Source of the DNA: Flavobacterium aeripolare
GTDB lineage: Bacteria; Bacteroidota; Bacteroidia; Flavobacteriales; Flavobacteriaceae
Length of the DNA: 64,000 nucleotides
Direction: 5' to 3'
Assembly (NCBI RefSeq): GCF_013294025.1
Contig: NZ_JABSNL010000002.1
Span: 1-64,000 of the forward strand
This document shows, in pieces, positions 1 through 64,000 of this stretch (positions within the stretch are counted from its first letter, which is position 1; the number at the start of each line of letters is the position of its first letter). The notes below the pieces were generated by a model. That model was not told the origin of the DNA and did no database searches. It saw nothing but the letters and a program-made list of their open reading frames with translations. The position numbers and the translations under genes were made by a program.

Positions 1-22
1 AATAATCCGTAAGCTTATGTAC
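1..22 (+). rRNA. 23S rRNA, 3' terminal fragment
   Basis: The first 20 or so bases resemble the 3' end of bacterial 23S rRNA: the run ATCCGTAAGCTTA lines up with the ACCGTGAGGCTTA tail known from E. coli. A 5S rRNA gene follows about 200 bases on, the normal order of an rrn operon. The rest of the 23S gene lies left of the window. The exact 3' end is a guess. Confidence 0.6.
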
Positions 23-26
23 ACCC

Positions 27-56
27 TTTCCAGTGCACGCAAGTGCACTGGGGAAA
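27..56 (+). other. 23S-5S spacer hairpin with GCAA tetraloop
   Basis: Perfect 9-base arms (30-38 CCAGTGCAC, 43-51 GTGCACTGG) enclose the stable GNRA-type loop GCAA, and flanking TTTC/GAAA bases can extend the stem. It lies between the 23S tail and the 5S gene and lacks a T-run, so it is more likely an rRNA processing structure than a terminator. The role is inferred. Confidence 0.5.
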
Positions 57-222
57 CTTTCTAGTTCCTAGATTCTTTCAGAATGACATGGAATATAATA
101 CTTTTTTCTTTATCTCAGTATGTTAAGATATTGCAGCAAAGCTGCGTTTAAAGTTTAAGTTTAATGTTGCAAGTGGTATAACTTGAAACTATAAAAACCT
201 TAAACTCCTTAAACAATAATCT

Positions 223-332
223 TAAGGTGGTTATTGCGGCGGGGCTCACCTCTTCCCATCCCGAACAGAGTAGTTAAGCCCGCCTGCGCAGATGGTACTG
301 CAGTTATGTGGGAGAGTATGTCGTCGCCTTTC
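223..332 (+). rRNA. rrf: 5S ribosomal RNA
   Basis: A complete 5S rRNA of roughly 108 bases. The conserved core CCCATCCCGAACAGAG and the 3' part GGGAGAGTATG are plain, and AAGGTGG at the 5' end pairs with TCGCCTT at the 3' end to close helix I. It is the last gene of the rrn operon entering from the left and is followed by a strong terminator. Confidence 0.93.
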
Positions 333-363
333 TTTATCCTGAATTTATTTTAGGATCTCTAAG

Positions 364-393
364 AACCCTTATCCAATCGGATAAGGGTTTTTT
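364..393 (+). terminator. rrn operon terminator
   Basis: Arms AACCCTTATCC and GGATAAGGGTT with a 4-base loop, followed by a T-run: a textbook intrinsic terminator about 30 bases after the 5S gene. Confidence 0.9.
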
Positions 394-399
394 GTTGTG

Positions 400-1283
400 T
401 AAACTATTGTACACAATTTTATGAGTTTAGCATAAACGACTTAATTTAATGCTAAGACTAGATTGTTTTACAGAGTTATTGATTTGAAATAATCAAGTCT
501 ATATGTTTATTTTCTAAATTGTATTTATTCACTACTTCTTAAAACCGTGGACAAATGTCTGATTGGAAACTTTTAATTGCTTTTTTTTCATATTAAGTGA
601 TGGGTGCATTGATTTTTATTATTCTTTGAGGGAACCAGGTTAATAGGGTTTACTATTTATACTGTATTGCCTTAATTATGGTAATGACTATCTTAGATTT
701 GTTAGTTCAACTATATCAGGCCACTGCGGTAAATATTTAGTAGCTGCTTCTGTATTATTTGATTATTGGAGGTAAGGGAGTAAAGTGGGAAATTGGTTGC
801 TCTTCAAGTAATGTAAACGTATGTGTTAAGCTAGTAAGTTTTGTTTTTAATTATTGATGACTTTTCTGTTAAATATCAATTAGCGTATGCATTGATATCA
901 GTATAAAATTAGATTGCTAATATTCTTGTACAGATCATTTTATTATGTATACATACTATCAATTATTAAGTTAAAATAAGTTTTACGCTAGATGAAGGGC
1001 CTAATTTTAACGCAAAATGTGCGTTCTACGAATTAGTTGGTTAAATTTCTTTTAACGTAAGAGAGAGTTATAAGCTTGTAATATGAAATAATTGTTGAGA
1101 TGTAGTCTAGTGTATTTATATTTATATTATTTGATTCTATCCAGGAGTATGTGCTATCAGTAGTGCTCTCGAAAGTTATAACAAGGCATCTTAAACTTGG
1201 TGATTATGGCATCATCATATACAAAAAATCTCCTTACTAAGTTGTAAAGAGATTGTGTCAGTAATATACTTTTTGGTGATCGT
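400..1283. other. 880-base region without a recognised gene
   Basis: Between the rRNA terminator and the 3' end of murF I find no convincing reading frame on either strand, no tRNA and no clear hairpin with a T-run. The sequence is AT-rich and looks like decayed DNA. Nothing here can be named. Confidence 0.6.
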
Positions 1284-2567
1284 TTAAATTAAATCTAAGG
1301 TGCGTTCTAATTTCATTCCTCTTGAACCTTTTATTAGTATTGTACTGTCTGAAAATGCATTTTCATTTACAAATTTTTCTAATTGTTCGAAAGTATGATG
1401 AAAATGAACGTAATCAATAGTTTCTTTACATTGGTAAAAGTGAGTTCCAACGAAATGACAACTGATATTTTGGAAATTTTTCGCTGTTTCGACTATTGTT
1501 TGGTGTTCATGTTTACTTTCTTTTCCGAGCTCAAACATATCGCCTAAAATCATCACCTTATTTACTGCTTCTAATTGTGCAAAATTAGTTATTGCAACCG
1601 CCATACTACTTGGATTTGCGTTGTAGGCATCTAGTATTATTTTATTCGATCCTTTGTTTAATAGCTGTGATCTATTATTATCTGAAGTATAGAGTTCTAA
1701 TGCTAACTTTATTTGTGTGAAATCGACTTTAAAATAAGTAGCAATTGCTATTGCCGCGCTTACATTAGATCCATTGTATAGTCCTATTAATTTAGTGGAA
1801 ATAGTTTTATTTAAGACATTTATAGTGACTAGAGGGTCTGCTGTAATTGAGTTGATGTTAAGGTCTGCAACTTGTTTTTTTATTCCAAAGCTATACTTGC
1901 GGATATCTGCCGTCTTTTCCACTTGGATTTGATCATCTAGATTTACAAATGCTAATTTATCTGCTGATTTTAAATAATTATACATTTCGCTCTTGCCCTC
2001 AATTACTCCCTCTACACCACCAAATCCTTCTAAGTGCGCTTTTCCAAAATTAGTTATATAACCAAAATCAGGAGTAGCCAAGCTGCATAAAAATTCAATT
2101 TCTTTCTTATGATTGGCGCCCATTTCAACAATCCCAATTTCTGTGTTTTTATCGAATGATAATAATGTCAGTGGTACTCCTATATGATTATTTAAATTTC
2201 CTACTGTTGCTTTGGTGTTGAACTTTTGCGACAAGACGGCGTTAATTAATTCCTTTGTAGTTGTTTTTCCATTACTTCCTGTTAGCGCTATGATAGGTAA
2301 TTTAAGATAATTTCTATGGTGCTTAGCTAACTCTTGTAATGTTTCAAGGCAGTTTTCGACAAGAATTGTTTGTTCGTTAATATAGTACGTAGTATCATCA
2401 ATTAAAACGTATTTTGCGCCCAAATTTAAAGCTTGCTTAGCAAAGGTGTTTGCATTAAAGTTTTCTCCTCTTAGAGCTACAAATAGGCTGTTTTTTTCAA
2501 TTTTTCTAGTATCAGTAGCAATGGCTGTGCATTGAAGAAATAGGCTGTGAATGTCTTGAATATTCAT
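1284..2567 (-). CDS. murF: UDP-N-acetylmuramoyl-tripeptide--D-alanyl-D-alanine ligase MurF
   Basis: This cytoplasmic Mur ligase adds the D-Ala-D-Ala dipeptide to UDP-MurNAc-tripeptide, the last cytoplasmic step in making the peptidoglycan precursor. The 427-residue protein has the N-terminal UDP-substrate domain (about 1-90), the ATP-binding loop GSNGKTT at residues 97-103, the GxxNNxxGVP-type segment following it and a C-terminal ligase domain with LDAYNANPSS and the LIKGSRGMKLE tail. Length is normal for Bacteroidota. It lies downstream of gldJ on the same strand, but a terminator-like hairpin sits just 14 bases before its ATG, so it may depend on read-through or a promoter of its own. Confidence 0.95.
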   Translation of the reverse strand: MNIQDIHSLFLQCTAIATDTRKIEKNSLFVALRGENFNANTFAKQALNLGAKYVLIDDTTYYINEQTILVENCLETLQELAKHHRNYLKLPIIALTGSNGKTTTKELINAVLSQKFNTKATVGNLNNHIGVPLTLLSFDKNTEIGIVEMGANHKKEIEFLCSLATPDFGYITNFGKAHLEGFGGVEGVIEGKSEMYNYLKSADKLAFVNLDDQIQVEKTADIRKYSFGIKKQVADLNINSITADPLVTINVLNKTISTKLIGLYNGSNVSAAIAIATYFKVDFTQIKLALELYTSDNNRSQLLNKGSNKIILDAYNANPSSMAVAITNFAQLEAVNKVMILGDMFELGKESKHEHQTIVETAKNFQNISCHFVGTHFYQCKETIDYVHFHHTFEQLEKFVNENAFSDSTILIKGSRGMKLERTLDLI

Positions 2568-2580
2568 TGTGGATATGTTA

Positions 2581-2610
2581 AAAAAAAAGCCCTAATAAAA
2601 GGGCTTTTTG
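2581..2610 (-). terminator. gldJ terminator just upstream of murF
   Basis: Stem GCCCT/AGGGC extended by A/T tracts on both sides, so it can work in either direction. On the minus strand it follows the gldJ stop directly and precedes the murF start by about 14 bases. Confidence 0.75.
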
Positions 2611-2624
2611 ATATTATATTATAA

Positions 2625-4301
2625 TTAGTTTCTTGCTGACTTTTTCTTTTTAGATTTTGGTCCTACGCTTGACATTGCACATCTGAAACCAATGTAATCT
2701 GTAGCCATATCTTGAGGGAAGTACCTTCTTTGTGCAGGGTCTAACCAATATGCTCTATCTCTCCACGATCCTCCTTTATATACCCTAGCATTGTCATTAA
2801 TTAAAGTAGTTCTGGCGTTAGACCTATCATATTGTTTTACGATTTGGCCTAAACTATCAGTTGTTACATTATGATTAGGAGAGTTGTACATCTTTCTAGT
2901 ATCTGATTCAATATCTGAATTAGATTCGTTGCCGTTCATGTAGTAGTTTCTTGACGACTGTCTGTCTCCATCTCTATAGTTTATATTGTTACTCTTGTCA
3001 AAATTTTGTCTTAGGTAGGTATCGTTAATGTCGATAGGTACTTGAGCGATTTCTCCGGGCAATGTTTTTACAATTATTTTCCCATTACTCAATGTGTCCA
3101 TTTGCATTGTTTCGATAGTAACAATTTCTACTTTTCCGTCTTTACCAATTTTGTTCTTAGCGTATCTGTTTCCTCTATAGTAATTGAAATCATTTGCCTC
3201 ATTGTCTATTATTGGTCTGTAAACATCCGCAACCCATTCGGCTACGTTTCCAGCCATATCATACAACCCAAAGTCATTTGCAGGGTATTTTTTAACTTCG
3301 TTTGTAATGTCGGCACCATCGTCTGACCAACCTGCAATTCCACCATAATCACCATTACCTTGTTTAAAGTTTGCTAATTGATCTCCTTTGCTTTGTCTTT
3401 TACTAGAACGTGTATTATTTCCAGACCAAGGATATTTCTTTTGACCTTTGTAAATATTGTACTCTCTTTGTCCTGCATCTGCTGCAGCTGCATATTCCCA
3501 TTCTGCTTCTGTAGGAAGTCTATACTCTGGTAAAACAATTCCTGAAGAACGTTCTGCGTACACATTAGATTGTGCAATTGCGTTTCCGTTTGCGTCTACT
3601 TTGTTTCCTTTCTTGCTAGTTCCTTTTTTAAGAACTAAATTTTCATCACCTCCATAAGTTAATGTTGGAGCGATCAAATAAGTTTCGGTACTAAAAGAAC
3701 TTTCAGCAGAAACATCATTCGTTTTAGCGCCTTTTTTAAGGTAACCATTTTTTTCTAGTGCAGCTTCGTTTACACGATCTGTTCTCCATTTGCTAAATTC
3801 ATTAGCCTGAATCCAATTCACACCAACGACAGGGTAATTAGCGTAAGAAGGATGTCTTAAGTAATTATTAGTCATTGTCTCATTATATCCAAGTCTGTTT
3901 CTCCATACTAATGTATCTGGAGATGCACCTGAATAAATATATTTATATTTTTCCTCGCTAGGCGGGAATACTTTCTTTGTCCAGTCTAGGTATTCTAAGT
4001 ACATGGCATTAGTAACTTCTGTCTCATCCATGTAAAAAGATTGAACGTGTTGCTGCGTTGGAGTGTTATTCCAATCATGCATAACATCATCTTGTACTTT
4101 TCCCATTGTGAAAGTTCCACCTTCTACAAATATTAATCCTGGTCCTTTTTGTTGTTTAACGGAAGCTTTTTTACCGTCAACATCCCAACCAGTAGCTCTA
4201 GATGTATTGCTAGAGCTAGATTTTTTACTACAGCTCGTAGCGCCTAAAATTAGAACCATAGGAACTATGAATCTTAAAGTCATGAATTTGTTTACTTTCA
4301 T
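2625..4301 (-). CDS. gldJ: gliding motility lipoprotein GldJ
   Basis: GldJ is an outer-membrane-associated lipoprotein of the Bacteroidota gliding machinery, needed for motility and for stability of the type IX secretion system. The 558-residue product has a lipoprotein signal ending in the lipobox LGATSC (Cys24), then a formylglycine-generating-enzyme-type fold: GGTFTMG near residue 62, the DMAGNVAEW motif in the middle, and the VYKGGSWRD...IGFRCA block near the C-terminus. A short Lys-rich tail ends the protein, as in F. johnsoniae GldJ, whose length is nearly the same. A partial promoter (TTG, 19 bases, TATATTG) lies upstream. porV is transcribed in the opposite direction; porU is missing between them. 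Confidence 0.95.
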   Translation of the reverse strand: MKVNKFMTLRFIVPMVLILGATSCSKKSSSSNTSRATGWDVDGKKASVKQQKGPGLIFVEGGTFTMGKVQDDVMHDWNNTPTQQHVQSFYMDETEVTNAMYLEYLDWTKKVFPPSEEKYKYIYSGASPDTLVWRNRLGYNETMTNNYLRHPSYANYPVVGVNWIQANEFSKWRTDRVNEAALEKNGYLKKGAKTNDVSAESSFSTETYLIAPTLTYGGDENLVLKKGTSKKGNKVDANGNAIAQSNVYAERSSGIVLPEYRLPTEAEWEYAAAADAGQREYNIYKGQKKYPWSGNNTRSSKRQSKGDQLANFKQGNGDYGGIAGWSDDGADITNEVKKYPANDFGLYDMAGNVAEWVADVYRPIIDNEANDFNYYRGNRYAKNKIGKDGKVEIVTIETMQMDTLSNGKIIVKTLPGEIAQVPIDINDTYLRQNFDKSNNINYRDGDRQSSRNYYMNGNESNSDIESDTRKMYNSPNHNVTTDSLGQIVKQYDRSNARTTLINDNARVYKGGSWRDRAYWLDPAQRRYFPQDMATDYIGFRCAMSSVGPKSKKKKSARN

Positions 4302-4859
4302 AATATTTTAAAGGTAATAAATTGGTTTTGCAATATAATAATTAACAATTAATGTGCAAGACCGTTTTAAATAATTTATACAGAAGAAACAATTAATTGT
4401 TCCTATATAATGCAAACGCAAAATTATATAAATTATTATTGATTTTTATAATTATGTGTCACAATTTTAGTTCCAAAGTTAAGATTTAATTAAGAAGATA
4501 TTGGCAAAAAATAAATTTTGTGCTAGTTAAGAAATAATTTACAACTTTTGTGTATTGCTATCCTCTATTCGGTTGGCTTGTATTTGCTTATTAAATGCAT
4601 CATTCTCGTTAATTTTTGATGTTTGTAACGAGTAAATTATGACATAGCGTGCAATTTTATACGTTAAAGTCAGTTTATAGTACTGTGTAGTTGCCGTAGT
4701 TGTCTTTTCTGCGCGCTAATTTTTGAGTGGTCATAATCTAATTTTTTGGTTTATCTATCGCTAACAAATAACTTTCATTTAAATTTCGATTTTTTTTGTG
4801 CGAATTAAATTGAAAAATGCAGATGCATTTAAGTTGTTAGTTTGCAAAGTATTTAAAAC
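4302..4859. other. gldJ-porV intergenic region lacking porU
   Basis: About 560 bases of AT-rich DNA between divergent gldJ and porV. I see no reading frame of note and no fragment resembling PorU, the large (over 1000-residue) C25-family sortase of type IX secretion that I know from this position in F. johnsoniae. Only the promoters of the flanking genes are supported. Confidence 0.6.
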
Positions 4860-4889
4860 TTGTGATAGTTTAATAAAATACTATATTTG
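4860..4889 (+). promoter_or_regulatory. porV promoter (Bacteroidota type)
   Basis: A -33 TTG (4860-4862) and a -7 TATATTTG (4882-4889) are spaced by 19 bases, matching the Flavobacterium consensus TTG/TAnnTTTG. The first ATG of the frame (4887) lies inside the -7 box, so translation must begin at the next ATG, 4911. Confidence 0.75.
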
Positions 4890-4910
4890 TTCAATGAATG
4901 TTATACTTCT

Positions 4911-6080
4911 ATGAGAAAAACAATATTAGCAATTAGTTGCTTTGTCGGAATATCCTCGATTAATGCCCAAGATATGCGCATCTTAACTGGGGTTCCTTTT
5001 TTAACTGTTTCTGCAGATGCTAGGGCTGCTGGTATGGCTGATCAAGGTGTTGCAACTTCGGTAGATGTTTTTTCACAACAATGGAATCCTGCTAAATACG
5101 TATTTGCTGAAAATAAGCAAGGCTTATCTATAAGTTATACTCCTTACTTAACTGATTTAGCAAACGATATTTCACTGGGTCAATTAACCTATTATAACAA
5201 GATTAGTGATCGCGATGCCTTTGCGGGGAGTATTCGGTTTTTTGGTTTTGGTGACATTGAACTGAGACAAACGGGAAATGCTGAGGAGTCTTTTGTTACT
5301 GTTGCTCCTAGTGAATTGGCTCTTGATGGGTCATACTCTTTAAAGCTAAGTGAGAAGTTTTCTATGGCAGTTGCTGGTAGGTATATTCGATCTAATTTGA
5401 AAATAGCTTCAGCTGATGTTGACGCCAGTTCTGCTAGCACTTTTGCTGTAGATATTGCAGGATTTTATAGATCTGATGAAATCGCTTATAAAAACTTCAA
5501 TGGTAGGTGGAGAGCTGGTTTCAATATTCAGAATATTGGACCTAAAATTAAATATGATAATGATCTTATAAATGTTGCTTATTTACCGACCAATCTTAAA
5601 TTAGGAACTGGTTTTACTTTTATGTTGGATACAGATAATAAAGTTTCTCTTAACTTAGAATTAAATAAACTGTTAGTTCCTACTCCGCAAGACCCAGATT
5701 TAAATGGAGATGGCGAAATTACAAGTAGTGAGCGAGCGACAAACAATAATAACTATAGAGATATAGGATGGGTTCCTGGAATTTTTAAATCTTTTGGTGA
5801 TGCACCTGACGGTTTTAGTGAGGAGCTTAAAGAGATTACTTATTCGGTAGGAGCAGAGTACTTGTATAGAGATGCTTTTGCTTTTAGATTAGGATATTTC
5901 AATGAAAATCAACTTAAAGGAGCTAGAAAATACTTTTCATTAGGTACTGGTTTTAAATACGATGTTGTTAAAGTGGATGTGTCTTACTTATTTTCTACAT
6001 CAGCAATAAAAAATCCTTTAGAAAATACACTCCGTTTTTCATTAACCTTTAACTTTGGTGATAAATACACGGTATATTAA
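4911..6080 (+). CDS. porV: type IX secretion outer membrane protein PorV (LptO)
   Basis: PorV is a 14-stranded FadL-like outer membrane barrel that shuttles type IX cargo from the SprA translocon to the cell-surface attachment complex. The protein begins with a signal peptide (MRKTILAISCFVGISSINAQ) followed by the characteristic DMRILTGVPFLTVSADARAAGMAD N-terminus region; many alternating hydrophobic beta strands follow and it ends in an aromatic strand (FSLTFNFGDKYTVY). The ATG at 4911 is preferred over 4887 because the earlier codon overlaps the promoter and precedes the signal peptide. The gene has its own promoter and terminator, so it stands alone here instead of following porU. Confidence 0.93.
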   Translation: MRKTILAISCFVGISSINAQDMRILTGVPFLTVSADARAAGMADQGVATSVDVFSQQWNPAKYVFAENKQGLSISYTPYLTDLANDISLGQLTYYNKISDRDAFAGSIRFFGFGDIELRQTGNAEESFVTVAPSELALDGSYSLKLSEKFSMAVAGRYIRSNLKIASADVDASSASTFAVDIAGFYRSDEIAYKNFNGRWRAGFNIQNIGPKIKYDNDLINVAYLPTNLKLGTGFTFMLDTDNKVSLNLELNKLLVPTPQDPDLNGDGEITSSERATNNNNYRDIGWVPGIFKSFGDAPDGFSEELKEITYSVGAEYLYRDAFAFRLGYFNENQLKGARKYFSLGTGFKYDVVKVDVSYLFSTSAIKNPLENTLRFSLTFNFGDKYTVY

Positions 6081-6101
6081 AAATTTAAAATAATAATAAT
6101 T

Positions 6102-6142
6102 ACTAATCCAAATTTCAGTTTCTTGAGATTTGGATTTTTTTT
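6102..6142 (+). terminator. porV terminator
   Basis: Arms AATCCAAAT and ATTTGGATT around a 15-base loop, then eight T residues, 25 bases after the porV stop. Confidence 0.8.
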
Positions 6143-6153
6143 CCCTTATAGAA

Positions 6154-6636
6154 ATGAAACAAATAGCTATTACAACACAATTTTCATCTTATGATTCAAT
6201 AACTGAACTGTCAGTTGATATTCAAGAATTAATGCATGATGCTGTTACTGTTCGAAAAAATGCCTATGCACCCTATTCTCAATTCAAAGTTGGTGCGGCA
6301 TTATTGTTAGACAATGGTAAAGTAATTTTGGGTTCAAATCAGGAGAATGCAGCATACCCATCTGGTTTGTGTGCGGAGCGTGTAGCTATTTTTCAAGCTG
6401 GTGCGGTTTATCCTGATGCTAAAATTTTAAAAATGGCAATTACTGCTGCCTCTGATACTAATAAAACAACGAGTCCTATTCCTCCCTGTGGTTCATGTAG
6501 ACAATCAATAGCAGAATATGAAATTCGTCAAGAGACACCAATTGAAATTTATTTCATGGGTGAGGTTGGAGCTGTATATAAGTCAGATTCTCTTAAAAAT
6601 TTACTTCCATTCATGTTTGATAAGAAGTTCTTATAA
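6154..6636 (+). CDS. cdd: cytidine deaminase
   Basis: A zinc enzyme of pyrimidine salvage that converts cytidine and deoxycytidine to the uridine forms. The roughly 160-residue protein has the two zinc-site motifs: CAE within YPSGLCAERVA (Cys and catalytic Glu) and PCGSC. The region APYSQFKVGAALL is typical of the family. I start at the ATG at 6154; a TTG codon at 6130 would also keep the frame open but falls inside the porV terminator. It is monocistronic, between porV and the pyruvate dehydrogenase genes. Confidence 0.93.
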   Translation: MKQIAITTQFSSYDSITELSVDIQELMHDAVTVRKNAYAPYSQFKVGAALLLDNGKVILGSNQENAAYPSGLCAERVAIFQAGAVYPDAKILKMAITAASDTNKTTSPIPPCGSCRQSIAEYEIRQETPIEIYFMGEVGAVYKSDSLKNLLPFMFDKKFL

Positions 6637-6779
6637 AAATAACAGAAAATTAGCTTTTTAATTTTACTTCTAAGTTTGAATGTCTTATTTTTGCGTTTCG
6701 CAAACTTGTTGGAGGAAACTATTTTGCGGAAGTAATTGATTAAACAATAAAAAAAACTTTAGCAAAAAGAACAACTGAG

Positions 6780-7778
6780 ATGAAAGAAGTTACAAAAGAG
6801 GTTTATTTAAAGTGGTATGAAGATATGCTGCTTTGGAGAAAGTTTGAAGACAAACTAGCTGCGCTATATATTCAACAAAAAGTTAGAGGATTTCTACACT
6901 TGTATAATGGACAGGAAGCAGTGCTTGCTGGTGCATTACATGCTATGGATCTAACTAAGGATAAAATGATTACTGCTTATAGAAATCACGTTCAGCCAAT
7001 AGGTATGGGTGTTGATCCTAAAAGAGTAATGGCCGAATTGTTAGGAAAAGTAACTGGTACCTCAAAGGGTATGGGTGGTTCAATGCATATTTTTTCAAAA
7101 GAGCATCGTTTTTATGGTGGACACGGAATCGTAGGTGGTCAAATACCTGTAGGAGCTGGTTTAGCATTTGCTGATAAATATTTTGAAACAGGTGGAGTTA
7201 CAATGACCTATTTTGGTGATGGTGCTGCAAGACAAGGATCATTACACGAGGCATTTAATATGGCTATGTTATGGAAACTTCCTGTAGTTTTTATTGTTGA
7301 GAACAATGGTTATGCCATGGGTACTTCTGTAGAAAGAACAGCAAATCACACTGATATTTGGAAATTAGGATTAGGGTACGAAATGCCTTGCGGACCAGTT
7401 GATGGAATGAACCCTGTGAAAGTTGCAGAAGCAATGACTGAAGCAATCGACAGAGCACGTCGTGGTGATGGACCTACTTTCTTAGAGATGAAAACATATA
7501 GATATAGAGGTCACTCAATGTCTGATGCTCAGCTTTACCGTTCTAAAGAAGAAGTTGAAGAGTATAAAAAAATAGATCCTATTACTCAAGTATTGGATGT
7601 AATAAAAGATCAAAACTACGCTACTGAAGAGGAAATTGATGCGATAGATCAAAGAGTTAAAGTTTTGGTTCAAGAATGTGTTGATTTTGCCGAAGAATCA
7701 GAGTATCCTCCGATTCAACAGCTTTACGATGTAGTATACGAACAAGAGAATTATCCATTTTTACCTCACAAACTATAA
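6780..7778 (+). CDS. pdhA: pyruvate dehydrogenase E1 component, alpha subunit
   Basis: The thiamin-diphosphate-dependent alpha subunit that with E1-beta decarboxylates pyruvate and passes the acetyl group to E2 lipoate. The 332-residue protein shows RKFEDKLAALY at the start, the substrate/phosphorylation-loop analogue GHGIVGGQIPVGAG, the ThDP motif GDGAARQGSLHEAFNMAMLWKLP (start GDG, end NN in VENNGYAMGT) and the YRYRGHSMSD block. E2 follows after 7 bases. The E1-beta gene is not in this window; flavobacteria often keep it apart. A -7-like TATTTTTG lies at 6686-6693. Confidence 0.95.
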   Translation: MKEVTKEVYLKWYEDMLLWRKFEDKLAALYIQQKVRGFLHLYNGQEAVLAGALHAMDLTKDKMITAYRNHVQPIGMGVDPKRVMAELLGKVTGTSKGMGGSMHIFSKEHRFYGGHGIVGGQIPVGAGLAFADKYFETGGVTMTYFGDGAARQGSLHEAFNMAMLWKLPVVFIVENNGYAMGTSVERTANHTDIWKLGLGYEMPCGPVDGMNPVKVAEAMTEAIDRARRGDGPTFLEMKTYRYRGHSMSDAQLYRSKEEVEEYKKIDPITQVLDVIKDQNYATEEEIDAIDQRVKVLVQECVDFAEESEYPPIQQLYDVVYEQENYPFLPHKL

Positions 7779-7785
7779 AAATATT

Positions 7786-9465
7786 ATGGCTATAAAAGTA
7801 ACAATGCCTCGTTTAAGCGATACTATGACAGAAGGAACCGTAGCAACATGGCTTAAAAAAGTAGGTGATAAAATAAGCGAAGGAGATATTCTTGCTGAAA
7901 TTGAAACAGATAAAGCGACTATGGAATTTGAGTCTTTCAATGAAGGTACTCTTTTGCATATAGGAATTCCTGCTGGAGAAACTGCTCCAGTAGATTCTTT
8001 ACTAGCAATTATAGGTGATGAAGGTGAAGATATTTCTGCTTTATTATCTGGTGGAGAAGCTTCGGCTGATGCGCCAAAAGAAACGATTAGTACTCCTAGC
8101 GCAGATTCTAAAACTGAGGAAGCTCCTAAAGCTGAATCTAGTGCTGAATTGCCAGCTGGAGTTGTTGTTGTGACAATGCCACGTTTGAGTGATACAATGA
8201 CTGAAGGTACTGTAGCGACATGGTTGAAGAAAGTTGGAGACAAAATTAGTGAGGGAGATATTCTTGCTGAGATTGAAACTGATAAAGCTACAATGGAATT
8301 TGAATCTTTTAATGAAGGTACTTTATTATATATAGGTATAGAAGAAGGGAATGCTGCCCCAATTGATAGTTTGTTAGCTATCATAGGTCCTGAAGGAACT
8401 GATGTTTCTGGTATTGCGTCTAATTATAAAGCAGGTGCAACAACAAATTCTAGCACCGAAACTACTGAGACAACTTCTACTAAGCAAGAAGCAACTGCTG
8501 ATACTGCTGCGCCAGTTGAACAAGAAGCATCTGCTGATGGAAGAAGAATTTTAGCTTCACCACTTGCTAAGAAAATAGCAAGCGATAAAGGAATTCAATT
8601 AAATCAAGTGAAAGGTTCTGGTGAGAACGGAAGAATCATTAAAAGTGATATAGAAAACTTTACACCAGCTACTGCTGCAGCTCCAAAAGTGTCTGCAGAA
8701 AAAGAAGCTGCTCCTGCAACTGCTGCTAAAACAGAGGCTCCTGCAAAAGCTGCTGCGCCACAGGTTTATGTTCCAGTAGGAGAAGTATATAAAGAAGAAA
8801 TCAAGAATTCGCAAATGCGTAAAATCATTGCGAAACGTTTAGCTGAGTCTTTATTCACAGCACCTCATTATAACTTGACAATTGAAGTTACAATGGATGA
8901 GGCTATGAAGTCAAGAGCCACAATCAATTCACTTCCTGATACTAGGGTGTCTTTCAATGATATGGTCATCAAAGCATGTGCTATGGCATTGAAAAAACAT
9001 CCTAAAATTAACTCTCAATGGAAAGAAGATGCAATTACTATTAATCACCACGTAAATATTGGTGTTGCGGTAGCTGTTGAAGATGGTTTAGTAGTTCCTG
9101 TATTGAAATTTACAGATGCAATGAGCTTATCTCAAATTGGAGGAAGTGTTAGAGATTTAGCAGGAAGAGCTAAAAACAAAAAATTATTACCTACAGAAAT
9201 GGAAGGAAGTACTTTTACTGTTTCTAACTTAGGGATGTTTGGTATCGTTGAATTTAATTCAATTATTAATCAACCTAATTCAGCTATTTTATCTGTAGGT
9301 GCTATAGTTGAAAAGCCAGTTGTTAAAGACGGTCAAATCGTTGTTGGAAACACAATGATGCTATCTTTAGCATGTGACCACCGTACAATCGATGGAGCAA
9401 CTGGAGCGCAGTTCTTACAAACATTAAAACAATATATTGAAAGTCCAGTTACTATGCTTGCATAA
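7786..9465 (+). CDS. pdhC: pyruvate dehydrogenase E2, dihydrolipoamide acetyltransferase
   Basis: The core acetyltransferase of the pyruvate dehydrogenase complex, making acetyl-CoA. The 559 residues comprise two lipoyl domains (about 1-77 and 125-201) with lipoylated Lys at 43 and 167 in ETDKATMEF, Ala/Pro/Thr-rich linkers, a peripheral-subunit-binding domain (about 250-287, ASPLAKKIASDKG) and the catalytic domain (about 330-559) with the active-site HxxxDG motif (HRTIDG). The two lipoyl domains are the same over more than 50 residues although their DNA differs at many synonymous sites. It is co-transcribed with pdhA and ended by a terminator. Confidence 0.96.
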   Translation: MAIKVTMPRLSDTMTEGTVATWLKKVGDKISEGDILAEIETDKATMEFESFNEGTLLHIGIPAGETAPVDSLLAIIGDEGEDISALLSGGEASADAPKETISTPSADSKTEEAPKAESSAELPAGVVVVTMPRLSDTMTEGTVATWLKKVGDKISEGDILAEIETDKATMEFESFNEGTLLYIGIEEGNAAPIDSLLAIIGPEGTDVSGIASNYKAGATTNSSTETTETTSTKQEATADTAAPVEQEASADGRRILASPLAKKIASDKGIQLNQVKGSGENGRIIKSDIENFTPATAAAPKVSAEKEAAPATAAKTEAPAKAAAPQVYVPVGEVYKEEIKNSQMRKIIAKRLAESLFTAPHYNLTIEVTMDEAMKSRATINSLPDTRVSFNDMVIKACAMALKKHPKINSQWKEDAITINHHVNIGVAVAVEDGLVVPVLKFTDAMSLSQIGGSVRDLAGRAKNKKLLPTEMEGSTFTVSNLGMFGIVEFNSIINQPNSAILSVGAIVEKPVVKDGQIVVGNTMMLSLACDHRTIDGATGAQFLQTLKQYIESPVTMLA

Positions 9466-9486
9466 TTTCTAAACTTATATAAATAT

Positions 9487-9518
9487 AAAACCCGTCTTGA
9501 TTCAAGACGGGTTTTTTT
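9487..9518 (+). terminator. pdhC terminator
   Basis: Arms AAAACCCGTCTTGA and TTCAAGACGGGTTTT with almost no loop, followed by T residues, 22 bases after the E2 stop. Confidence 0.9.
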
Positions 9519-9634
9519 ATGCTAAAACAAGTAATAAAATAGTGTTGTTTCTAAACGATACTAAACTTTCTTTAATATTTTTTTATTGTTATGTGCTTGT
9601 GGTTATTTACTCAGAATACTCAAAATAAAGTGAT

Positions 9635-10870
9635 TTAAACTTTGTTCTTCTCTTCAATCCACTTCGCCATGTACTTTGTGCTTTTTAGGCTGTGATGTTG
9701 CAATAGCTGCCCCATAAAGTTATTTAATCTATGTTGTTCTAAGTTGGTTCTTAATAGCTGTATGCAATTTTTAAAGTCTTCATTGTATTTGTCTCTCTTA
9801 AATCGATTCTCAATTATTTTTACCCCTTTTTTTTGTGCTTCGATCCACAATTGTCTGTTACTGTATAGTGCTGTTGCTTGTGTCGCAAAAGTTTCAGGGT
9901 CGTCGGTTATGTGGCCATTCCATGCTAGTTTGCCGTGCATTGACTCGGCACCAATTTGTGTGGTTATGCTTGGAGTGCCGTTAACCATCGCTTCGACTAG
10001 TTTGCCTTTTATGCCCGCTCCAAAACGGATAGGGGCTAAGACTATTCTAGCTTTGCTTACCACTTTGTCTGCATTTTCGGCTCGTCCTTTTATTAGGAAT
10101 CCACTTTTTGAATTGTTTAATTGTAGCACTTTTTGAGTAGGGTAGGCGCCATAAATATTTAAGTTGGCTTCTGGGATTTTATTCTTAATCAATGGCCATA
10201 TTGTTTCTTTTAAGTATTGCACAGCATTCCAATTAGGCTCATGTAAAAAGTTACCAATAAAAATAAAATCTATTCGCTCTTCATAAGCTGGTAATTTTTC
10301 TAGAGGTTTAATTTGGTTGTCGTCTAGTAATAGCGGTAAGTAATATAAAAGACTTTTTCTTATTTTGAATAGTTTTGTAAGTAGCTTCATTTCGAATTTA
10401 GAAATCATCAAGGTCAAGTCGCATCTTAAAATACTCGCAATCTCTCTTTTTGCTACTTCCTCTTGTAATAAATCGTTGTTGCTAAATCCTCGATTTTCTT
10501 TAAATGCTTTTTGTCTCGAAAGTCTTAAGCAATGTAAATCCTCTGTGTCTAAAATTCTAATCGCATCTGGACATTGTTCTGCTACTCTCCATCCAAATTG
10601 CTCTTCGATCATAAAACGATCAAATAAAACGATTTTGGGATTTAGGCTTTTAATATAAGTATCGAATGTTTCTGAGTTTAATAGAATGGACTTTTTTTCT
10701 ACATTGTATTGACTAAGTTCCACCATGTGCTCGCTATCTTGAGCTGGACTAGCAAAAGTAATTTTGAAACCTTGTTCTTGAAAAAGACTTATCAGTGCCA
10801 TCATTCTGCCACCTGCAGCGGAGGAATTAGGTTCAGGCCAAACAAATCCAATTATTAAAAGTGTGTTCAT
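9635..10870 (-). CDS. glycosyltransferase, GT-B fold (family 4-like)
   Basis: A 411-residue two-domain glycosyltransferase. The N-terminal half opens with LLIIGFVWPEPNSSAAGGRM, the glycine-rich acceptor-side loop of GT-B enzymes. The C-terminal half has FIGNFLHEPNWNAV and the donor-binding stretch around FGAGIKGKLVEAMVNGTP with the conserved Glu and a GAE after it. There is no signal peptide, so it is cytoplasmic or peripheral. The sugar donor and acceptor cannot be told from sequence; surface polysaccharide or glycoprotein modification is plausible. No sugar-synthesis genes adjoin it. Confidence 0.82.
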   Translation of the reverse strand: MNTLLIIGFVWPEPNSSAAGGRMMALISLFQEQGFKITFASPAQDSEHMVELSQYNVEKKSILLNSETFDTYIKSLNPKIVLFDRFMIEEQFGWRVAEQCPDAIRILDTEDLHCLRLSRQKAFKENRGFSNNDLLQEEVAKREIASILRCDLTLMISKFEMKLLTKLFKIRKSLLYYLPLLLDDNQIKPLEKLPAYEERIDFIFIGNFLHEPNWNAVQYLKETIWPLIKNKIPEANLNIYGAYPTQKVLQLNNSKSGFLIKGRAENADKVVSKARIVLAPIRFGAGIKGKLVEAMVNGTPSITTQIGAESMHGKLAWNGHITDDPETFATQATALYSNRQLWIEAQKKGVKIIENRFKRDKYNEDFKNCIQLLRTNLEQHRLNNFMGQLLQHHSLKSTKYMAKWIEEKNKV

Positions 10871-10973
10871 CGTTCTATTGTAGATTTATATTAGGTACAA
10901 AATAAGTCTATTTTGCTTAAAATAACTTTCAAATACTTAATTTATGATGGTATGTAGTCGTTTTTTTTTTGCG

Positions 10974-11084
10974 TGAGGGATAGTAGTGGAAATCCTTTTA
11001 TGGAATGTAATGAAATAAAAGATTGTATCGAATAGCCCGACCCGACGACCCTGATTGCGATCGGGGTTTCGGAGGGACACGCCC
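10974..11084 (+). repeat. structured dispersed repeat, copy 1
   Basis: About 110 bases beginning TGAGGGATAG and ending in GCCC, preceded by an 11-base T-run. It contains two imperfect hairpins: ATCCTTTTAT...ATAAAAGAT, then a second around ACCCTGAT...ATCGGGGT, separated by the conserved block ATAGCCCGACCC. A diverged second copy is at 51914-52018. Copy 1 lies 84 bases before the start of miaE on the same strand. Confidence 0.75.
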
Positions 11085-11168
11085 AAAATGTTCCAATGTT
11101 GATTATGGAAAGGATTTAACTTAATTAGAAAGAAAACACTAATTTTGTAAAAAATAAAACGAACGGCG

Positions 11169-11750
11169 ATGTTAGGATTGAAATTAGTCACAGACCCACG
11201 ATGGGTAAATATAGTAGAATCGAATATTGAGGAGATTTTAACAGATCATGCTTGGTGCGAACAAAAAGCAGCATCAAATGCGATAAGTTTAATTACCCAG
11301 AATTCGGAGAAGGAAGAATTAGTTTCTGAGCTGATGATTATTGCTCAGGAAGAAATTGAGCATTTTAAAATGGTGCACGATCTTATAAAAGAACGCGGAC
11401 TCAACTTTGGTCGAGAACGTAAAGATAGCTACGTTAACGAACTTTTTAAATTCATGAAAAAAGACGGTAGTAGGAACGATGCTTTGTGTGAGCGCTTGCT
11501 GTTTTCGGCTATGATAGAGGCAAGAAGTTGTGAAAGGTTTAAAGTGCTATCAGAAAACATTAAGGATCCTATATTAGCTAAGTTTTATAGAGATTTGATG
11601 GTCAGTGAAGCGGGACACTATACTACTTTTTTAGGCTTTGCTAGAAAATATGCAGACAATGTAGATGTTGAGAAGCGCTGGCAAGAGTGGATTACTTATG
11701 AAACTTCGATAATTACTAATTATGGTAAGCAAGAAACAATTCACGGGTAA
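11169..11750 (+). CDS. miaE: tRNA-(ms2io6A) hydroxylase-type diiron protein MiaE
   Basis: MiaE is a non-haem diiron monooxygenase that hydroxylates the isopentenyl side chain of 2-methylthio-N6-isopentenyladenosine at position 37 of tRNAs. The 193-residue protein is all-helical in character and carries the ferritin-like ligand pairs: EEIEH near residue 60, EARSCERF near 118 and SEAGHY near 150. Length and motifs fit the family. It is a single gene with its own terminator, preceded by a dispersed repeat, and points toward a tRNA-Val gene on the other strand. Confidence 0.85.
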   Translation: MLGLKLVTDPRWVNIVESNIEEILTDHAWCEQKAASNAISLITQNSEKEELVSELMIIAQEEIEHFKMVHDLIKERGLNFGRERKDSYVNELFKFMKKDGSRNDALCERLLFSAMIEARSCERFKVLSENIKDPILAKFYRDLMVSEAGHYTTFLGFARKYADNVDVEKRWQEWITYETSIITNYGKQETIHG

Positions 11751-11772
11751 CAAACAAATAGTATGATAATCG

Positions 11773-11806
11773 AAAAGCCAATTCAGATATGAGTTGGCTT
11801 TTTTAT
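11773..11806 (+). terminator. miaE terminator
   Basis: Arms AAAAGCCAA and TTGGCTTTTTT with about 11 bases of loop, 22 bases after the miaE stop. Confidence 0.85.
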
Positions 11807-11821
11807 TTGACTTTAGTGCAA

Positions 11822-11853
11822 AAAAAAACTTCTCAATTTCTTGAGAAGTTTTG
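11822..11853 (-). terminator. tRNA-Val terminator
   Basis: Arms ACTTCTCAA and TTGAGAAGT with a 4-base loop and A/T tracts on both sides, directly 3' of the tRNA on the minus strand. Confidence 0.8.
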
Positions 11854-11854
11854 T

Positions 11855-11928
11855 GGGCGATGAGGGGTTCGAACCCCCGACCCCCTCGGTGTAAACGAGG
11901 TGCTCTGAACCAGCTGAGCTAATCGCCC
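11855..11928 (-). tRNA. tRNA-Val (anticodon TAC)
   Basis: On the minus strand a 74-base cloverleaf runs from GGGCGAT to ATCGCCC (acceptor stem). The D arm has AGCTCAGCTGGTTCAGAGC, the anticodon stem CCTCG/CGAGG encloses the loop TTTACAC with anticodon TAC (valine), and the T arm has the loop GGTTCGAACCC. No CCA is encoded. Confidence 0.95.
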
Positions 11929-12014
11929 TAGTGCAATTTGATAATTTTAATTTCCTTATTGCGAGTGCAAATATAAGACTGTTTTTTGGATAAACAAGCA
12001 TTTTAAAAAAAAAA

Positions 12015-13235
12015 TTATAAAATTTCTGCAACTACAAATGTACTTCCGCCTATGTAGATAAAATCAGTGGGAGTCGCCAAAAGCAGTGCTTTTTCATAAG
12101 CTTCTGTTACTGAATTGAATGCTTTTCCTTTTAATCCAAAAGTATTTGCTTTTTCCATTAAAATTTGTGCGTCAAGTCCTCTGGGATTATTTGGCTTGGC
12201 AAAATAATATTTTGCATCTGTAGGAAGAATAGGTAGTATGTCATCAAGATTTTTATCATTAACTACTCCAAAAACAATATGAATATTCCTGAATTCTTCA
12301 GAATTGATTTGGTTGACTACTATTTCTAAGCCCTCTTTATTATGTGCGGTATCACAGATGACGGTTGGCTTTGTCCTAATTTGTTGCCACCTGCCTAGTA
12401 ATCCCGTATTTCTTACAACGTTTAATAATCCTTCTGTGATGTTGTCTTTGCTTATATTGAAAAGCTGTAATGAATTAATTACGGCTATCGTTTGTAAGAC
12501 GGTTTTTTTATTGTGTGCTTGATAATGTCCTATTAAATCTGACGGGTATTCTACAGTCACTAAATCAGAAGCGAAATAGATTTTTGATTTATTTTTAGCA
12601 GCAGTAACCTCAAAGACTTGTTTTGTTTCTGGTTTGTATTCACCTATTATAACGGGAATGTTTTCTTTGATTATTCCTGCTTTTTCGGCAGCAATTAAGG
12701 CAAGTGTGTTTCCCAGAAATTGCGTGTGATCTAAACCAATATTTGTGATAACAGATGCTAAAGGGGAAATTATATTAGTGGCATCTAATCTACCGCCCAT
12801 ACCCACTTCAAAGATTGCAATATCAACTTGCTCTTGCTTGAAATAATCGAAAGCTAATCCTACGCTCATCTCGAAAAAACTGATATCGTGCTCTTCAAAA
12901 AAGGTTTTATTAGAAGCAATAAATTCACAAACGAATTTTTCAGATATGGGATTACCATCTATTTTTACTCTTTCTCTAAAATCTTTTAAGTGTGGAGAGG
13001 TATATAGTCCCACTTTATAACCAGCTTCTTGGAATATAGAGGCAAGCATGTGAGAAGTAGATCCTTTCCCGTTTGTTCCTGCGACGTGAATGAATTTTAT
13101 TCCTTCTTGAGGGTTTTTAAGGTGTGAGATAAGCGCATTAGTATTTGCTAAATCTTTTTTATAAGCAGAAGCTCCCTGAGTTTGGTACATAGGAAGTTGG
13201 TTGAACATCCAATCTGTAGTTTCTTGGTAATTCAT
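12015..13235 (-). CDS. folC: bifunctional dihydrofolate synthase / folylpolyglutamate synthase
   Basis: FolC joins glutamate to dihydropteroate and then extends the polyglutamate tail of folates. The 406-residue Mur-ligase-like protein has the ATP loop GTNGKGST at residues 53-60, the YTSPHL motif just after, FEVGMGGRLDATN in the middle and ICDTAHNKEG in the C-terminal domain. It is last in the minus-strand run exbB-exbD-tonB-folC, 48 bases after the TonB gene, so likely in the same transcript, though its function is unrelated to transport. Confidence 0.95.
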   Translation of the reverse strand: MNYQETTDWMFNQLPMYQTQGASAYKKDLANTNALISHLKNPQEGIKFIHVAGTNGKGSTSHMLASIFQEAGYKVGLYTSPHLKDFRERVKIDGNPISEKFVCEFIASNKTFFEEHDISFFEMSVGLAFDYFKQEQVDIAIFEVGMGGRLDATNIISPLASVITNIGLDHTQFLGNTLALIAAEKAGIIKENIPVIIGEYKPETKQVFEVTAAKNKSKIYFASDLVTVEYPSDLIGHYQAHNKKTVLQTIAVINSLQLFNISKDNITEGLLNVVRNTGLLGRWQQIRTKPTVICDTAHNKEGLEIVVNQINSEEFRNIHIVFGVVNDKNLDDILPILPTDAKYYFAKPNNPRGLDAQILMEKANTFGLKGKAFNSVTEAYEKALLLATPTDFIYIGGSTFVVAEIL

Positions 13236-13283
13236 TTTTGGTATTTTAATTTTTAAGATTGTAGCACGTTTATTAACTGCTGA

Positions 13284-14093
13284 TTATTCTCCAAGTTTGA
13301 AGTTTACAGTAATAAATCCGATTTGAGTTTCGGGAGCATTAGAGTCAGCTTGCCATTTGTACTTTCTTGCAGTTGCTAGTGCAGGTTCTACTAAGCAGGG
13401 ATTGGTATTTGTGGTTCCTTTTGTGTATTTTGCACTTACTACATTTCCGCTACGGTTTACAGTAATTTGTACTACAACAGTTCCAAATTCGTTGCATTTT
13501 TGTACTTCTTTACCTCTTGAGCTAATTGTTCGACCATTTAAACCCCATCCACCCGCAGTACCGCTACCACCGCCGGAGCCGTAGTAACTATTGGCATAGG
13601 GATCACCATTCAAGCTTCCTTTATCTCCAGGTTTATTGTCGTTTCCTTCTCCACCGCTTGCTCTACCGTCAGACTTTGGTCCGTTGATTAAACTAGATAA
13701 CGCGTCTGAAGTACTTTTTGAGGGCTTAGGACTCTGTTTAGGTTGTGGTTTTGCAGCTTCTTTAATAACTTCTTTGGCGGGAGCTTTAGTTGGCTGCGTT
13801 TTTTTTACCTGCTTCATTACTGGAGCATCTTCAATATCTTGCGCAAGAACTTCGTCGTCACTAGATTTAGCTTCTTGAGCAGTTGTAGGTTGTGGTGCTG
13901 ATGCGATTGCTTCTGTAGGTTGCTTGTCTCCAGATCCAAATTCTGTAGTTCCAAAATTAATGGCAATACCATTTTCTGGTGGTGGATCTAGAGAGGTCAG
14001 TCCTAAATAAAAAAACAAAATGAACATGATCACAAACAAAACTGTTGTGATGGCTAATGATTTTTTTTCCTCTTCTGTTTTAAAATATTTCAT
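13284..14093 (-). CDS. TonB-family energy transducer
   Basis: This protein carries proton-motive energy from the ExbBD motor to outer-membrane receptors. It has one N-terminal membrane span (about residues 14-33), a Pro/Lys/Ala-rich periplasmic spacer (about 60-135), a Gly-rich stretch (about 140-185) and a C-terminal TonB-like domain (about 195-269) with VVVQITVNRSGNVVSAK. Length 269. It follows exbD by 37 bases. The long Gly-rich linker is unusual compared with enterobacterial TonB but common in Bacteroidota. Confidence 0.88.
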   Translation of the reverse strand: MKYFKTEEEKKSLAITTVLFVIMFILFFYLGLTSLDPPPENGIAINFGTTEFGSGDKQPTEAIASAPQPTTAQEAKSSDDEVLAQDIEDAPVMKQVKKTQPTKAPAKEVIKEAAKPQPKQSPKPSKSTSDALSSLINGPKSDGRASGGEGNDNKPGDKGSLNGDPYANSYYGSGGGSGTAGGWGLNGRTISSRGKEVQKCNEFGTVVVQITVNRSGNVVSAKYTKGTTNTNPCLVEPALATARKYKWQADSNAPETQIGFITVNFKLGE

Positions 14094-14130
14094 GTAAGCT
14101 GGTGCTGATTTTTATTCGAAAAAAAGGGTT

Positions 14131-14523
14131 TTATTTAGGTCTTACTGCAAGAACTACCTTGATTTGATTTCTATTAGCTATATCTAGTACATTGACTGCT
14201 TTTTCAATAGGTACACCTTCTTCTGCACGTAATATGATTGCTTTTTCTTTGTCGCTACCTAGTGTACTTAAAAGCTTAGCTTCTAGTTCGTTTTCAGGCA
14301 CCGCTTCTTTATCGATGAAAAACTCGAGGTCTTTATTGATGCTTACTGAGATGTTTTTATTGCTGTCTGTTTTTCCTTTAGCTTTTGGTAATACTAGGTC
14401 TAGCGCATTTGTAGTAACCATTGTAGATGTCAACATAAAGAAAATTAGTAACAAGAAAACAATATCTGTCATAGATGACATATTAAATTCTGGACTAACT
14501 TTATTTCTTCCTCTTAAATTCAT
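14131..14523 (-). CDS. exbD: ExbD/TolR-family biopolymer transport protein
   Basis: A motor subunit that partners with ExbB. The 130-residue protein has a short cytoplasmic N-terminus (MNLRGRNKVSPEFNM), one membrane span (about 18-36) starting SMTDIVFLLLIFF with the Asp that takes part in proton flow, and a periplasmic domain ending AVRPK. Typical size. It sits between exbB and tonB in one operon. Confidence 0.93.
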   Translation of the reverse strand: MNLRGRNKVSPEFNMSSMTDIVFLLLIFFMLTSTMVTTNALDLVLPKAKGKTDSNKNISVSINKDLEFFIDKEAVPENELEAKLLSTLGSDKEKAIILRAEEGVPIEKAVNVLDIANRNQIKVVLAVRPK

Positions 14524-14567
14524 AATTTTATTTTGTTATCGGTAGGAATTAATCTTTAAAATTGTGT

Positions 14568-15272
14568 TTAAGCGGGATCGTTCAATAGGTCTAAGAAATC
14601 TACTGCATTGGCTTCCATTTGATGGACTATTTTATCTGTTTTAACCACTAAATGGTTGTAACCAACATAAGCAATAATCCCAACAACGAGTCCTACTACA
14701 GTGGTTGTCATAGCGGTATAAATTCCTTCAGATAAAGCTCCTACTTCAATTTGACCTCCTGCGCTGGCCATTTTATGAAATGCTTGAATCATTCCTACAA
14801 CTGTTCCTAAGAAACCGGTCATAGGACCAGCTCCAGAAATTGTAGCAAGCATACTTACATTTTTCTCTAATTTATATATTTCTAATTTCCCAGCATTCTC
14901 AATTGCAGTATTGATATCGTCCAGAGGTTTTCCTATTCTAGAAATTCCTTTATCAATTAATCGTGCTACAGGAGATTTTGACTGTGCGCATAAGAATTTT
15001 GCATTATCGATACGACCGTTTCTAATATTGTCCCTAATTTGGCTCATGAAGCTACCGTCAATTTTTGAAGCTGCGTTGATTGCCATTAAGCGTTCAAAAT
15101 ACAAGTATAATGCTGCAAAAAACATTATAAATAAAGCGATCATAATGATTTGACCGGCTAATCCTCCGCTAGTTAGTAATTCGATAATAGACAAAGTCTT
15201 CTCTACCGGTACTGCTTCTGCTAAACTCTCTTGTGCTACAGATAGTGTGTCTGCTTGTAACATTAAACTCAT
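14568..15272 (-). CDS. exbB: MotA/TolQ/ExbB proton channel family protein
   Basis: The channel-forming subunit of the TonB motor. The 234 residues contain three membrane spans: about 34-56, then a pair near 145-170 and 185-210, the latter pair holding the conserved MTGFLGTVVGMIQAF and TAMTTTVVGLVVGI segments. It heads the exbB-exbD-tonB-folC operon. Roughly 200 bases with no gene lie upstream. Confidence 0.93.
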   Translation of the reverse strand: MSLMLQADTLSVAQESLAEAVPVEKTLSIIELLTSGGLAGQIIMIALFIMFFAALYLYFERLMAINAASKIDGSFMSQIRDNIRNGRIDNAKFLCAQSKSPVARLIDKGISRIGKPLDDINTAIENAGKLEIYKLEKNVSMLATISGAGPMTGFLGTVVGMIQAFHKMASAGGQIEVGALSEGIYTAMTTTVVGLVVGIIAYVGYNHLVVKTDKIVHQMEANAVDFLDLLNDPA

Positions 15273-15479
15273 ACAAATTTTCTTTAGTAATGAAACGCTA
15301 ATATATTATAAAAATTGTTACTTCTTTGTATAATAAAAGAAACAAAATTAGTTTTTAATCTGTGCTCTAATTTCCAATAATTATACCACAAATGAAGTAA
15401 TTGAAATAAAAAATTTAGCCAAATGATAATTCACGAATGAAAACCATTTGGCTAAAATTAAACTATTATCTGGTTGCTA

Positions 15480-16706
15480 CTACACTAGTTGCTTTAAAGC
15501 AATTTCGAAGGCAGTTGCACTAATATTTGTTTTGCTATTGTTTAATGCATGTGCTTTTACAATGGCGTTTTTAATAATTTCAGAAGTGTCATGAAAGATC
15601 GCTTCATCAGTCATTTGGACTTTTTTCTCCATGAAGTAAGCAAATACTCTAGCCATACCACAATTAGAAATGAAATCAGGTATCAAACTTACTTTGTGGT
15701 CAACATCTTCCATAATAGGCCCAAAGAAAATTTCTTTATCTGCAAAGGGAACATTAGCGCCACAAGATATTACCTCAAGTCCGCTTGCAATTAGACTGTC
15801 TATTTGGTCTTGTTGTACTAGTCTTGAAGCAGCGCAAGGGGTGAAGATTTCAGCACCAAGGGTCCATATTTTTTTGTTGATTTCGTCAAAAGGAATCATT
15901 TTGTCTGAAACCAATTTATTGCCATCTTTGTTTAAAAACAATTCTTTAATTTCTTCAAATGAGAAACCGTTTTCATTGATTAGTCCACCATCTCTATCGA
16001 TGATACCTACCACTTTTGCGCCCATGTCAGCTAAATAAAAAGCAGCTGCAGATCCTACATTTCCAAAACCTTGTACAATTGCTTTTTTACCTTTTACATC
16101 GCCACCATAGGTGCTGTAAAAATGTCTAACTGCTTCTGCAACACCGTATCCAGTAATCATGTCGGCAATAGTATATTTTCTAGCTACATCTGGAGAGAAT
16201 TGTGGGTTTTCGATCACCTTTACAACTCCTTGACGCAATTGACCTATACGGTTAATTTTATCAGCTTCTGTAGGTTTAAAATGGCCGTTGAAAACACCCT
16301 CTTGTGGATGCCAAACACCACACTCTTCGGTCATTGGGATTACTTCGTGTATTTCATCAACATTTAAATCACCACCAGTCCCGTAGTAGCTTTTTAACAA
16401 GGGAGAAACTGCTTTATACCAGCGTTGTAATACACCTTTTTTTCTTGGATCATTAGGGTCAAAATTAATTCCAGATTTAGCTCCACCAATTGCTGGTCCA
16501 GAAACAGAAAATTTAACCTCCATTGTTTTGGCTAGAGACAAAACTTCGTTCATGTCTAATCCTTTTCTCATTCGAGTACCACCACCGGCAGCTCCTCCTC
16601 TTAATGAATTAATTACAGTCCAACCTTCAGCTTCAGTTTCAGAATCCTTCCAGTTAAAAACAATTTCAGGTTCTTTATTTTCAAATTTCTTTAGTAAATC
16701 TTTCAT
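15480..16706 (-). CDS. Glu/Leu/Phe/Val dehydrogenase family protein
   Basis: An amino-acid dehydrogenase that interconverts an amino acid and its 2-oxo acid with NAD(P). The 408-residue protein has the N-terminal catalytic domain with the glycine-rich GGAAGGGTRMRKG, the Lys-containing segment ending GGAKSGIN and GTGGDLNVDE, then the Rossmann domain with VQGFGNVGSAAAFYLADMGAK (GxGxxG type). The insertion between the catalytic Lys region and GGAK makes it look more like a leucine-type branch than classical hexameric GDH, so I leave the substrate open. A -7 TATATTTG box lies on the minus strand at 16731-16738. Confidence 0.85.
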   Translation of the reverse strand: MKDLLKKFENKEPEIVFNWKDSETEAEGWTVINSLRGGAAGGGTRMRKGLDMNEVLSLAKTMEVKFSVSGPAIGGAKSGINFDPNDPRKKGVLQRWYKAVSPLLKSYYGTGGDLNVDEIHEVIPMTEECGVWHPQEGVFNGHFKPTEADKINRIGQLRQGVVKVIENPQFSPDVARKYTIADMITGYGVAEAVRHFYSTYGGDVKGKKAIVQGFGNVGSAAAFYLADMGAKVVGIIDRDGGLINENGFSFEEIKELFLNKDGNKLVSDKMIPFDEINKKIWTLGAEIFTPCAASRLVQQDQIDSLIASGLEVISCGANVPFADKEIFFGPIMEDVDHKVSLIPDFISNCGMARVFAYFMEKKVQMTDEAIFHDTSEIIKNAIVKAHALNNSKTNISATAFEIALKQLV

Positions 16707-16810
16707 TTTGTTGTGATATGTTTATTTTTACAAATATAAAAAAAGGAATAATGCGAATCATTTAATAAACTATAATTTTTTTAGAAAAATAAGTATACAA
16801 ATATTCTCTC

Positions 16811-17920
16811 TTATTTTGCGGTTATAAAGTCCTTTTCAAGTGGTGAAGTGGGTCTAGGATAAATCCTTCCTGATGAGTGATCTCTACGTGCGCCAGTTAC
16901 ACTTTTTAAAACATTAATCTCTTCACGCAATTTCAAAATACCTAGAAACCCAAAAATTAGTGCTTCTTTAAATTCAATTGTTTTTCTGTCTGGAATCACA
17001 ATATGTAGTAAAGGTAATTTCTCTTGAAGTTTTTCGATCAAGAAACTGTTGTAAGCTCCGCCTCCTGTAATTAAAATAGCTGCTTTTCTATTAGGCAAGA
17101 CTGCTGCGATTTGTTGCGCTATATGATGCGTAAATGTTGCTATCTTATCTTCGATACTAATTGAATAAGAATCAATAAGCGGAATTGCAATTTCTTGTAC
17201 AAATTCGTATCCCAATGATTTAGGGTGCGGTATTTTATAATAGTCAAGTTCGCTTAACTCCTGTAATAATTTAGTATCGACTTTAGCTTGTCTAGCAATT
17301 TTTCCTTGGTCGTCATAAGGTAGGTTTAATTGATTTGCATAAAAGTTTAATACGGTATTCACAGCACAAATATCATAGGCGATTTGGTTCCCGTCTTCAG
17401 TGTAAGAGATATTAGAAAACCCGCCTAAATTCATGCAATAATCATATTGATTGAAAAGTTTTTGATCACCAATAGGTACTAGAGGAGCTCCCTGACCACC
17501 TAGCGCTACATCGTCTACTCTAAAATCACAAACCACAGTTTGATCAATTAATAAAGCGATCTCCTTTTGGTTTCCTATTTGCAAAGTGATACCTTTATGA
17601 GGTTGGTGTAAAATAGTATGGCCGTGAGAGCATACAGCATCGATAGTATGCAATTTGTTTGTAGTGATAAATCGCTTTATAATGCTAGCTAGAGTAATGG
17701 TATACGCATTGTTTAGATGTGATAATGATGTAGCGTCGAGATTTAGAGCGTTTTTCAACTTTTCTACCCAGTCATCGCTGTATGCAACCGTTTGGGCTTC
17801 CAGGATTTTAAATTGCCAAATTCCGTCAATGATGGAAAATTGTATATGAGCGAGATCGACTCCATCGAGGGAAGTTCCTGACATAACTCCGATAACGTTA
17901 TAGTTTTCTTTTATCATCAT
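16811..17920 (-). CDS. anmK: anhydro-N-acetylmuramic acid kinase
   Basis: AnmK phosphorylates and hydrolyses 1,6-anhydro-MurNAc from recycled peptidoglycan to MurNAc-6-phosphate. The 369-residue sugar-kinase-fold protein has the phosphate loop VMSGTSLDGVDLAH near residue 12, VDDVALGGQGAPLVPIGD with the catalytic-site Asp, MNLGGFSNIS, and ITGGGAYNSFL near residue 284. Length is standard. Two adjacent ATG codons are possible starts. It is a single gene between the dehydrogenase and the divergent acyl-CoA dehydrogenase. Confidence 0.94.
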   Translation of the reverse strand: MMIKENYNVIGVMSGTSLDGVDLAHIQFSIIDGIWQFKILEAQTVAYSDDWVEKLKNALNLDATSLSHLNNAYTITLASIIKRFITTNKLHTIDAVCSHGHTILHQPHKGITLQIGNQKEIALLIDQTVVCDFRVDDVALGGQGAPLVPIGDQKLFNQYDYCMNLGGFSNISYTEDGNQIAYDICAVNTVLNFYANQLNLPYDDQGKIARQAKVDTKLLQELSELDYYKIPHPKSLGYEFVQEIAIPLIDSYSISIEDKIATFTHHIAQQIAAVLPNRKAAILITGGGAYNSFLIEKLQEKLPLLHIVIPDRKTIEFKEALIFGFLGILKLREEINVLKSVTGARRDHSSGRIYPRPTSPLEKDFITAK

Positions 17921-17939
17921 GCTAAATTATAAATCAAAA

Positions 17940-17970
17940 TTGAAAATTTCATAAGAATAAAGTATCTTTG
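17940..17970 (+). promoter_or_regulatory. candidate promoter for the acyl-CoA dehydrogenase
   Basis: TTG at 17940-17942 and TATCTTTG at 17963-17970, spaced by 20 bases, match the Flavobacterium consensus. Transcription would begin near 17975, leaving a leader of about 160 bases before the ATG at 18136. Confidence 0.6.
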
Positions 17971-18135
17971 ACTACTTTTTTTATGTATATAGGTAGTAAA
18001 GTTAAACTACATCAAATATTCATCAATTCTCAAGCTTTGAAAAATACTGTGTTGAATGCTGTTTAAGTTGTAAATTTACATCAAAAGAAAAGGAATAAGA
18101 AGAATAAAAAAATTAATAAAAAACGAAATAGAATT

Positions 18136-19275
18136 ATGGATTTTAATCTAACCGAAGAACAATTAATGATTCAACAAGCAGCTAAAGATTTTGCTGTAGC
18201 AGAATTGTTGCCAGGAGTTATTGAACGTGACGAACATTCAAAATTTCCGACTGAACAAGTTAAAATGATGGCTGATTTAGGCTTCATGGGAATGATGGTA
18301 GATCCTAAATATGGTGGGTCAGGTTTAGATAGCATTTCTTATGTTCTTGCAATGACTGAAATAGCTAAGATAGATGCCTCTGCAGCGGTTATCATGTCAG
18401 TTAACAATTCACTAGTATGTGCAGGTTTAGAGAAATATTGTAGTGAAGAACAAAAAATGAAATATTTAGTTCCTTTAGCTAAAGGAGAAGTAATTGGTGC
18501 TTTTTGTTTATCTGAGCCAGAAGCTGGTTCTGACGCTACGTCTCAAAAAACAACAGCTATCGATAAAGGAGATTATTACCTTTTAAATGGTACAAAAAAC
18601 TGGATAACAAACGGATCTACGGCTTCTACTTATATTGTAATTGCACAAACTGATATTGAAAAAGGACACAAAGGAATTAATGCTTTCATCGTTGAAAAAG
18701 GATGGGCAGGATTTGATATTGGTCCAAAAGAAAGAAAAATGGGTATTCGTGGATCAGATACGCACTCATTAATGTTTAATGATGTAAAGGTTCCTAAAGA
18801 AAATAGAATTGGTGCTGATGGATTTGGATTTGCGTTTGCAATGAATGTCTTGAATGGAGGAAGAATTGGTATCGCTTCTCAAGCATTAGGTATCGCTACT
18901 GGAGCTTATGAAGTTGCATTGAAATATTCTCACGAAAGAAAAGCATTTGGTAAGGAAATTTTTAATCACCAAGCAATAGCTTTTAAATTAGCTGATATGT
19001 ATGTAAAAGTTACTGCGGCTAGATTATTAGTAATGAAAGCAGCGTGCGAGAAAGATGCAGGTATGGATATTGCACACTCTGGTGCAATGGCAAAATTATA
19101 TGCTTCTGAAATTGCTTTAGAAGTAGCAAACGAAGCGGTTCAAATTCATGGTGGTAACGGATATGTTGCTGAATACCATGTAGAACGTATGATGCGTGAT
19201 TCTAAGATTACTCAAATCTATGAAGGAACTTCAGAGATTCAAAGAATTGTAATTTCTAGAGGTTTGACTTCATAA
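18136..19275 (+). CDS. acyl-CoA dehydrogenase
   Basis: A flavoprotein that makes the first double bond in fatty-acid or branched-chain acyl-CoA breakdown. The 379-residue protein spans the whole family fold: helical N-terminus (FNLTEEQLMIQQAAKDFA), the FAD-binding CLSEPEAGSDA segment near residue 129, the NGTKNWITNGS beta domain, and the C-terminal YEGTSEIQR region holding the catalytic Glu typical of short-chain enzymes. It is monocistronic and ended by a terminator. Chain-length preference is not determinable by eye. Confidence 0.93.
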   Translation: MDFNLTEEQLMIQQAAKDFAVAELLPGVIERDEHSKFPTEQVKMMADLGFMGMMVDPKYGGSGLDSISYVLAMTEIAKIDASAAVIMSVNNSLVCAGLEKYCSEEQKMKYLVPLAKGEVIGAFCLSEPEAGSDATSQKTTAIDKGDYYLLNGTKNWITNGSTASTYIVIAQTDIEKGHKGINAFIVEKGWAGFDIGPKERKMGIRGSDTHSLMFNDVKVPKENRIGADGFGFAFAMNVLNGGRIGIASQALGIATGAYEVALKYSHERKAFGKEIFNHQAIAFKLADMYVKVTAARLLVMKAACEKDAGMDIAHSGAMAKLYASEIALEVANEAVQIHGGNGYVAEYHVERMMRDSKITQIYEGTSEIQRIVISRGLTS

Positions 19276-19299
19276 GGTAAGCTTCGTATAAAGTATTTT

Positions 19300-19339
19300 A
19301 AAATCCATTTTCCTTAATTAGGAGAATGGATTTTTTTTT
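19300..19339 (+). terminator. acyl-CoA dehydrogenase terminator
   Basis: Arms AAATCCATTTTCC and GGAGAATGGATTT with a 7-base loop, then a T-run. Confidence 0.88.
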
Positions 19340-19387
19340 GCCAATAGTGATGTGGAATATTTTAGTTGTTTTGTTTATTTTTGTACT

Positions 19388-20065
19388 ATGAAAAATATTA
19401 TTATTACAGGAACGAGTAGAGGTATAGGGTATGAAATGGCATTGCAGTTTGCTAATGCAGGACATAATGTTCTGGCAATATCTAGAAAAACACCACAACA
19501 GCTTGTTGATCACAAAAATATTGAGTGTCTCTCAGTCGATTTGTCTGAAGAAACACAATTAGATAAAGTAACCCATTTTCTTTCTACCACTTGGAAAAAT
19601 GTAGATGCTATCATTCATAATGCTGGTAGCTTAGTTAATAAACCTTTTCAAGAACTGAGACAAGCTGACTTTGAAAGTGTATACAAGGTAAATGTTTTTG
19701 CTGTAGCTAATTTGACACGTATCTGTATTCCGTATTTAAAAAAAGGAAGCCATGTTGTAACAATTAGTTCTATGGGTGGTATTCAAGGAAGCTTAAAGTT
19801 TGCAGGTCTTGCAGCTTACAGTTCTAGTAAAGGAGCTGTCATAACTTTATCTGAGTTACTTGCCGAAGAATATAAAGAGCAAGGAATATCATTTAATGTG
19901 TTAGCATTAGGATCAGTACAAACAGAAATGTTAGAAGAAGCTTTTCCAGGTTACCAAGCGCCTATAAAGGCAGTTGAAATGGCTGACTATATTTATAATT
20001 TTACGTTGACTGGGAACAAGTATTTCAACGGAAAAGTGTTGGAAGTTTCGTCTACTAATCCATAA
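19388..20065 (+). CDS. short-chain dehydrogenase/reductase
   Basis: A 225-residue NAD(P)-dependent oxidoreductase with the cofactor motif TGTSRGIG near the start, NAG in HNAGSL, the catalytic Ser (TISSMGG) and YxxxK (YSSSKGAV). I begin at the ATG at 19388, because the upstream ATG at 19352 would add residues ahead of the nucleotide-binding strand and lies upstream of the -7 box TATTTTTG (19376-19383). That box ends 4 bases before the ATG, so the mRNA may be leaderless. The substrate is unknown. The SprT-like gene follows 15 bases later, probably in the same transcript. Confidence 0.88.
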   Translation: MKNIIITGTSRGIGYEMALQFANAGHNVLAISRKTPQQLVDHKNIECLSVDLSEETQLDKVTHFLSTTWKNVDAIIHNAGSLVNKPFQELRQADFESVYKVNVFAVANLTRICIPYLKKGSHVVTISSMGGIQGSLKFAGLAAYSSSKGAVITLSELLAEEYKEQGISFNVLALGSVQTEMLEEAFPGYQAPIKAVEMADYIYNFTLTGNKYFNGKVLEVSSTNP

Positions 20066-20080
20066 AAGTTACTACTAGTT

Positions 20081-20680
20081 TTGATTGAAACACTTGCTAA
20101 ATATATTCCCGAACACGCTGTTAAACCTGTATTTGATTTAATAGTAGGCAACCAAGTACATTTAAAGATTGTAAATGAACGAGCCACGCGTCATGGTGAT
20201 TATAGAAAAGGTCCTAGCGGCAAACATGAAATAACGGTTAATTCTAGTTTAAATAAGTACAAATTTCTAATTACGCTTATTCACGAAATAGGTCACTTAG
20301 TTGCCTTTGAAAAGTTTGGTCGAAAAATCAAGCCGCATGGCCAAGAGTGGAAATACACATTTCAACAATTAATGGTGCCTTATATTAGACCAGAGATTTT
20401 TCCTAATCATCTTTTACCATTACTTGCGAAGCACTTCAGAAACCCTAGTGCAAGTAGTGATACTGATGCAAATTTAGCGCTAGCTCTAAAGCAATTTGAC
20501 AAGCAAAATGATAACAACTACGTTTTTGAAATTCCGTTTGGCAGCGTTTTCAGAATCAAAAACGGTAAGATATTTAAGAAAATGGCGGTGCGTACAAAGC
20601 GTTTCGAGTGTCTAGAAATAAGCTCAGGGAAATTGTATTTGTTCAATCCAAATGCAGAGGTTGAATTACTACCAAATTAA
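20081..20680 (+). CDS. SprT-like zinc metalloprotease domain protein
   Basis: A 199-residue protein with a SprT-like domain: LITLIHEIGHLVAFE supplies the HExxH zinc motif near residue 69, and a third ligand is likely the His in KPHGQEWK. SprT/Spartan relatives act on DNA-protein crosslinks in eukaryotes; the bacterial role is not settled. The only sensible start is TTG at 20081, since the conserved ETLAKYIPEHAV begins right after. It follows the SDR by 15 bases and ends at the left copy of the duplicated terminator. Confidence 0.82.
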   Translation: MIETLAKYIPEHAVKPVFDLIVGNQVHLKIVNERATRHGDYRKGPSGKHEITVNSSLNKYKFLITLIHEIGHLVAFEKFGRKIKPHGQEWKYTFQQLMVPYIRPEIFPNHLLPLLAKHFRNPSASSDTDANLALALKQFDKQNDNNYVFEIPFGSVFRIKNGKIFKKMAVRTKRFECLEISSGKLYLFNPNAEVELLPN

Positions 20681-20683
20681 AAC

Positions 20684-20724
20684 AAAAAACGGAGACTGAT
20701 TTTAAATCGATCTCCGTTTTTTTT
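20684..20724 (+). terminator. sprT-like terminator; left copy of the 37-bp direct repeat
   Basis: Stem CGGAGA/TCTCCG with inner GATTT/AAATC pairs, an A-run before and T-run after, so active both ways. Bases 20684-20720 recur without a mismatch at 29838-29874, in the same orientation. Confidence 0.9.
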
Positions 20725-20894
20725 ATCGGTTTCTCGTTTTCGGTTATATCCTTTACTTTTAACCTCCAATTCCGGAATGTAATTCAATAAAATTAGCCAT
20801 AGATGCAACTCAAGCGACAATTATGACATATTTTGGATATACAATTCTACAGAGATTTTATGTGTTATTCTCCTCGTATTTAATGGGGATAGTT

Positions 20895-21146
20895 TTATGA
20901 TCCGGCACTAAGAAAGTTGAGCGAGCTGACAATCCATAAAATAGGTTTCCAGAAAACAACATAGGTAATAATGGTCAGAATTGAGAATAGTGCCCAAAAC
21001 CCAAAATTGGCCTCTCTCACAAATGTTGGGAAAAATTCATTTAGTGCCACGTAAATCCCAAATGGAACAGCTAGAAAAGCAAAAACAACCCAAGCGGCTA
21101 ACTTGATAAAAAAAGCGATGCAATTCAATAAAAATTGTGCTAACAT
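20895..21146 (-). CDS. small two-span membrane protein, unknown function
   Basis: An 83-residue protein I do not recognise. It has a first hydrophobic span at about residues 5-33 and a second at about 48-77, with few charged residues between. It is a plausible gene given its coherent hydrophobic pattern and ATG start. It lies in the left part of the island, on the strand opposite to the dynamin operon. No partner is evident. Confidence 0.55.
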   Translation of the reverse strand: MLAQFLLNCIAFFIKLAAWVVFAFLAVPFGIYVALNEFFPTFVREANFGFWALFSILTIITYVVFWKPILWIVSSLNFLSAGS

Positions 21147-21338
21147 AATTAAAATTTGTGGTGACTTTTGTCACATTAATAGAATGGTGAAAAGAAGTAA
21201 TAAACATTTTGTAATTTCGACTTTATAAATTAGATGATATACAAATAAAACTCTGTCATTGAGTCGTTTGATTTAGTATGTTTTCTTGTAATTTTATTAC
21301 AGTAATTTTTCTACTCACTAACAATGTTTAGGAGTAGA

Positions 21339-21563
21339 TTATATAAAATAATCTCTTTTATTCTTTGTAGGTTCGTCGTCATCCATAGCTACAATTAACC
21401 CGCCAATAAGGAGTGTAAAGCCCGCGCCAATGATGCCGCCAATATTCCCTTTTTTTCCGGCGAATGATGCAATTGCCATTCCTGCCGCCGCACCTGCAGT
21501 TAGTAATTCACTAGCATTGCCTAAGTTTAATTCTGATTTAGATCTCTTTTCTGGATTTTTCAT
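21339..21563 (-). CDS. small glycine-rich membrane protein, unknown function
   Basis: A 74-residue protein starting MKNPEKRSKSELNLG, with an Ala/Gly-rich helix (about 16-34), a short basic turn (GKKG), a second Gly-rich hydrophobic helix (about 39-58) and the acidic tail DDDEPTKNKRDYFI. The glycine spacing suggests closely packed helices in the membrane. The frame could begin further upstream at 21623, but that adds a poor, non-conserved-looking extension, so I take the ATG at 21561-21563. The function is unknown. Confidence 0.55.
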   Translation of the reverse strand: MKNPEKRSKSELNLGNASELLTAGAAAGMAIASFAGKKGNIGGIIGAGFTLLIGGLIVAMDDDEPTKNKRDYFI

Positions 21564-21932
21564 AATTTTTGATTTAAAATTGATATTGCAATGATATTGC
21601 ATCCTACTGCCATTTTGTGTCATTATGAAAAAAAAGTATAAAAAATTCTTTTTACATTGGTCTATTTACTTTTTCCATGAGATGACAAATGAATTTATAT
21701 TTAGTCAAAGAGTTCCTAGTATAAAGCCGATACAATATGAAAATAGTACAACGTAATTGTACTAAATTGACCCTCGCCTGAAATTGCAAATAGGCGAACC
21801 AAAATGTATTTGGTATTATCTTGAAATGAAACGTAATAGAATATCTCTTACTCTAACTAGCATAAAAAAAAAGTAATGTGCTAACATCGTTTGGCGGTAT
21901 AATGATATATGTTTGTCAAAATTAAAAACGGA

Positions 21933-22844
21933 ATGGCAGCAACGCAAAATTTAAACCTCACTCAATTACGTAGAATTAGTTTGTTATTGGCCTATTTAAA
22001 GGACAATCCTTATAGTACTTTGGACGATATAATTGAAGCATTTAGAGAAAAAGACAAACAATTGACCGAGCGTACTTTTTACAGATTAAATCAAACCTTA
22101 AAAAAGGAGTATGATATTCTTATTGTATTTGACTATTTTAAAAATGGTTATTTTTTTGACGAAGAGAATAGTAGAAACTTAGAGTCTTTTCTAAGCTTGT
22201 TAGAACTAGTAACAACTGCCGAATTATTCTCCTCCAATCTTCAAGAGAAAAGCAAAACCCTAGATTATGTTGAGTTTGAAAATACAGCTTCGGTTGCGAG
22301 TATTCCCAATTTTAAAATCATTCTAAATGCAATTCAAATGCAGTTGCCAATCACTTTCTTGCACAATAGTTTTTATCATCTCAAACAAGAACAGTACAAC
22401 TTGAAGCCTTACTTCCTTAAGCAATATCAAAACCGTTGGTATGTGATTGGCGAAACCGAAAAAGGCTACCGTACCTTCGGAATAGATCGTTTGTCAGTTA
22501 TTAGTATGGGGTCGCAAAAATTCAAAGCCAAATCTGAAGAGGCAAAAGAGTTGTTTAGCAACGTGATCGGACTCAATTACACAGACCATAAACTGGAAAG
22601 GGTGCAATTAAATTTTCATATTTCTCAAAAACCATATCTTGAGTCGCTTCCACTGCACCGTACACAAAAGGAAATAGCTGCTATTGAGGATGACAGTTTT
22701 ACGGTAGAGTTGCTAATTCATCCTAATTTCGAATTCAACCAACAAGTTTTGAAGTACGGTAGTCTTGTTAAAGTTTTAGAACCGAAATGGTTAGTAGAAG
22801 AAATGAAAAAAGAACTAAAAAAAGCAGTGGCGAATTACAAATAA
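21933..22844 (+). CDS. WYL-domain transcriptional regulator
   Basis: A protein of about 303 residues with an N-terminal winged-helix-like region (LNLTQLRRISLLLAYLKDNPYSTLDDI...LTERTFYRLNQTL) and a central WYL domain (LKPYFLKQYQNRWYVIGETEKGYRTFGIDRL), followed by a C-terminal extension of the kind seen in BrxR/CapW-like regulators. WYL proteins sense ligands or nucleic acid and often sit beside anti-phage genes. An ATG at 21909 is possible, but it overlaps a -7-like TATGTTTG (21908-21915), so I favour 21933. It is upstream of and co-directional with the dynamin operon; whether it regulates that operon is inference. Confidence 0.8.
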   Translation: MAATQNLNLTQLRRISLLLAYLKDNPYSTLDDIIEAFREKDKQLTERTFYRLNQTLKKEYDILIVFDYFKNGYFFDEENSRNLESFLSLLELVTTAELFSSNLQEKSKTLDYVEFENTASVASIPNFKIILNAIQMQLPITFLHNSFYHLKQEQYNLKPYFLKQYQNRWYVIGETEKGYRTFGIDRLSVISMGSQKFKAKSEEAKELFSNVIGLNYTDHKLERVQLNFHISQKPYLESLPLHRTQKEIAAIEDDSFTVELLIHPNFEFNQQVLKYGSLVKVLEPKWLVEEMKKELKKAVANYK

Positions 22845-23157
22845 TTACTGCAAATAATTATATTTGAGAAAGTTGTACTGACAGAAAACTACTAACAATA
22901 ATAGCTGAATATCTATTGATATTATTTGTGGTTAATAACAATATAGTTATAGTTTAAAGATGCCAATGGATGTTGAACTTATATGCTGTTTGAATTTAAT
23001 TGGGGTAAGTGGTGATCAGTTTTTGTGAATTAATGTAATTATTTTAAAAAAAAACGGACCACAATGAGGGAAACCGTAATATAATGAGATGAAAAAATGA
23101 TATTCTTGCCTTATTTTCAAAAAAAGAACTAGTGAAATACATTTTACACCATAAAAT
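22845..23157. other. 313-base gap without a recognised gene
   Basis: AT-rich DNA between the WYL regulator and the HNH-like remnant. I see no frame or hairpin that I can support. Confidence 0.5.
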
Positions 23158-23616
23158 ATGCGAATCATGGACAAAGAAAGGCCATATTGCCGCACCGAAA
23201 TTTCTATTGCCTTTACTAAACGTAAAGCAGTAATGCAAGCAGAAGCCTTGATACGTAGTGGTGACGGTTGGGCTATGTACCAAGATTGCTATACCGGGAA
23301 AATACTCAGAGGCGGAGAACGTTATGACTACGAACACCTACGATCCTCTGAAGAAATCTTCATGAAATACAGACACATACTAACCAACGAGCAAATTGCA
23401 GAAGTAGTCAATTTCCCTGAAAATGTTGGAGTGACTTAAAGGACTATTAACCAGTCAAAAGGAAAAAGACGAATGGAAGATTGGTTGAATTCTTCATTAA
23501 ACAAGCCATAGTTGGGAGTCAATTTACAATATATTTTATCGAGCTTGAAGAAAGCGGATGAAGGGATTTTGAGAAATTATAATAATATATCAATCAAAAC
23601 AAAAATATTAAAATGA
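23158..23616 (+). pseudogene. HNH-nuclease-like gene broken by two in-frame stops
   Basis: A 93-codon frame (23158-23439) reads PYCRTEISIAFTKRKA, then a DxxH-type block (YDYEHLRSSEEIF), and stops at TAA 23437-23439. The same frame goes on to read RTINQSKGKRRMEDWLNSS, stops at TAG 23509-23511, then continues LKKADEGILRNYNN up to the dynamin start. DxxH followed by NxxKG is the layout of HNH endonucleases. I therefore read this as one gene with nonsense mutations (TTA to TAA and CAG to TAG would suffice). The 5' end may also be missing. A translated shorter product cannot be excluded. Confidence 0.6.
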
Positions 23617-25361
23617 ATTTAGAATTAAAAAGAATTATCGACACTTATGAATTTGATGCTTTAGCAAGTGAATTAGAAAGTACACAAAATGTTGAGAACA
23701 TCTACATCGGTGTATTGGGTGAATTTAGCTCTGGTAAATCATCATTGTTGAATAGTATTTTAGGGAAGAAAATACTTCCTGCAATGGACAAAGCAACTAC
23801 AAAATCAATTACTTATATAAAATCGGATACAGCTCAAGATTCAGAAGTAGAGTACTTTGAAATCTCTAAAAATGATAGCGAATTAAAAATTTCATTAATA
23901 GAATTTCAAGATATTGCTAAAGGTATTCGAGCAGGTGAATCTCTCGTTTCTGTTAAAAGTAATGATTTTTTAAATAAAGGATATATTTTTATAGATACAC
24001 CTGGAGTGAGTTCATTGGATCAAACAGATATTGACATTACTTATGGAATGTTACCAAAATTAGATGGAATTCTAGTCTGTATTGATTGTAATACAGGTAC
24101 TTTGAACGCAAGCCTGGAATTATTTTTGCAGAGACCTGAAATTGAGTTGATAAAAGATAAAATTATTTTTATACTTACAAAATCAGATCAAAAAACCACC
24201 GAAGGAATAAATAAAATTATTGAAGGTTTTAAAATAGATATCAATAAATACTTAAAAGTAGACGACATTGATTCTAGAATAATTTCATTTTCAGCGAATG
24301 ATATTTTTGAAAAAGAAAATAATAGTAGTAATGAGAAACTACTTGATTTATTTGAAGTTTCTATAAATTCAAGAAGAAATCACATAATCTCTCAGCGTCT
24401 AAAAGTTCAAGAGGAAACTTTGAAAAATAAAATTATAGATGCACTCAAGGATTTAAAAACAAAATTAAGTTTTGACAATTCTCAATTTAAAAAAGAAAGA
24501 ATAAAATTAGAAGAAGATATTGAAAGTTTGCAATTGCAAAAAAGCAATATCAAGAAAAAATTATCAAAATTTGAGGATTTATTATCTGATGAAGTTAAAT
24601 CAATTGGGAAAAGTTTTAGCTCGAGCATTAAATTAGAATTTGCAAGCGTGTCTCCGAATATGGAAAATTTAAGTGATTTATATAATCAATATACAGACAA
24701 TGTAAATGAATTAATTAGAGCAAATGTCCAGAGATTTTTTCAAGAATATAACATTGTTGACCCAGCAAATATAAATACTGATTTTGGAATTTTAACCTCA
24801 TCCATTAATTTAATTATTAAGACTAAAAATGCTTTTGCAGGCTTAACAACGGCAGTTGCAATTGCACTGGCAACTGGAGGTGCAGGTGCGGCTGCGAATG
24901 CTGCTGAAGCTACTGTTGCTACAAGTGCCGAATTAGGCGGTCAAGCTGCTTCAAAAGTAGTTGCAAGCCAAGCTGCTAAAGCGGTCGCAAAAGAAGCTGG
25001 TAAAACAATGATTAAAAAAGCTTTAGGTCAAAGATTAAAATCAATGGCTCTACAAGGTATTGCTGCATTAAATGATGGTGTAAAAGAAATAAATCCAATC
25101 GAACATATTGGAGCTTTTGTCGCTAATTTTGCTATCCAATCTAAAACAGAAATTGAAGTTTCGCAAATTGGTAGAAAAATTTTAAATAATACTATGGCTT
25201 CTATTGAAGATCAGATAAATTTATTATTTAAAGAGATTGAAGAAAAGGTGAAAATTCACGACAACAACTTAAGTGTCGCTTTTGAAAAATTAAAAAAAGG
25301 AAAAAATGAAGTAGAAAACACCAAACGTAATATTCAAGATGAAATTATTAAATTAAGTTAA
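23613..25361 (+). CDS. dynamin-like GTPase with putative membrane-insertion segment (first of three)
   Basis: A 582-residue large GTPase of the bacterial dynamin-like kind. G motifs: G1 GEFSSGKSS at 36-44, G2 Thr 62-63 (KATTKS), G3 DTPG at 128-131, G4 TKSD at 189-192. Long helical, coiled-coil-like stretches follow (about 260-335). Residues 408-465 form an Ala/Gly-rich hydrophobic region ending in a basic segment, resembling the membrane paddle of bacterial dynamins; a further helix runs to the C-terminus. It begins a run of four same-strand genes, 43 bases before the next. Family assignment is firm from motifs; the cellular role is unknown. Confidence 0.85.
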   Translation: MNLELKRIIDTYEFDALASELESTQNVENIYIGVLGEFSSGKSSLLNSILGKKILPAMDKATTKSITYIKSDTAQDSEVEYFEISKNDSELKISLIEFQDIAKGIRAGESLVSVKSNDFLNKGYIFIDTPGVSSLDQTDIDITYGMLPKLDGILVCIDCNTGTLNASLELFLQRPEIELIKDKIIFILTKSDQKTTEGINKIIEGFKIDINKYLKVDDIDSRIISFSANDIFEKENNSSNEKLLDLFEVSINSRRNHIISQRLKVQEETLKNKIIDALKDLKTKLSFDNSQFKKERIKLEEDIESLQLQKSNIKKKLSKFEDLLSDEVKSIGKSFSSSIKLEFASVSPNMENLSDLYNQYTDNVNELIRANVQRFFQEYNIVDPANINTDFGILTSSINLIIKTKNAFAGLTTAVAIALATGGAGAAANAAEATVATSAELGGQAASKVVASQAAKAVAKEAGKTMIKKALGQRLKSMALQGIAALNDGVKEINPIEHIGAFVANFAIQSKTEIEVSQIGRKILNNTMASIEDQINLLFKEIEEKVKIHDNNLSVAFEKLKKGKNEVENTKRNIQDEIIKLS

Positions 25362-25404
25362 TCATGAATCTAGGAAAGATAATTGAAAAATAACCCTCAG
25401 AACT

Positions 25405-27042
25405 ATGGAGAATAGTAAAAAAAATCCCAATCAACTTTTTAGCAATTTATTAAATGACATCATTCATTATAACGATATTTATTCTGATTTATGGGAGCAT
25501 AAAGACGACATTTGGGAAAAAAAATTATTAAAAAAATTAGAAGTTGATGCTAAAATTTTATTAGAGCAATCTATTTTAGTTTCTGGAAACCAGCAACCAG
25601 TTCGAGTTGCAATCGTTGGGAATTTTAGTGCAGGTAAATCGTCTTTTATTAATTCTTTAATACAAGAAGAAATATGCCCTGTAAGTGATAAACCAACAAC
25701 TTCTTCAGTTACAACTCTTTCGTTTTCTCATAAGAAAGCATTCTATATACTGGATATAAACGGTAATAAAAAGAAAATTTCGTCTGAAAATTACAGAGAG
25801 ATGATTCAGCACGGAACAGCAGAAACAGTTAAAGAATCCGCCCATTTTTTTATTGAAGGTCCTTGGGAATTTGTAAGAGACATTTCATTATTAGATACTC
25901 CAGGATTTGAAAATCCTAATGATGTTTTTACACCAGATAGAAACAATCTTAAAGGCGGAGACGATGAAGAGACAGAAAGAGTAATTAAAAACGAAGCGGA
26001 TGTTTTGTTTTGGCTAATGGATATTAATACTGGTAGTATTACTGGAGATCAAAAAGAAAGAATTGAAAAGTTAAAAAAAGAAACAACGAATGTTGAGATA
26101 TATATAATCTTAAATAAAGCTGACCAAAAAGTATATGCTACGGCAAGACAAAAAATTTTGGATGACATTAAAAAAGATTTAGGTCACGTAATTAAAGATG
26201 TGATTTTATACTCTTCAAAAACAAGTAACCAAAATGATTCAACTGATTTTAATACAATTATCCAAAATATTAAAAGTAATATTCACAATCAAAATCAGTT
26301 GCGAAATGAATCTTGGGAGTTGAAATTTTCAAGCTCTATTGGAGGAAGAGGTAAGTTAAGATTTCACTACAACGATAATGGAATAGAGTCCATGTTTTCA
26401 TATACTGAAGATTCTATTGATGAAGGTATTATTCCAAATAGACAGGAAATACTAAAAAAATTAAAAGAAATAGGATCTCGTAATAAAGAGATTACAGTTA
26501 AAAATTTACAAATAGGATTATCTAATTATGAATTTGATAAAAAAGGTTTATTAGGTTATAAATTAGAAATACAGGAACACTTAAAGTATTTAAATGAAAC
26601 AAAAATTAAAAAAAGCGATCGCTACAACAATTTCAATAAACACTTAAATTATTTTAATGACGCTTGCATCTCTGAAGTTGTAAATTCCCTTGTATATTAC
26701 AATACAAATGACTTAATCAAGCAAAATATAGATGCAATTTCAAATTCATTTATGAAACTCATTAAGGTTTTATTTAATAAATTCATTTTAAATATCGAAA
26801 AAGAATTAGAGTATAGTTATGCTGAATCTGAAATTGAAATTTTTGACTTGAAGTTTTTATTTAAAAGTTTGATATTTTCAAATATTGATTATGATCAACC
26901 GGTTCAATATGCTACAGATGAAACTCTAGGTTTCTTTAGAACCTATCTAGATAATATTTTTTTTGAAAGAGAAGTAACAATTCTAGGAAACAATATTGAT
27001 GAATGCAACCAAATTATTAAAAAATTAGAAAAAATATGTTAA
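25405..27042 (+). CDS. dynamin-like GTPase (second of three)
   Basis: A 545-residue GTPase. G1 GNFSAGKSS at 72-80, G2 Thr in KPTTSS near 98-99, G3 DTPG at 164-167 and G4 NKAD at 237-240. An N-terminal helical region of about 60 residues precedes the GTPase domain. The C-terminal half is helical but has no hydrophobic paddle that I can see, unlike the first protein, so it may work as a partner. It is clearly not a recent duplicate of its neighbours. The last 7 bases overlap the third GTPase gene, which implies translational coupling. Confidence 0.85.
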   Translation: MENSKKNPNQLFSNLLNDIIHYNDIYSDLWEHKDDIWEKKLLKKLEVDAKILLEQSILVSGNQQPVRVAIVGNFSAGKSSFINSLIQEEICPVSDKPTTSSVTTLSFSHKKAFYILDINGNKKKISSENYREMIQHGTAETVKESAHFFIEGPWEFVRDISLLDTPGFENPNDVFTPDRNNLKGGDDEETERVIKNEADVLFWLMDINTGSITGDQKERIEKLKKETTNVEIYIILNKADQKVYATARQKILDDIKKDLGHVIKDVILYSSKTSNQNDSTDFNTIIQNIKSNIHNQNQLRNESWELKFSSSIGGRGKLRFHYNDNGIESMFSYTEDSIDEGIIPNRQEILKKLKEIGSRNKEITVKNLQIGLSNYEFDKKGLLGYKLEIQEHLKYLNETKIKKSDRYNNFNKHLNYFNDACISEVVNSLVYYNTNDLIKQNIDAISNSFMKLIKVLFNKFILNIEKELEYSYAESEIEIFDLKFLFKSLIFSNIDYDQPVQYATDETLGFFRTYLDNIFFEREVTILGNNIDECNQIIKKLEKIC

Positions 27043-29027
27043 AACTATATACTCAAAAAAAAGAAACTCTTTTAGCTATTTACAATATGCTATTGGCAAA
27101 TAACTCAGAGTTTACTAATGCCGATTTAAAAACAGAACTTCTTGAAAAGAAAAAATCATTAGTAAATGATAAATTTATTCTTGCAGTTGCAGGGCAGATG
27201 AAAGCAGGAAAAAGCACTTTGTTAAATGCAATGATTTTTGGTGATGATATTTTACCAGCTGATGACACTGAGCTTACCGCAAAAATCACTTTCATAACTT
27301 ATGATGACAAGCCATCGTTTGAAGCTACACTATATACAGTTGATGAATTTAATGAATTAAGAAATTCATTAAAAGGAACTACTGATGAAAACGGCTTTAA
27401 TGTACTTCTTAATAATTCATTAGAAACATTACAAAACAAAGGTTATTCAACTTATGATGAGTTATTGAGTAAGAAGATTGTTAAAGGCACTGATTTTAAG
27501 GAATTAATACATTTTGTGGGTAAAAATGGTACTTTTACTCCCTTCGTAAACACCCTAACATTAAAAACTAGTTCTAAGTGGGTTAGAAATATTATTGTTG
27601 TAGATACTCCGGGAATGAATTCTCCAAATAAATTAAGAGATAACGTAGTTAAAAATTGGATTATAAAAGCTGATGCAGTAGTATATTGTAGTTACGTAGG
27701 ACGAGCAATGGATGCAACAGACCTTAGATTCATCAATGATTATATGCTTCATATTTCACCTAAACACAGATTAGTTGCCTTAACTAAATCTGATTTAATT
27801 AATGGTGAAGACAAATTGAGGAGTACAATAGACGATATGATTGATTCGGAATGGAATCGAGAGAAAAAATTAATTCCAAGTAAGGATTCTATTTTTCCTG
27901 TTTGCCAAATGGCTGTTTTATTGGATAAAATGAACAAATCTAAATTGCCTTTTTCTAAAAGAATGGAGGAAGAATATGATACTTTTGATAAAAAAAATAT
28001 TTTTGATCATGCTAATATTCAATTTTCAAAACTAGAGGAAGCAGTCGAAAATAAAATGATTTCTAATAAAGATGAAAATGTCATCGAGGCAAATCAAAAT
28101 TATTTATCAACTCTTCTTGATAGTAAATCATTGAATATTAAAGAAGAAATAGATATTACAGAGAAAAGTTTAGACCTTTTAATATCGGATCAAAAAGGAC
28201 TTACTGAAAAAGAAAAAATCATTCAAAATGATATTAAACATATAAGTGAAAATCTTGATGTACTAAGTAGTAAAATTACAAATTTATATAACAAAGAGGT
28301 TAGTACTTTGCAAATTTTTAATGGATTTATAACGGTAAAAGCAAATATCCAAAGAAAATTAGAAGGGATGAATTTTAATGAATTAAATATTCAAGCTTCT
28401 ATCATAGTCAATAATTATATGACTAAGTATCTTGATGAATTAAAAGAACAGTCAGATAAATTTTCAATAGATTTTTCAAAAGGCTTACAAAAAACATTTG
28501 ATCAATTCGATTTTCAATTTGATTATATAAATACTGATTTATTAAAAGAAAAAATTCAAATTAAATGTACAAGCCTAATCAATTTACAAATTGAAAATCT
28601 AAAATATAAATTATATGATGCAGCTACTAAATTAAAACAATTGTATAGTGACAATGTTGGTTGGTGGTCTCGTAACTTTACTTGGACAGACAAGCATAAA
28701 GGAGTTTTAGCGCTTGAAGCTTTTATTATGAATGAAATAGAGCCTATAATACAAGAAGTAAATAAACAAGAAAGTATTTTAAAAATAAATTTATCTTCAG
28801 ACGTTTCTGAAATAATAAGTAAGATTGAAGAAAACAATCGAACTTTGTTATCGAATAAGTTATCTGAGATTGCACAATTAAAAAATAAATCAACTATTGA
28901 ACTTGAAAATCAAAAAAAAATAGAAAAAGAAAAGCTACTGCATCTAAAAGAAAATCAATCAAAACTTGATACATTAAAAGAAGAAATTAATAATAAAATT
29001 AACGCTGAAGAGTTATGGGAAGCATAG
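27036..29027 (+). CDS. dynamin-like GTPase (third of three)
   Basis: A 663-residue GTPase with G1 GQMKAGKST at 53-61, G2 Thr near 78-81 (DDTELT), G3 DTPG at 190-193 and G4 TKSD at 250-253. After the GTPase domain come long helical segments (about 350-420, 440-540) and a strongly charged coiled coil at the C-terminus (about 590-660). No membrane span is visible. It overlaps the second GTPase by 7 bases and the small anchored protein by 13 bases. The layout of tandem dynamin-like genes recalls the LeoABC/Eleos type, but I cannot claim orthology. Confidence 0.85.
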   Translation: MLKLYTQKKETLLAIYNMLLANNSEFTNADLKTELLEKKKSLVNDKFILAVAGQMKAGKSTLLNAMIFGDDILPADDTELTAKITFITYDDKPSFEATLYTVDEFNELRNSLKGTTDENGFNVLLNNSLETLQNKGYSTYDELLSKKIVKGTDFKELIHFVGKNGTFTPFVNTLTLKTSSKWVRNIIVVDTPGMNSPNKLRDNVVKNWIIKADAVVYCSYVGRAMDATDLRFINDYMLHISPKHRLVALTKSDLINGEDKLRSTIDDMIDSEWNREKKLIPSKDSIFPVCQMAVLLDKMNKSKLPFSKRMEEEYDTFDKKNIFDHANIQFSKLEEAVENKMISNKDENVIEANQNYLSTLLDSKSLNIKEEIDITEKSLDLLISDQKGLTEKEKIIQNDIKHISENLDVLSSKITNLYNKEVSTLQIFNGFITVKANIQRKLEGMNFNELNIQASIIVNNYMTKYLDELKEQSDKFSIDFSKGLQKTFDQFDFQFDYINTDLLKEKIQIKCTSLINLQIENLKYKLYDAATKLKQLYSDNVGWWSRNFTWTDKHKGVLALEAFIMNEIEPIIQEVNKQESILKINLSSDVSEIISKIEENNRTLLSNKLSEIAQLKNKSTIELENQKKIEKEKLLHLKENQSKLDTLKEEINNKINAEELWEA

Positions 29028-29515
29028 GTTTAATAATTATTTTAGTCATTGCATTCATTACTTTTTGGATTTATAAAACTAAAAAAGGAAAAAGCGATCA
29101 CTCACTCGAGAAAAATAACCAATCAAACAACAATTTAAATAATGACAAAAAGGAGATTAAAATTGAATTAGATAAAATAAGATCAAAGCATTTGAAAAAC
29201 TTAATTAATTATTATGTGACATTGTTTTCACAAACGGAATTAGATAATCAAGTGGATAGAGATCGTATTGCTGAAACTTATCCAATAACTATAAGTAGAG
29301 AACCATTTAAATTTACTTTTTTATTTACTAAATATGATTCAGCTTTAGTTAATGAATGTATTTTAGAAATAATCGAAATGTCGAATAATTTGGAAATAGA
29401 AAAATCTACAAGCGAGCCGTTTCTACAATTTGAAAATTTTGTAAAAAATAAAGCAAAGTTGAAAGCGCAAAAAAAATTTAATGATTTTCGTGGCACTTTG
29501 CCTAAAACTTTATAA
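29015..29515 (+). CDS. small single-span membrane protein of the dynamin operon
   Basis: A 166-residue protein not recognised as a known family. Residues 4-20 form one membrane span (IGLIIILVIAFITFWIY) followed by a basic KTKKGK stretch, indicating a cytoplasmic body. An Asn/Ser/Lys-rich linker (about 28-48) leads to a folded-looking domain (50-166). The 13-base overlap with the third GTPase gene argues for co-translation and a shared function, perhaps anchoring the GTPases to the membrane. That role is inference. Confidence 0.7.
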   Translation: MGSIGLIIILVIAFITFWIYKTKKGKSDHSLEKNNQSNNNLNNDKKEIKIELDKIRSKHLKNLINYYVTLFSQTELDNQVDRDRIAETYPITISREPFKFTFLFTKYDSALVNECILEIIEMSNNLEIEKSTSEPFLQFENFVKNKAKLKAQKKFNDFRGTLPKTL

Positions 29516-29615
29516 TTATTAAAAATAGTTTTGTGTTTGTAGGAAATTCAAGTTGTTTTTTACTAAAAACACATAAATTACACTTAGTATTATTACGATA
29601 CAAACATCTTCCATA

Positions 29616-29882
29616 ATGAAAAACAAGCTAGACTCCATATCGCTTCTAATCGCTTTCTCAGGTTTAGTGCTTTTTGAGCTACTAGTTCGTATGGATATTT
29701 TAAGCCATCCAGCTTGGAAAATCGTGAATGCAGGTTTTGAAGCGGCAAATATTGGTGGCTTTGCCGATTGGTTTGCGGTCAGTGCTTTGTTTCGGGAGAT
29801 TCCTATTCCGATTGTGCGGAAGCATACCAATAGTATAAAAAAACGGAGACTGATTTTAAATCGATCTCCGTTTTCTTTTTAG
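29616..29882 (+). pseudogene. DUF445-family membrane protein, truncated after about 75 residues
   Basis: The first 70 or so residues match the N-terminus of DUF445 proteins, which are normally around 400 residues: an N-terminal hydrophobic span (ISLLIAFSGLVLFELLV) then NAGFEAANIGGFADWFAVSALFREIPIPIVRKHT. At 29838 the frame enters the 37-bp terminator repeat and ends in translated terminator sequence (RRLILNRSPFSF). The cut therefore coincides with the island's right boundary. A shortened product is possible but unlikely to be functional. Confidence 0.8.
29838..29874 (-). terminator. mlaF terminator; right copy of the 37-bp direct repeat
   Basis: Same 37 bases as at 20684-20720. On the minus strand it ends mlaF, whose stop lies 26 bases away; the seven-base A-run on the plus strand gives the T-run needed. 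Confidence 0.88.
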
Positions 29883-29899
29883 AAATTATATTTTTAAGA

Positions 29900-30661
29900 T
29901 TACTCCCTTAAATAAGCTTCTCTTACTTTTCTAAATAAATTTGATGAGTACACAAATGCTACAACATCTTCATTATCTGTTTTAAATATCTCGTCTTTAT
30001 TTCCTTGCCACGCTTTTATACCGTTTTTTAAGAATAAGATGTTGTCTCCTATTTCCATCACCGAGTTCATATCGTGCGTATTGATCACAGTTGTAATGCC
30101 ATATTCCTCAGTAATTTCCTTGATTAAATTATCAATTAGGGTTGCTGTATTAGGATCTAGTCCTGAATTAGGTTCATCACAAAAAAGGTATTTAGGTCTA
30201 TTAACGATAGCCCTCGCAATAGCAACACGTTTTTGCATTCCTCCAGAGATTTCTGATGGTAATTTATCATGAGCATCCTTTAATGCAACTCTTTCTAGAA
30301 CAAAATCTACTCTTTCTTTAACGGCTGCTCTGTTATCTTTTGTAAACATTTTTAATGGAAACGCTACATTTTCAGCTACAGTCATCGAGTCAAAAAGGGC
30401 GCTTCCTTGAAATACCATGCCTATTTCGGTACGCAACTCTCTTTTCTCATCATCCTCTAATTCAGAATATACACGGCCATCAAAACAAATTTGCCCAGAT
30501 TCTGGTGTGTGAATTCCAAGTAGGCTTTTTAGTAATACTGTTTTTCCAGATCCACTTTGTCCTATTATTAGGTTTGTTTTTCCTGTTTCGAAAACAGTGG
30601 ATATACCCTTCAATATTTTATTGCCGTTGAAAGACTTCTCTATGTTTTTTATTTCTATCAT
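29900..30661 (-). CDS. mlaF: MlaF-type ABC transporter ATP-binding protein
   Basis: The ATPase of a phospholipid-transport (Mla-type) importer or exporter of the cell envelope. The 253 residues carry Walker A GQSGSGKT near residue 33, the Q-loop in GMVFQGSALFDSMTVAENVAFPL, the signature ISGGMQKR, Walker B YLFCDEPNSGLDP and the switch His in NTHDM. I begin at the ATG at 30659-30661, which starts the conserved MIEIKNIEKSF and overlaps the mlaE stop by 4 bases; a longer frame to 30721 runs into mlaE. It ends beside the right island boundary. Confidence 0.92.
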   Translation of the reverse strand: MIEIKNIEKSFNGNKILKGISTVFETGKTNLIIGQSGSGKTVLLKSLLGIHTPESGQICFDGRVYSELEDDEKRELRTEIGMVFQGSALFDSMTVAENVAFPLKMFTKDNRAAVKERVDFVLERVALKDAHDKLPSEISGGMQKRVAIARAIVNRPKYLFCDEPNSGLDPNTATLIDNLIKEITEEYGITTVINTHDMNSVMEIGDNILFLKNGIKAWQGNKDEIFKTDNEDVVAFVYSSNLFRKVREAYLRE

Positions 30662-31407
30662 GATCCAAGTAGTAATTGCGTTAATATGTAATTGAAAAGG
30701 ATTATAGAAACTGACGTCCATACAAACGACACAGTACTTGCTTTACCTACTTCTAGTGCACCACCTTTCATGTAGTAACCATGAAAAGAAGGTATAGTTG
30801 CTAGCAACATCGCAAAAATTAGTGTTTTAATAAAGGCGTATACAATATGAAAAGGAATGAACTCCATTTGTGCTCCTAATATAAATTCATCGCTAGATGT
30901 GAAACCGCCATAAACACCTGCCATCCAACCACCAAGTACTCCCAGAAACATACTGATTCCTATTAGAAAAGGGTACATCAGTAGAGCGATAATTTTAGGA
31001 AAAACCAAGTAATTAAGTGAATTTACACCCATAACTTCTAAGGCGTCAATTTGCTCTGTTACCCGCATCGTACCTATACTTGATGTTATGAATGAACCCA
31101 TTTTCCCTGCCATAATAACAGAGATAAACGTGGGAGCAAATTCTAAGATAACCGACTGTCTTGTGGCAAATCCTATCAAATATTTTGGTATCAAAGGATT
31201 GGTTAGGTTCAACGCTGTTTGAATAGCAACAACCCCACCAACGAAGAAGGATATAAATGCAACAATTCCTAAAGAGTCAATTATTAAATCGTCAATCTCC
31301 TTGAAAATTAGTTTTTTCATCACTGACCATTTAGTCTGCTTGATGAAAATTTCTCGTAGCATTAAAAAGTAGCGACCTACTTGTGATAAATATCGAATGA
31401 GCATCAT
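30658..31407 (-). CDS. mlaE: MlaE-type ABC transporter permease
   Basis: The membrane subunit of the Mla-type lipid transporter. The 249-residue protein has about five to six spans and the family blocks FFVGGVVAIQTALNL, GKMGSFITSSIGTMRVTEQIDALEVMGV and the closing TSVSIILFNYILTQLLLG. It overlaps mlaF by 4 bases, so the pair is coupled. A -7 TAAATTTG box lies on the minus strand shortly upstream of the start. The MlaD-type substrate-binding partner is not in this window. Confidence 0.92.
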   Translation of the reverse strand: MMLIRYLSQVGRYFLMLREIFIKQTKWSVMKKLIFKEIDDLIIDSLGIVAFISFFVGGVVAIQTALNLTNPLIPKYLIGFATRQSVILEFAPTFISVIMAGKMGSFITSSIGTMRVTEQIDALEVMGVNSLNYLVFPKIIALLMYPFLIGISMFLGVLGGWMAGVYGGFTSSDEFILGAQMEFIPFHIVYAFIKTLIFAMLLATIPSFHGYYMKGGALEVGKASTVSFVWTSVSIILFNYILTQLLLGS

Positions 31408-31485
31408 AGTTTTGTGAATATGGGCTAAATTACAAATTTAGCGATTGTAAATAGTATTTTATAAATAGTAAAGTAATTGATTTAA

Positions 31486-32334
31486 CTAAAATAGTTTCTC
31501 CTTCATTTTCTTTAAACGGTAATTTCTAATGAATAGTGCTTCCTCTTTAGTCACCATTAAATCTATACCAGCGCGTTTGGCTTTAAAAAACCCTTGGATA
31601 TAGTCAAAGAATAGTAAAGGTTTTTTTTTCATAAAAGACAACTTAGCTGATGCAATAGCTGTGATAAGAAAGCCGTATCCCAAGGTGTAAAAAGCTTCAC
31701 CTTGCTTAAAACGGGCTGTTCTATTATAATTTGCTCCCGTAGGTTTGAGGTGTTTAACTTGCAAAGATGCATCAGTTACTACTTTCCAGTTATAGAATTT
31801 ACAAAGTAATTCGTCTACCGTGTCCCAACCCATCTGTGATTTTAACCCGCCTATTTGTTTAAAAGCTTCTTTTCTGTACGCTTTCAAAGCCCCACGAATG
31901 TGATCTTTATCTGTTAGGTTTTCTAGTACATATTTTCCGTCTTTCTCAATATAGCAAAATCCTCCTACCATACCTATTTTAGGGTCAGCGTTAAAATGGC
32001 GCGATAATGTTTCTATATAATTCTTAGGGAATATTAGGTCAGCATCTATTTTCATTATTATATCGTACTGCTCATCTAATGTTGCAAAACCAGCATTAAA
32101 GGCTTGGATAACTTTGCTTCCCGGTAAATGGATGGCTGTCGATTGCTTATTTACTAACGATATGTACGGATGCTCTTTCGCGAAAGCGTTGACTACTGCT
32201 TCCGTATTATCAGTAGAATTATCGTTGACTACAACAATCCTCTTTGGTAAAACTGTTTGTGAAACCAGTGATTGTAAGGTCAAGTTTATTAAAGTAGCTT
32301 CGTTGTGAGCAGGTATAACTAGATAGTAATTCAT
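31486..32334 (-). CDS. glycosyltransferase family 2 protein
   Basis: A 282-residue GT-A-fold enzyme. It begins YYLVIPAHNEATLINLTLQSLVSQT and has VVNDNSTDNT, the metal-binding DxD (MKIDADL) near residue 98 and a GWDTVDELLCKFYNWK acceptor-side block. No membrane span, so likely cytoplasmic face of the membrane, adding a sugar to a lipid-linked or surface glycan. It lies upstream of a methyltransferase on the same strand. The sugar and acceptor are unknown. Confidence 0.88.
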   Translation of the reverse strand: MNYYLVIPAHNEATLINLTLQSLVSQTVLPKRIVVVNDNSTDNTEAVVNAFAKEHPYISLVNKQSTAIHLPGSKVIQAFNAGFATLDEQYDIIMKIDADLIFPKNYIETLSRHFNADPKIGMVGGFCYIEKDGKYVLENLTDKDHIRGALKAYRKEAFKQIGGLKSQMGWDTVDELLCKFYNWKVVTDASLQVKHLKPTGANYNRTARFKQGEAFYTLGYGFLITAIASAKLSFMKKKPLLFFDYIQGFFKAKRAGIDLMVTKEEALFIRNYRLKKMKEKLF

Positions 32335-32417
32335 GATATATTTAATACAGTTCCAACAGTTTTTCTAGAAGGGCTAGGAGACGCGCTATCTAGTATTACG
32401 TGAAGACTTATTTAATT

Positions 32418-32939
32418 TTAAACTCTTTCAGCGTATATAATGTAGTACCTGTTTGTGAAATAACGCAACAATGGACGGATTCCAATTTTTTTAACTGGGT
32501 TTGTCCATTTTTGACGGTCTATAATTTTCCAACCTGCTTTTTCAAGTAACCAGTCTAATTGCCAATCTTCAAATTCGTGATAATGACGGTCCCACATATC
32601 TGTTTTGCTACGATAAGCTGGAGAGAACCACAAACGCATTGGTATAGAAATTAGCAGTTTATCTGACTTGATTTCTTTTAAAATTGTATAAGGGTTTAGC
32701 AAATGTTCGAAAATTTCAAATGCTGTAACTACCTCTTTTTTTTCTTCTGAAAATACTGATTGATCTAAATCTAAATCTTCGCCAGAGGTATTCTTAACAG
32801 TGTATCCATCTTCTTTCATAATTTTTGAAAAAGGATTTTCGACACCTAGATCAAGTATTGTTTCAGATTTTGAAATATGTTTGTTTAAAAATTCTAAAGT
32901 ATGTTTAAACCTTTTATTAGGAAACGTTTTTTCGTACAT
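32418..32939 (-). CDS. class I SAM-dependent methyltransferase
   Basis: A 173-residue protein with the SAM-binding motif I (TILDLGVENPFSKIM) and a motif II/III-like stretch VVTAFEIFEHLLNPYTILKEIK; the EHLLNP pattern is typical of methyltransferases beside glycosyltransferases. It is short for the fold, but all core strands appear present. Next to the GT2 gene (84 bases apart) it may act on the same glycan or lipid. The substrate is unknown. Confidence 0.8.
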   Translation of the reverse strand: MYEKTFPNKRFKHTLEFLNKHISKSETILDLGVENPFSKIMKEDGYTVKNTSGEDLDLDQSVFSEEKKEVVTAFEIFEHLLNPYTILKEIKSDKLLISIPMRLWFSPAYRSKTDMWDRHYHEFEDWQLDWLLEKAGWKIIDRQKWTNPVKKIGIRPLLRYFTNRYYIIYAERV

Positions 32940-33054
32940 GTGATAATAAATTTATGCAGTTGCAAATGTACAAAGATATCTTTCTTGTAACAGTGATTTG
33001 GCTTCTCTTTATTTTAGGCTTTTTATCGCGCAGTGGTTAGTTGCCTTAAACTAA

Positions 33055-33087
33055 ATAGTCCGCTATTAAAATATAATAGCGGACTAC
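33055..33087 (-). terminator. hairpin 3' of the FabH-like gene
   Basis: Arms TAGTCCGCTATTA and TAATAGCGGACTA with a short loop, 31 bases after the FabH-like stop on the minus strand. The following T-tract is weak. Confidence 0.6.
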
Positions 33088-33118
33088 ATGATGTTTTATC
33101 CAGTTAGATTGAGAGCAG

Positions 33119-34177
33119 TTAATACCTATATATAAAAGCATTTACGTTCATTCCAGCTCCTACCGAAGCAAAAAGAAGTATGTCTCCTTTATTTATTTGT
33201 TGGTCTTTTATTTCACCTCTAATCAATAAATCAAATAAAGTAGGTACGGTAGCCACGCTGCTGTTTCCTAGTTCATGAATACTCATAGGCATAATGTCTT
33301 GAGGAACGGGTCTGTCATAGAGTTTGTAAAAACGTTGTATGATGGCTTCGTCCATTTTTTCATTGGCTTGGTGAATCAATATTTTTGCCACATCATCTAT
33401 TGCGATTCCGCTCTTATCTAAACAGCTTTTCATAGCTGCAGGAACTGTTGTAAGTGCAAATTCATAAATTTTACGACCGTGCATTTTTATATAACGCGTA
33501 TCTTCCTCTAAATCTTTGTTGTACGACTGTCCAAAAAATAAATAGTTAGCTTCATCCATAGCGTAGGTACCACTCTCATAAGAAAGTAATCCTGTATCAT
33601 CATCAGAAGCCTCGATTATTGTGGCGCCGGCACCATCAGAATAAATCATTGAATCTCTATCGTGGTCATCAACGACCCTCGATAAAGTTTCAGATCCAAT
33701 CACTAAACAGCGTTTTGCCATTCCAGATTTGATGTAAGCATTTGCCTGAAGTACACCTTCAATCCAGCCTGGGCAACCAAAAAGGATATCGTAAGCAACG
33801 CACTTAGGGTTTTTTATTTGTAATTTATTCTTTACTCTAGTCGCTAAACTAGGTACTGTATCGGCTTGTGTAGTACCAAATTTTACCTCACCAAAGTTAT
33901 GTGCAAAAATGATGTAATCAATGGTTTCAGGGTCGATTGCTGCATTCTCAATTGCTTTTTGTGATGCTAGAAAAGCTAAGTCAGAAGAGGTTTGATTTTC
34001 TTCAGCGTAACGCCTGTGTTCAATTCCTGTTATTCCTTTGAACTTCTCTATTATAATATCGTTTGGACGAGCAAAAGGGGTTCCGTCTTCATTTAAAAAC
34101 ACATGATTTCCAAAGTCTGTATTACTTACTTTCTTCTCAGGAATATAACTTCCTACTCCAGTTATTTTTATTTTCAT
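33119..34177 (-). CDS. 3-oxoacyl-ACP synthase III family protein (FabH-like)
   Basis: A thiolase-fold condensing enzyme of about 352 residues. The catalytic triad is visible: Cys in LFGCPGWIEG, His in LIHQANEKMD and Asn in HELGNSSVAT. FabH starts fatty-acid synthesis from acetyl-CoA and malonyl-ACP, but paralogues make other condensations; the divergent sequence and isolated location suggest a paralogue. I start at the ATG at 34175-34177 (MKIKITGVGSYIPEKK); an in-frame TTG 15 bases upstream is less likely. Confidence 0.85.
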   Translation of the reverse strand: MKIKITGVGSYIPEKKVSNTDFGNHVFLNEDGTPFARPNDIIIEKFKGITGIEHRRYAEENQTSSDLAFLASQKAIENAAIDPETIDYIIFAHNFGEVKFGTTQADTVPSLATRVKNKLQIKNPKCVAYDILFGCPGWIEGVLQANAYIKSGMAKRCLVIGSETLSRVVDDHDRDSMIYSDGAGATIIEASDDDTGLLSYESGTYAMDEANYLFFGQSYNKDLEEDTRYIKMHGRKIYEFALTTVPAAMKSCLDKSGIAIDDVAKILIHQANEKMDEAIIQRFYKLYDRPVPQDIMPMSIHELGNSSVATVPTLFDLLIRGEIKDQQINKGDILLFASVGAGMNVNAFIYRY

Positions 34178-34413
34178 CGAATTGTTTTCCAAAATTTTAG
34201 GCTAATTTAAAAATAAAAAAATGATTCTAGCTATGATATTTACTATGCGTGCATATAATTATTAAATCATAGGTATTTGGCTTAAATACTGATGATTTTT
34301 TAATGTTTTTTCGAAAACGTTATAGTATTGCTATTCTATTGAAATAACTTAAAATTAGGCATACGATTTGTCCCTTAGCCTAATGATATCGCTCGTTTTA
34401 AGTAAAGTGTTGT

Positions 34414-34446
34414 AAAAAAAATGCCTCGAACAAGTCGAAGCATTTT
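34414..34446 (-). terminator. gcvP terminator
   Basis: Arms AAAATGCCTCGA and TCGAAGCATTTT with a 5-base loop and, on the minus strand, a T-run after; 20 bases past the gcvP stop. Confidence 0.85.
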
Positions 34447-34466
34447 AAATATATCAAATTTTGTTT

Positions 34467-37310
34467 TTACATATACGCTTCAATTGGCGCACAGCTACAA
34501 ATTAAATTTCGATCACCATAAGTTTCATCAACGCGACGAACACTTGGCCAGAATTTATTTTCGGCAACATATTCTAATGGATAGGCTGCTTTTTCTCTAG
34601 AATAGGGTAATACCCAAGTGTCTGCAGTAAGCATTGCCAAAGTATGTGGTGCGTTTTTCAAGACATTATTAGGCTCTTCAGTAGTAGCTGCTTCGATCTC
34701 TTTTCTAATAGCTATCATTGCATCACAAAAACGATCTAACTCAGCTAAATCCTCAGATTCTGTAGGTTCAATCATCAATGTTCCAGCTACAGGGAATGAA
34801 ACTGTTGGAGCGTGATATCCATAATCCATTAAACGTTTTGCAATATCAGATACTTCGATTCCTTTAGTTTTAAAGCCACGACAATCTAAGATCATTTCAT
34901 GTGCTGCTCTTCCTTTCTCACCAGAATATAAAATAGGGTAGTGCTCTTCTAAACGCGCTTTCATGTAATTAGCATTTAGTATGGCATATTTTGTAGCGTT
35001 AGTAATTCCTTCAGCTCCTAACATACAAATGTATCCATAAGAAATTAAGCAAACTAAAGCCGATCCATAAGGGGCTCCAGAGATTGCAGTGATTCCTTGT
35101 TCACCACCTACATGCACTAATGGATTTGTAGGTAAAAAAGGAACTAATTTTTCGTTTACACATATTGGTCCCACACCTGGTCCACCGCCACCATGAGGAA
35201 TAGCAAATGTTTTATGTAAGTTTAAGTGACAAACATCTGCGCCAATAGTCGCTGGATTTGTCAATCCTACTTGTGCATTCATGTTAGCACCGTCCATGTA
35301 AACTAAACCACCATTGTCATGTATGATTTGAGTAATTTCTCTAATAGCACTTTCAAAAACACCATGAGTAGATGGATAAGTTACCATTAAACAAGATAAT
35401 TCATCTTTGTATTGTAACGCTTTCTCGCGTACATCTTCTACATCAATGTTACCGTTTTCCATTGTTTTAGTTACGATAATTTTCATTCCAGCCATCGCTG
35501 CCGACGCAGGATTTGTACCGTGAGCCGATGCAGGAATTAAACAAACGGTTCTTTGATTATCACCTCTTGATTGGTGGTAAGCACGAATGGTCATCAATCC
35601 AGCATATTCTCCTTGAGCTCCAGAGTTAGGTTGTAATGTTGTACCAGCAAAACCAGTAATCACATTCAATTGATGCTCTAGTTTTTTCAACATTTTAGTA
35701 TATCCTTCTACTTGATCTAATGGAGCAAATGGATGTATTGTATTCCAGTAAGGCATACTTAAGGGCAACATTTCGGCTGCTGCATTCAATTTCATAGTAC
35801 AAGATCCTAGCGCAATCATCGAGTGATTCAATGATAAATCTTTACGTTCTAGTTTTTTGATATAACGCATCAAGCTCGTTTCTGAGTGGTATTTATTAAA
35901 TACTTCATGCGTTAAAAAGTCTGTTTTTCTATCTAAGAAATCAGGATAATTATTTTCGTTTACGTATTCTTCAATTTCAAAAGCATCTTTTCCTACTGCT
36001 TCAGCAAATACTGCAATTACTTGATTTACATCAGGAGCAAGTATCGTTTCATTAATCGAGATCGAGATGGTGTCTTTATCAATATAATAAAAGTTGACCT
36101 CATTTTTCTCAGCGATTGCTTTAACCTTTTGAGCATCTGCTTTTACAACAATAGTATCAAAGAAGGCAGTATTTGTTTGATAAATACCTAATTTGTTCAA
36201 TGCTTCAGCAAGAGTAGACGCAGTTGAGTGCACTTTATTTGCGATATATTTTAATCCTTTAGGACCATGATAAACGGCAAACATTCCAGCCATTACAGAT
36301 AATAATACTTGTGCAGTACAAATATTTGAAGTCGCTTTTTCACGTTTTATATGTTGTTCACGAGTTTGCAAAGCCATACGCAAAGCGCGGTTGCCATTTG
36401 CATCTTGTGAAACACCTATGATTCTACCTGGCATAGAACGTTTGTATTCTTCTTTTGTAGCAAAAAATGCTGCATGTGGGCCACCATAACCCATTGGGAT
36501 ACCAAAACGTTGTGTAGTTCCCACAACAACGGCAGCTCCCATTTCTCCTGGAGGAGTCAACTTAACTAATGATAAGATATCAGCGGCAACAGCTACTTTA
36601 ATTTCGTTATCATTTGCTTTTTTAATAAAATCAGCATAGTCATAAACCTGACCGTATTTACCTGGGTATTGTAAAATTGCACCAAAGAAATCCTGAGAAA
36701 AATCAAATTCTTGGTGATTTCCTACTACTAATTCTACACCTATAGGGGTAGAACGTGTTTGTAAAACTGATAATGTTTGTGGCAAAATTTCTTCTGAAAC
36801 GAAAAATTTGCATACATTGCTTTTCTTTTGGTCTCTAGTACGTACATCAAACAATAACGCCATAGCTTCAGCAGCAGCTGTACTCTCATCAAGTAAAGAG
36901 GCATTAGCAATTTCCATTCCTGTTAATTCAATAACCATGGTTTGAAAATTCAAAATCGCTTCTAAACGACCTTGAGCAATCTCTGCCTGATACGGTGTGT
37001 AAGCAGTGTACCATCCTGGATTTTCAAAAATATTTCTTTGAATCGCTGGAGGAACAATTGTTGGGTGGTATCCTAACCCAATATATGATTTGTAAACTTT
37101 ATTTGTACGACCTAATAAACGAATGTGATTTGCATATTCGTACTCAGTCATAATATGCTCTAGTTCCAATGGGTTTTTTAATCGAATGTCAGATGGAATC
37201 GTTTCATCAATTAATTGATCTAATGAATCTACACCTATGGTTTCTAACATCTGTGGTAAATCGTTTTCCCTTGGGCCTAAGTGTCTTAAAGCAAATGAGT
37301 CTGTTTTCAT
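34467..37310 (-). CDS. gcvP: glycine dehydrogenase (decarboxylating), P-protein
   Basis: The PLP-dependent P-protein of the glycine cleavage system, which decarboxylates glycine and passes the aminomethyl group to lipoylated H-protein. At 947 residues it is the fused one-chain form. The PLP Lys is in HLNLHKTFAIPHGGGGPG; the N-terminal half has YTAYTPYQAEIAQGRLEAILNFQTM and the middle has MIALGSCTMKLN. It begins FALRHLGP as usual. It is a single gene; gcvT and gcvH are elsewhere. Confidence 0.97.
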   Translation of the reverse strand: MKTDSFALRHLGPRENDLPQMLETIGVDSLDQLIDETIPSDIRLKNPLELEHIMTEYEYANHIRLLGRTNKVYKSYIGLGYHPTIVPPAIQRNIFENPGWYTAYTPYQAEIAQGRLEAILNFQTMVIELTGMEIANASLLDESTAAAEAMALLFDVRTRDQKKSNVCKFFVSEEILPQTLSVLQTRSTPIGVELVVGNHQEFDFSQDFFGAILQYPGKYGQVYDYADFIKKANDNEIKVAVAADILSLVKLTPPGEMGAAVVVGTTQRFGIPMGYGGPHAAFFATKEEYKRSMPGRIIGVSQDANGNRALRMALQTREQHIKREKATSNICTAQVLLSVMAGMFAVYHGPKGLKYIANKVHSTASTLAEALNKLGIYQTNTAFFDTIVVKADAQKVKAIAEKNEVNFYYIDKDTISISINETILAPDVNQVIAVFAEAVGKDAFEIEEYVNENNYPDFLDRKTDFLTHEVFNKYHSETSLMRYIKKLERKDLSLNHSMIALGSCTMKLNAAAEMLPLSMPYWNTIHPFAPLDQVEGYTKMLKKLEHQLNVITGFAGTTLQPNSGAQGEYAGLMTIRAYHQSRGDNQRTVCLIPASAHGTNPASAAMAGMKIIVTKTMENGNIDVEDVREKALQYKDELSCLMVTYPSTHGVFESAIREITQIIHDNGGLVYMDGANMNAQVGLTNPATIGADVCHLNLHKTFAIPHGGGGPGVGPICVNEKLVPFLPTNPLVHVGGEQGITAISGAPYGSALVCLISYGYICMLGAEGITNATKYAILNANYMKARLEEHYPILYSGEKGRAAHEMILDCRGFKTKGIEVSDIAKRLMDYGYHAPTVSFPVAGTLMIEPTESEDLAELDRFCDAMIAIRKEIEAATTEEPNNVLKNAPHTLAMLTADTWVLPYSREKAAYPLEYVAENKFWPSVRRVDETYGDRNLICSCAPIEAYM

Positions 37311-37448
37311 GTAAGTATAGTAATGTTGTGTTTTTTTAGTGTTGCAAAAATAAGTATTATAAACAATCTAATTCGTGTTTTTAGATTGATTTTTTAGCAA
37401 TTTTTCAACTAAATCTGGTATTTGTTCACAATTGATTAATTTTGTTTA

Positions 37449-38261
37449 ATGGTAAGTTTAAAGCAGGTTTTTGATTTTTATCTCCGTAGTAGTTTACACG
37501 TGGCTTTTTCAGTGTATGCACTAGTTAGAATGACGCATTTTATGTTCAACATAATTAGCGACGAACCCATTGCAAATTTTGCTTTTCTAGGGACTATTGT
37601 GGGGTATAACTTTGTTAAATATGATGCATTGGCTCGAGCCAAAAAAAGAACCATGCGTAGTGAGTTGAAATTAATTACTCTTTTGAGTTCGATTTCGCTC
37701 TTTGGCGTGGGCTATTACTTTTTTAAACTGCAATTAATCACTCAGGTTGTATCAGTTGCTGTACTTGCGCTAACCTTGTTGTATACTTTGCCTTTTTTTC
37801 CTAATCGAAAAAATGCACGCAACTGGGCTGGAGTAAAAATATACATTGTGGCTTTATGCTGGGTAGGAGTAACTTTAGTATTGCCCTTAGTAAACGCTCA
37901 TGTTGCCTTAGGAAATGACTTTTTCTTGAAATGCATTCAGCGGTTTATCTTGGTTTTTGTGTTAATTCTTATCTTTGAAATAATCGACATGGCAAACGAT
38001 GACCCTCATTTGCAAACGGTACCCCAGCAAGTAGGGACTAGAAATACAAAAATTATTGGACTATTACTTCTTATTCCATTCTATTTTTTAGAGTTTTTTA
38101 AATATAAATTCATCGCAGAGCAGTTAATAGTTAACGGAATCTTAGTGGTGATCCTTTCCTTGTTTTTGGCTTTTGCCAATGAGAAACGCTCTACATATTA
38201 CACCTCATTTTGGGTAGAAAGTATCCCAATAATTTGGTGGTTGATGGTTGTATTCTTTTAA
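37449..38261 (+). CDS. UbiA-like prenyltransferase family membrane protein
   Basis: A 270-residue protein with about eight membrane spans. The pattern resembles UbiA: a first Asp/Asn-rich loop region near GYNFVKYDALARAKKR and a second loop FEIIDMANDDPHLQTVPQQVGTRNTKIIG, analogous to the second Asp motif followed by a TxPxxxG-like segment. The canonical first NDxxD is degenerate, so prenyl transfer activity is uncertain. It is divergent from gcvP and convergent with the next cluster. Confidence 0.6.
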   Translation: MVSLKQVFDFYLRSSLHVAFSVYALVRMTHFMFNIISDEPIANFAFLGTIVGYNFVKYDALARAKKRTMRSELKLITLLSSISLFGVGYYFFKLQLITQVVSVAVLALTLLYTLPFFPNRKNARNWAGVKIYIVALCWVGVTLVLPLVNAHVALGNDFFLKCIQRFILVFVLILIFEIIDMANDDPHLQTVPQQVGTRNTKIIGLLLLIPFYFLEFFKYKFIAEQLIVNGILVVILSLFLAFANEKRSTYYTSFWVESIPIIWWLMVVFF

Positions 38262-38270
38262 ATTTATTTT

Positions 38271-38723
38271 TTAACTATTTTCAGAAACTATCTTTAGATG
38301 TGCATTTCTATGCAACAAAAAGTTAGTAAGATGATTTTTTAACATCATTATGTCAAACAATTTTCCGAAAATCCCAAACGGAGTTTCGTATTCCATCACA
38401 TCTTTCATAATCGTTTGTCCATCTATTTCTTCAAAAAAATGTTGGTGCTTGAAGGATTTGAAATGACCTTTTAATTGTTCGTCTACAAAATACGAGTACG
38501 GCTCCATTTGGGATATGATGCTTTGATGCTGTAGAAAGAAGCTAAAATGTTTACCTCTCCAAGTTACGGTTTCACCTTTATTGATCAATCCGTGCGTTGT
38601 TCCTGCTATGGCAACCTCACTAGTCTTACTTGCAGATTGTTGGTGCGTGTCAATATTGCGAGCATAATCAAATACGATTTGAATCGGTGCGTTAATTGCG
38701 GTTGCTAATTGTATCGTTGTCAT
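38271..38723 (-). CDS. SRPBCC-family (START-like) protein
   Basis: A 150-residue protein with the helix-grip pattern of SRPBCC/polyketide-cyclase-like proteins: TIQLATAINAPIQIVFDYARN at the start, WRGKHFSFFLQHQSII in the sheet, and a long C-terminal helix ending FLLHRNAHLK. Such proteins bind hydrophobic ligands. It overlaps the upstream TIGR01777-type gene by 4 bases; this pair is often found together. It is the last gene of the GbsR-led cluster. Confidence 0.75.
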   Translation of the reverse strand: MTTIQLATAINAPIQIVFDYARNIDTHQQSASKTSEVAIAGTTHGLINKGETVTWRGKHFSFFLQHQSIISQMEPYSYFVDEQLKGHFKSFKHQHFFEEIDGQTIMKDVMEYETPFGIFGKLFDIMMLKNHLTNFLLHRNAHLKIVSENS

Positions 38724-39628
38724 TTTGTTAGATTTTTTAAGGCTGTTTCTAATGTTTTGTATTCGAATTCAAATCCGTTTTCTAAAAGTCGGGTCGGAAT
38801 CACATTTCTACTTTTCAATACCAATTCAGGTTCGGTTCCAATGATTTTTGCTCCAATTTTTAAAATGAACTTAGCTGTGGGTAGACCGATGAAAACGTTC
38901 AATTGTTTTCGTAATTTCTCCATGAAATTTGTATTAGATATAGGTTGAGGTGAAACGATGTTGACAACGCCTTTCATTTGTTTTTCGATAATAAAATCAA
39001 TGGCTCTAGCAAAATCTTCGGCATGAATCCAACTAATAAATTGGTTTCCTTTTCCCTGTTTACCTCCCAGTCCTAATCGTGTTAATCGTTTTAACGGTAT
39101 AAAAGCACCACCATTTCTACCCAAAACAATAGAGGTACGTAAAGCGATTTTTAAGGTATGTGGCGTTGCAGTTTTAAAAAATGATTTCTCCCAAGATTGC
39201 GCTACATTCATAGAGAAATCATTGCCAATTTCTCCATTTTCTTCACTCATTTGTTTGTCTAATGAAAATCTGTAGATAGTTGAGGTTGAAGAGTTCAACC
39301 AGTGTTTTGGTGGATTTTTACAAGCAAGTACGGCTTGATTAAGGACTTTGGTACTTTGTATACGAGAAAGTAATATTTCTTTTTTGTTCTTTTCGGTATA
39401 GCGACAATCCACAGATTTTCCTGCAAGATTAATTAGCACTGTTGCATTTTCTAATTCTGTTTCCCATCCTGTCAATGTTTTAGCATCCCAATTGACCAAT
39501 TTAATTTTACCGCTCACGCTGTTTTGTCCTCGTGTAAGAATGACAATTTCGTCAAATTTGCTTTCGAAATAATTTACCAGAACTTGACCTAAAAATCCTG
39601 TTCCTGCTGCTATGATTAGTTTTTTCAT
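38720..39628 (-). CDS. TIGR01777-family SDR protein (epimerase-like)
   Basis: A 302-residue extended SDR with the nucleotide motif GTGFLGQVLVNYF near the start, LINLAGKSVDCRYTEKNKKEIL, and the C-terminal DUF1731-like segment (MEKLRKQLNVFIGLPTAKFIL...NVIPTRLLENGFEFEY). The usual YxxxK motif is not obvious, as is common in this family. The reaction is unknown. Translationally coupled to the SRPBCC gene. Confidence 0.85.
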   Translation of the reverse strand: MKKLIIAAGTGFLGQVLVNYFESKFDEIVILTRGQNSVSGKIKLVNWDAKTLTGWETELENATVLINLAGKSVDCRYTEKNKKEILLSRIQSTKVLNQAVLACKNPPKHWLNSSTSTIYRFSLDKQMSEENGEIGNDFSMNVAQSWEKSFFKTATPHTLKIALRTSIVLGRNGGAFIPLKRLTRLGLGGKQGKGNQFISWIHAEDFARAIDFIIEKQMKGVVNIVSPQPISNTNFMEKLRKQLNVFIGLPTAKFILKIGAKIIGTEPELVLKSRNVIPTRLLENGFEFEYKTLETALKNLTK

Positions 39629-39638
39629 GATGTTAAAT

Positions 39639-40460
39639 TTAAAAATTTAAGATGATTACCAAAGCGAGTATTCGATACAAAATCCATGTTAGAGTCAAAT
39701 ATTTAGGTAATTCGAGTAAGCTGATTCTTCTATAATGTTCATAGATCATAAAGTTCACGGTCAATCCAAACCAGCCCAAAATAAAATAATCATTTAGCTC
39801 AAAATAGCTGTTTAAGAATACTATCGGTAACAAAAGTAAACTTCCTATTATAGAAACGGTGATTAAATTCCCAATGTAATTCAATTGCTTTTGGTTGTCT
39901 ATTTTTCGAATAAAAAGTGCTTGAAAACCTATTTGTCCAGTTGCTAGAAGGACTTCTCTAACGAAAGTTGCTTTTGGTAAAAATACAATCAATTCTGCGT
40001 ATTGAAATAAGACTAAAGCCGTAAATAAAGTCGCAAATGCAATATAAAACAATCGGTACTTTTTGTTAAAATCAGGAATGCAATTGATTTGGTCACCGAC
40101 ATTCGTTTTGTTTGGTACTATTACTTTTCGGTTGTAAGAGATGAATTTGTATAACTTTTTCAAAAAGTAATTTATGGGTTTCCAATTACCTATTTTCTCC
40201 ATCCATGGAAAAGAAGTTCCAATTACTTTTAATAGACTTTCAATTCCGTAGTAAACTCTTTTGCTTTGAGTGTCAAATAAGGCTATTTCGTTTTTGGCTC
40301 TTTGTATATCAATATAGTTTTCTTCTTCGGTTGTAATATTTACAAATGGTTTTCTACCTTGATTATCTAACATATTTGCTTTGATAAAACCGGCAGTGTA
40401 GAGGTTGCACATTGGGCATTCTTCATCGTAAAGAAGGGCGTGGTTGGCTAGGGTTTTCAT
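39639..40460 (-). CDS. DCC-family thiol-disulfide oxidoreductase-like membrane protein
   Basis: A 273-residue protein with an N-terminal DCC (DUF393) domain: LLYDEECPMCNLY holds a CxxC pair at Cys15 and Cys18. The second half (from about residue 135) has about four to five membrane spans. DCC proteins are thought to be thioredoxin-like redox proteins. It overlaps the following upstream gene by 4 bases and is 10 bases before the TIGR01777-type gene, within one operon. Confidence 0.78.
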   Translation of the reverse strand: MKTLANHALLYDEECPMCNLYTAGFIKANMLDNQGRKPFVNITTEEENYIDIQRAKNEIALFDTQSKRVYYGIESLLKVIGTSFPWMEKIGNWKPINYFLKKLYKFISYNRKVIVPNKTNVGDQINCIPDFNKKYRLFYIAFATLFTALVLFQYAELIVFLPKATFVREVLLATGQIGFQALFIRKIDNQKQLNYIGNLITVSIIGSLLLLPIVFLNSYFELNDYFILGWFGLTVNFMIYEHYRRISLLELPKYLTLTWILYRILALVIILNF

Positions 40461-40819
40461 CTTCTTGTGTTTTTGTTTAGTATGAAAGTAAAATACAAAG
40501 CGAGTAGTATAGGTATAGAAACTCCTATATACATCATTATGCTTTCAATTACTGATTGATTTATTAAAGAGTTGTGTGATAATGAAATGGCGAACATTAA
40601 AAAGAAATAGCCTAAAACACCTTTGAAATAATTAGTCACATCTTTGTTATTAGTTTCGTTTGTCAACCAAATGAGTCCAGATAATAGCTGATAGGCTGGC
40701 ATTATAAATAGTCCAGTGAAGAAAACAATAAGTCCGCAATCTTTGATGAAAGGACTTAATATTCCAGTTATTACTACGGTTAGAACAATCGCTAGGTTTA
40801 AAAAATTTAGTATTTTCAT
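40457..40819 (-). CDS. small four-span membrane protein, unknown function
   Basis: A 120-residue protein with four predicted spans (about 3-24, 28-50, 66-82, 95-115) and basic ends. I do not recognise it. Its start is 17 bases from the inverted repeat at 40836-40861, the same sequence as the one in front of the regulator gene, so it probably heads a GbsR-controlled operon with the three genes after it. Confidence 0.65.
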   Translation of the reverse strand: MKILNFLNLAIVLTVVITGILSPFIKDCGLIVFFTGLFIMPAYQLLSGLIWLTNETNNKDVTNYFKGVLGYFFLMFAISLSHNSLINQSVIESIMMYIGVSIPILLALYFTFILNKNTRR

Positions 40820-40835
40820 AATTCTTTTTATTTTT

Positions 40836-40861
40836 AAACTTTCAGAAAAAAATGAAAGTTT
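40836..40861 (-). promoter_or_regulatory. putative GbsR operator, site 2
   Basis: Inverted repeat AAACTTTCA, 8 bases, TGAAAGTTT, placed between the regulator stop and the start of the four-span membrane protein. The same arms and the same spacing occur at 41410-41435. No T-run follows, so it is not a terminator. Confidence 0.7.
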
Positions 40862-40880
40862 TGATTAAATTTTTTTATTG

Positions 40881-41384
40881 TTACTTCATGAATTTCACAA
40901 CGAGCTTAGTCAACCAATTGTCTTTGTATTCGGTAATTTTATCTAAAACATTATCGGCTTTTAAAACGAAATCATACAGCTTGGTTGTTTGATCTACAAA
41001 GTGTTTTTCTTCTTCGGTTTGGTTGGCAGTAATCGACGACACCTCTTTTAATACTTTTAAAGCAGGTTTGATTTCTCTCTTGCTGCGTTCTCTTGCAATT
41101 TTTACGGCTAATTCGTCTAAGTCTTTTTCAGCGGTGAAAAACTCTCTTCGTTCTCCCGCTTTGTATTCTTTGTAAACAATTCCCCAATCCATCAAAGCGC
41201 GTAAATTCATGCTGGCATTCCCGCGAGAAATTTGCAATTCTTCCATCACATCTTCCATCGAAACCGGTTCTGCTGAAACCATCAAAAGAGCGTGAATTTG
41301 CGCCATGGTTTTATTAATTCCCCATTGCGATCCTAGTGCTCCCCAGGTTTGTACAAACTTATTTTTTGCTTCTTTGAATTCCAT
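40881..41384 (-). CDS. GbsR/MarR-family transcriptional regulator
   Basis: A 167-residue winged-helix DNA-binding protein. Helix-turn-helix residues lie at about 35-75 (MSAEPVSMEDVMEELQISRGNASMNLRALMDWG), followed by the wing and a C-terminal dimerisation helix region. GbsR relatives usually repress transport or membrane genes. It is the first gene of a minus-strand cluster, has an operator overlapping its own promoter and a second operator before the next gene, so autoregulation is likely. Its -7 box ends 4 bases before the ATG. Confidence 0.85.
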   Translation of the reverse strand: MEFKEAKNKFVQTWGALGSQWGINKTMAQIHALLMVSAEPVSMEDVMEELQISRGNASMNLRALMDWGIVYKEYKAGERREFFTAEKDLDELAVKIARERSKREIKPALKVLKEVSSITANQTEEEKHFVDQTTKLYDFVLKADNVLDKITEYKDNWLTKLVVKFMK

Positions 41385-41388
41385 AGTA

Positions 41389-41419
41389 CAAATGTAAGCT
41401 AAAGTTTTTAAACTTTCAA
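41389..41419 (-). promoter_or_regulatory. promoter of the GbsR-type gene
   Basis: On the minus strand, TTG (41417-41419) and TACATTTG (41389-41396) are spaced by 20 bases. The -33 TTG lies inside the operator, so a bound regulator would block it. The -7 box ends 4 bases before the ATG. Confidence 0.72.
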
Positions 41420-41435
41420 AAATAAATGAAAGTTT
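41410..41435 (-). promoter_or_regulatory. putative GbsR operator, site 1
   Basis: AAACTTTCA, 8 bases, TGAAAGTTT, 26 bases upstream of the regulator start and overlapping its -33 element. Both arms match those of site 2 at 40836-40861 exactly; the 8-base spacers differ slightly. Confidence 0.75.
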
Positions 41436-41461
41436 ATTGTAGAAGCCTACAGAAAATAAAA

Positions 41462-41529
41462 AACCATTAAGAAATTAAGTTTAGTTAAGCACTTGTTACT
41501 TAATTATCTTAATCTCTTAATGGTAAAAA
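41462..41529 (-). terminator. M3 peptidase terminator (long AT-rich hairpin)
   Basis: Sixteen-base arms at 41464-41479 and 41508-41523 differ at one position. On the minus strand the hairpin follows the M3 peptidase stop by about 20 bases and is trailed by a T-run. The stem is unusually AT-rich. Confidence 0.6.
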
Positions 41530-41544
41530 AAATGCTTTTAAAAT

Positions 41545-43572
41545 CTATAACAACCCCGCTCTTTTCAATAAAGCATCAGGCTTCGGTTCTTGTCCTCTAA
41601 AGCGTTTATACAATTCCATTGGTGGTTCTGTTCCTCCTTTTGAAAGTACATTATCTTTGAATTTTGTAGCGACTTCTCTATTGAAAATATCTTTTTCTTG
41701 GAAAAATTCAAAAGCATCTGCATCTAATACTTCTGCCCATTTATAGCTATAATATCCTGATGAATAACCACCCTGAAAAATATGAGAGAAAGCCGTACTC
41801 ATAGCGTTTTCGGCAACCTCTGGGTATAATCTAGTAGATTCAAATTGCTCTTTTTCGAATGCTTTCACAGACGTGATTCCCGTAGGGTCTTGTCCGTGCC
41901 ATCCCATGTCTAAAAGGCCAAAACTCAACTGGCGCATCGTTGCTAATCCTTCGTGGAAACTTGCGCTTTCTTTGATCTTTTCTACATATTCTTGCGGGAT
42001 CACTTCACCCGTTTGGTAGTGCGTTGCAAACAAAGCCAAAGCTTCTGGCTCGTAACACCAGTTTTCCATCACCTGACTAGGCAACTCTACAAAGTCCCAA
42101 AATACGGATGTACCAGATAAACTTGGGTAAGTTGTATTGGCTAACATTCCGTGTAATCCGTGTCCAAATTCATGAAACAAGGTGGTAACCTCGTTAAATG
42201 TCAATAACGAAGGTTTGGTTTCGGTTGGTTTAGTGAAATTACAAACGTTAGACACATGTGGTCTTTCGTTGATTCCGTTTTTTACATATTGTGATTTGAA
42301 AGACGTCATCCAAGCACCGTTGCGTTTTCCTTTTCTAGGGAAAAAATCAGCGTAGAAAATAGCAACTAAATCTTTTTTCTCATCTGTAACTTCATAAGTC
42401 ATTACCTCAGGATGGTATTTGTCAATGTCAAATACTTCGGTAAAAGTTAAACCGTATAATTTATCAGCGATTGTAAAAGCACCGTTCAATACTTTTTCCA
42501 ACTGGAAATAAGGCTTCAATTTTTCGTCATCCAAATTAAAAAGTTGTTGTTTTAATTTTTCGGCATAATAACCACCGTCCCATTTTTCTAGTTGTTCGAT
42601 TCCGTCTAGTTTTTTGGCGAAAGCCGTCAACTCTTCAAATTCTTTCAAGGCTGCCGGTTTGGCTTTGGCTAGCATATCATTCGAAAAAGAAAGTACTTTT
42701 TCTGGGGTTTGCGCCATGCGTTCTTCCAATACAAAATGAGCATGGGTCGCATAACCTAATAATTGCGCTCTATCAAAACGAAGTTTAGCAATCTTCAAGA
42801 CGATTTCTTGATTGTCAAATTCATTGTTCTGAAAACCTCTTGCACCAAAAGCAATCGCTAGTTTTTTACGCAATTCACGATTGTCTGCATACGTCATAAA
42901 CGGAACGTAGCTTGGATGATCTAATGTGAAAATCCAACCCTCTTTTTCTTGGGCTTTCGCCAAAGAGCGCGCGGCTTCGATAGTTCCTTCTGGTAGTCCA
43001 GCCAAATCCTTTTCGTCTGTCAAATGCATTTCGAAAGCATTGGTCTCAGCCAAAATATTTTCACCAAACTGTAAGCTTAACTTCGATAGTTCCTTATCAA
43101 TAGCGCGTAATTGGTCTTTTTTATCTTCAGGTAAATTAGCACCATTTCGAGAAAAACCTTTATATTTTTTATCCAATAAAGTGGCTTGTTCTGCTGTTAG
43201 ATTTAAAGATGCCTTATTGTCATAAACCGCTTTTACACGAGCAAACAATTTTGGATTTAATGTAACGTCGTTTCCAAATTCGGATAATAAAGGAGATACT
43301 TCTTGAGCGATTTTTTGCATTTCGTCATTAGTCTCTGCCGAGTTCAAATTAAAGAAAATGCTTGACGCACGATCTAAGATATCGCCAGTATAATCCATGG
43401 CAACAATAGTGTTTTCAAAACTTGGTGCTTCTGGATTGTTAGCAATGGCATCAATTTCGGCTTTAGCCAAAGCAATTCCTTGCTGAATGGCAGGAGCGTA
43501 ATCTTCATTTTTAATTTGTGAAAAAGGCGCTGTATCGTATTTTGTAGTGAATTTTGATAGTAAAATATTCAT
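41545..43572 (-). CDS. M3-family oligopeptidase / peptidyl-dipeptidase
   Basis: A 675-residue zinc peptidase that degrades short peptides, most like oligopeptidase A / Dcp. The zinc motif HEFGHGLHGML occurs near residue 463, preceded by VCNFTKPTETKPSLLTFNEVTTLFHE and followed by FVELPSQVMENW, where the third zinc ligand Glu lies. The C-terminus has FSHIFQGGYSSGYYSYKWAEVLDADAF. There is no signal peptide, so the enzyme is probably cytoplasmic. It is a single gene. Confidence 0.93.
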   Translation of the reverse strand: MNILLSKFTTKYDTAPFSQIKNEDYAPAIQQGIALAKAEIDAIANNPEAPSFENTIVAMDYTGDILDRASSIFFNLNSAETNDEMQKIAQEVSPLLSEFGNDVTLNPKLFARVKAVYDNKASLNLTAEQATLLDKKYKGFSRNGANLPEDKKDQLRAIDKELSKLSLQFGENILAETNAFEMHLTDEKDLAGLPEGTIEAARSLAKAQEKEGWIFTLDHPSYVPFMTYADNRELRKKLAIAFGARGFQNNEFDNQEIVLKIAKLRFDRAQLLGYATHAHFVLEERMAQTPEKVLSFSNDMLAKAKPAALKEFEELTAFAKKLDGIEQLEKWDGGYYAEKLKQQLFNLDDEKLKPYFQLEKVLNGAFTIADKLYGLTFTEVFDIDKYHPEVMTYEVTDEKKDLVAIFYADFFPRKGKRNGAWMTSFKSQYVKNGINERPHVSNVCNFTKPTETKPSLLTFNEVTTLFHEFGHGLHGMLANTTYPSLSGTSVFWDFVELPSQVMENWCYEPEALALFATHYQTGEVIPQEYVEKIKESASFHEGLATMRQLSFGLLDMGWHGQDPTGITSVKAFEKEQFESTRLYPEVAENAMSTAFSHIFQGGYSSGYYSYKWAEVLDADAFEFFQEKDIFNREVATKFKDNVLSKGGTEPPMELYKRFRGQEPKPDALLKRAGLL

Positions 43573-43794
43573 TGTAATGTAATTATTTTGTGACTCGCTG
43601 TCAAGTCTATTTGTAGTGTAAAGATAGTAATTTATAAAATTCTAGCTGTTTTATCTAAGTTGATTCTTTGTAAAAGATAGGTCTAGATTCTTGTGTTATT
43701 TTATTGTTATTTATGTTCTGAGTGTCGTTAAATAGACTAAATTGTAAAAATCATGATTGGCCATAATTAAAGCGGTCTTAAAAAGTAAGATAAA

Positions 43795-44463
43795 ATGAAA
43801 TACCAAGTAGCAATAAAAAGAATAGATACTGTAAATGAAGTAGAAGGATATTGGTCTACCGATGATTTAATACAATTGTGTGAACGATTTAATTTTCCAG
43901 ATGCTGCTACTGCAGAGGTGAAGAATTTACCAGAATTGCTAGAAATGGCGATTTCTGATTACGAACCGCACGAGGCAGCTGCAATTGTACTAGATTATAA
44001 GTTAGGCGAGGAGCTTAATGAGGGACAAATCGAACAGATATCGCACAACATGCTTATTGATAAAGTTTGCGAAGAATATCCTGAAATTCACATGCAAGGA
44101 AGATTGTTTCACGTTAATCAGTTGCTTTTTAAAGCGTATAACGGAAAATTTCCAAATGCAAAAGCTTCTGTAGTTCATTTTTCTATGACTCGTATAGATG
44201 GTGAGCCTGCGGAATTAACTCCTGAAAATGTACTGAAATTGTTGAACAACGGTTTATCTGATCGAAATTTAATCAAACGATTATTTGACGACCAAATGAC
44301 ACAGAACATTCCGTTTCCTAATGCCGCAGCCATTATTTGGGAACTGAATACTACAGACAACATTAATTTTAACTTGGTAACTTCAGAAAACTGGATTAAC
44401 AATGACGATATTATTGCATCTGAATTTGAGGCTGTTCTTGAAGAAATCGAAGAAGAGGACTAA
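43795..44463 (+). CDS. conserved-looking hypothetical protein
   Basis: A 222-residue soluble, acidic protein with no signal peptide or membrane span. It begins YQVAIKRIDTVNEVEGYWSTDDLIQLCERF and ends with an acid-rich tail (EEIEEED). I do not recognise the family. The frame is well formed and followed by a terminator, so it is a real gene, standing alone between the M3 peptidase and purE. Confidence 0.8.
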   Translation: MKYQVAIKRIDTVNEVEGYWSTDDLIQLCERFNFPDAATAEVKNLPELLEMAISDYEPHEAAAIVLDYKLGEELNEGQIEQISHNMLIDKVCEEYPEIHMQGRLFHVNQLLFKAYNGKFPNAKASVVHFSMTRIDGEPAELTPENVLKLLNNGLSDRNLIKRLFDDQMTQNIPFPNAAAIIWELNTTDNINFNLVTSENWINNDDIIASEFEAVLEEIEEED

Positions 44464-44480
44464 GCTTTACAGCTTATAAT

Positions 44481-44513
44481 AAAAAAAGGCTTCCAGAAAT
44501 GGAAGCCTTTTTC
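44481..44513 (+). terminator. bidirectional terminator between the hypothetical gene and purE
   Basis: Arms AAAAAAGGCTTCCA and TGGAAGCCTTTTT around a short loop; serves the plus-strand gene and the convergent purE. Confidence 0.9.
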
Positions 44514-44533
44514 GCATCGTACGTATTTGTACA

Positions 44534-45016
44534 TTATTTTTTCAATCCTTCAGATGATTTATAGACAGCTTCTTTCAAGCTTAATTTGTAGGCAATCATT
44601 TTATCCATAATCACTTTGTCATGGATACCTAAAATTTGTGCCGCTAATATTCCAGCATTTTTTGCTCCGTTTAAGGCCACTGTTGCTACAGGAACACCAC
44701 CAGGCATTTGTAAAATAGATAATATAGAATCCCATCCATCAATTGAATTACTCGATTTTACTGGAACTCCAATTACAGGAAGAGGAGACATTGAAGCCAC
44801 CATTCCAGGTAAATGTGCGGCACCACCAGCACCAGCAATAATCACTGATACACCGTGTGTGTGTGCATTATTACTAAAATCAAATAATTTTTCAGGGGTA
44901 CGGTGAGCAGATACGATATCAACTTCCACTTCGATGTCAAATGATTTTAATATATCAATCGCGTCTTGCATTACGGGCATGTCTGAGATGCTTCCCATGA
45001 TTACGGCTACTTTCAT
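44534..45016 (-). CDS. purE: 5-(carboxyamino)imidazole ribonucleotide mutase
   Basis: PurE class I converts N5-CAIR to CAIR in purine synthesis. The 160-residue protein has GSISDMPVMQDA at the start, VSAHRTPEKLF with the conserved His, IAGAGGAAHLPGMVAS and the C-terminal NGAKNAGILAAQIL. It is downstream of purK on the same strand, with 257 bases between, which hold an open hydrophobic frame without a normal start codon. Confidence 0.97.
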   Translation of the reverse strand: MKVAVIMGSISDMPVMQDAIDILKSFDIEVEVDIVSAHRTPEKLFDFSNNAHTHGVSVIIAGAGGAAHLPGMVASMSPLPVIGVPVKSSNSIDGWDSILSILQMPGGVPVATVALNGAKNAGILAAQILGIHDKVIMDKMIAYKLSLKEAVYKSSEGLKK

Positions 45017-45273
45017 TTTTTATATTTTTTGTTTGATGATTATAAAGATGATATAACTAAAGAATAAAACAGCAATTAAAGTTATTAATAACGATAAAAA
45101 GCTTAAAATTCTCGGGGCTACATATTCGTTTTTATCTAGTAGTTTTATAATATTTTTTTTATGTAATGAGAATTATCAGATATGTTTAAAAAATCTAGTA
45201 TGGCGGTTAAAAAATCCATTTGTAATTATTTAGCGGTAACCTAGACTGAAAACTGCGACTAAAAACTGAAAAA

Positions 45274-46428
45274 CTACTCACTGATCACTCGAATAGTATT
45301 CTTAACATCCTCAGCTATTCTTCTTGCTTCCTTAATATCGGAATTTACAATGGTTACGTGTCCCATTTTTCTAAAAGGACGGGTTTGTTTCTTCCCATAG
45401 ATATGTGGCGTAACACCGTTCCATCCTAGTATAGTTTCAATGTTTTCATAGATAACATTTCCAGAAAATCCATCTTCACCTACTAAGTTTACCATAATTC
45501 CGGCTACTTTACTATCTGTATTTCCTAAAGGTAGATCTAAAACAGCGCGTATATGGTTTTCAAATTGTGAGGTGTAACTTGCTTCAATAGAGTAATGACC
45601 AGAATTGTGTGGGCGAGGAGCAACTTCATTTACTAATATTTCGTCATCTTCTGTTTGGAACATTTCAACCGCAAGCAATCCTACGTGGTTGAATTTCTCT
45701 GAAACATTCAAGGCGATTGCTCTTGCTTTTTCAGCTACTTTATCATCTATTCTTGCAGGGCAAATTACATATTCTACTTGGTTTGCTTCTGGATGAAATT
45801 CCATTTCGACAACGGGGTAGGTTTTAATTTCGCCTGATGGATTGCGACAAACAATTACTGCTAATTCATTTTTAAATGGTACCATGTCCTCAGCTATGCA
45901 TTCTACATCGGGTAGATTAATAAGGTCAAATGTCGAACGAACGATTTTTACACCATTTCCATCGTAACCAAATTCGGCACACTTCCAAACAAACGGGAAG
46001 TCTAACTCGTCTTTTTCCAATGATTTTTTAAGGTCAGCGAGATCTACAAAACGAAGGTGTTTTGAAGTAGGAATAGTATTCTCAACATAAAAATCTTTTT
46101 GCTTTCCTTTATTTTGAATTGCTTTTAACGTTTTAGGAGAAGGATATATTTTTAAACCTTCATTTTCTAATTTTTCTAACGCTTCAAGATTGACTAGTTC
46201 GATTTCAATTGTTAGCACATCGACCATTTTTCCAAATTGGTATACGGTTTCAAAATTCATTAGGTCGCCCTTAAAAAACTTGTTGCATGCCATTCTCGAA
46301 GGAGCTTCGTCGCTTGGATCTAATACATAGGTTTGAATATCAAATTTTCGAGTATCAAAAAGTAGCATTTTACCTAATTGGCCGCCACCTAAGATGCCCA
46401 ATTTGAATTCAGAAGAGAAATAATTCAT
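45274..46428 (-). CDS. purK: N5-carboxyaminoimidazole ribonucleotide synthase
   Basis: PurK uses ATP and bicarbonate to carboxylate AIR to N5-CAIR, the step before PurE. The 384-residue ATP-grasp protein begins LGILGGGQLGKMLLFDTRK, has FVWKCAEFGYDGNGVKI, AEDMVPFKNELAVIV and the ATP-grasp end LLAVEMFQTEDDEILVNEVAPRPHNSGHY. A -7 TATCTTTG box is on the minus strand just upstream (46449-46456). Confidence 0.96.
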   Translation of the reverse strand: MNYFSSEFKLGILGGGQLGKMLLFDTRKFDIQTYVLDPSDEAPSRMACNKFFKGDLMNFETVYQFGKMVDVLTIEIELVNLEALEKLENEGLKIYPSPKTLKAIQNKGKQKDFYVENTIPTSKHLRFVDLADLKKSLEKDELDFPFVWKCAEFGYDGNGVKIVRSTFDLINLPDVECIAEDMVPFKNELAVIVCRNPSGEIKTYPVVEMEFHPEANQVEYVICPARIDDKVAEKARAIALNVSEKFNHVGLLAVEMFQTEDDEILVNEVAPRPHNSGHYSIEASYTSQFENHIRAVLDLPLGNTDSKVAGIMVNLVGEDGFSGNVIYENIETILGWNGVTPHIYGKKQTRPFRKMGHVTIVNSDIKEARRIAEDVKNTIRVISE

Positions 46429-46482
46429 TGTGTTGTAGTTTGTATGAGCAAAGATACTTTTTATCGCTCAAATGAAGAAGCG

Positions 46483-47013
46483 CTATTTTATTTTCTTCAA
46501 TATTTCACGTGCTACAGCTTTATATGCTGAGGAATGCGTAGGGTAATCTTGGATAAGGATTTCTTTTAATTCGGGGTGAATCCAACGAATTTCTTTACCG
46601 AGTTCGTATAATGTTCGAATAGCATACGCCTTTGTAGCTACTTTTCTATTTGTTGTAATTAACCAATCGAGGCAATTCTCTGTGATTAAGTTTTGTTGCT
46701 TACTGCTTAGAGTTAAGTGTCTGCTTATATGAAGGCAGGTTTTAGCAGCAGATCGAATGGCACTTTCATTTTTGAATTTATTTATGTTTTGACAAAAGAA
46801 ATCCAAATGATCGGTTAACAGATGAGGCTGTGTGTCGATAATCATTTCGAGAATCCATGTAGCTTTGTGGTGATTGCAATCGAGTGTATTAAATGAGAGT
46901 GTAACCAAATCACATAATAAGGTAGGGTCATTTAAAATAATGGTGACATTAGCAAGGCGACTACTGCGATGCGCGGTGCTATTAGTAATGTTTTTATAAA
47001 TTTGATCGTCCAT
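46483..47013 (-). CDS. HEAT-repeat-like helical protein, unknown function
   Basis: A 176-residue all-helical protein with a repeated pattern of paired helices (HKATWILEMIID, IRSAAKTCLHIS, VATKAYAIRTLYELG), resembling HEAT repeats. Similar proteins in flavobacteria are sometimes labelled adenylosuccinate lyase, but no lyase motif is present here and the length is far too short. It lies head to head with hpt and just upstream of purK on the same strand. Confidence 0.7.
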   Translation of the reverse strand: MDDQIYKNITNSTAHRSSRLANVTIILNDPTLLCDLVTLSFNTLDCNHHKATWILEMIIDTQPHLLTDHLDFFCQNINKFKNESAIRSAAKTCLHISRHLTLSSKQQNLITENCLDWLITTNRKVATKAYAIRTLYELGKEIRWIHPELKEILIQDYPTHSSAYKAVAREILKKIK

Positions 47014-47124
47014 CTAGAATCAAAATTAGCTCTTTTTTTAGTTGTACGCTATTCTTATGCTTTTAATTCTGAAATGGCAACTCAGAAATTCCTATCTTTG
47101 TCCATTATTTTAAACACAAAAATA

Positions 47125-47655
47125 ATGATTCAACTTCACGATAAACAATTTGTTCCGTTTATATCAGCAGACGAAATTGCTCAGGCAATCGATAAAATGG
47201 CAGCTCAAGTAACCGCTGATTTAGGGGCAGAAATACCTGTTTTTATAGGGGTTTTAAATGGCTCTTTTATGGTGGTTTCTGATTTTATGAAAGCATATAA
47301 AGGTGCTTGCGAGCTTAGTTTTATAAAAATGGCTTCTTATGAAGGAACATCTTCTACAGAAGAGGTAAAGCAATTAATAGGTTTAAACCAAGATTTAACA
47401 GGCCGTACTGTAGTAATTATCGAAGACATCGTAGATACTGGAAATACACTTGTTGAAATTAAAGCTTTATTTGAGGCACGTAATATAAAGGAGCTAAAGA
47501 TAGCAACTTTGTTTTATAAGCCAGAAGCGTACAAAAAAGACATTAAGATTGACTATATTGGAATCGAAATTCCAAATAAATTTATAGTAGGTTTTGGTCT
47601 GGACTATGATGGTCATGGAAGAAACCTTTCAGAAGTATATCAATTAAAAGAATAA
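47125..47655 (+). CDS. hpt: hypoxanthine phosphoribosyltransferase
   Basis: A purine-salvage enzyme that joins hypoxanthine (and guanine) to PRPP. The 176-residue protein has the PRPP loop VVIIEDIVDTGNTLVEI, the early GVLNGSFM loop and VGFGLDYDGHGRNLSEVY near the C-terminus. The frame is open from 46969, but the conserved protein starts at the ATG at 47125 (MIQLHDKQF), and a -7 TATCTTTG at 47093-47100 supports that start. adk follows 16 bases later. Confidence 0.95.
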   Translation: MIQLHDKQFVPFISADEIAQAIDKMAAQVTADLGAEIPVFIGVLNGSFMVVSDFMKAYKGACELSFIKMASYEGTSSTEEVKQLIGLNQDLTGRTVVIIEDIVDTGNTLVEIKALFEARNIKELKIATLFYKPEAYKKDIKIDYIGIEIPNKFIVGFGLDYDGHGRNLSEVYQLKE

Positions 47656-47671
47656 TCACGCAACACACATT

Positions 47672-48244
47672 ATGACTAACATCGTCTTATTTGGGAAACC
47701 AGGAGCAGGAAAAGGAACGCAGGCTGAATTTTTAAAAGAGAAATATAAATTAACACACATTTCAACAGGTGATGTATTTCGTTTCAATTTAAAAAATGAT
47801 ACTGAATTAGGGAAACAATGTAAAGTTTTTATGGATGCTGGAGATTTAGTTCCAGATGAATTAACAACTAAGATGTTAATCGATGAGGTTAATAAACATC
47901 CTGATACTAATGGTATTTTATTTGATGGATATCCAAGAACATTATCACAAGCGAGAGACTTAGATGTTTTTCTGGAGTCGATAGGTTCAAAAGTTGCAGC
48001 AACGATTGCTCTTGAGGCAGATGACGAAATCTTGATTCAACGTTTATTAGAACGCGGAAAAACAAGTGGAAGAATTGACGATCAGGATGAAGACAAGATT
48101 AGAAATCGTTACCAAGAATACAATGAGAAAACAGCTCCTTTAATGGGTTATTACGAAGAACAAAATAAGTTTCATGCTGTTGACGGTATTGGATCTATTG
48201 ATGAAATAACAAAAAGGTTGAGCACAGTTATAGATAGTTTATAG
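47672..48244 (+). CDS. adk: adenylate kinase
   Basis: Interconverts AMP, ADP and ATP. The 190-residue protein has the P-loop GKPGAGKGTQ at residues 8-17, the AMP-binding region STGDVFR, DGYPRTLSQARDLD and the LID region RLLERGKTSGRIDD. The LID is the short form without a zinc knuckle. It follows hpt closely, so the two purine genes are probably co-transcribed. Confidence 0.97.
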   Translation: MTNIVLFGKPGAGKGTQAEFLKEKYKLTHISTGDVFRFNLKNDTELGKQCKVFMDAGDLVPDELTTKMLIDEVNKHPDTNGILFDGYPRTLSQARDLDVFLESIGSKVAATIALEADDEILIQRLLERGKTSGRIDDQDEDKIRNRYQEYNEKTAPLMGYYEEQNKFHAVDGIGSIDEITKRLSTVIDSL

Positions 48245-48335
48245 GAAACGCATTCTAATTTTTGAAAATTTATTTATTCGAAAAAAAATACTGTAACACA
48301 ATTAATTTAAATTACCATTTTGCTATAAATCTTAC

Positions 48336-49610
48336 ATGGAAATACTAATAATTCTTTTTTTAATTATCCTGAACGGACTTTTCTCTATGTCGGAAATCGC
48401 ATTGATTTCTGCTCGAAAAAACAGACTTGAATCTGCGGCTAAAAAAGGCAACAAAAGTGCTCAAATAGCACTTGAGCTAGCTAATGCTCCTAATAAGTTC
48501 TTGTCAACAGTTCAAATAGGGATCACGCTTATAGGTATTTTAACAGGTATCTATAGTGGAGATAAAGTTACTAGTGATGTACAACTTTTTGTGAGTTCAT
48601 TTGATGCACTTAAGCCATATGCTGCAACAATGTCTGTGGTAATTGTTGTTGTTATTTTGACTTTTTTCTCTCTAGTGTTAGGGGAATTATTACCTAAAAG
48701 GATTGGTTTGAATTATCCTGAAACAATTGCAAAAAAGGTGGCAATGCCTATGAAAGTTGTGTCGATAGTTACGGCTCCTTTTATATGGTTGTTGACAAAT
48801 TCGACTGAATTTCTAATGAATATTCTTCAAATCAGACCTAATACCGATGGTAAAGTCACTGAGGAAGAGATTAAAGCGATTATAAAAGAAGGTACAGAAG
48901 GTGGAGAGGTTCAAGAAATTGAGCAAGATATCGTAGAGCGCGTTTTTCATATTGGAGATAGAAAAATAAATTCATTGATGACGCATAGAAAATCAGTGGT
49001 TTTCTTGCCATTACATGCTACAAAGAGCGAGGTCAAGAGCTTTATGCTTGAAGAACTTCACTCTATTTATCCTGTATATAACGATAATTACGACGATATT
49101 GTAGGGGTAGCAAATTTAAAAAATATGTTTGCTAATATTGATGCTGAGAATTTTAATCTCGCCTCAATCATGACAGACGCTCCGTTTATGATGGAACATA
49201 CTACGGCTTATAAAGCCTTAGAGCAGTTCAAGAAAACCGGTATTCATTATGCATTTGTCGCTGATGAATATGGTATTTTTCAAGGAGTCATTACTTTGAA
49301 TGATATTTTAGAAGCATTAGTAGGTGATGCTTCTGAATTTTATAAAGACGATTTTCAGTTGGTAGAACGAGAAGATGGTACATGGCTGGTAGATGGTCAT
49401 TATTCATTACATGATTTTCTAACTTATTTTGAATTAGACGATTTGATAAATGATTACGATGTTACCACAGTAAGCGGCTTAGTTATGACTGAATTGTCAC
49501 ACATACCTAAGCAAGGTGAGAAATTAGTTTGGAACAAGTTTCAGCTTGAGGTAATCGATATGGATGGTATCAAAATTGACAAAGTGATTGTAAAGTCACT
49601 ACGCAAATAA
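48336..49610 (+). CDS. CNNM/CorC-family (hemolysin-like) membrane protein
   Basis: A 424-residue protein with an N-terminal DUF21 membrane domain (about 1-190, with FSMSEIALISARKNRLE and TVQIGITLIGILTGIYSG), a pair of CBS domains (about 205-335, SLMTHRKSVVFLP...GVANLKNMF and GVITLNDILEALVG) and a C-terminal CorC_HlyC domain (about 345-424). Relatives take part in Mg2+ or Co2+ transport; the hemolysin name is historical. It is a single gene. Confidence 0.9.
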   Translation: MEILIILFLIILNGLFSMSEIALISARKNRLESAAKKGNKSAQIALELANAPNKFLSTVQIGITLIGILTGIYSGDKVTSDVQLFVSSFDALKPYAATMSVVIVVVILTFFSLVLGELLPKRIGLNYPETIAKKVAMPMKVVSIVTAPFIWLLTNSTEFLMNILQIRPNTDGKVTEEEIKAIIKEGTEGGEVQEIEQDIVERVFHIGDRKINSLMTHRKSVVFLPLHATKSEVKSFMLEELHSIYPVYNDNYDDIVGVANLKNMFANIDAENFNLASIMTDAPFMMEHTTAYKALEQFKKTGIHYAFVADEYGIFQGVITLNDILEALVGDASEFYKDDFQLVEREDGTWLVDGHYSLHDFLTYFELDDLINDYDVTTVSGLVMTELSHIPKQGEKLVWNKFQLEVIDMDGIKIDKVIVKSLRK

Positions 49611-49732
49611 AGCACAATATAAACGTTTTTAAAATAGAGACGTTTACTAGAAATAATAGATTAAGAATACAGAAAATTTAGTGAGCAATTTAAAATTGTT
49701 TTGATTGTCGCTAAATAAATACAATAGAAATT

Positions 49733-50734
49733 ATGACTGAAGGGAACTTCGTAGATTACGTGAAAATATTTGTTTCTTCTGGTAAAGGAGGGAAAGGGTC
49801 TACGCACTTGCATAGAGAGAAATTTATTGAAAAAGGTGGACCTGATGGAGGTGACGGAGGTCGTGGTGGACACATTTATTTAGTAGGTAATAAAGGATTG
49901 TGGACTTTGTTTCACCTTAAGTTTGCAAGACACGTAAAAGCTGGAAACGGTGGAGACGGTAGTGGAGATAGAAGTACAGGAGCTGATGGAGACGATAAAA
50001 TTATCGAAGTGCCATTAGGAACTGTCGTTAAAGATAAAGAAACTGGAGAAGTTTTATTCGAAATCACTGATGATGGAGAAAAACAAGTGCTTTCCAGAGG
50101 AGGTAAAGGTGGATTAGGAAACTGGCATTTTAGAAGTTCGACAAATCAAACACCTCGCTATTCTCAACCAGGTTTACCAGGTACAGAGATGGATGTGATT
50201 CTTGAGCTTAAAGTGCTAGCTGATGTAGGATTAGTTGGTTTCCCTAATGCAGGTAAATCTACTTTATTATCAGTGTTGACATCTGCTAAGCCAAAAATTG
50301 CTGATTATCCTTTTACAACGTTAAAACCAAATTTAGGTATCGTTGCATACAGAGATTATCAGTCGTTTGTAATTGCTGATATTCCTGGAATTATAGAAGG
50401 TGCTGCTGAAGGTAAAGGTTTAGGTCATTATTTTCTACGTCATATTGAACGTAATTCTACCTTGTTATTTCTTGTTCCAGTAGATACTCCTGATATTAAA
50501 GGAGAGTATGATATTCTGGTAAATGAGTTGACTAAGTATAATCCAGAAATGTTAGATAAAGAACGTTTATTAGTGATATCTAAGTGTGACATGCTAGACG
50601 ACGAGTTAAAAGCCGAGCTTAAAACAGAATTAGATGTATCGTTTAAGGATGTTCCTTATATGTTTATTTCATCTGTAGCGCAACAAGGATTAACTGAGTT
50701 AAAAGATAAATTATGGAAAATGTTAAATGACTAA
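49733..50734 (+). CDS. obgE: GTPase ObgE
   Basis: A conserved GTPase of ribosome (50S) assembly. The 333-residue protein has the Gly-rich Obg domain (about 1-160) and the GTPase domain with G1 GFPNAGKS at 169-176, the TTLKP G2 segment, G3 DIPG near 215 and G4 as SKCD near 283. The C-terminal extra domain found in some Obg proteins is absent, as usual in Bacteroidota. Confidence 0.96.
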
Positions 50735-50760
50735 TTAGTTGTTTATTTTCTTCTTGTTAT

Positions 50761-50798
50761 AAAAAAATCCGTTTCAATATTTTGAAACGGATTTTTTT
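50761..50798 (+). terminator. bidirectional terminator after obgE
   Basis: Arms AAAAAATCCGTTTCAA and TTGAAACGGATTTTTT with a short loop, between convergent obgE and the LysM gene. Confidence 0.92.
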
Positions 50799-50807
50799 AT
50801 TTTAACA

Positions 50808-51266
50808 TTATTCATTTGGTATTCTTAGTACCTGTCCAGGATAGATTTTGTCTGGATCTGTAAGCATTGGTTTATTGGCCTCAAAAATTAGATTATACTT
50901 ATTAGCATCTCCATAATATTTTTTTGCAATTTTAGAAAGCCAATCACCTGTTTCAACAGTATGGTACCTAGCTTCGGGCTCTTTTACTGCCACATCCATC
51001 TGATTGTCTACTTCAGATACACTCTCAATATTCCCTACTGCTAGTGCAATTTTTTCGGCATCTACTTGCTTATCGACTTCTCCTTTTAAGGTCACTGTTC
51101 CACCTTGTAGGTATATTTTTAAACTTTTAAAAGGCAATTTCATAGATTGCACGTGATTGAGCAGAGCACTAGCTTTCAAAGTTTCTTTTTCAGCAACTGG
51201 TGCTTCTTCCTCTTTTTTGCCAAATAATTTTGTACCGGCTCCTTTTATAAATGATAATAGTCCCAT
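50808..51266 (-). CDS. BON and LysM domain protein (Kbp/YgaU-like)
   Basis: A 152-residue protein with a BON domain (about 35-102) and a C-terminal LysM domain (about 102-150, YHTVETGDWLSKIAKKYYGD...IYPGQVLRIP). This layout matches Kbp/YgaU, a potassium-binding protein in E. coli. There is no signal peptide. I start at the ATG at 51264-51266 (MGLLSFIKGAGTKLFGKK), which is where such proteins begin, not at an earlier in-frame codon. Confidence 0.85.
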   Translation of the reverse strand: MGLLSFIKGAGTKLFGKKEEEAPVAEKETLKASALLNHVQSMKLPFKSLKIYLQGGTVTLKGEVDKQVDAEKIALAVGNIESVSEVDNQMDVAVKEPEARYHTVETGDWLSKIAKKYYGDANKYNLIFEANKPMLTDPDKIYPGQVLRIPNE

Positions 51267-51365
51267 ATTTTTTATGTATTGGTTAATACAGAACAAGTTA
51301 GCTATTTTTTTAAAGCTACAGTTAACTACAGTTTTAAAGTTTTGTGAAATTTTACAAAGAGAATG

Positions 51366-51827
51366 TTAACTAATCTTTACTACTGAGTCTATTACCCATG
51401 CTGGGCCTATAAGTAAAAATTGTAAATCTTTAATAAACGATGGTTTTTTGCCTTCTATTTTATGTCCATAAAATTGTCCTATCCATCCTACAGCAAAAAC
51501 GGTTATAGAGAACCAAAGTAATGGAATATGTTGTCCTATTGCATAATTGCCTATTAAACAGATTGCCGTGAATAAAGTCATTTTTAGTCCCATAGGTAGC
51601 GATAGTCTAAAGTAAAATATCAATACAAATAATATCACCATAAAAGCCCAATTAGCAAATACGGGATGAATTGTGGCAAGAGGTAGTAGTAACTCACTTG
51701 GAATACTCATGAATAAACCAACCACTGAGAAAAATATTAGGGGAACACATATGTAGTGTATTTTCTTGTTAGTAACATTCTTATGACTAACGCCATATTC
51801 TGCAAACCATTCCTCTAGTGTTTTCAT
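51366..51827 (-). CDS. Mpo1/DUF962-family membrane protein
   Basis: A 153-residue protein with about four spans. The N-terminal WFAEYGVSHKNVTNKKIHYICVPL region and the later WIGQFYGHKIEGKKPSF carry the His residues that bind iron in yeast Mpo1, a dioxygenase of 2-hydroxy fatty acids. The bacterial substrate is not known. It is a single gene next to the second dispersed repeat. Confidence 0.85.
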   Translation of the reverse strand: MKTLEEWFAEYGVSHKNVTNKKIHYICVPLIFFSVVGLFMSIPSELLLPLATIHPVFANWAFMVILFVLIFYFRLSLPMGLKMTLFTAICLIGNYAIGQHIPLLWFSITVFAVGWIGQFYGHKIEGKKPSFIKDLQFLLIGPAWVIDSVVKIS

Positions 51828-51913
51828 GTTTTATTTTTTACTAATTTAATAAAAAATAGCGAAATCTATCGAATAAGCTCTTTATTGTTGCGAATGTGGT
51901 TTTCTTTTTTGGA

Positions 51914-52018
51914 TGAGGGATAGCAATGGGATTCCTTTTATGAGTTTTTACTCATAAAAGATTGCAATGTATAGCCCGACCCTCACAAGACCTTTTGGGA
52001 TTGTGGTGGGGCAGCCCC
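51914..52018 (+). repeat. structured dispersed repeat, copy 2
   Basis: Shares TGAGGGATAG, TTCCTTTTATG, CATAAAAGATTG and ATAGCCCGACCC with copy 1 (10974-11084) in the same order. The first hairpin has ATGAGT/ACTCAT at its tip where copy 1 has another sequence, and the second is CTCACAA...TTGTGGTGGG. A T-rich run precedes it as in copy 1. It is 11 bases from the 3' end of the minus-strand glycosyltransferase gene. Confidence 0.75.
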
Positions 52019-52029
52019 TGCAACTTTAT

Positions 52030-53019
52030 CTATCGAGCATAATTATTAAAAAGATAATCTAATGTTTCGGGAATATTGTTTGCTTGAATTTTGGGATATA
52101 AGATGTGTGAGTTTAACCAGTTAGTAATGATTTTGTCAAAGTTTTTATCGATTTGGTATACCACAGGCACGCCTAGTTTTTTTAGTGCAGCGGCATTACA
52201 TTCTTGTTCATAATGATTACGAATGGGAATAGATAGTAGCTTTTTACCAAGATATAAGGCCTCTGCGGGTGTTTCAAAGCCGCCGCCAGTTATAATGCCA
52301 TGACATGTGATAAGACTTTGATTAAACTGTTGCTGATTTACAGGGTAGTAAGTAATGTTGGCAATAGTGTGCTTGTATGTCGTACCTGCTAGAAACCAGT
52401 GAAAGTTGACATTATGCAAGTTTCTAAAAGCTTTTTCTAAGCAATCTTTATCAAATGAGGGAAGATAAACGGTAATGTGCTCAAGGTCTACGGCTGTTGC
52501 GGCAATTATCTCATCCTTGATAATGGGAGGCTTAATAAAGCTATCGTAGTTTTCAAAATGGAGACCAATATTTTGTGGTGCTTGGGCGTAATGTTTTAAA
52601 ACCATTTCTCCAAGGACACTTTTCTTTTCGGGTCTGGGTGTGTTTTGTGATATAAAACTAGCTTGATGTCCAAACTGTACTGAAGGAACTTTTTGCAATT
52701 TGCAAGCGAGTGATGTGATAGCATCAAAATCATTGATAATAATATCGTAGTTCTTGAGAGGTAGGGAGGCTGCATCTTTGTAGATTTGTCTCGGTCGAAT
52801 GTTTTTAGTGATGTTTAAGTAATCAAGGCCTCCACACTTACTGTAATACAAACTGCAGCCTTTACTGTGATAAGCGATGGGAATATTCAATTCTAAGGTG
52901 GCGTTGCTACCACTAAGGAAAAAGTCTACTTGACCATGTTTTAAAAGGTAAGGGTGTAATTGTGTGGCTCTACTTATATGTCCGTTTCCGGTGGCTTGAA
53001 TGGCATAAAATATTTTCAT
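52030..53019 (-). CDS. glycosyltransferase, GT-B fold (family 28-like)
   Basis: A 329-residue protein beginning MKIFYAIQATGNGHISRA, the nucleotide-sugar transferase N-terminal loop, with ITGGGFETPAEALYLGKKLLSIPI near residue 245, the donor-binding GGGG/E motif of MurG-like enzymes, followed by QECNAAAL. The frame extends 24 bases upstream, but the ATG at 53017-53019 is the natural start. It is probably cytoplasmic and acts on a lipid or glycan acceptor that is unknown. Confidence 0.8.
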   Translation of the reverse strand: MKIFYAIQATGNGHISRATQLHPYLLKHGQVDFFLSGSNATLELNIPIAYHSKGCSLYYSKCGGLDYLNITKNIRPRQIYKDAASLPLKNYDIIINDFDAITSLACKLQKVPSVQFGHQASFISQNTPRPEKKSVLGEMVLKHYAQAPQNIGLHFENYDSFIKPPIIKDEIIAATAVDLEHITVYLPSFDKDCLEKAFRNLHNVNFHWFLAGTTYKHTIANITYYPVNQQQFNQSLITCHGIITGGGFETPAEALYLGKKLLSIPIRNHYEQECNAAALKKLGVPVVYQIDKNFDKIITNWLNSHILYPKIQANNIPETLDYLFNNYAR

Positions 53020-53253
53020 AGTGGTTGGTTTATTAGCGTGCAATTGCTTGGTGTCGCTATTTAGAAATTATTACTGGCAAGAACTTTGTGAAGTAGGACG
53101 ATATGTATTATTTGTTTTAAGGCTTAAAATGCTAATTTAGAAAGTGTATGTTATTAGAAAGTGTTTTAAAGATTTCTATTTTATTATACTTTTTAGTTTC
53201 AATGTTGGTCAATAAACTTTTCCATGCTTGTAATAATTTCTTATTTTTGAAAA

Positions 53254-53937
53254 ATGAAACACTTATTATTTCTATTATTCCCTTTCCTACTTTTCGCTCA
53301 ATCGAACTATGATAGAGCCCAGCGTTTTTTTGACGATAAAAAGTACGATCAAGCAAAACCTTTATTAGAGTCTTTATATAGATCGAATGCTACTAATTTG
53401 ACTATTATTGAAAACTTAGGTGATATTGCGGGTTATAATAAAGATTGGCCTGAAGCAATAGCATATTATAAAAAGCTTAAAACATTAAAGCCTCAGGAGT
53501 CTAACTACTATTATAAATATGGTGGTGCAAGTGGTATGTATGCCTTAGAGGTCAACAATTTTAAGGCGTTAGGAATGCTTGACGATATAAAAGAATCCTT
53601 TGAAAAAGCAATTCAGTTAGATCCAAAACATATAGGTGCTCGATGGGCATTAGTGGAGCTTTATATCAAATTGCCAGGAATAGTGGGTGGAAGTGAGTCT
53701 AAAGCAAAGAAATATTCTAATGAGTTACTGGCTATTTCAGCGGTTGATGGTTATTTATCACGCGGGAAAATAGAGGAATACTTTAAAAGATATAAGGCTG
53801 CCGAAGTCGCTTACAAAAAAGCAATTATAGCAAGTAATAATTCGGTGGAGAGTTATAGAAAATTAGCAGATTTATATAAAAATAAGATGAACGAACCAGC
53901 AAAGGCAAGTGCACTCTTAGAACAGTTGAAAAAGTAA
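53254..53937 (+). CDS. secreted tetratricopeptide-repeat protein
   Basis: A 227-residue protein with a signal peptide (MKHLLFLLFPFLLFAQS) and several TPR-like helix pairs (YDQAKPLLESLYR, WPEAIAYYKKLKTL, ESFEKAIQLDPKHIGARWALVELY, YKAAEVAYKKAIIAS). TPRs bind other proteins; here the location is periplasm or envelope. A -7 TATTTTTG box ends 4 bases before the ATG. mpl follows after 22 bases, so this may be a peptidoglycan-related operon. Confidence 0.85.
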   Translation: MKHLLFLLFPFLLFAQSNYDRAQRFFDDKKYDQAKPLLESLYRSNATNLTIIENLGDIAGYNKDWPEAIAYYKKLKTLKPQESNYYYKYGGASGMYALEVNNFKALGMLDDIKESFEKAIQLDPKHIGARWALVELYIKLPGIVGGSESKAKKYSNELLAISAVDGYLSRGKIEEYFKRYKAAEVAYKKAIIASNNSVESYRKLADLYKNKMNEPAKASALLEQLKK

Positions 53938-53959
53938 ATTGAACATTTAAGAATACGAT

Positions 53960-55315
53960 ATGAGAACTCATTTTATAGCTATTGGAGGTAGCGCAATGCA
54001 TAACCTAGCATTAGCATTAAATAATAAAGGATACCAAGTAACTGGTAGCGATGATGCTATTTTTGAGCCGTCTAAATCGCGTCTAGATAAAAAAGGATTG
54101 TTGCCTGCAACAATGGGTTGGTTTCCAGAGAAAATAACAAATGATATTGGAGCTGTTATTTTAGGGATGCATGCAAAGGCTGATAATCCAGAGTTGCTAA
54201 AAGCGCAAGAGCTAGGATTGAAAATTTATTCGTATCCTGAATTTTTATTCGAACAGTCAAAAAATAAAACACGTGTTGTAATAGGAGGGTCTCACGGTAA
54301 AACAACAATAACCTCTATGACCTTACATGTAATGCATTATCATGATATTGCTGTTGATTATATGGTAGGAGCGCAGTTAGAAGGATTTGACACAATGGTA
54401 CATCTTACAGAGGAGAATGATTTTATTGTTCTTGAAGGTGATGAGTATTTGTCTTCACCGATAGATAGAAGACCTAAGTTTCATTTATACCAGCCTAACA
54501 TTGCATTAATTTCAGGAATTGCTTGGGATCATATTAACGTGTTTCCTACTTATGAAAATTACGTAGAGCAGTTTGAAATTTTTGTTTCAAAAATCACAAA
54601 TGGAGGTATTCTAGTCTACAATGAGGATGACGCTGAAGTTAAAAAAGTTGCTGACGCTGCTACTAATCCTATTAGGAAATTAGCCTACACCACACCTAAC
54701 TATAAAGTAGAGAATGGTGTGACTTTACTAGAAACTCCAGAAGGGGATATGCCTATCGAAGTTTTTGGTGCTCATAATCTTAACAATTTGGCTGGAGCCA
54801 AATGGATTTGTCAAAATATGGGTGTTGACGAAGAAGCATTCTATGAGGCAATAGCTAGTTTTAAAGGTGCTTCTAAACGTTTAGAGAAAATAGCAGAAGG
54901 AAAAGGGAAGGTTGCATATAAAGATTTTGCACATTCTCCTAGTAAAGTAGCTGCGACTACTAAGGCTGTAAAAGAACAATATCCAGATAGAAAATTAATA
55001 GCCTGTTTAGAATTACATACGTACAGTAGCTTGAACGCTGATTTTTTGAAAGAATATGAGGGTGCGTTGCAATATGCAGATACCGCTGTCGTATTCTATT
55101 CTCCAGATGCTGTAAAGATTAAGCAGCTTGATGAAGTAACTTATGAACAAATTGCTACTGCTTTTAATAGAGAAGATTTGGTTATATATACTAATCCAGG
55201 CGAATTCAAAGAATATTTGTTTGGTTTAGACTTTGATAACTCGGCACTTTTACTAATGAGCTCAGGAAATTATGGTGGCTTAGATTTTGACGAACTTAAA
55301 AAAGTAATAGCTTAA
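53960..55315 (+). CDS. mpl: UDP-N-acetylmuramate:L-alanyl-gamma-D-glutamyl-meso-diaminopimelate ligase
   Basis: Mpl reattaches the recycled murein tripeptide to UDP-MurNAc. The 451-residue Mur ligase begins with HFIAIGGSAMHNLALAL (UDP-binding, MurC-like), has the ATP loop GGSHGKTTITSMT near residue 108, and LEGDEYLSS in the central domain. With anmK at 17 kb and murF at 2 kb it shows an active recycling route. The GNAT gene follows 6 bases later. Confidence 0.93.
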   Translation: MRTHFIAIGGSAMHNLALALNNKGYQVTGSDDAIFEPSKSRLDKKGLLPATMGWFPEKITNDIGAVILGMHAKADNPELLKAQELGLKIYSYPEFLFEQSKNKTRVVIGGSHGKTTITSMTLHVMHYHDIAVDYMVGAQLEGFDTMVHLTEENDFIVLEGDEYLSSPIDRRPKFHLYQPNIALISGIAWDHINVFPTYENYVEQFEIFVSKITNGGILVYNEDDAEVKKVADAATNPIRKLAYTTPNYKVENGVTLLETPEGDMPIEVFGAHNLNNLAGAKWICQNMGVDEEAFYEAIASFKGASKRLEKIAEGKGKVAYKDFAHSPSKVAATTKAVKEQYPDRKLIACLELHTYSSLNADFLKEYEGALQYADTAVVFYSPDAVKIKQLDEVTYEQIATAFNREDLVIYTNPGEFKEYLFGLDFDNSALLLMSSGNYGGLDFDELKKVIA

Positions 55316-55321
55316 ATACTG

Positions 55322-55780
55322 GTGGAAAATAATTTTAAAATTATAAGAACCACATCAGAGCATCCTGACTTTGCTGTACTAGTGGCGCTTTTAGATAAAA
55401 GTCTGTGGGCTGCTTACCCTGAGTTGGCTAGCGATTACTGGGGAAATAATATTTTAGAAATTAACCCAAACGTTGTGATCGTTTATAGCGACAATAAAGC
55501 GGTTAGCTGTAGCTGTTTTAAAAAGAAAGACAATACAACCATCGAAATTAAACGCATGTTTGTTGCCGATGCGTATAGAGGAAACGGTTTGGCTCTAGTG
55601 ATGCTAGAGGAACTGGAATCTTGGGCTACTGATTTAGGTTTTACAAGATCAGTGCTAGAGACACTTTATAAGCAAGAGGCTGCTATGAAGATGTATGCAA
55701 AAGCAGGTTACGAAAATATTGATAATTATCCTCCTTATGTAGGGCGAACAGCAAGTATATGTATGGGTAAAAATATTTAG
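55322..55780 (+). CDS. GNAT-family N-acetyltransferase
   Basis: A 152-residue acetyltransferase. The CoA-binding motif is seen in EIKRMFVADAYRGNGLALVMLEELESWA (RxxGxA type) and the later ETLYKQEAAMKMYAKAGYENI. The start is GTG at 55322, only 6 bases after mpl, because no ATG lies upstream in frame and the sequence begins well within the fold. The substrate is unknown. Confidence 0.85.
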   Translation: MENNFKIIRTTSEHPDFAVLVALLDKSLWAAYPELASDYWGNNILEINPNVVIVYSDNKAVSCSCFKKKDNTTIEIKRMFVADAYRGNGLALVMLEELESWATDLGFTRSVLETLYKQEAAMKMYAKAGYENIDNYPPYVGRTASICMGKNI

Positions 55781-55850
55781 ATTCAATTGCCCCGATTGAA
55801 TTTATGCGAGCGGCAAGTGTTGTCGTGAGATTTAATTTAAATCGGTAACA

Positions 55851-56543
55851 ATGGAACAAAGTAATTTTCCAATTACAAACTGGTCAGAAGATGATCGACC
55901 TCGAGAAAAATTAATGCTTAAAGGCAAGAGTGCCCTTAGTGACGCTGAGTTAATTGCTATTTTAATTGGTTCAGGCAATCGCAATGAGTCAGCAGTAGAT
56001 TTAAGTAAAAGGATCTTAGGTGGTGTTAGTAATAATCTAAATGCATTAGGAAAACTATCTATAGCACCCTTAACTCAATATAAGGGAATAGGAGAGGCAA
56101 AAGCGATTTCGATTATCGCAGCGCTAGAGCTAGGGAGACGTCGTCGAGCAGAGGAAGCTGTAGAATTAGTAAAGATAACGTCTAGTAAAGCAATTTTTGA
56201 ATTAATGCAGCCTATCATCGGCGAGTTAGCTCACGAAGAGTTTTGGATTGTGTATTTAAATAATTCAAATAAGGTTCTTTCTAAGGAGCAACTTAGTAAA
56301 GGAGGTATTACGGGAACATTAGTTGATGTTAGGATAGTGTTCAAGAAAGCATTAGAATTAAGTGCTACGGCCTTAATTTTGTGTCACAATCATCCGTCAG
56401 GAACGCTAGTGCCTAGTGAGGCAGACAAACACATTACTAAAAAGCTGAAACTGGCAGGGGAGAGTCTAGAAATAAAAGTTTTAGATCACGTAATTGTAAC
56501 CGAAAATAGTTACTTCAGTTTTGTAGATTCGGGAATATTTTAA
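55851..56543 (+). CDS. radC: RadC family JAB-domain protein
   Basis: A 230-residue protein with an N-terminal helix-hairpin-helix region (about 1-95, with LTQYKGIGEAKAISIIAALELGRR) and a C-terminal JAB/MPN metallo domain with the HNHPSG motif and following Asp (CHNHPSGTLVPSEAD). Despite the name, a repair role is doubtful in the family. It sits 70 bases after the GNAT gene and 10 before the HAD gene. Confidence 0.93.
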   Translation: MEQSNFPITNWSEDDRPREKLMLKGKSALSDAELIAILIGSGNRNESAVDLSKRILGGVSNNLNALGKLSIAPLTQYKGIGEAKAISIIAALELGRRRRAEEAVELVKITSSKAIFELMQPIIGELAHEEFWIVYLNNSNKVLSKEQLSKGGITGTLVDVRIVFKKALELSATALILCHNHPSGTLVPSEADKHITKKLKLAGESLEIKVLDHVIVTENSYFSFVDSGIF

Positions 56544-56553
56544 AAAAATAAAA

Positions 56554-57243
56554 ATGAAAATTAATAATATAAGTGATGTTTTTTTTGACTTGGATCACAC
56601 ACTTTGGGATTTCGATAAAAATTCTGAAATAACTTTTGGTAAAATATTAGCTAATAATCATCCTACGATAGACGTTAAGGATTTTATCGCTAAATATGTT
56701 CCCATAAATCAAGCTTGCTGGCAATTATATCAATTTGATAAAATAACGCATGATGAGTTGCGATACAACCGTTTAAAAGATTCATTTGATGCTATCAATT
56801 ATACGATTAGTGACAGTCATATCGAGGTGATTGCTCAAGAGTACTTAACCTTTTTGCCAGATAATAATCACCTTTTTGATGGTACGATCGAAGTTTTAGA
56901 TTATTTAAACGAGAATTATAAGCTGCACATCATCACAAATGGTTTTGCCGAGGTTCAGGATCGAAAAATAAAAAACTCAAAAATTGAGAGCTATTTTAGA
57001 ACTATTACCAACTCAGAGTTGGCCGGTGTAAAGAAACCCAATGCTATAATTTTTGAATATGCTTTAAATTTAGCTGGTGCAAAAAAAGAAAATAGCATCA
57101 TGATAGGTGATTCATTAGAAGCAGATGTTCAGGGAGCTCTAGACATGGGCCTTGACGCGATATTTTTTAATGAGAGCAAAATTGAAGTCGTCGATAATAT
57201 TAAACAAGTTAATCATTTATTAGAATTAAAGAAATACCTTTAG
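56554..57243 (+). CDS. HAD-superfamily hydrolase (YjjG-type nucleotidase)
   Basis: A 229-residue phosphatase. The catalytic DxD is in VFFDLDHTLWDFDKN, motif II is THE ITNGF segment, the Lys lies in VKKPNAIIF and motif IV is IMIGDSLEADVQGALD. The sequence resembles YjjG, which removes phosphate from non-canonical pyrimidine nucleotides. Between radC and the secreted hypothetical gene, with gaps of 10 and 3 bases: one operon. Confidence 0.9.
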   Translation: MKINNISDVFFDLDHTLWDFDKNSEITFGKILANNHPTIDVKDFIAKYVPINQACWQLYQFDKITHDELRYNRLKDSFDAINYTISDSHIEVIAQEYLTFLPDNNHLFDGTIEVLDYLNENYKLHIITNGFAEVQDRKIKNSKIESYFRTITNSELAGVKKPNAIIFEYALNLAGAKKENSIMIGDSLEADVQGALDMGLDAIFFNESKIEVVDNIKQVNHLLELKKYL

Positions 57244-57246
57244 AAC

Positions 57247-58023
57247 ATGAAAAAATACATTTTATTACTACTGCTAGTTGTAGGTAGTGCCATTAACGCT
57301 CAAACTGTTAACAATTATAAAGCAGTTATTGTACCTTTAAAATATGATTTTTTGAAGTCAGAAAACGCATATCGTTTAAATACTATATCAAAATTCAATA
57401 CAAAGAAAGCTGGATTTGAGGCATTTTATGCTAATCAATCTATCCCAAGAGAAATGACTAATCGTTGTGATTTACTCTATCTTAATGTAGAGAAAGATAG
57501 CGGTTTTCTAGTTACTAAATTGTTTGTGACTTTCAAAGATTGTAATGGTACTATAATATTTCAATCTGAGACAGGTAAAAGTAAAGAGAAAGAGTATGAA
57601 GCAGCTTATATGGAGGCTTTAAACGAAGCATTCCAATCTGTTTATGCTTTGCATTATAAATATGAAGGTCCAGCTGCTAATGTAGCTGCAGATCAAATGG
57701 ATCAAAATCAAACTTATAATAATAATCAAACAGTGTATGCTCCTGCAACTAAGATCAACGTTCAGGAAGAAGAACAAGCTACTGTTACAACAGTTGCATC
57801 CACAGAAGGATTGCTATATGCGCAACCAATAGCTAATGGTTACCAATTAATAGATGCTACGCCAAAAGTGGTTATGAAAGTAACTAAAACTTCTAATCCT
57901 GCTACTTACATCGCTGTAAAAGGTGATACTCAAGGTGTTTTAGTTTCTAAAAATGGGGCATGGTTTTTTGAATATTATCAAGACCAAAATCTTATTTCAG
58001 AAAAAGTTGAGGTGAAATTTTAA
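57247..58023 (+). CDS. secreted hypothetical protein
   Basis: A 258-residue protein with a clear signal peptide (MKKYILLLLLVVGSAINAQ). No family is recognised. A first domain (about 20-140) includes FLVTKLFVTFKDCNGTIIFQS; an Asn/Gln-rich linker follows (about 150-170), then a C-terminal beta-rich part. It begins 3 bases after the HAD stop, so it is the last gene of that operon and ends at a terminator. Confidence 0.8.
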   Translation: MKKYILLLLLVVGSAINAQTVNNYKAVIVPLKYDFLKSENAYRLNTISKFNTKKAGFEAFYANQSIPREMTNRCDLLYLNVEKDSGFLVTKLFVTFKDCNGTIIFQSETGKSKEKEYEAAYMEALNEAFQSVYALHYKYEGPAANVAADQMDQNQTYNNNQTVYAPATKINVQEEEQATVTTVASTEGLLYAQPIANGYQLIDATPKVVMKVTKTSNPATYIAVKGDTQGVLVSKNGAWFFEYYQDQNLISEKVEVKF

Positions 58024-58041
58024 AAAGTTTAGAGCGATAAT

Positions 58042-58084
58042 AAAAAAGGTCCTAAAAGCATTAACGTGCATTTAGGACCTTTTT
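58042..58084 (+). terminator. bidirectional terminator between the secreted hypothetical gene and rarA
   Basis: Arms AAAAAAGGTCCTAAA and TTTAGGACCTTTTT with an inner GCA/TGC pairing; convergent genes on both sides. Confidence 0.9.
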
Positions 58085-58086
58085 AT

Positions 58087-59364
58087 TTAATAACCGTATT
58101 TTCCTTTCCAGCGATTTTTTAAAAAATCTCTGGTTGTGTTTTCACGAGAATTAATTCCTGGCGTGTACAAGGCTGAGTTTTTCACTTCTTCTGGCAAATA
58201 CTCTTGTTCTGCAAAGTTGTTTTGGTAATCATGAGAGTACTTGTATTCGTCTCCATAACCCAATTCTTTCATTAATTTTGTAGGAGCATTTCTTAAGTGA
58301 ATTGGCACAGATAAATCACCTGTTTGCTTTACCAGTTGTTGTGCTGAGCCTATGGCTAAGTAAGAAGCATTACTCTTAGGCGATGTTGCTAAATAGATGG
58401 CGCACTGACTTAAAATAATGCGACTTTCAGGATAACCAATTGTTGCAACTGCTTGAAAAGTATTGTTAGCCATAATAAATGCCGTAGGATTTGCTAAGCC
58501 GATGTCTTCGCTAGATAAAATTAACATGCGTCTCGCGATGAATTTTACATCCTCGCCGCCTTCAATCATTCGAGCAAGCCAGTAAACCGCTCCATTGGGG
58601 TCACTACCCCGAATTGATTTTATAAATGCCGAAACGATATCGTAATGTTGCTCACCACTTTTATCATATAAGACGGTGTTTTGCTGTACTAATGCAAACA
58701 CCCGTTCATTTGTAATTACAATTTCATCCTCTGCAGATGCGTTGATCACCAGCTCGAAGATATTTAATAATTTACGGCCATCTCCTCCAGAAAGTCTCAG
58801 TAAGGCTTCTGTTTCCTTTAAAACAATATTTTTTGTAAGTAGGTAGGCGTCTTTTTTCAAAGCTCTTTGTAATAGCGCTTCCAAGTCTGCTTTTGTAAAT
58901 GCATTCAAAATGTACACTTGACAACGTGATAATAGGGCAGGGATCACCTCAAAACTGGGGTTCTCTGTCGTTGCGCCTATCAATGTAATCCAGCCTTTCT
59001 CAACGGCTGCAAGTAGCGAATCTTGCTGTGATTTACTAAAGCGATGAATCTCATCTATAAATAGAATCGGATTTTTTGCGGTGAAAAGTCCGCCACTTTG
59101 TTTTGCTTTCTCAATAACCTCCCTAATGTCCTTTACGCCAGAATTGATGGCGCTCAAGATATAAAACGGGCGTTTAGATTCCTGAGCAATGATTTGTGCT
59201 AACGTTGTTTTCCCCGTACCGGGTGGTCCCCATAATATTAATGAGGGAATAATTCCTTTCGTAATTTGGTTTGTTAATGATCCGTTAGGTCCTATCAAGT
59301 GGGACTGGCTAACGTAATCCTCTAAATTCTGTGGGCGTATGCGTTCTGCTAATGGTGCTTCCAT
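58087..59364 (-). CDS. rarA: replication-associated recombination protein A
   Basis: A AAA+ ATPase that acts at stalled replication forks. The 425-residue protein has Walker [11 protein letters not shown] near residue 46, Walker [11 protein letters not shown] near 100, sensor 1 [10 protein letters not shown], and the C-terminal MgsA/RarA domain. The -7 box TAATTTTG (minus strand, 59369-59376) ends 4 bases before the ATG, suggesting a leaderless mRNA. It ends at a shared terminator. Confidence 0.95.
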
Positions 59365-59580
59365 TTTGCAAAATTAATCAATTTATTTGAAGCTATTCCA
59401 GCTATCCACTATATCTTTTTATAAACAGCTCGTGCCTCGCAGTTTATAAAAAGGATGCCGTTACTATCTGGGCTATTTCGATTAGAAATCTAAGAATGTT
59501 TGTAGGTAAGGTGACAAAATAGCATATAATATCTTTGGTTTCATTTTTGCAATTACAACAAAGAATAATTATCAGATACT

Positions 59581-60354
59581 ATGGAAAAAGAATTCAAATA
59601 TACAAATGCTGTCATCGCAGTGCCATTATTTTTTGTGCTTTCCATGTGGCTAGTATATTGGTTCGAAATAAGATTTCATTATAATTTTGTGACAAACGGT
59701 ATTTTACCTAGAGAAATTAGCGGTTTGCAAGGTGTGCTATTTAGTCCCTTTATTCATTCTAATCTGGGGCATTTGTATAACAACTCAATTCCGCTTTTAG
59801 TCCTTTTAGCAGCCTTGCAATATTTTTATCCTCGTCATTCTTTTGCAGTAATTTGCTATGGTATTTTGTCCTCCGGACTACTAACTTGGTTAATAGGCAG
59901 AACAAGCTATCACATTGGCGCTAGCGGACTCATTTATGTTCTTGTAGGGTTTATATTTTTTAAAGGAGTGCTTACTAGATATTATCGTCTCGTTGCGTTA
60001 TCGCTAACGGTAATTGTATTGTATGGTGGAATGATCTGGTATGTACTGCCAGATGTGGATAATTCAATCTCGTGGGAAGGGCATCTTGCAGGTTTAGTAT
60101 CTGGAGTCGCTTTTGCCATTATACTAAAATCGCCTGAATATAAAAAAGTTCCAAAGTACGAATGGGAACTTCCAGAATATGATGTTGCCGAAGATAAGTT
60201 TATGCAGCGGTTTGATGAAAATGGGAATTTTGTAAACTTACCCGAAGAAGCGATAGAAGAGAAGGAAGTTGTTTATTCTTATTTTACTGGAGATATTAGA
60301 GTGAATTATAGTTATGTGGAGCGAAGTATTGCCAGCGATAGTGAATTTAATTAG
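59581..60354 (+). CDS. rhomboid family intramembrane serine protease
   Basis: A 257-residue polytopic protease. It has about six spans in the first 190 residues; the HSNLGHLYNNSIPLL block supplies the oxyanion His/Asn region, GASGLIYVL the catalytic Ser and GHLAG the catalytic His. A hydrophilic tail of about 60 residues follows. Substrates are unknown. It is a single gene sharing its terminator with convergent susD. Confidence 0.92.
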   Translation: MEKEFKYTNAVIAVPLFFVLSMWLVYWFEIRFHYNFVTNGILPREISGLQGVLFSPFIHSNLGHLYNNSIPLLVLLAALQYFYPRHSFAVICYGILSSGLLTWLIGRTSYHIGASGLIYVLVGFIFFKGVLTRYYRLVALSLTVIVLYGGMIWYVLPDVDNSISWEGHLAGLVSGVAFAIILKSPEYKKVPKYEWELPEYDVAEDKFMQRFDENGNFVNLPEEAIEEKEVVYSYFTGDIRVNYSYVERSIASDSEFN

Positions 60355-60371
60355 TCAAATTACATGTCAAC

Positions 60372-60404
60372 AAAAAAGGCTGTCCTTGATAGGACAGCCT
60401 TTTT
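60372..60404 (+). terminator. bidirectional terminator between rhomboid and susD
   Basis: Arms AAAAAAGGCTGTCCT and AGGACAGCCTTTTT around a short loop. Confidence 0.9.
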
Positions 60405-60428
60405 AGTATTAAAAAAAACAGTGAGGTG

Positions 60429-61880
60429 TTATTGATTCACTTCTGTTTTATCTGTAATTTTTGGCAGTGGAGTTGGAACATTAGCTCCATTTGCGTTAAT
60501 CTCATCTTGAGAATAAATTAAACGTTGCGGCGTTCCAGCAAATAGACTGTTGATTTTTATACCAGCAATGTTGTTTGTTCTTCTGAAATCAGTAAATGCT
60601 TCATAATTACCCAAGAAATAAATATATCTTTCTTCGTATATTTCTCTTAGTAAAGCATTTTGATTAGTTAAGGTTCCAGCCATGTTTTCCATACCTCCGG
60701 CAGTAAAATCAGCAGCATCATAGTTTGAGTATTTAAAAGTAAGACCTTTATAACCTAAACTTGCTACACCGCCTGTCACGTTACCAATAGAATATCCTGT
60801 ATCTAACAACATTCTATAAGCGTTGTAAGATGCTAGACCTGTACTAAAAGATACACGAGCATCTGCCTCAGCGATAATTAATAACATTTCACCATAAGTT
60901 ACTAGAGGTAAGTTAGAGTCTGATCCAAATTTACCCGTTTCAGTATCATAGTCAAGACCATTAATATTTAGCTCCGTTCCAGTGTATATGAATGCTAAAC
61001 GTGCTGCTTCATCCGTTTTACTATTTGTTCTAGTAATTGCCGAAGTACTATTTAAAAGTGTTACTGCGTATCCTGCACCATTCATATACCCTTGTCTCTC
61101 ATACTCTAAAAATTCATAGAATGGATTAAAGTTTTGTTGAGAAGTTGCACCTTGAAAAAGTGCATTAAAATCATTAGCTGAAGTATTAAAACCCTTAAGT
61201 GCGTTTGCTTTTGCTGCAGTATAATTCTTAACGTGCAAGTAATATCTAGCCTTTAAAGAGTATGCCAATTGAGTCCATTTTGCTGTGTTACCTTGGTAAT
61301 GATAATCAAGATTTGCAGGGATTAATCCAGGTTTAGCAAGATTAGCTATAGCATCGTCAAGTAACGTTTGCAACTTAGCATAGATATCTGACTGTTTGTC
61401 AAATTTTGGTTTGTTAAATGGATCATTTGTAATAAATTCAGAGTAGGGAATGTCTCCCCAAAGAGAAGTTGCAGTACCAATACTGTGCGCTTCCACAATC
61501 TGAAGCGCTCCAAGCACTTTTGAATTGTTTTCTGCTATTGCTTTTTGTTGCGTGATTCTATCTTGCGTTAAAAAGTTAACATAAAGAAGGCCCCAAGCAG
61601 AATCAGAATCTGCAGATGTGTTCGCATTCCAGTCGTTTAGCGGAATATATTGTCTATCAATTCCAGTTGCCTGACCAAGCCACAACATTGTATTTCTTAC
61701 ATTATTTGTTGTTTGAAAATACTGGTTAGCTAATAATACTGATTGAAATATATTTTTTGCTTGAGCATCGTCCGCTTGTAACTTATTAGGGTTTTCATTG
61801 ATACCCTCAACAGAATCTGTACAGCTCACTACAGCAAGTGCTAATAGTAGTGGTGTTATGTATTTGTTATATTTTTTCAT
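60429..61880 (-). CDS. SusD/RagB-family outer membrane lipoprotein
   Basis: The surface lipoprotein partner of the SusC-type transporter; it caps the barrel and captures the nutrient. The 483-residue protein has a signal with lipobox ending AVVSC (Cys near 20), many helices including TPR-like ones, and the end region REIYEERYIYFLGNYEAFTDFRRTNN typical of the SusD-like_2 group. It starts 4 bases after the susC stop. The nutrient cannot be told; no glycoside hydrolase or peptidase gene lies in the visible part. Confidence 0.93.
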   Translation of the reverse strand: MKKYNKYITPLLLALAVVSCTDSVEGINENPNKLQADDAQAKNIFQSVLLANQYFQTTNNVRNTMLWLGQATGIDRQYIPLNDWNANTSADSDSAWGLLYVNFLTQDRITQQKAIAENNSKVLGALQIVEAHSIGTATSLWGDIPYSEFITNDPFNKPKFDKQSDIYAKLQTLLDDAIANLAKPGLIPANLDYHYQGNTAKWTQLAYSLKARYYLHVKNYTAAKANALKGFNTSANDFNALFQGATSQQNFNPFYEFLEYERQGYMNGAGYAVTLLNSTSAITRTNSKTDEAARLAFIYTGTELNINGLDYDTETGKFGSDSNLPLVTYGEMLLIIAEADARVSFSTGLASYNAYRMLLDTGYSIGNVTGGVASLGYKGLTFKYSNYDAADFTAGGMENMAGTLTNQNALLREIYEERYIYFLGNYEAFTDFRRTNNIAGIKINSLFAGTPQRLIYSQDEINANGANVPTPLPKITDKTEVNQ

Positions 61881-61884
61881 TTTT

Positions 61885-64000
61885 TTAGAATTTTACGTTT
61901 AGTGAGAAAATAATAGATTTAGTATTAGGACTGTTGAAGTACTGTAAACCTCTACCGTTAGATCCACCTGTTAAGTTTGTTTCAGGATCTTGACCTAGAG
62001 TCTTGTCTTCAGTCCATAACCATAGATTTCTTCCCGTAAGTGAGAATGTCATAGACTGTATTCCCGCCTTGTCTAAAAATGTAGTATTTGGCAAACGGTA
62101 TGCTACAGTTGCTTCTCTAAGTTTTACCCATGTAGCAGACTTAATAAATTGTTCAGATACTGCTCCAAATCCACCACCTAATGCACTATACCATGATTGA
62201 TTAAGTAATCTAGGTCCAGCTCCAAAATCTTTAATATTTCCTCTCACGCTATATGAACCGTCGCTGTTTAACCATCCTTGTGAGATTGCTGTTGCTCCGT
62301 TAGATCCTGTAAGTGCTGTTGCTTCTGCTGCTGTTAAATTAAGGATATTAGCAGTTTCAACTGATTTACCAAAAACATTTAATGCTCCATTAGTTCCATC
62401 CCATAAATCACCACCAACAGACGCATCAAATAATACGTTTAACGATAACCCTTTATATTCGAATGTATTAGTTAAACCTGCTCTAAATTTTGGATTTGGA
62501 TTTCCAATTACTCCTTCAGTAGCTGATGCTACAGGAAAACCTTGTGCATCTAACACTAACTCACCTGAGGCATCTCTGTCCCAACGACCTCCCCATAATA
62601 CTCCTAGTGGTTGATTAAGAACAGCTCTTGATGATGTTCCAGCAAACCCATTAAGTAATATAGATTCTGATCCAGTTAATTTTGTTACCTCATTTTTATT
62701 AGTACCAAAAGTAGCTGCTATATTCCATTTGAAATCTGAATTTTTTAGGATAGCTGCGTCAAAGTCAATTTCTAAACCTTTGTTTGATAGCTGAGCGAAG
62801 TTTCCATAAAGATCACTAACTGATGATGATGGGTTATTTGCTGCTGCAACTAAATTGTCTCTAATAACATCTGTATAGTACGTTACTCCTAAATTCACTC
62901 TATTGAAAAAGCCTAAATCGATTCCAGCTTCATATTGCGTTTTTATCTCTGGTTTTAAACCAGGATTACCTGCCAATGATTCTCTTTCAAATCCACCATT
63001 GTAAGCTGCTGCATCATACGCAGGTCCCCAAGATTCTGTTCCTGTAGCTCCAGTAATGTAAGTGTATCCATTATAGATACCAGGCATAATAGCTACCTGT
63101 CCGTATGTTGCTCTAATTTTACCAAATGTTAAAGTTTCGCTTTTCAAATGATGTGTAAATAAGTAAGATAGTTCAACAGATGGATAAACATATGTCTTTA
63201 AGTTAGGGTCAAGTGCAGATGAAGTTTCTGCTCTGGCTCCTATGTTAGCATTCAAATAGTCTTTGTAATTTAAAGATGTAGATAAAAATGCAGCATTAGT
63301 TTTTGTATTACTTCTATTTAAGTAAGTCGATCTGTTAGCTAACAGTGAGTTAGAATAAACAAATTTAGGAGAATTGATTAAAAAGTTTTTATAATCACCA
63401 CCTCTAAATACAGTGTTTATCTCTGCTGTGTTGATCCCTGCAGTATATTCAAAACGTAAATCATCTGTAAAATTAAAGTTTCCTATCCCTAAAACATCTA
63501 CATTGTATTGTCTGTGTGTTACACCATCTTCTGATGCAAATCCACCTCCACCATTCTCAGAAGAGTATATTGGATACATAGATTGTCTATCATCTGAATA
63601 CCCATCCACATTTGCACGACCAATTAATCTAAATTGATCAGAAAATTGGTGCTCTAGTTGGATACCTGCAATATATCTGTTAACTGTATTTGGATTCTTT
63701 TGTATATCAGTTGACCAGAATGGATTATTGTATATAGGACTTGTTGAAGTTTCAGTGGTACCTAGATCTTTTCTATATGATCTATGGCTTCCAACTGTAG
63801 CAACTCCAGCTGCTGTAAAGTTTGTTCCTAAGAAATCTCTATTGTCAAAATCTGGTGCAGTTCTATATAAACCAAGTAATAATCCACTCGTGTTTGAACC
63901 TTGTTGTACTCTATTTGAATTTGACGTAGAGTAACTCATTTTTCCAGTAAATGTAGTTTTTTCTCCTAATTTGTAAACAGTATTAAAGTCAATGTTTGTT
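61885..64000 (-). CDS. SusC/RagA-family TonB-linked outer membrane protein, C-terminal part
   Basis: The C-terminal 705 or so residues of a TonB-dependent transporter; the frame is open to the window edge at 64000, so the plug domain and signal peptide lie outside. Visible features are the repeated beta-strand pattern, the GLEIDFDAAILKNSDFKWNIAATFGTNKNEV block, RAGLTNTFEYKGLSLNVLFDASVGGDLW and the terminal strand NTKSIIFSLNVKF ending in Phe. SusD follows after 4 bases. Energy is likely from a TonB system such as the one at 13-15 kb. Confidence 0.94.
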   Translation of the reverse strand, partial: TNIDFNTVYKLGEKTTFTGKMSYSTSNSNRVQQGSNTSGLLLGLYRTAPDFDNRDFLGTNFTAAGVATVGSHRSYRKDLGTTETSTSPIYNNPFWSTDIQKNPNTVNRYIAGIQLEHQFSDQFRLIGRANVDGYSDDRQSMYPIYSSENGGGGFASEDGVTHRQYNVDVLGIGNFNFTDDLRFEYTAGINTAEINTVFRGGDYKNFLINSPKFVYSNSLLANRSTYLNRSNTKTNAAFLSTSLNYKDYLNANIGARAETSSALDPNLKTYVYPSVELSYLFTHHLKSETLTFGKIRATYGQVAIMPGIYNGYTYITGATGTESWGPAYDAAAYNGGFERESLAGNPGLKPEIKTQYEAGIDLGFFNRVNLGVTYYTDVIRDNLVAAANNPSSSVSDLYGNFAQLSNKGLEIDFDAAILKNSDFKWNIAATFGTNKNEVTKLTGSESILLNGFAGTSSRAVLNQPLGVLWGGRWDRDASGELVLDAQGFPVASATEGVIGNPNPKFRAGLTNTFEYKGLSLNVLFDASVGGDLWDGTNGALNVFGKSVETANILNLTAAEATALTGSNGATAISQGWLNSDGSYSVRGNIKDFGAGPRLLNQSWYSALGGGFGAVSEQFIKSATWVKLREATVAYRLPNTTFLDKAGIQSMTFSLTGRNLWLWTEDKTLGQDPETNLTGGSNGRGLQYFNSPNTKSIIFSLNVKF

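What the first reader, a model, noticed from the sequence alone, without database searches (positions are those of the whole stretch)
23613..29515. Operon of three different dynamin-like GTPases plus a small membrane-anchored protein
Seen: four same-strand genes with a 43-base gap and 7- and 13-base overlaps; three carry complete but different GTPase motifs (G1 GEFSSGKS, GNFSAGKS, GQMKAGKS; G3 DTPG in all; G4 TKSD, NKAD, TKSD). Only the first has an Ala/Gly-rich hydrophobic segment like a membrane paddle; the last gene encodes a single-span protein. Known: bacterial dynamin-like proteins often work as unequal partners, and tandem dynamin genes (LeoABC, the Eleos defence type) have been linked to vesicle release or phage defence. 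Inference: a hetero-oligomeric membrane-remodelling machine with one membrane-inserting subunit, two partners and a membrane tether, possibly anti-phage. The fourth protein matches no family that I know.
Basis: partly seen in the sequence, partly recalled or inferred. Interest (0 to 1): 0.85.

Follow-up and report, generated by a model that had tools for sequence, protein, structure and literature searches.

The report
Three-dynamin membrane-remodelling gene cassette
Three different bacterial dynamin GTPases sit in one acquired operon, and matching trios recur together in several bacterial phyla, which suggests a membrane-remodelling machine of unknown (possibly anti-phage) purpose; the small fourth protein looks like a local membrane anchor.

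Summary
D1, D2 and D3 are genuine dynamin-like GTPases (Pfam Dynamin_N E 2e-21, 4e-21, 8e-19); S4 is a single-span protein with no homologue found. The trio is not a chance cluster. A genome scan on D3 kept its best 80 loci; 53 of the 78 with a D3-class ORF also carry D1 and D2 (40 of 49 with full flanks), all on one strand, 48 of 53 in the window's order. D2 and D3, window copies included, are supported clades (99/94, 98/86); the window D1 is a long branch whose membership is not rejected (AU p 0.39). The families' distances correlate at 0.88-0.90 over 58 loci. The paddle lies almost only in D1. S4 is not a conserved subunit: 41 of 53 trios have another small protein with a hydrophobic segment in the operon. 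The cassette lies in a 9.2-kb block missing from the 6 same-genus relatives examined. Closest known: LeoABC/Eleos and the Campylobacter Cj-DLP1/2 pair, both two-dynamin sets. Anti-phage function is plausible but unproven: nearby defence genes are weakly enriched (p 0.04, or 0.07 on a stricter count).

The parts
23613..25361 (+). D1: dynamin-like GTPase with hydrophobic Ala/Gly-rich paddle (about residues 383-471); proposed membrane-inserting subunit
   Evidence: Dynamin_N 2.3e-21; D1-class profile hits PDB 5owv_C (Cj-DLP2) 6.5e-25, BDLP1 3.3e-22, IniA 1.8e-18; AF2 model mean pLDDT 72, residues 383-471 under 50; IniA Z 20.0, rmsd 7.0, 463 aligned; BDLP Z 18.5, rmsd 9.4, 480 aligned
25405..27042 (+). 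D2: second dynamin-like GTPase, no paddle
   Evidence: Dynamin_N 4.2e-21; in the supported D2 clade 99/94; D2-class profile hits 5owv_C 3.4e-18
27036..29027 (+). D3: third dynamin-like GTPase, G1 of the type G[QRS][VMI]K.GKS, long spacer between G1 and G3, no paddle
   Evidence: Dynamin_N 8.4e-19; in the supported D3 clade 98/86; D3-class profile hits 5owv_A (Cj-DLP1) 2.9e-42 over positions 8-622 of 691
29015..29515 (+). S4: small protein, one N-terminal transmembrane helix (residues 4-27) and a soluble part of no known family; proposed membrane anchor
   Evidence: KD19 2.60; AF2 without an alignment, mean pLDDT 47, confident only in the helix; below Pfam and NCBIfam cut-offs; no homologue
21909..22844 (+). 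WYL/WCX-domain regulator upstream, inside the same inserted block; possible regulator of the operon
   Evidence: WYL 4.3e-8, WCX 8.4e-11
20681..29899 (.). Block between a SprT-like gene and an ABC-transporter ATPase gene (second name read from its sequence, no call) that is missing from same-genus relatives: inserted accessory region
   Evidence: of 6 relatives examined, the two flanking genes lie 76-128 bases apart in 4 and have one unrelated gene between them in 2; GC of D1-S4 25-29% against 34-35% of the window left and right
23158..23600 (+). Decayed HNH-nuclease-like gene (in-frame stops) between regulator and D1
   Evidence: translation with stops; a similar intact 148-aa ORF lies 72 bases after D3 in L084 (compared by eye); the name HNH is recalled, no family matched
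29616..29882 (+). DUF445 fragment (profile positions 2-38 of 368) at the right edge of the block
   Evidence: PF04286 2.2e-9

Best explanation
This is a member of a widespread accessory cassette of three co-inherited dynamin-like GTPases that I found undescribed in my paper searches. Shown: three distinct families (D1 with a paddle; D2 and D3 mostly without) recur side by side on one strand in several phyla and have diverged together; the window copy lies in an inserted, low-GC block. Inferred: the three proteins assemble in the cytosol into a hetero-oligomer on the inner membrane. D3 (a Cj-DLP1 relative) and D2 are non-inserting partners that tether and activate D1, whose paddle inserts into the lipid during the GTP cycle; S4, like the small proteins of other trios, marks or recruits the site. 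The most likely use, less certain than the anatomy, is protection of the cell envelope when it is attacked from inside or pierced (phage lysis or entry, conjugation, envelope stress), as reported for DynA and suggested by the Eleos type.
For: Trio in 53 of 78 D3 loci, 40 of 49 with full flanks, one strand in 53 of 53, order D1-D2-D3 in 48 of 53. In a 93-row tree D2 (99/94) and D3 (98/86) are single groups with the window members inside; D1 with the window member is not rejected, p-AU 0.39. Distance correlations 0.88-0.90 over 58 loci, 0 of 2000 permutations as high; 0.62-0.87 within each subtype, 0 of 1000. Paddle almost confined to D1. D1, D2, D3 profiles reach Cj-DLP2, Cj-DLP2, Cj-DLP1 (which PDB chain is which I inferred from chain lengths), parts of a solved 2:2 complex that tethers liposomes (PMC6104087, abstract and passages). 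Accessory and mobile: block missing from 6 of 6 relatives examined; D3 in 1 of 299 same-genus genomes and 1 of 395 of the class, each time the window's own; in E. coli 5 of 5426 genomes, all on plasmids. DynA protects B. subtilis from phage by delaying lysis (PMC8844932, abstract).
Against: No interaction, GTPase or membrane assay; no complex could be modelled, and D2 and D3 were not modelled. 9 of 49 D3 loci with full flanks lack D1, D2 or both on the same strand. The window D1 is a long branch, only 6% of bootstrap trees put all D1 in one group, and its paddle score (1.47) is below the D1 median (2.02). S4 has no relatives, so its part is a guess; 12 of 53 trios show no small hydrophobic-segment gene by my rule. 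Rarity is not absence: the contig scan found trios in other Flavobacteriaceae (L064 Lutibacter, L084 Gelidibacter, L117 Flavobacterium), which the sampled genome searches did not show. Defence neighbours are weakly enriched (about 10 of 148 against 2 of 126, p 0.042; without PDC-S01 7 against 1, p 0.073).
Confidence: 0.6

Rival explanations
1. It is an Eleos/LeoABC-type anti-phage system, i.e. a divergent member of that known type with an extra dynamin.
For: PADLOC gives LeoA or LeoBC hits to all three (1.7e-7, 1.7e-9, 5.4e-7), the D3 hit running over residues 27-655, and a stronger one to the D3 of L083 (LeoBC 1.6e-20, 72 bits). LeoABC is likewise an operon of tandem dynamins (PMC4159319, passages). 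A WYL regulator lies upstream.
Against: Scores are weak (20-35 bits in the window) against 102 bits for L047 and 76 for L046, and these two fall outside the D1/D2/D3 classes. In E. coli LeoABC is two dynamins, one of them split in two; here three complete chains.
Confidence: 0.2
2. It serves plasmids or conjugative elements (DNA transfer, entry exclusion or envelope repair at the conjugation site) rather than phage defence.
For: Trios on plasmids of Photobacterium, Calditerrivibrio and E. coli; a Moraxella plasmid has D3 and D2 class genes and an unclassed 1089-aa P-loop ORF cut by the record edge. In Photobacterium the cassette sits between a traU-family gene and traN. In L114, L123 and L130 a 1027-1071-aa gene follows D3; the one scanned, L114, is a HerA/DNA-translocating ATPase relative. 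All 5 E. coli copies are on plasmids.
Against: The window copy is on a 468-kb contig, and I recognised no transfer gene among the ORFs of the block (its small ORFs were not all scanned); flanks of other trios include glutamine synthetase and NADH dehydrogenase. Plasmids also carry defence cargo.
Confidence: 0.2
3. It makes or sheds membrane vesicles (as suggested for LeoABC) or repairs the membrane under antibiotic stress, with no immune role.
For: leoA and leoB deletions lower vesicle cargo to about half in E. coli H10407 (PMC4159319, passages); D1 resembles IniA, reported to mediate membrane fission (PMC6715688, listing).
Against: Patchy and mobile distribution fits accessory conflict genes better than a housekeeping envelope role.
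Confidence: 0.15
4. Three unrelated GTPase genes brought together by chance in one island.
For: The three share only 19-22% identity in the GTPase domain.
Against: Recurring trios, same order, correlated divergence.
Confidence: 0.02

Closest known systems
LeoABC of enterotoxigenic E. coli / Eleos ('dynamins') defence type
   Same: Operon of bacterial dynamin-like GTPases, paddle-like region in LeoA, island location; PADLOC LeoA/LeoBC profiles touch all three proteins
   Different: Two dynamins, one of them split into LeoC and LeoB in E. coli; here three complete ones of three separate classes; scores weak; no experimental data here
Campylobacter Cj-DLP1/Cj-DLP2 pair (PDB 5owv)
   Same: Best solved relatives by sequence of D3 (Cj-DLP1, 2.9e-42) and of D1 and D2 (Cj-DLP2, 6.5e-25, 3.4e-18); unequal partners from one operon
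   Different: Two subunits, not three; the Cj-DLP1 assembly domain is called specific to Campylobacter, and the D3 alignment starts only at residue 128 of the chain
IniA and BDLP1
   Same: D1 model aligns over most of its length (IniA Z 20.0, rmsd 7.0, 463 residues; BDLP Z 18.5, rmsd 9.4, 480 residues); mitofusins score as high over 225-330 residues
   Different: Different gene company; sequence identity about 14%
DynA of Bacillus subtilis
   Same: Two dynamin units in one machine; phage protection by delaying lysis (PMC8844932, abstract)
   Different: One fused chain of two dynamins; the NCBIfam DynA model matches D1-D3 only at 37-43 bits against a cut-off of 1600

Membership tests
Dynamin superfamily | Dynamin_N GTPase domain with G1, G3, G4 | tested here: met
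   all three above cut-off; motifs
Dynamin superfamily | helical neck and stalk after the GTPase | tested here: met
   D1 only: model helices 255-285, 289-345, 351-378, 495-561, match to IniA and BDLP; D2 and D3 not modelled, their class profiles run beyond the GTPase domain of Cj-DLP2/Cj-DLP1
Dynamin superfamily | GTP hydrolysis and membrane remodelling | not testable with these tools
   no assay
Three-dynamin cassette (defined here) | one member each of D1, D2, D3 on one strand | tested here: met
   D2 and D3 placement supported, D1 placement not rejected rather than shown
LeoABC/Eleos | LeoA and LeoBC profile matches | tested here: inconclusive
   weak, 20-35 bits; nearly full length only for D3 (27-655); PADLOC cut-offs not shown
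LeoABC/Eleos | two dynamins, in E. coli one split into LeoC (N-terminal GTPase part) and LeoB | tested here: not met
   three complete chains each with G1, G3 and G4 (paper passages)
LeoABC/Eleos | protects against phage | not testable with these tools
   no assay
Cj-DLP1/2 pair | assembly domain of Cj-DLP1 | tested here: inconclusive
   D3-class alignment begins at chain residue 128 and window D3 has only 52 residues before G1; that the assembly domain is N-terminal is recalled

The most novel reading that the evidence does not exclude
A class of bacterial immune or envelope-protection machine built from three obligatory, co-evolving dynamins (one membrane-inserting, two non-inserting) plus an exchangeable small membrane adaptor that sets where the machine acts; S4 would be a new adaptor family.
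Probability: 0.35. Interest if true: 0.85.

Novelty: new variant of a known kind. Interest (0 to 1): 0.62.

Why it matters
The bacterial dynamins studied in the papers I opened work singly or as pairs. A three-part set that keeps its order in 48 of 53 trio loci and diverges together across phyla makes a ternary dynamin machine directly testable, gives a natural division of labour to dissect (paddle or no paddle), and offers a laboratory-friendly form on E. coli plasmids. If it protects against phage it would extend the Eleos/DynA theme to a larger family.

Tried and rejected
S4 against the coiled-coil anchors: hhalign matches only the membrane helix (26 columns, probability 40%), so homology is not claimed. 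S4 against the membrane protein after D3 in L057 (looked alike by eye): score 27 against shuffle mean 27.8, 587 of 1000 shuffles as good; dropped. S4 in viral contigs and plasmids: none; in 20 genomes of D3 loci 8 with hits at E <= 1, best 0.0055; in 397 family genomes the window itself and two marginal hits at 8.6e-4 and 9.6e-4. D2 and D3 in viral contigs: none. D2 in 395 phylum genomes: the window and two others. S4 structure without alignment: nothing beyond the helix. Reading the window as a plain Eleos system: weak scores, other composition. My first count of small hydrophobic-segment genes (28+9 of 53) missed four coiled-coil copies hidden by my ORF picker; one search adds them (32+9 of 53; the L082 copy is in two pieces). 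The class counts are lower bounds: ORFs under 400 aa or without a BLAST hit were not classed, e.g. a 474-aa GTPase-like ORF in L116 and a 346-aa one in L127; L123 has a D2 on the other strand and counts as neither. Defence-neighbour test: only weak. 148 of 243 eligible flanking proteins were kept at random; the control was 126 proteins from 21 stretches (one gave none) of 13 of the 20 genomes, one of which (that of L057) is not a scored trio; the figure of about 10 is my reading of family rows (a protein may count twice; 25 of 36 families shown). Papers: nine searches listed nothing that I could see to describe a D1-D2-D3 cassette; only open-licence PMC papers are held, and I opened six of them in part. 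A Helicobacter pylori island with three dynamin-like proteins is mentioned in PMC8935386 (passages), and 'Dynamins' as cargo of a Pseudomonas defence hotspot in PMC12629846 (passages); I did not test whether either is the same kind.

Full report
Observation. The four genes, strands, gap, overlaps and motifs are exactly as described. All three GTPases pass the Pfam Dynamin_N cut-off and are the three strong Dynamin_N matches of this 3.75-Mb genome; two more are weak. The hydrophobic Ala/Gly-rich segment is highest in D1, and S4 starts with a clear transmembrane helix.

Setting. The GC content of D1-S4 is 25-29% against 34-35% for the rest of the window. Nine same-genus relatives had the right-hand flanking gene; six were examined. 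In them the SprT-like gene left of the block and the ABC-transporter ATPase gene right of it are neighbours: 76-128 bases apart in 4 of 6, one unrelated gene between them in 2 of 6. So about 9.2 kb (20681-29899), with a WYL regulator, a decayed HNH-like gene, the four genes and a DUF445 fragment, is most simply an insertion. D3 was found in 1 of 299 genomes of the genus and, with a family profile, in 1 of 395 of the class, in both cases the window's own. This is a sample: the contig scan did find trios in other Flavobacteriaceae (L064, L084, L117).

Relatives. Plasmid searches with D2 and D3 hit mostly the same plasmids, and those opened carry further dynamins. Dynamin ORFs there were classed on a FastTree tree of the GTPase domain. 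Of 80 loci, 78 have a D3-class ORF. Of 49 with at least 4.5 kb upstream and 3.5 kb downstream of D3, 40 have D1 and D2 on the same strand, 4 D1 only, 2 D2 only, 3 neither; of 29 with less flank 13 have both, 8 one, 8 none. All 53 trios are on one strand, 48 in the order D1-D2-D3. The 57 trio loci of the distance test (window apart) lie in Bacteroidota 36, Bacillota 7, Pseudomonadota 5 and one each of Melainabacteria, Lentisphaerota and Thermodesulfobacteriota, six not assigned, one of them the Calditerrivibrio plasmid, Deferribacterota.

One unit. In a 93-row IQ-TREE tree, D2 and D3 with their window members are single groups (99/94, 98/86; 98% of bootstraps each). D1 needs two changes, and the window D1 is a long branch; without it the D1 rows form a group (98/61), and holding it in is not rejected (p-AU 0.39). 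Pairwise distances of D1-D2, D1-D3 and D2-D3 correlate at 0.88, 0.90 and 0.88 over 58 loci, above all 2000 permutations, and at 0.62-0.87 within the two subtypes. Shared organismal descent contributes to this; I had no marker gene to subtract it.

Division of labour. In ORFs of at least 500 aa, a hydrophobic segment of KD19 >= 1.4 after residue 250 occurs in 56 of 62 D1, 3 of 62 D2 and 11 of 80 D3. D1, D2 and D3 profiles best match Cj-DLP2, Cj-DLP2 and Cj-DLP1 among solved sequences (chains assigned by length), the parts of a crystallised 2:2 complex that tethers liposomes (PMC6104087, abstract and passages). The D1 model (48 sequences, pLDDT 72) is a dynamin with long stalk helices and a poorly predicted paddle region; IniA aligns with Z 20.0, rmsd 7.0, 463 residues and BDLP with Z 18.5, rmsd 9.4, 480 residues, while mitofusin fragments rank first (Z 21.7 at most). 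D2 and D3 were not modelled.

Fourth gene. No trio locus has an S4 homologue by BLAST at E <= 0.05. Instead 32 of 53 trios carry a protein of about 120-150 aa with an N-terminal hydrophobic helix and a coiled coil, most of them between D1 and D2 (28, four more, one of these in two pieces). Its helix scores vary (KD19 1.27-2.19 in 27 members), so membrane anchoring is likely, not shown. 9 of 53 have another small ORF with a hydrophobic segment in the operon, among them a 216-229-aa protein directly after D3 in six Bacteroidota loci; 12 of 53 have none by this rule, which also admits chance neighbours. S4 aligns with the coiled-coil family only in the membrane helix. I therefore read S4 as a local, exchangeable membrane anchor; this is inference.

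Function. Anatomy, motifs and relatives support a membrane-remodelling assembly. For its use the evidence is indirect: mobile and patchy distribution, a WYL regulator upstream, defence-gene neighbours about 10 of 148 flanking proteins against 2 of 126 control proteins at PADLOC E <= 1e-30 (Fisher p 0.042; 7 against 1, p 0.073, without PDC-S01), and the precedents of DynA (PMC8844932, abstract) and of Eleos, described as a dynamin-like defence system (PMC11811056, passages). A conjugation-related role is not excluded: several trios are on plasmids, one between a traU-family gene and traN, and in three loci a large gene follows D3, of which the one scanned (L114) is a HerA-like ATPase.

Verdict. 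A real, conserved three-dynamin cassette, new as a set as far as my nine paper searches show (listed under Tried and rejected), built from known parts.

Noticed in passing
L062, L065, L073, L080, L081, L083, L085, L087, L091, L092, L095, L097, L106 upstream of D1: A DUF6140-like small ORF (73 aa in L083) lies 2-143 bases before D1 in 13 of 53 trio loci (own profile; Pfam PF19637 1.1e-33 for L083): possibly a further part or regulator of the cassette.
   Followed up: partly
L114:3389-6499, L123, L130: A 1027-1071-aa gene directly after D3 in three loci named as Clostridiaceae, Paenibacillus and Lachnospiraceae; L114's matches a serine-rich protein family and HerA/CedD DNA-translocating ATPases.
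   Followed up: partly
L010:7046-13819: In Photobacterium plasmid pPGC22 the trio sits inside a transfer cluster between a traU-family gene and traN.
   Followed up: no
L065:11076-11480, L083:11108-11512, L073, L077, L097: A conserved 131-135-aa protein of unknown family after D3 in five Bacteroidota loci (L083 without a Pfam family).
   Followed up: no
D3 proteins of L010, L011, L012, L013, L044: The G4 motif is altered (GQLD, SQVD, TQRD, SKMD, SQYD) in these D3 proteins while the window D3 keeps TKSD; nucleotide specificity may differ.
   Followed up: no
23158-23600: Decayed HNH-like gene beside the cassette; a similar intact ORF lies just after D3 in L084 (Gelidibacter) (compared by eye).
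   Followed up: partly
L044:9273-12373: Accessory genes inside a trio: a TerB plus beta-helix protein, and a protein with a weak SIR2-like match (E 0.042).
   Followed up: no
L013:8920-11409, L135, L136: An 829-921-aa gene follows the trio in an E. coli plasmid, Citrobacter and Ligilactobacillus; those of L013 and L136 carry a CFI-box C-terminal domain.
   Followed up: no
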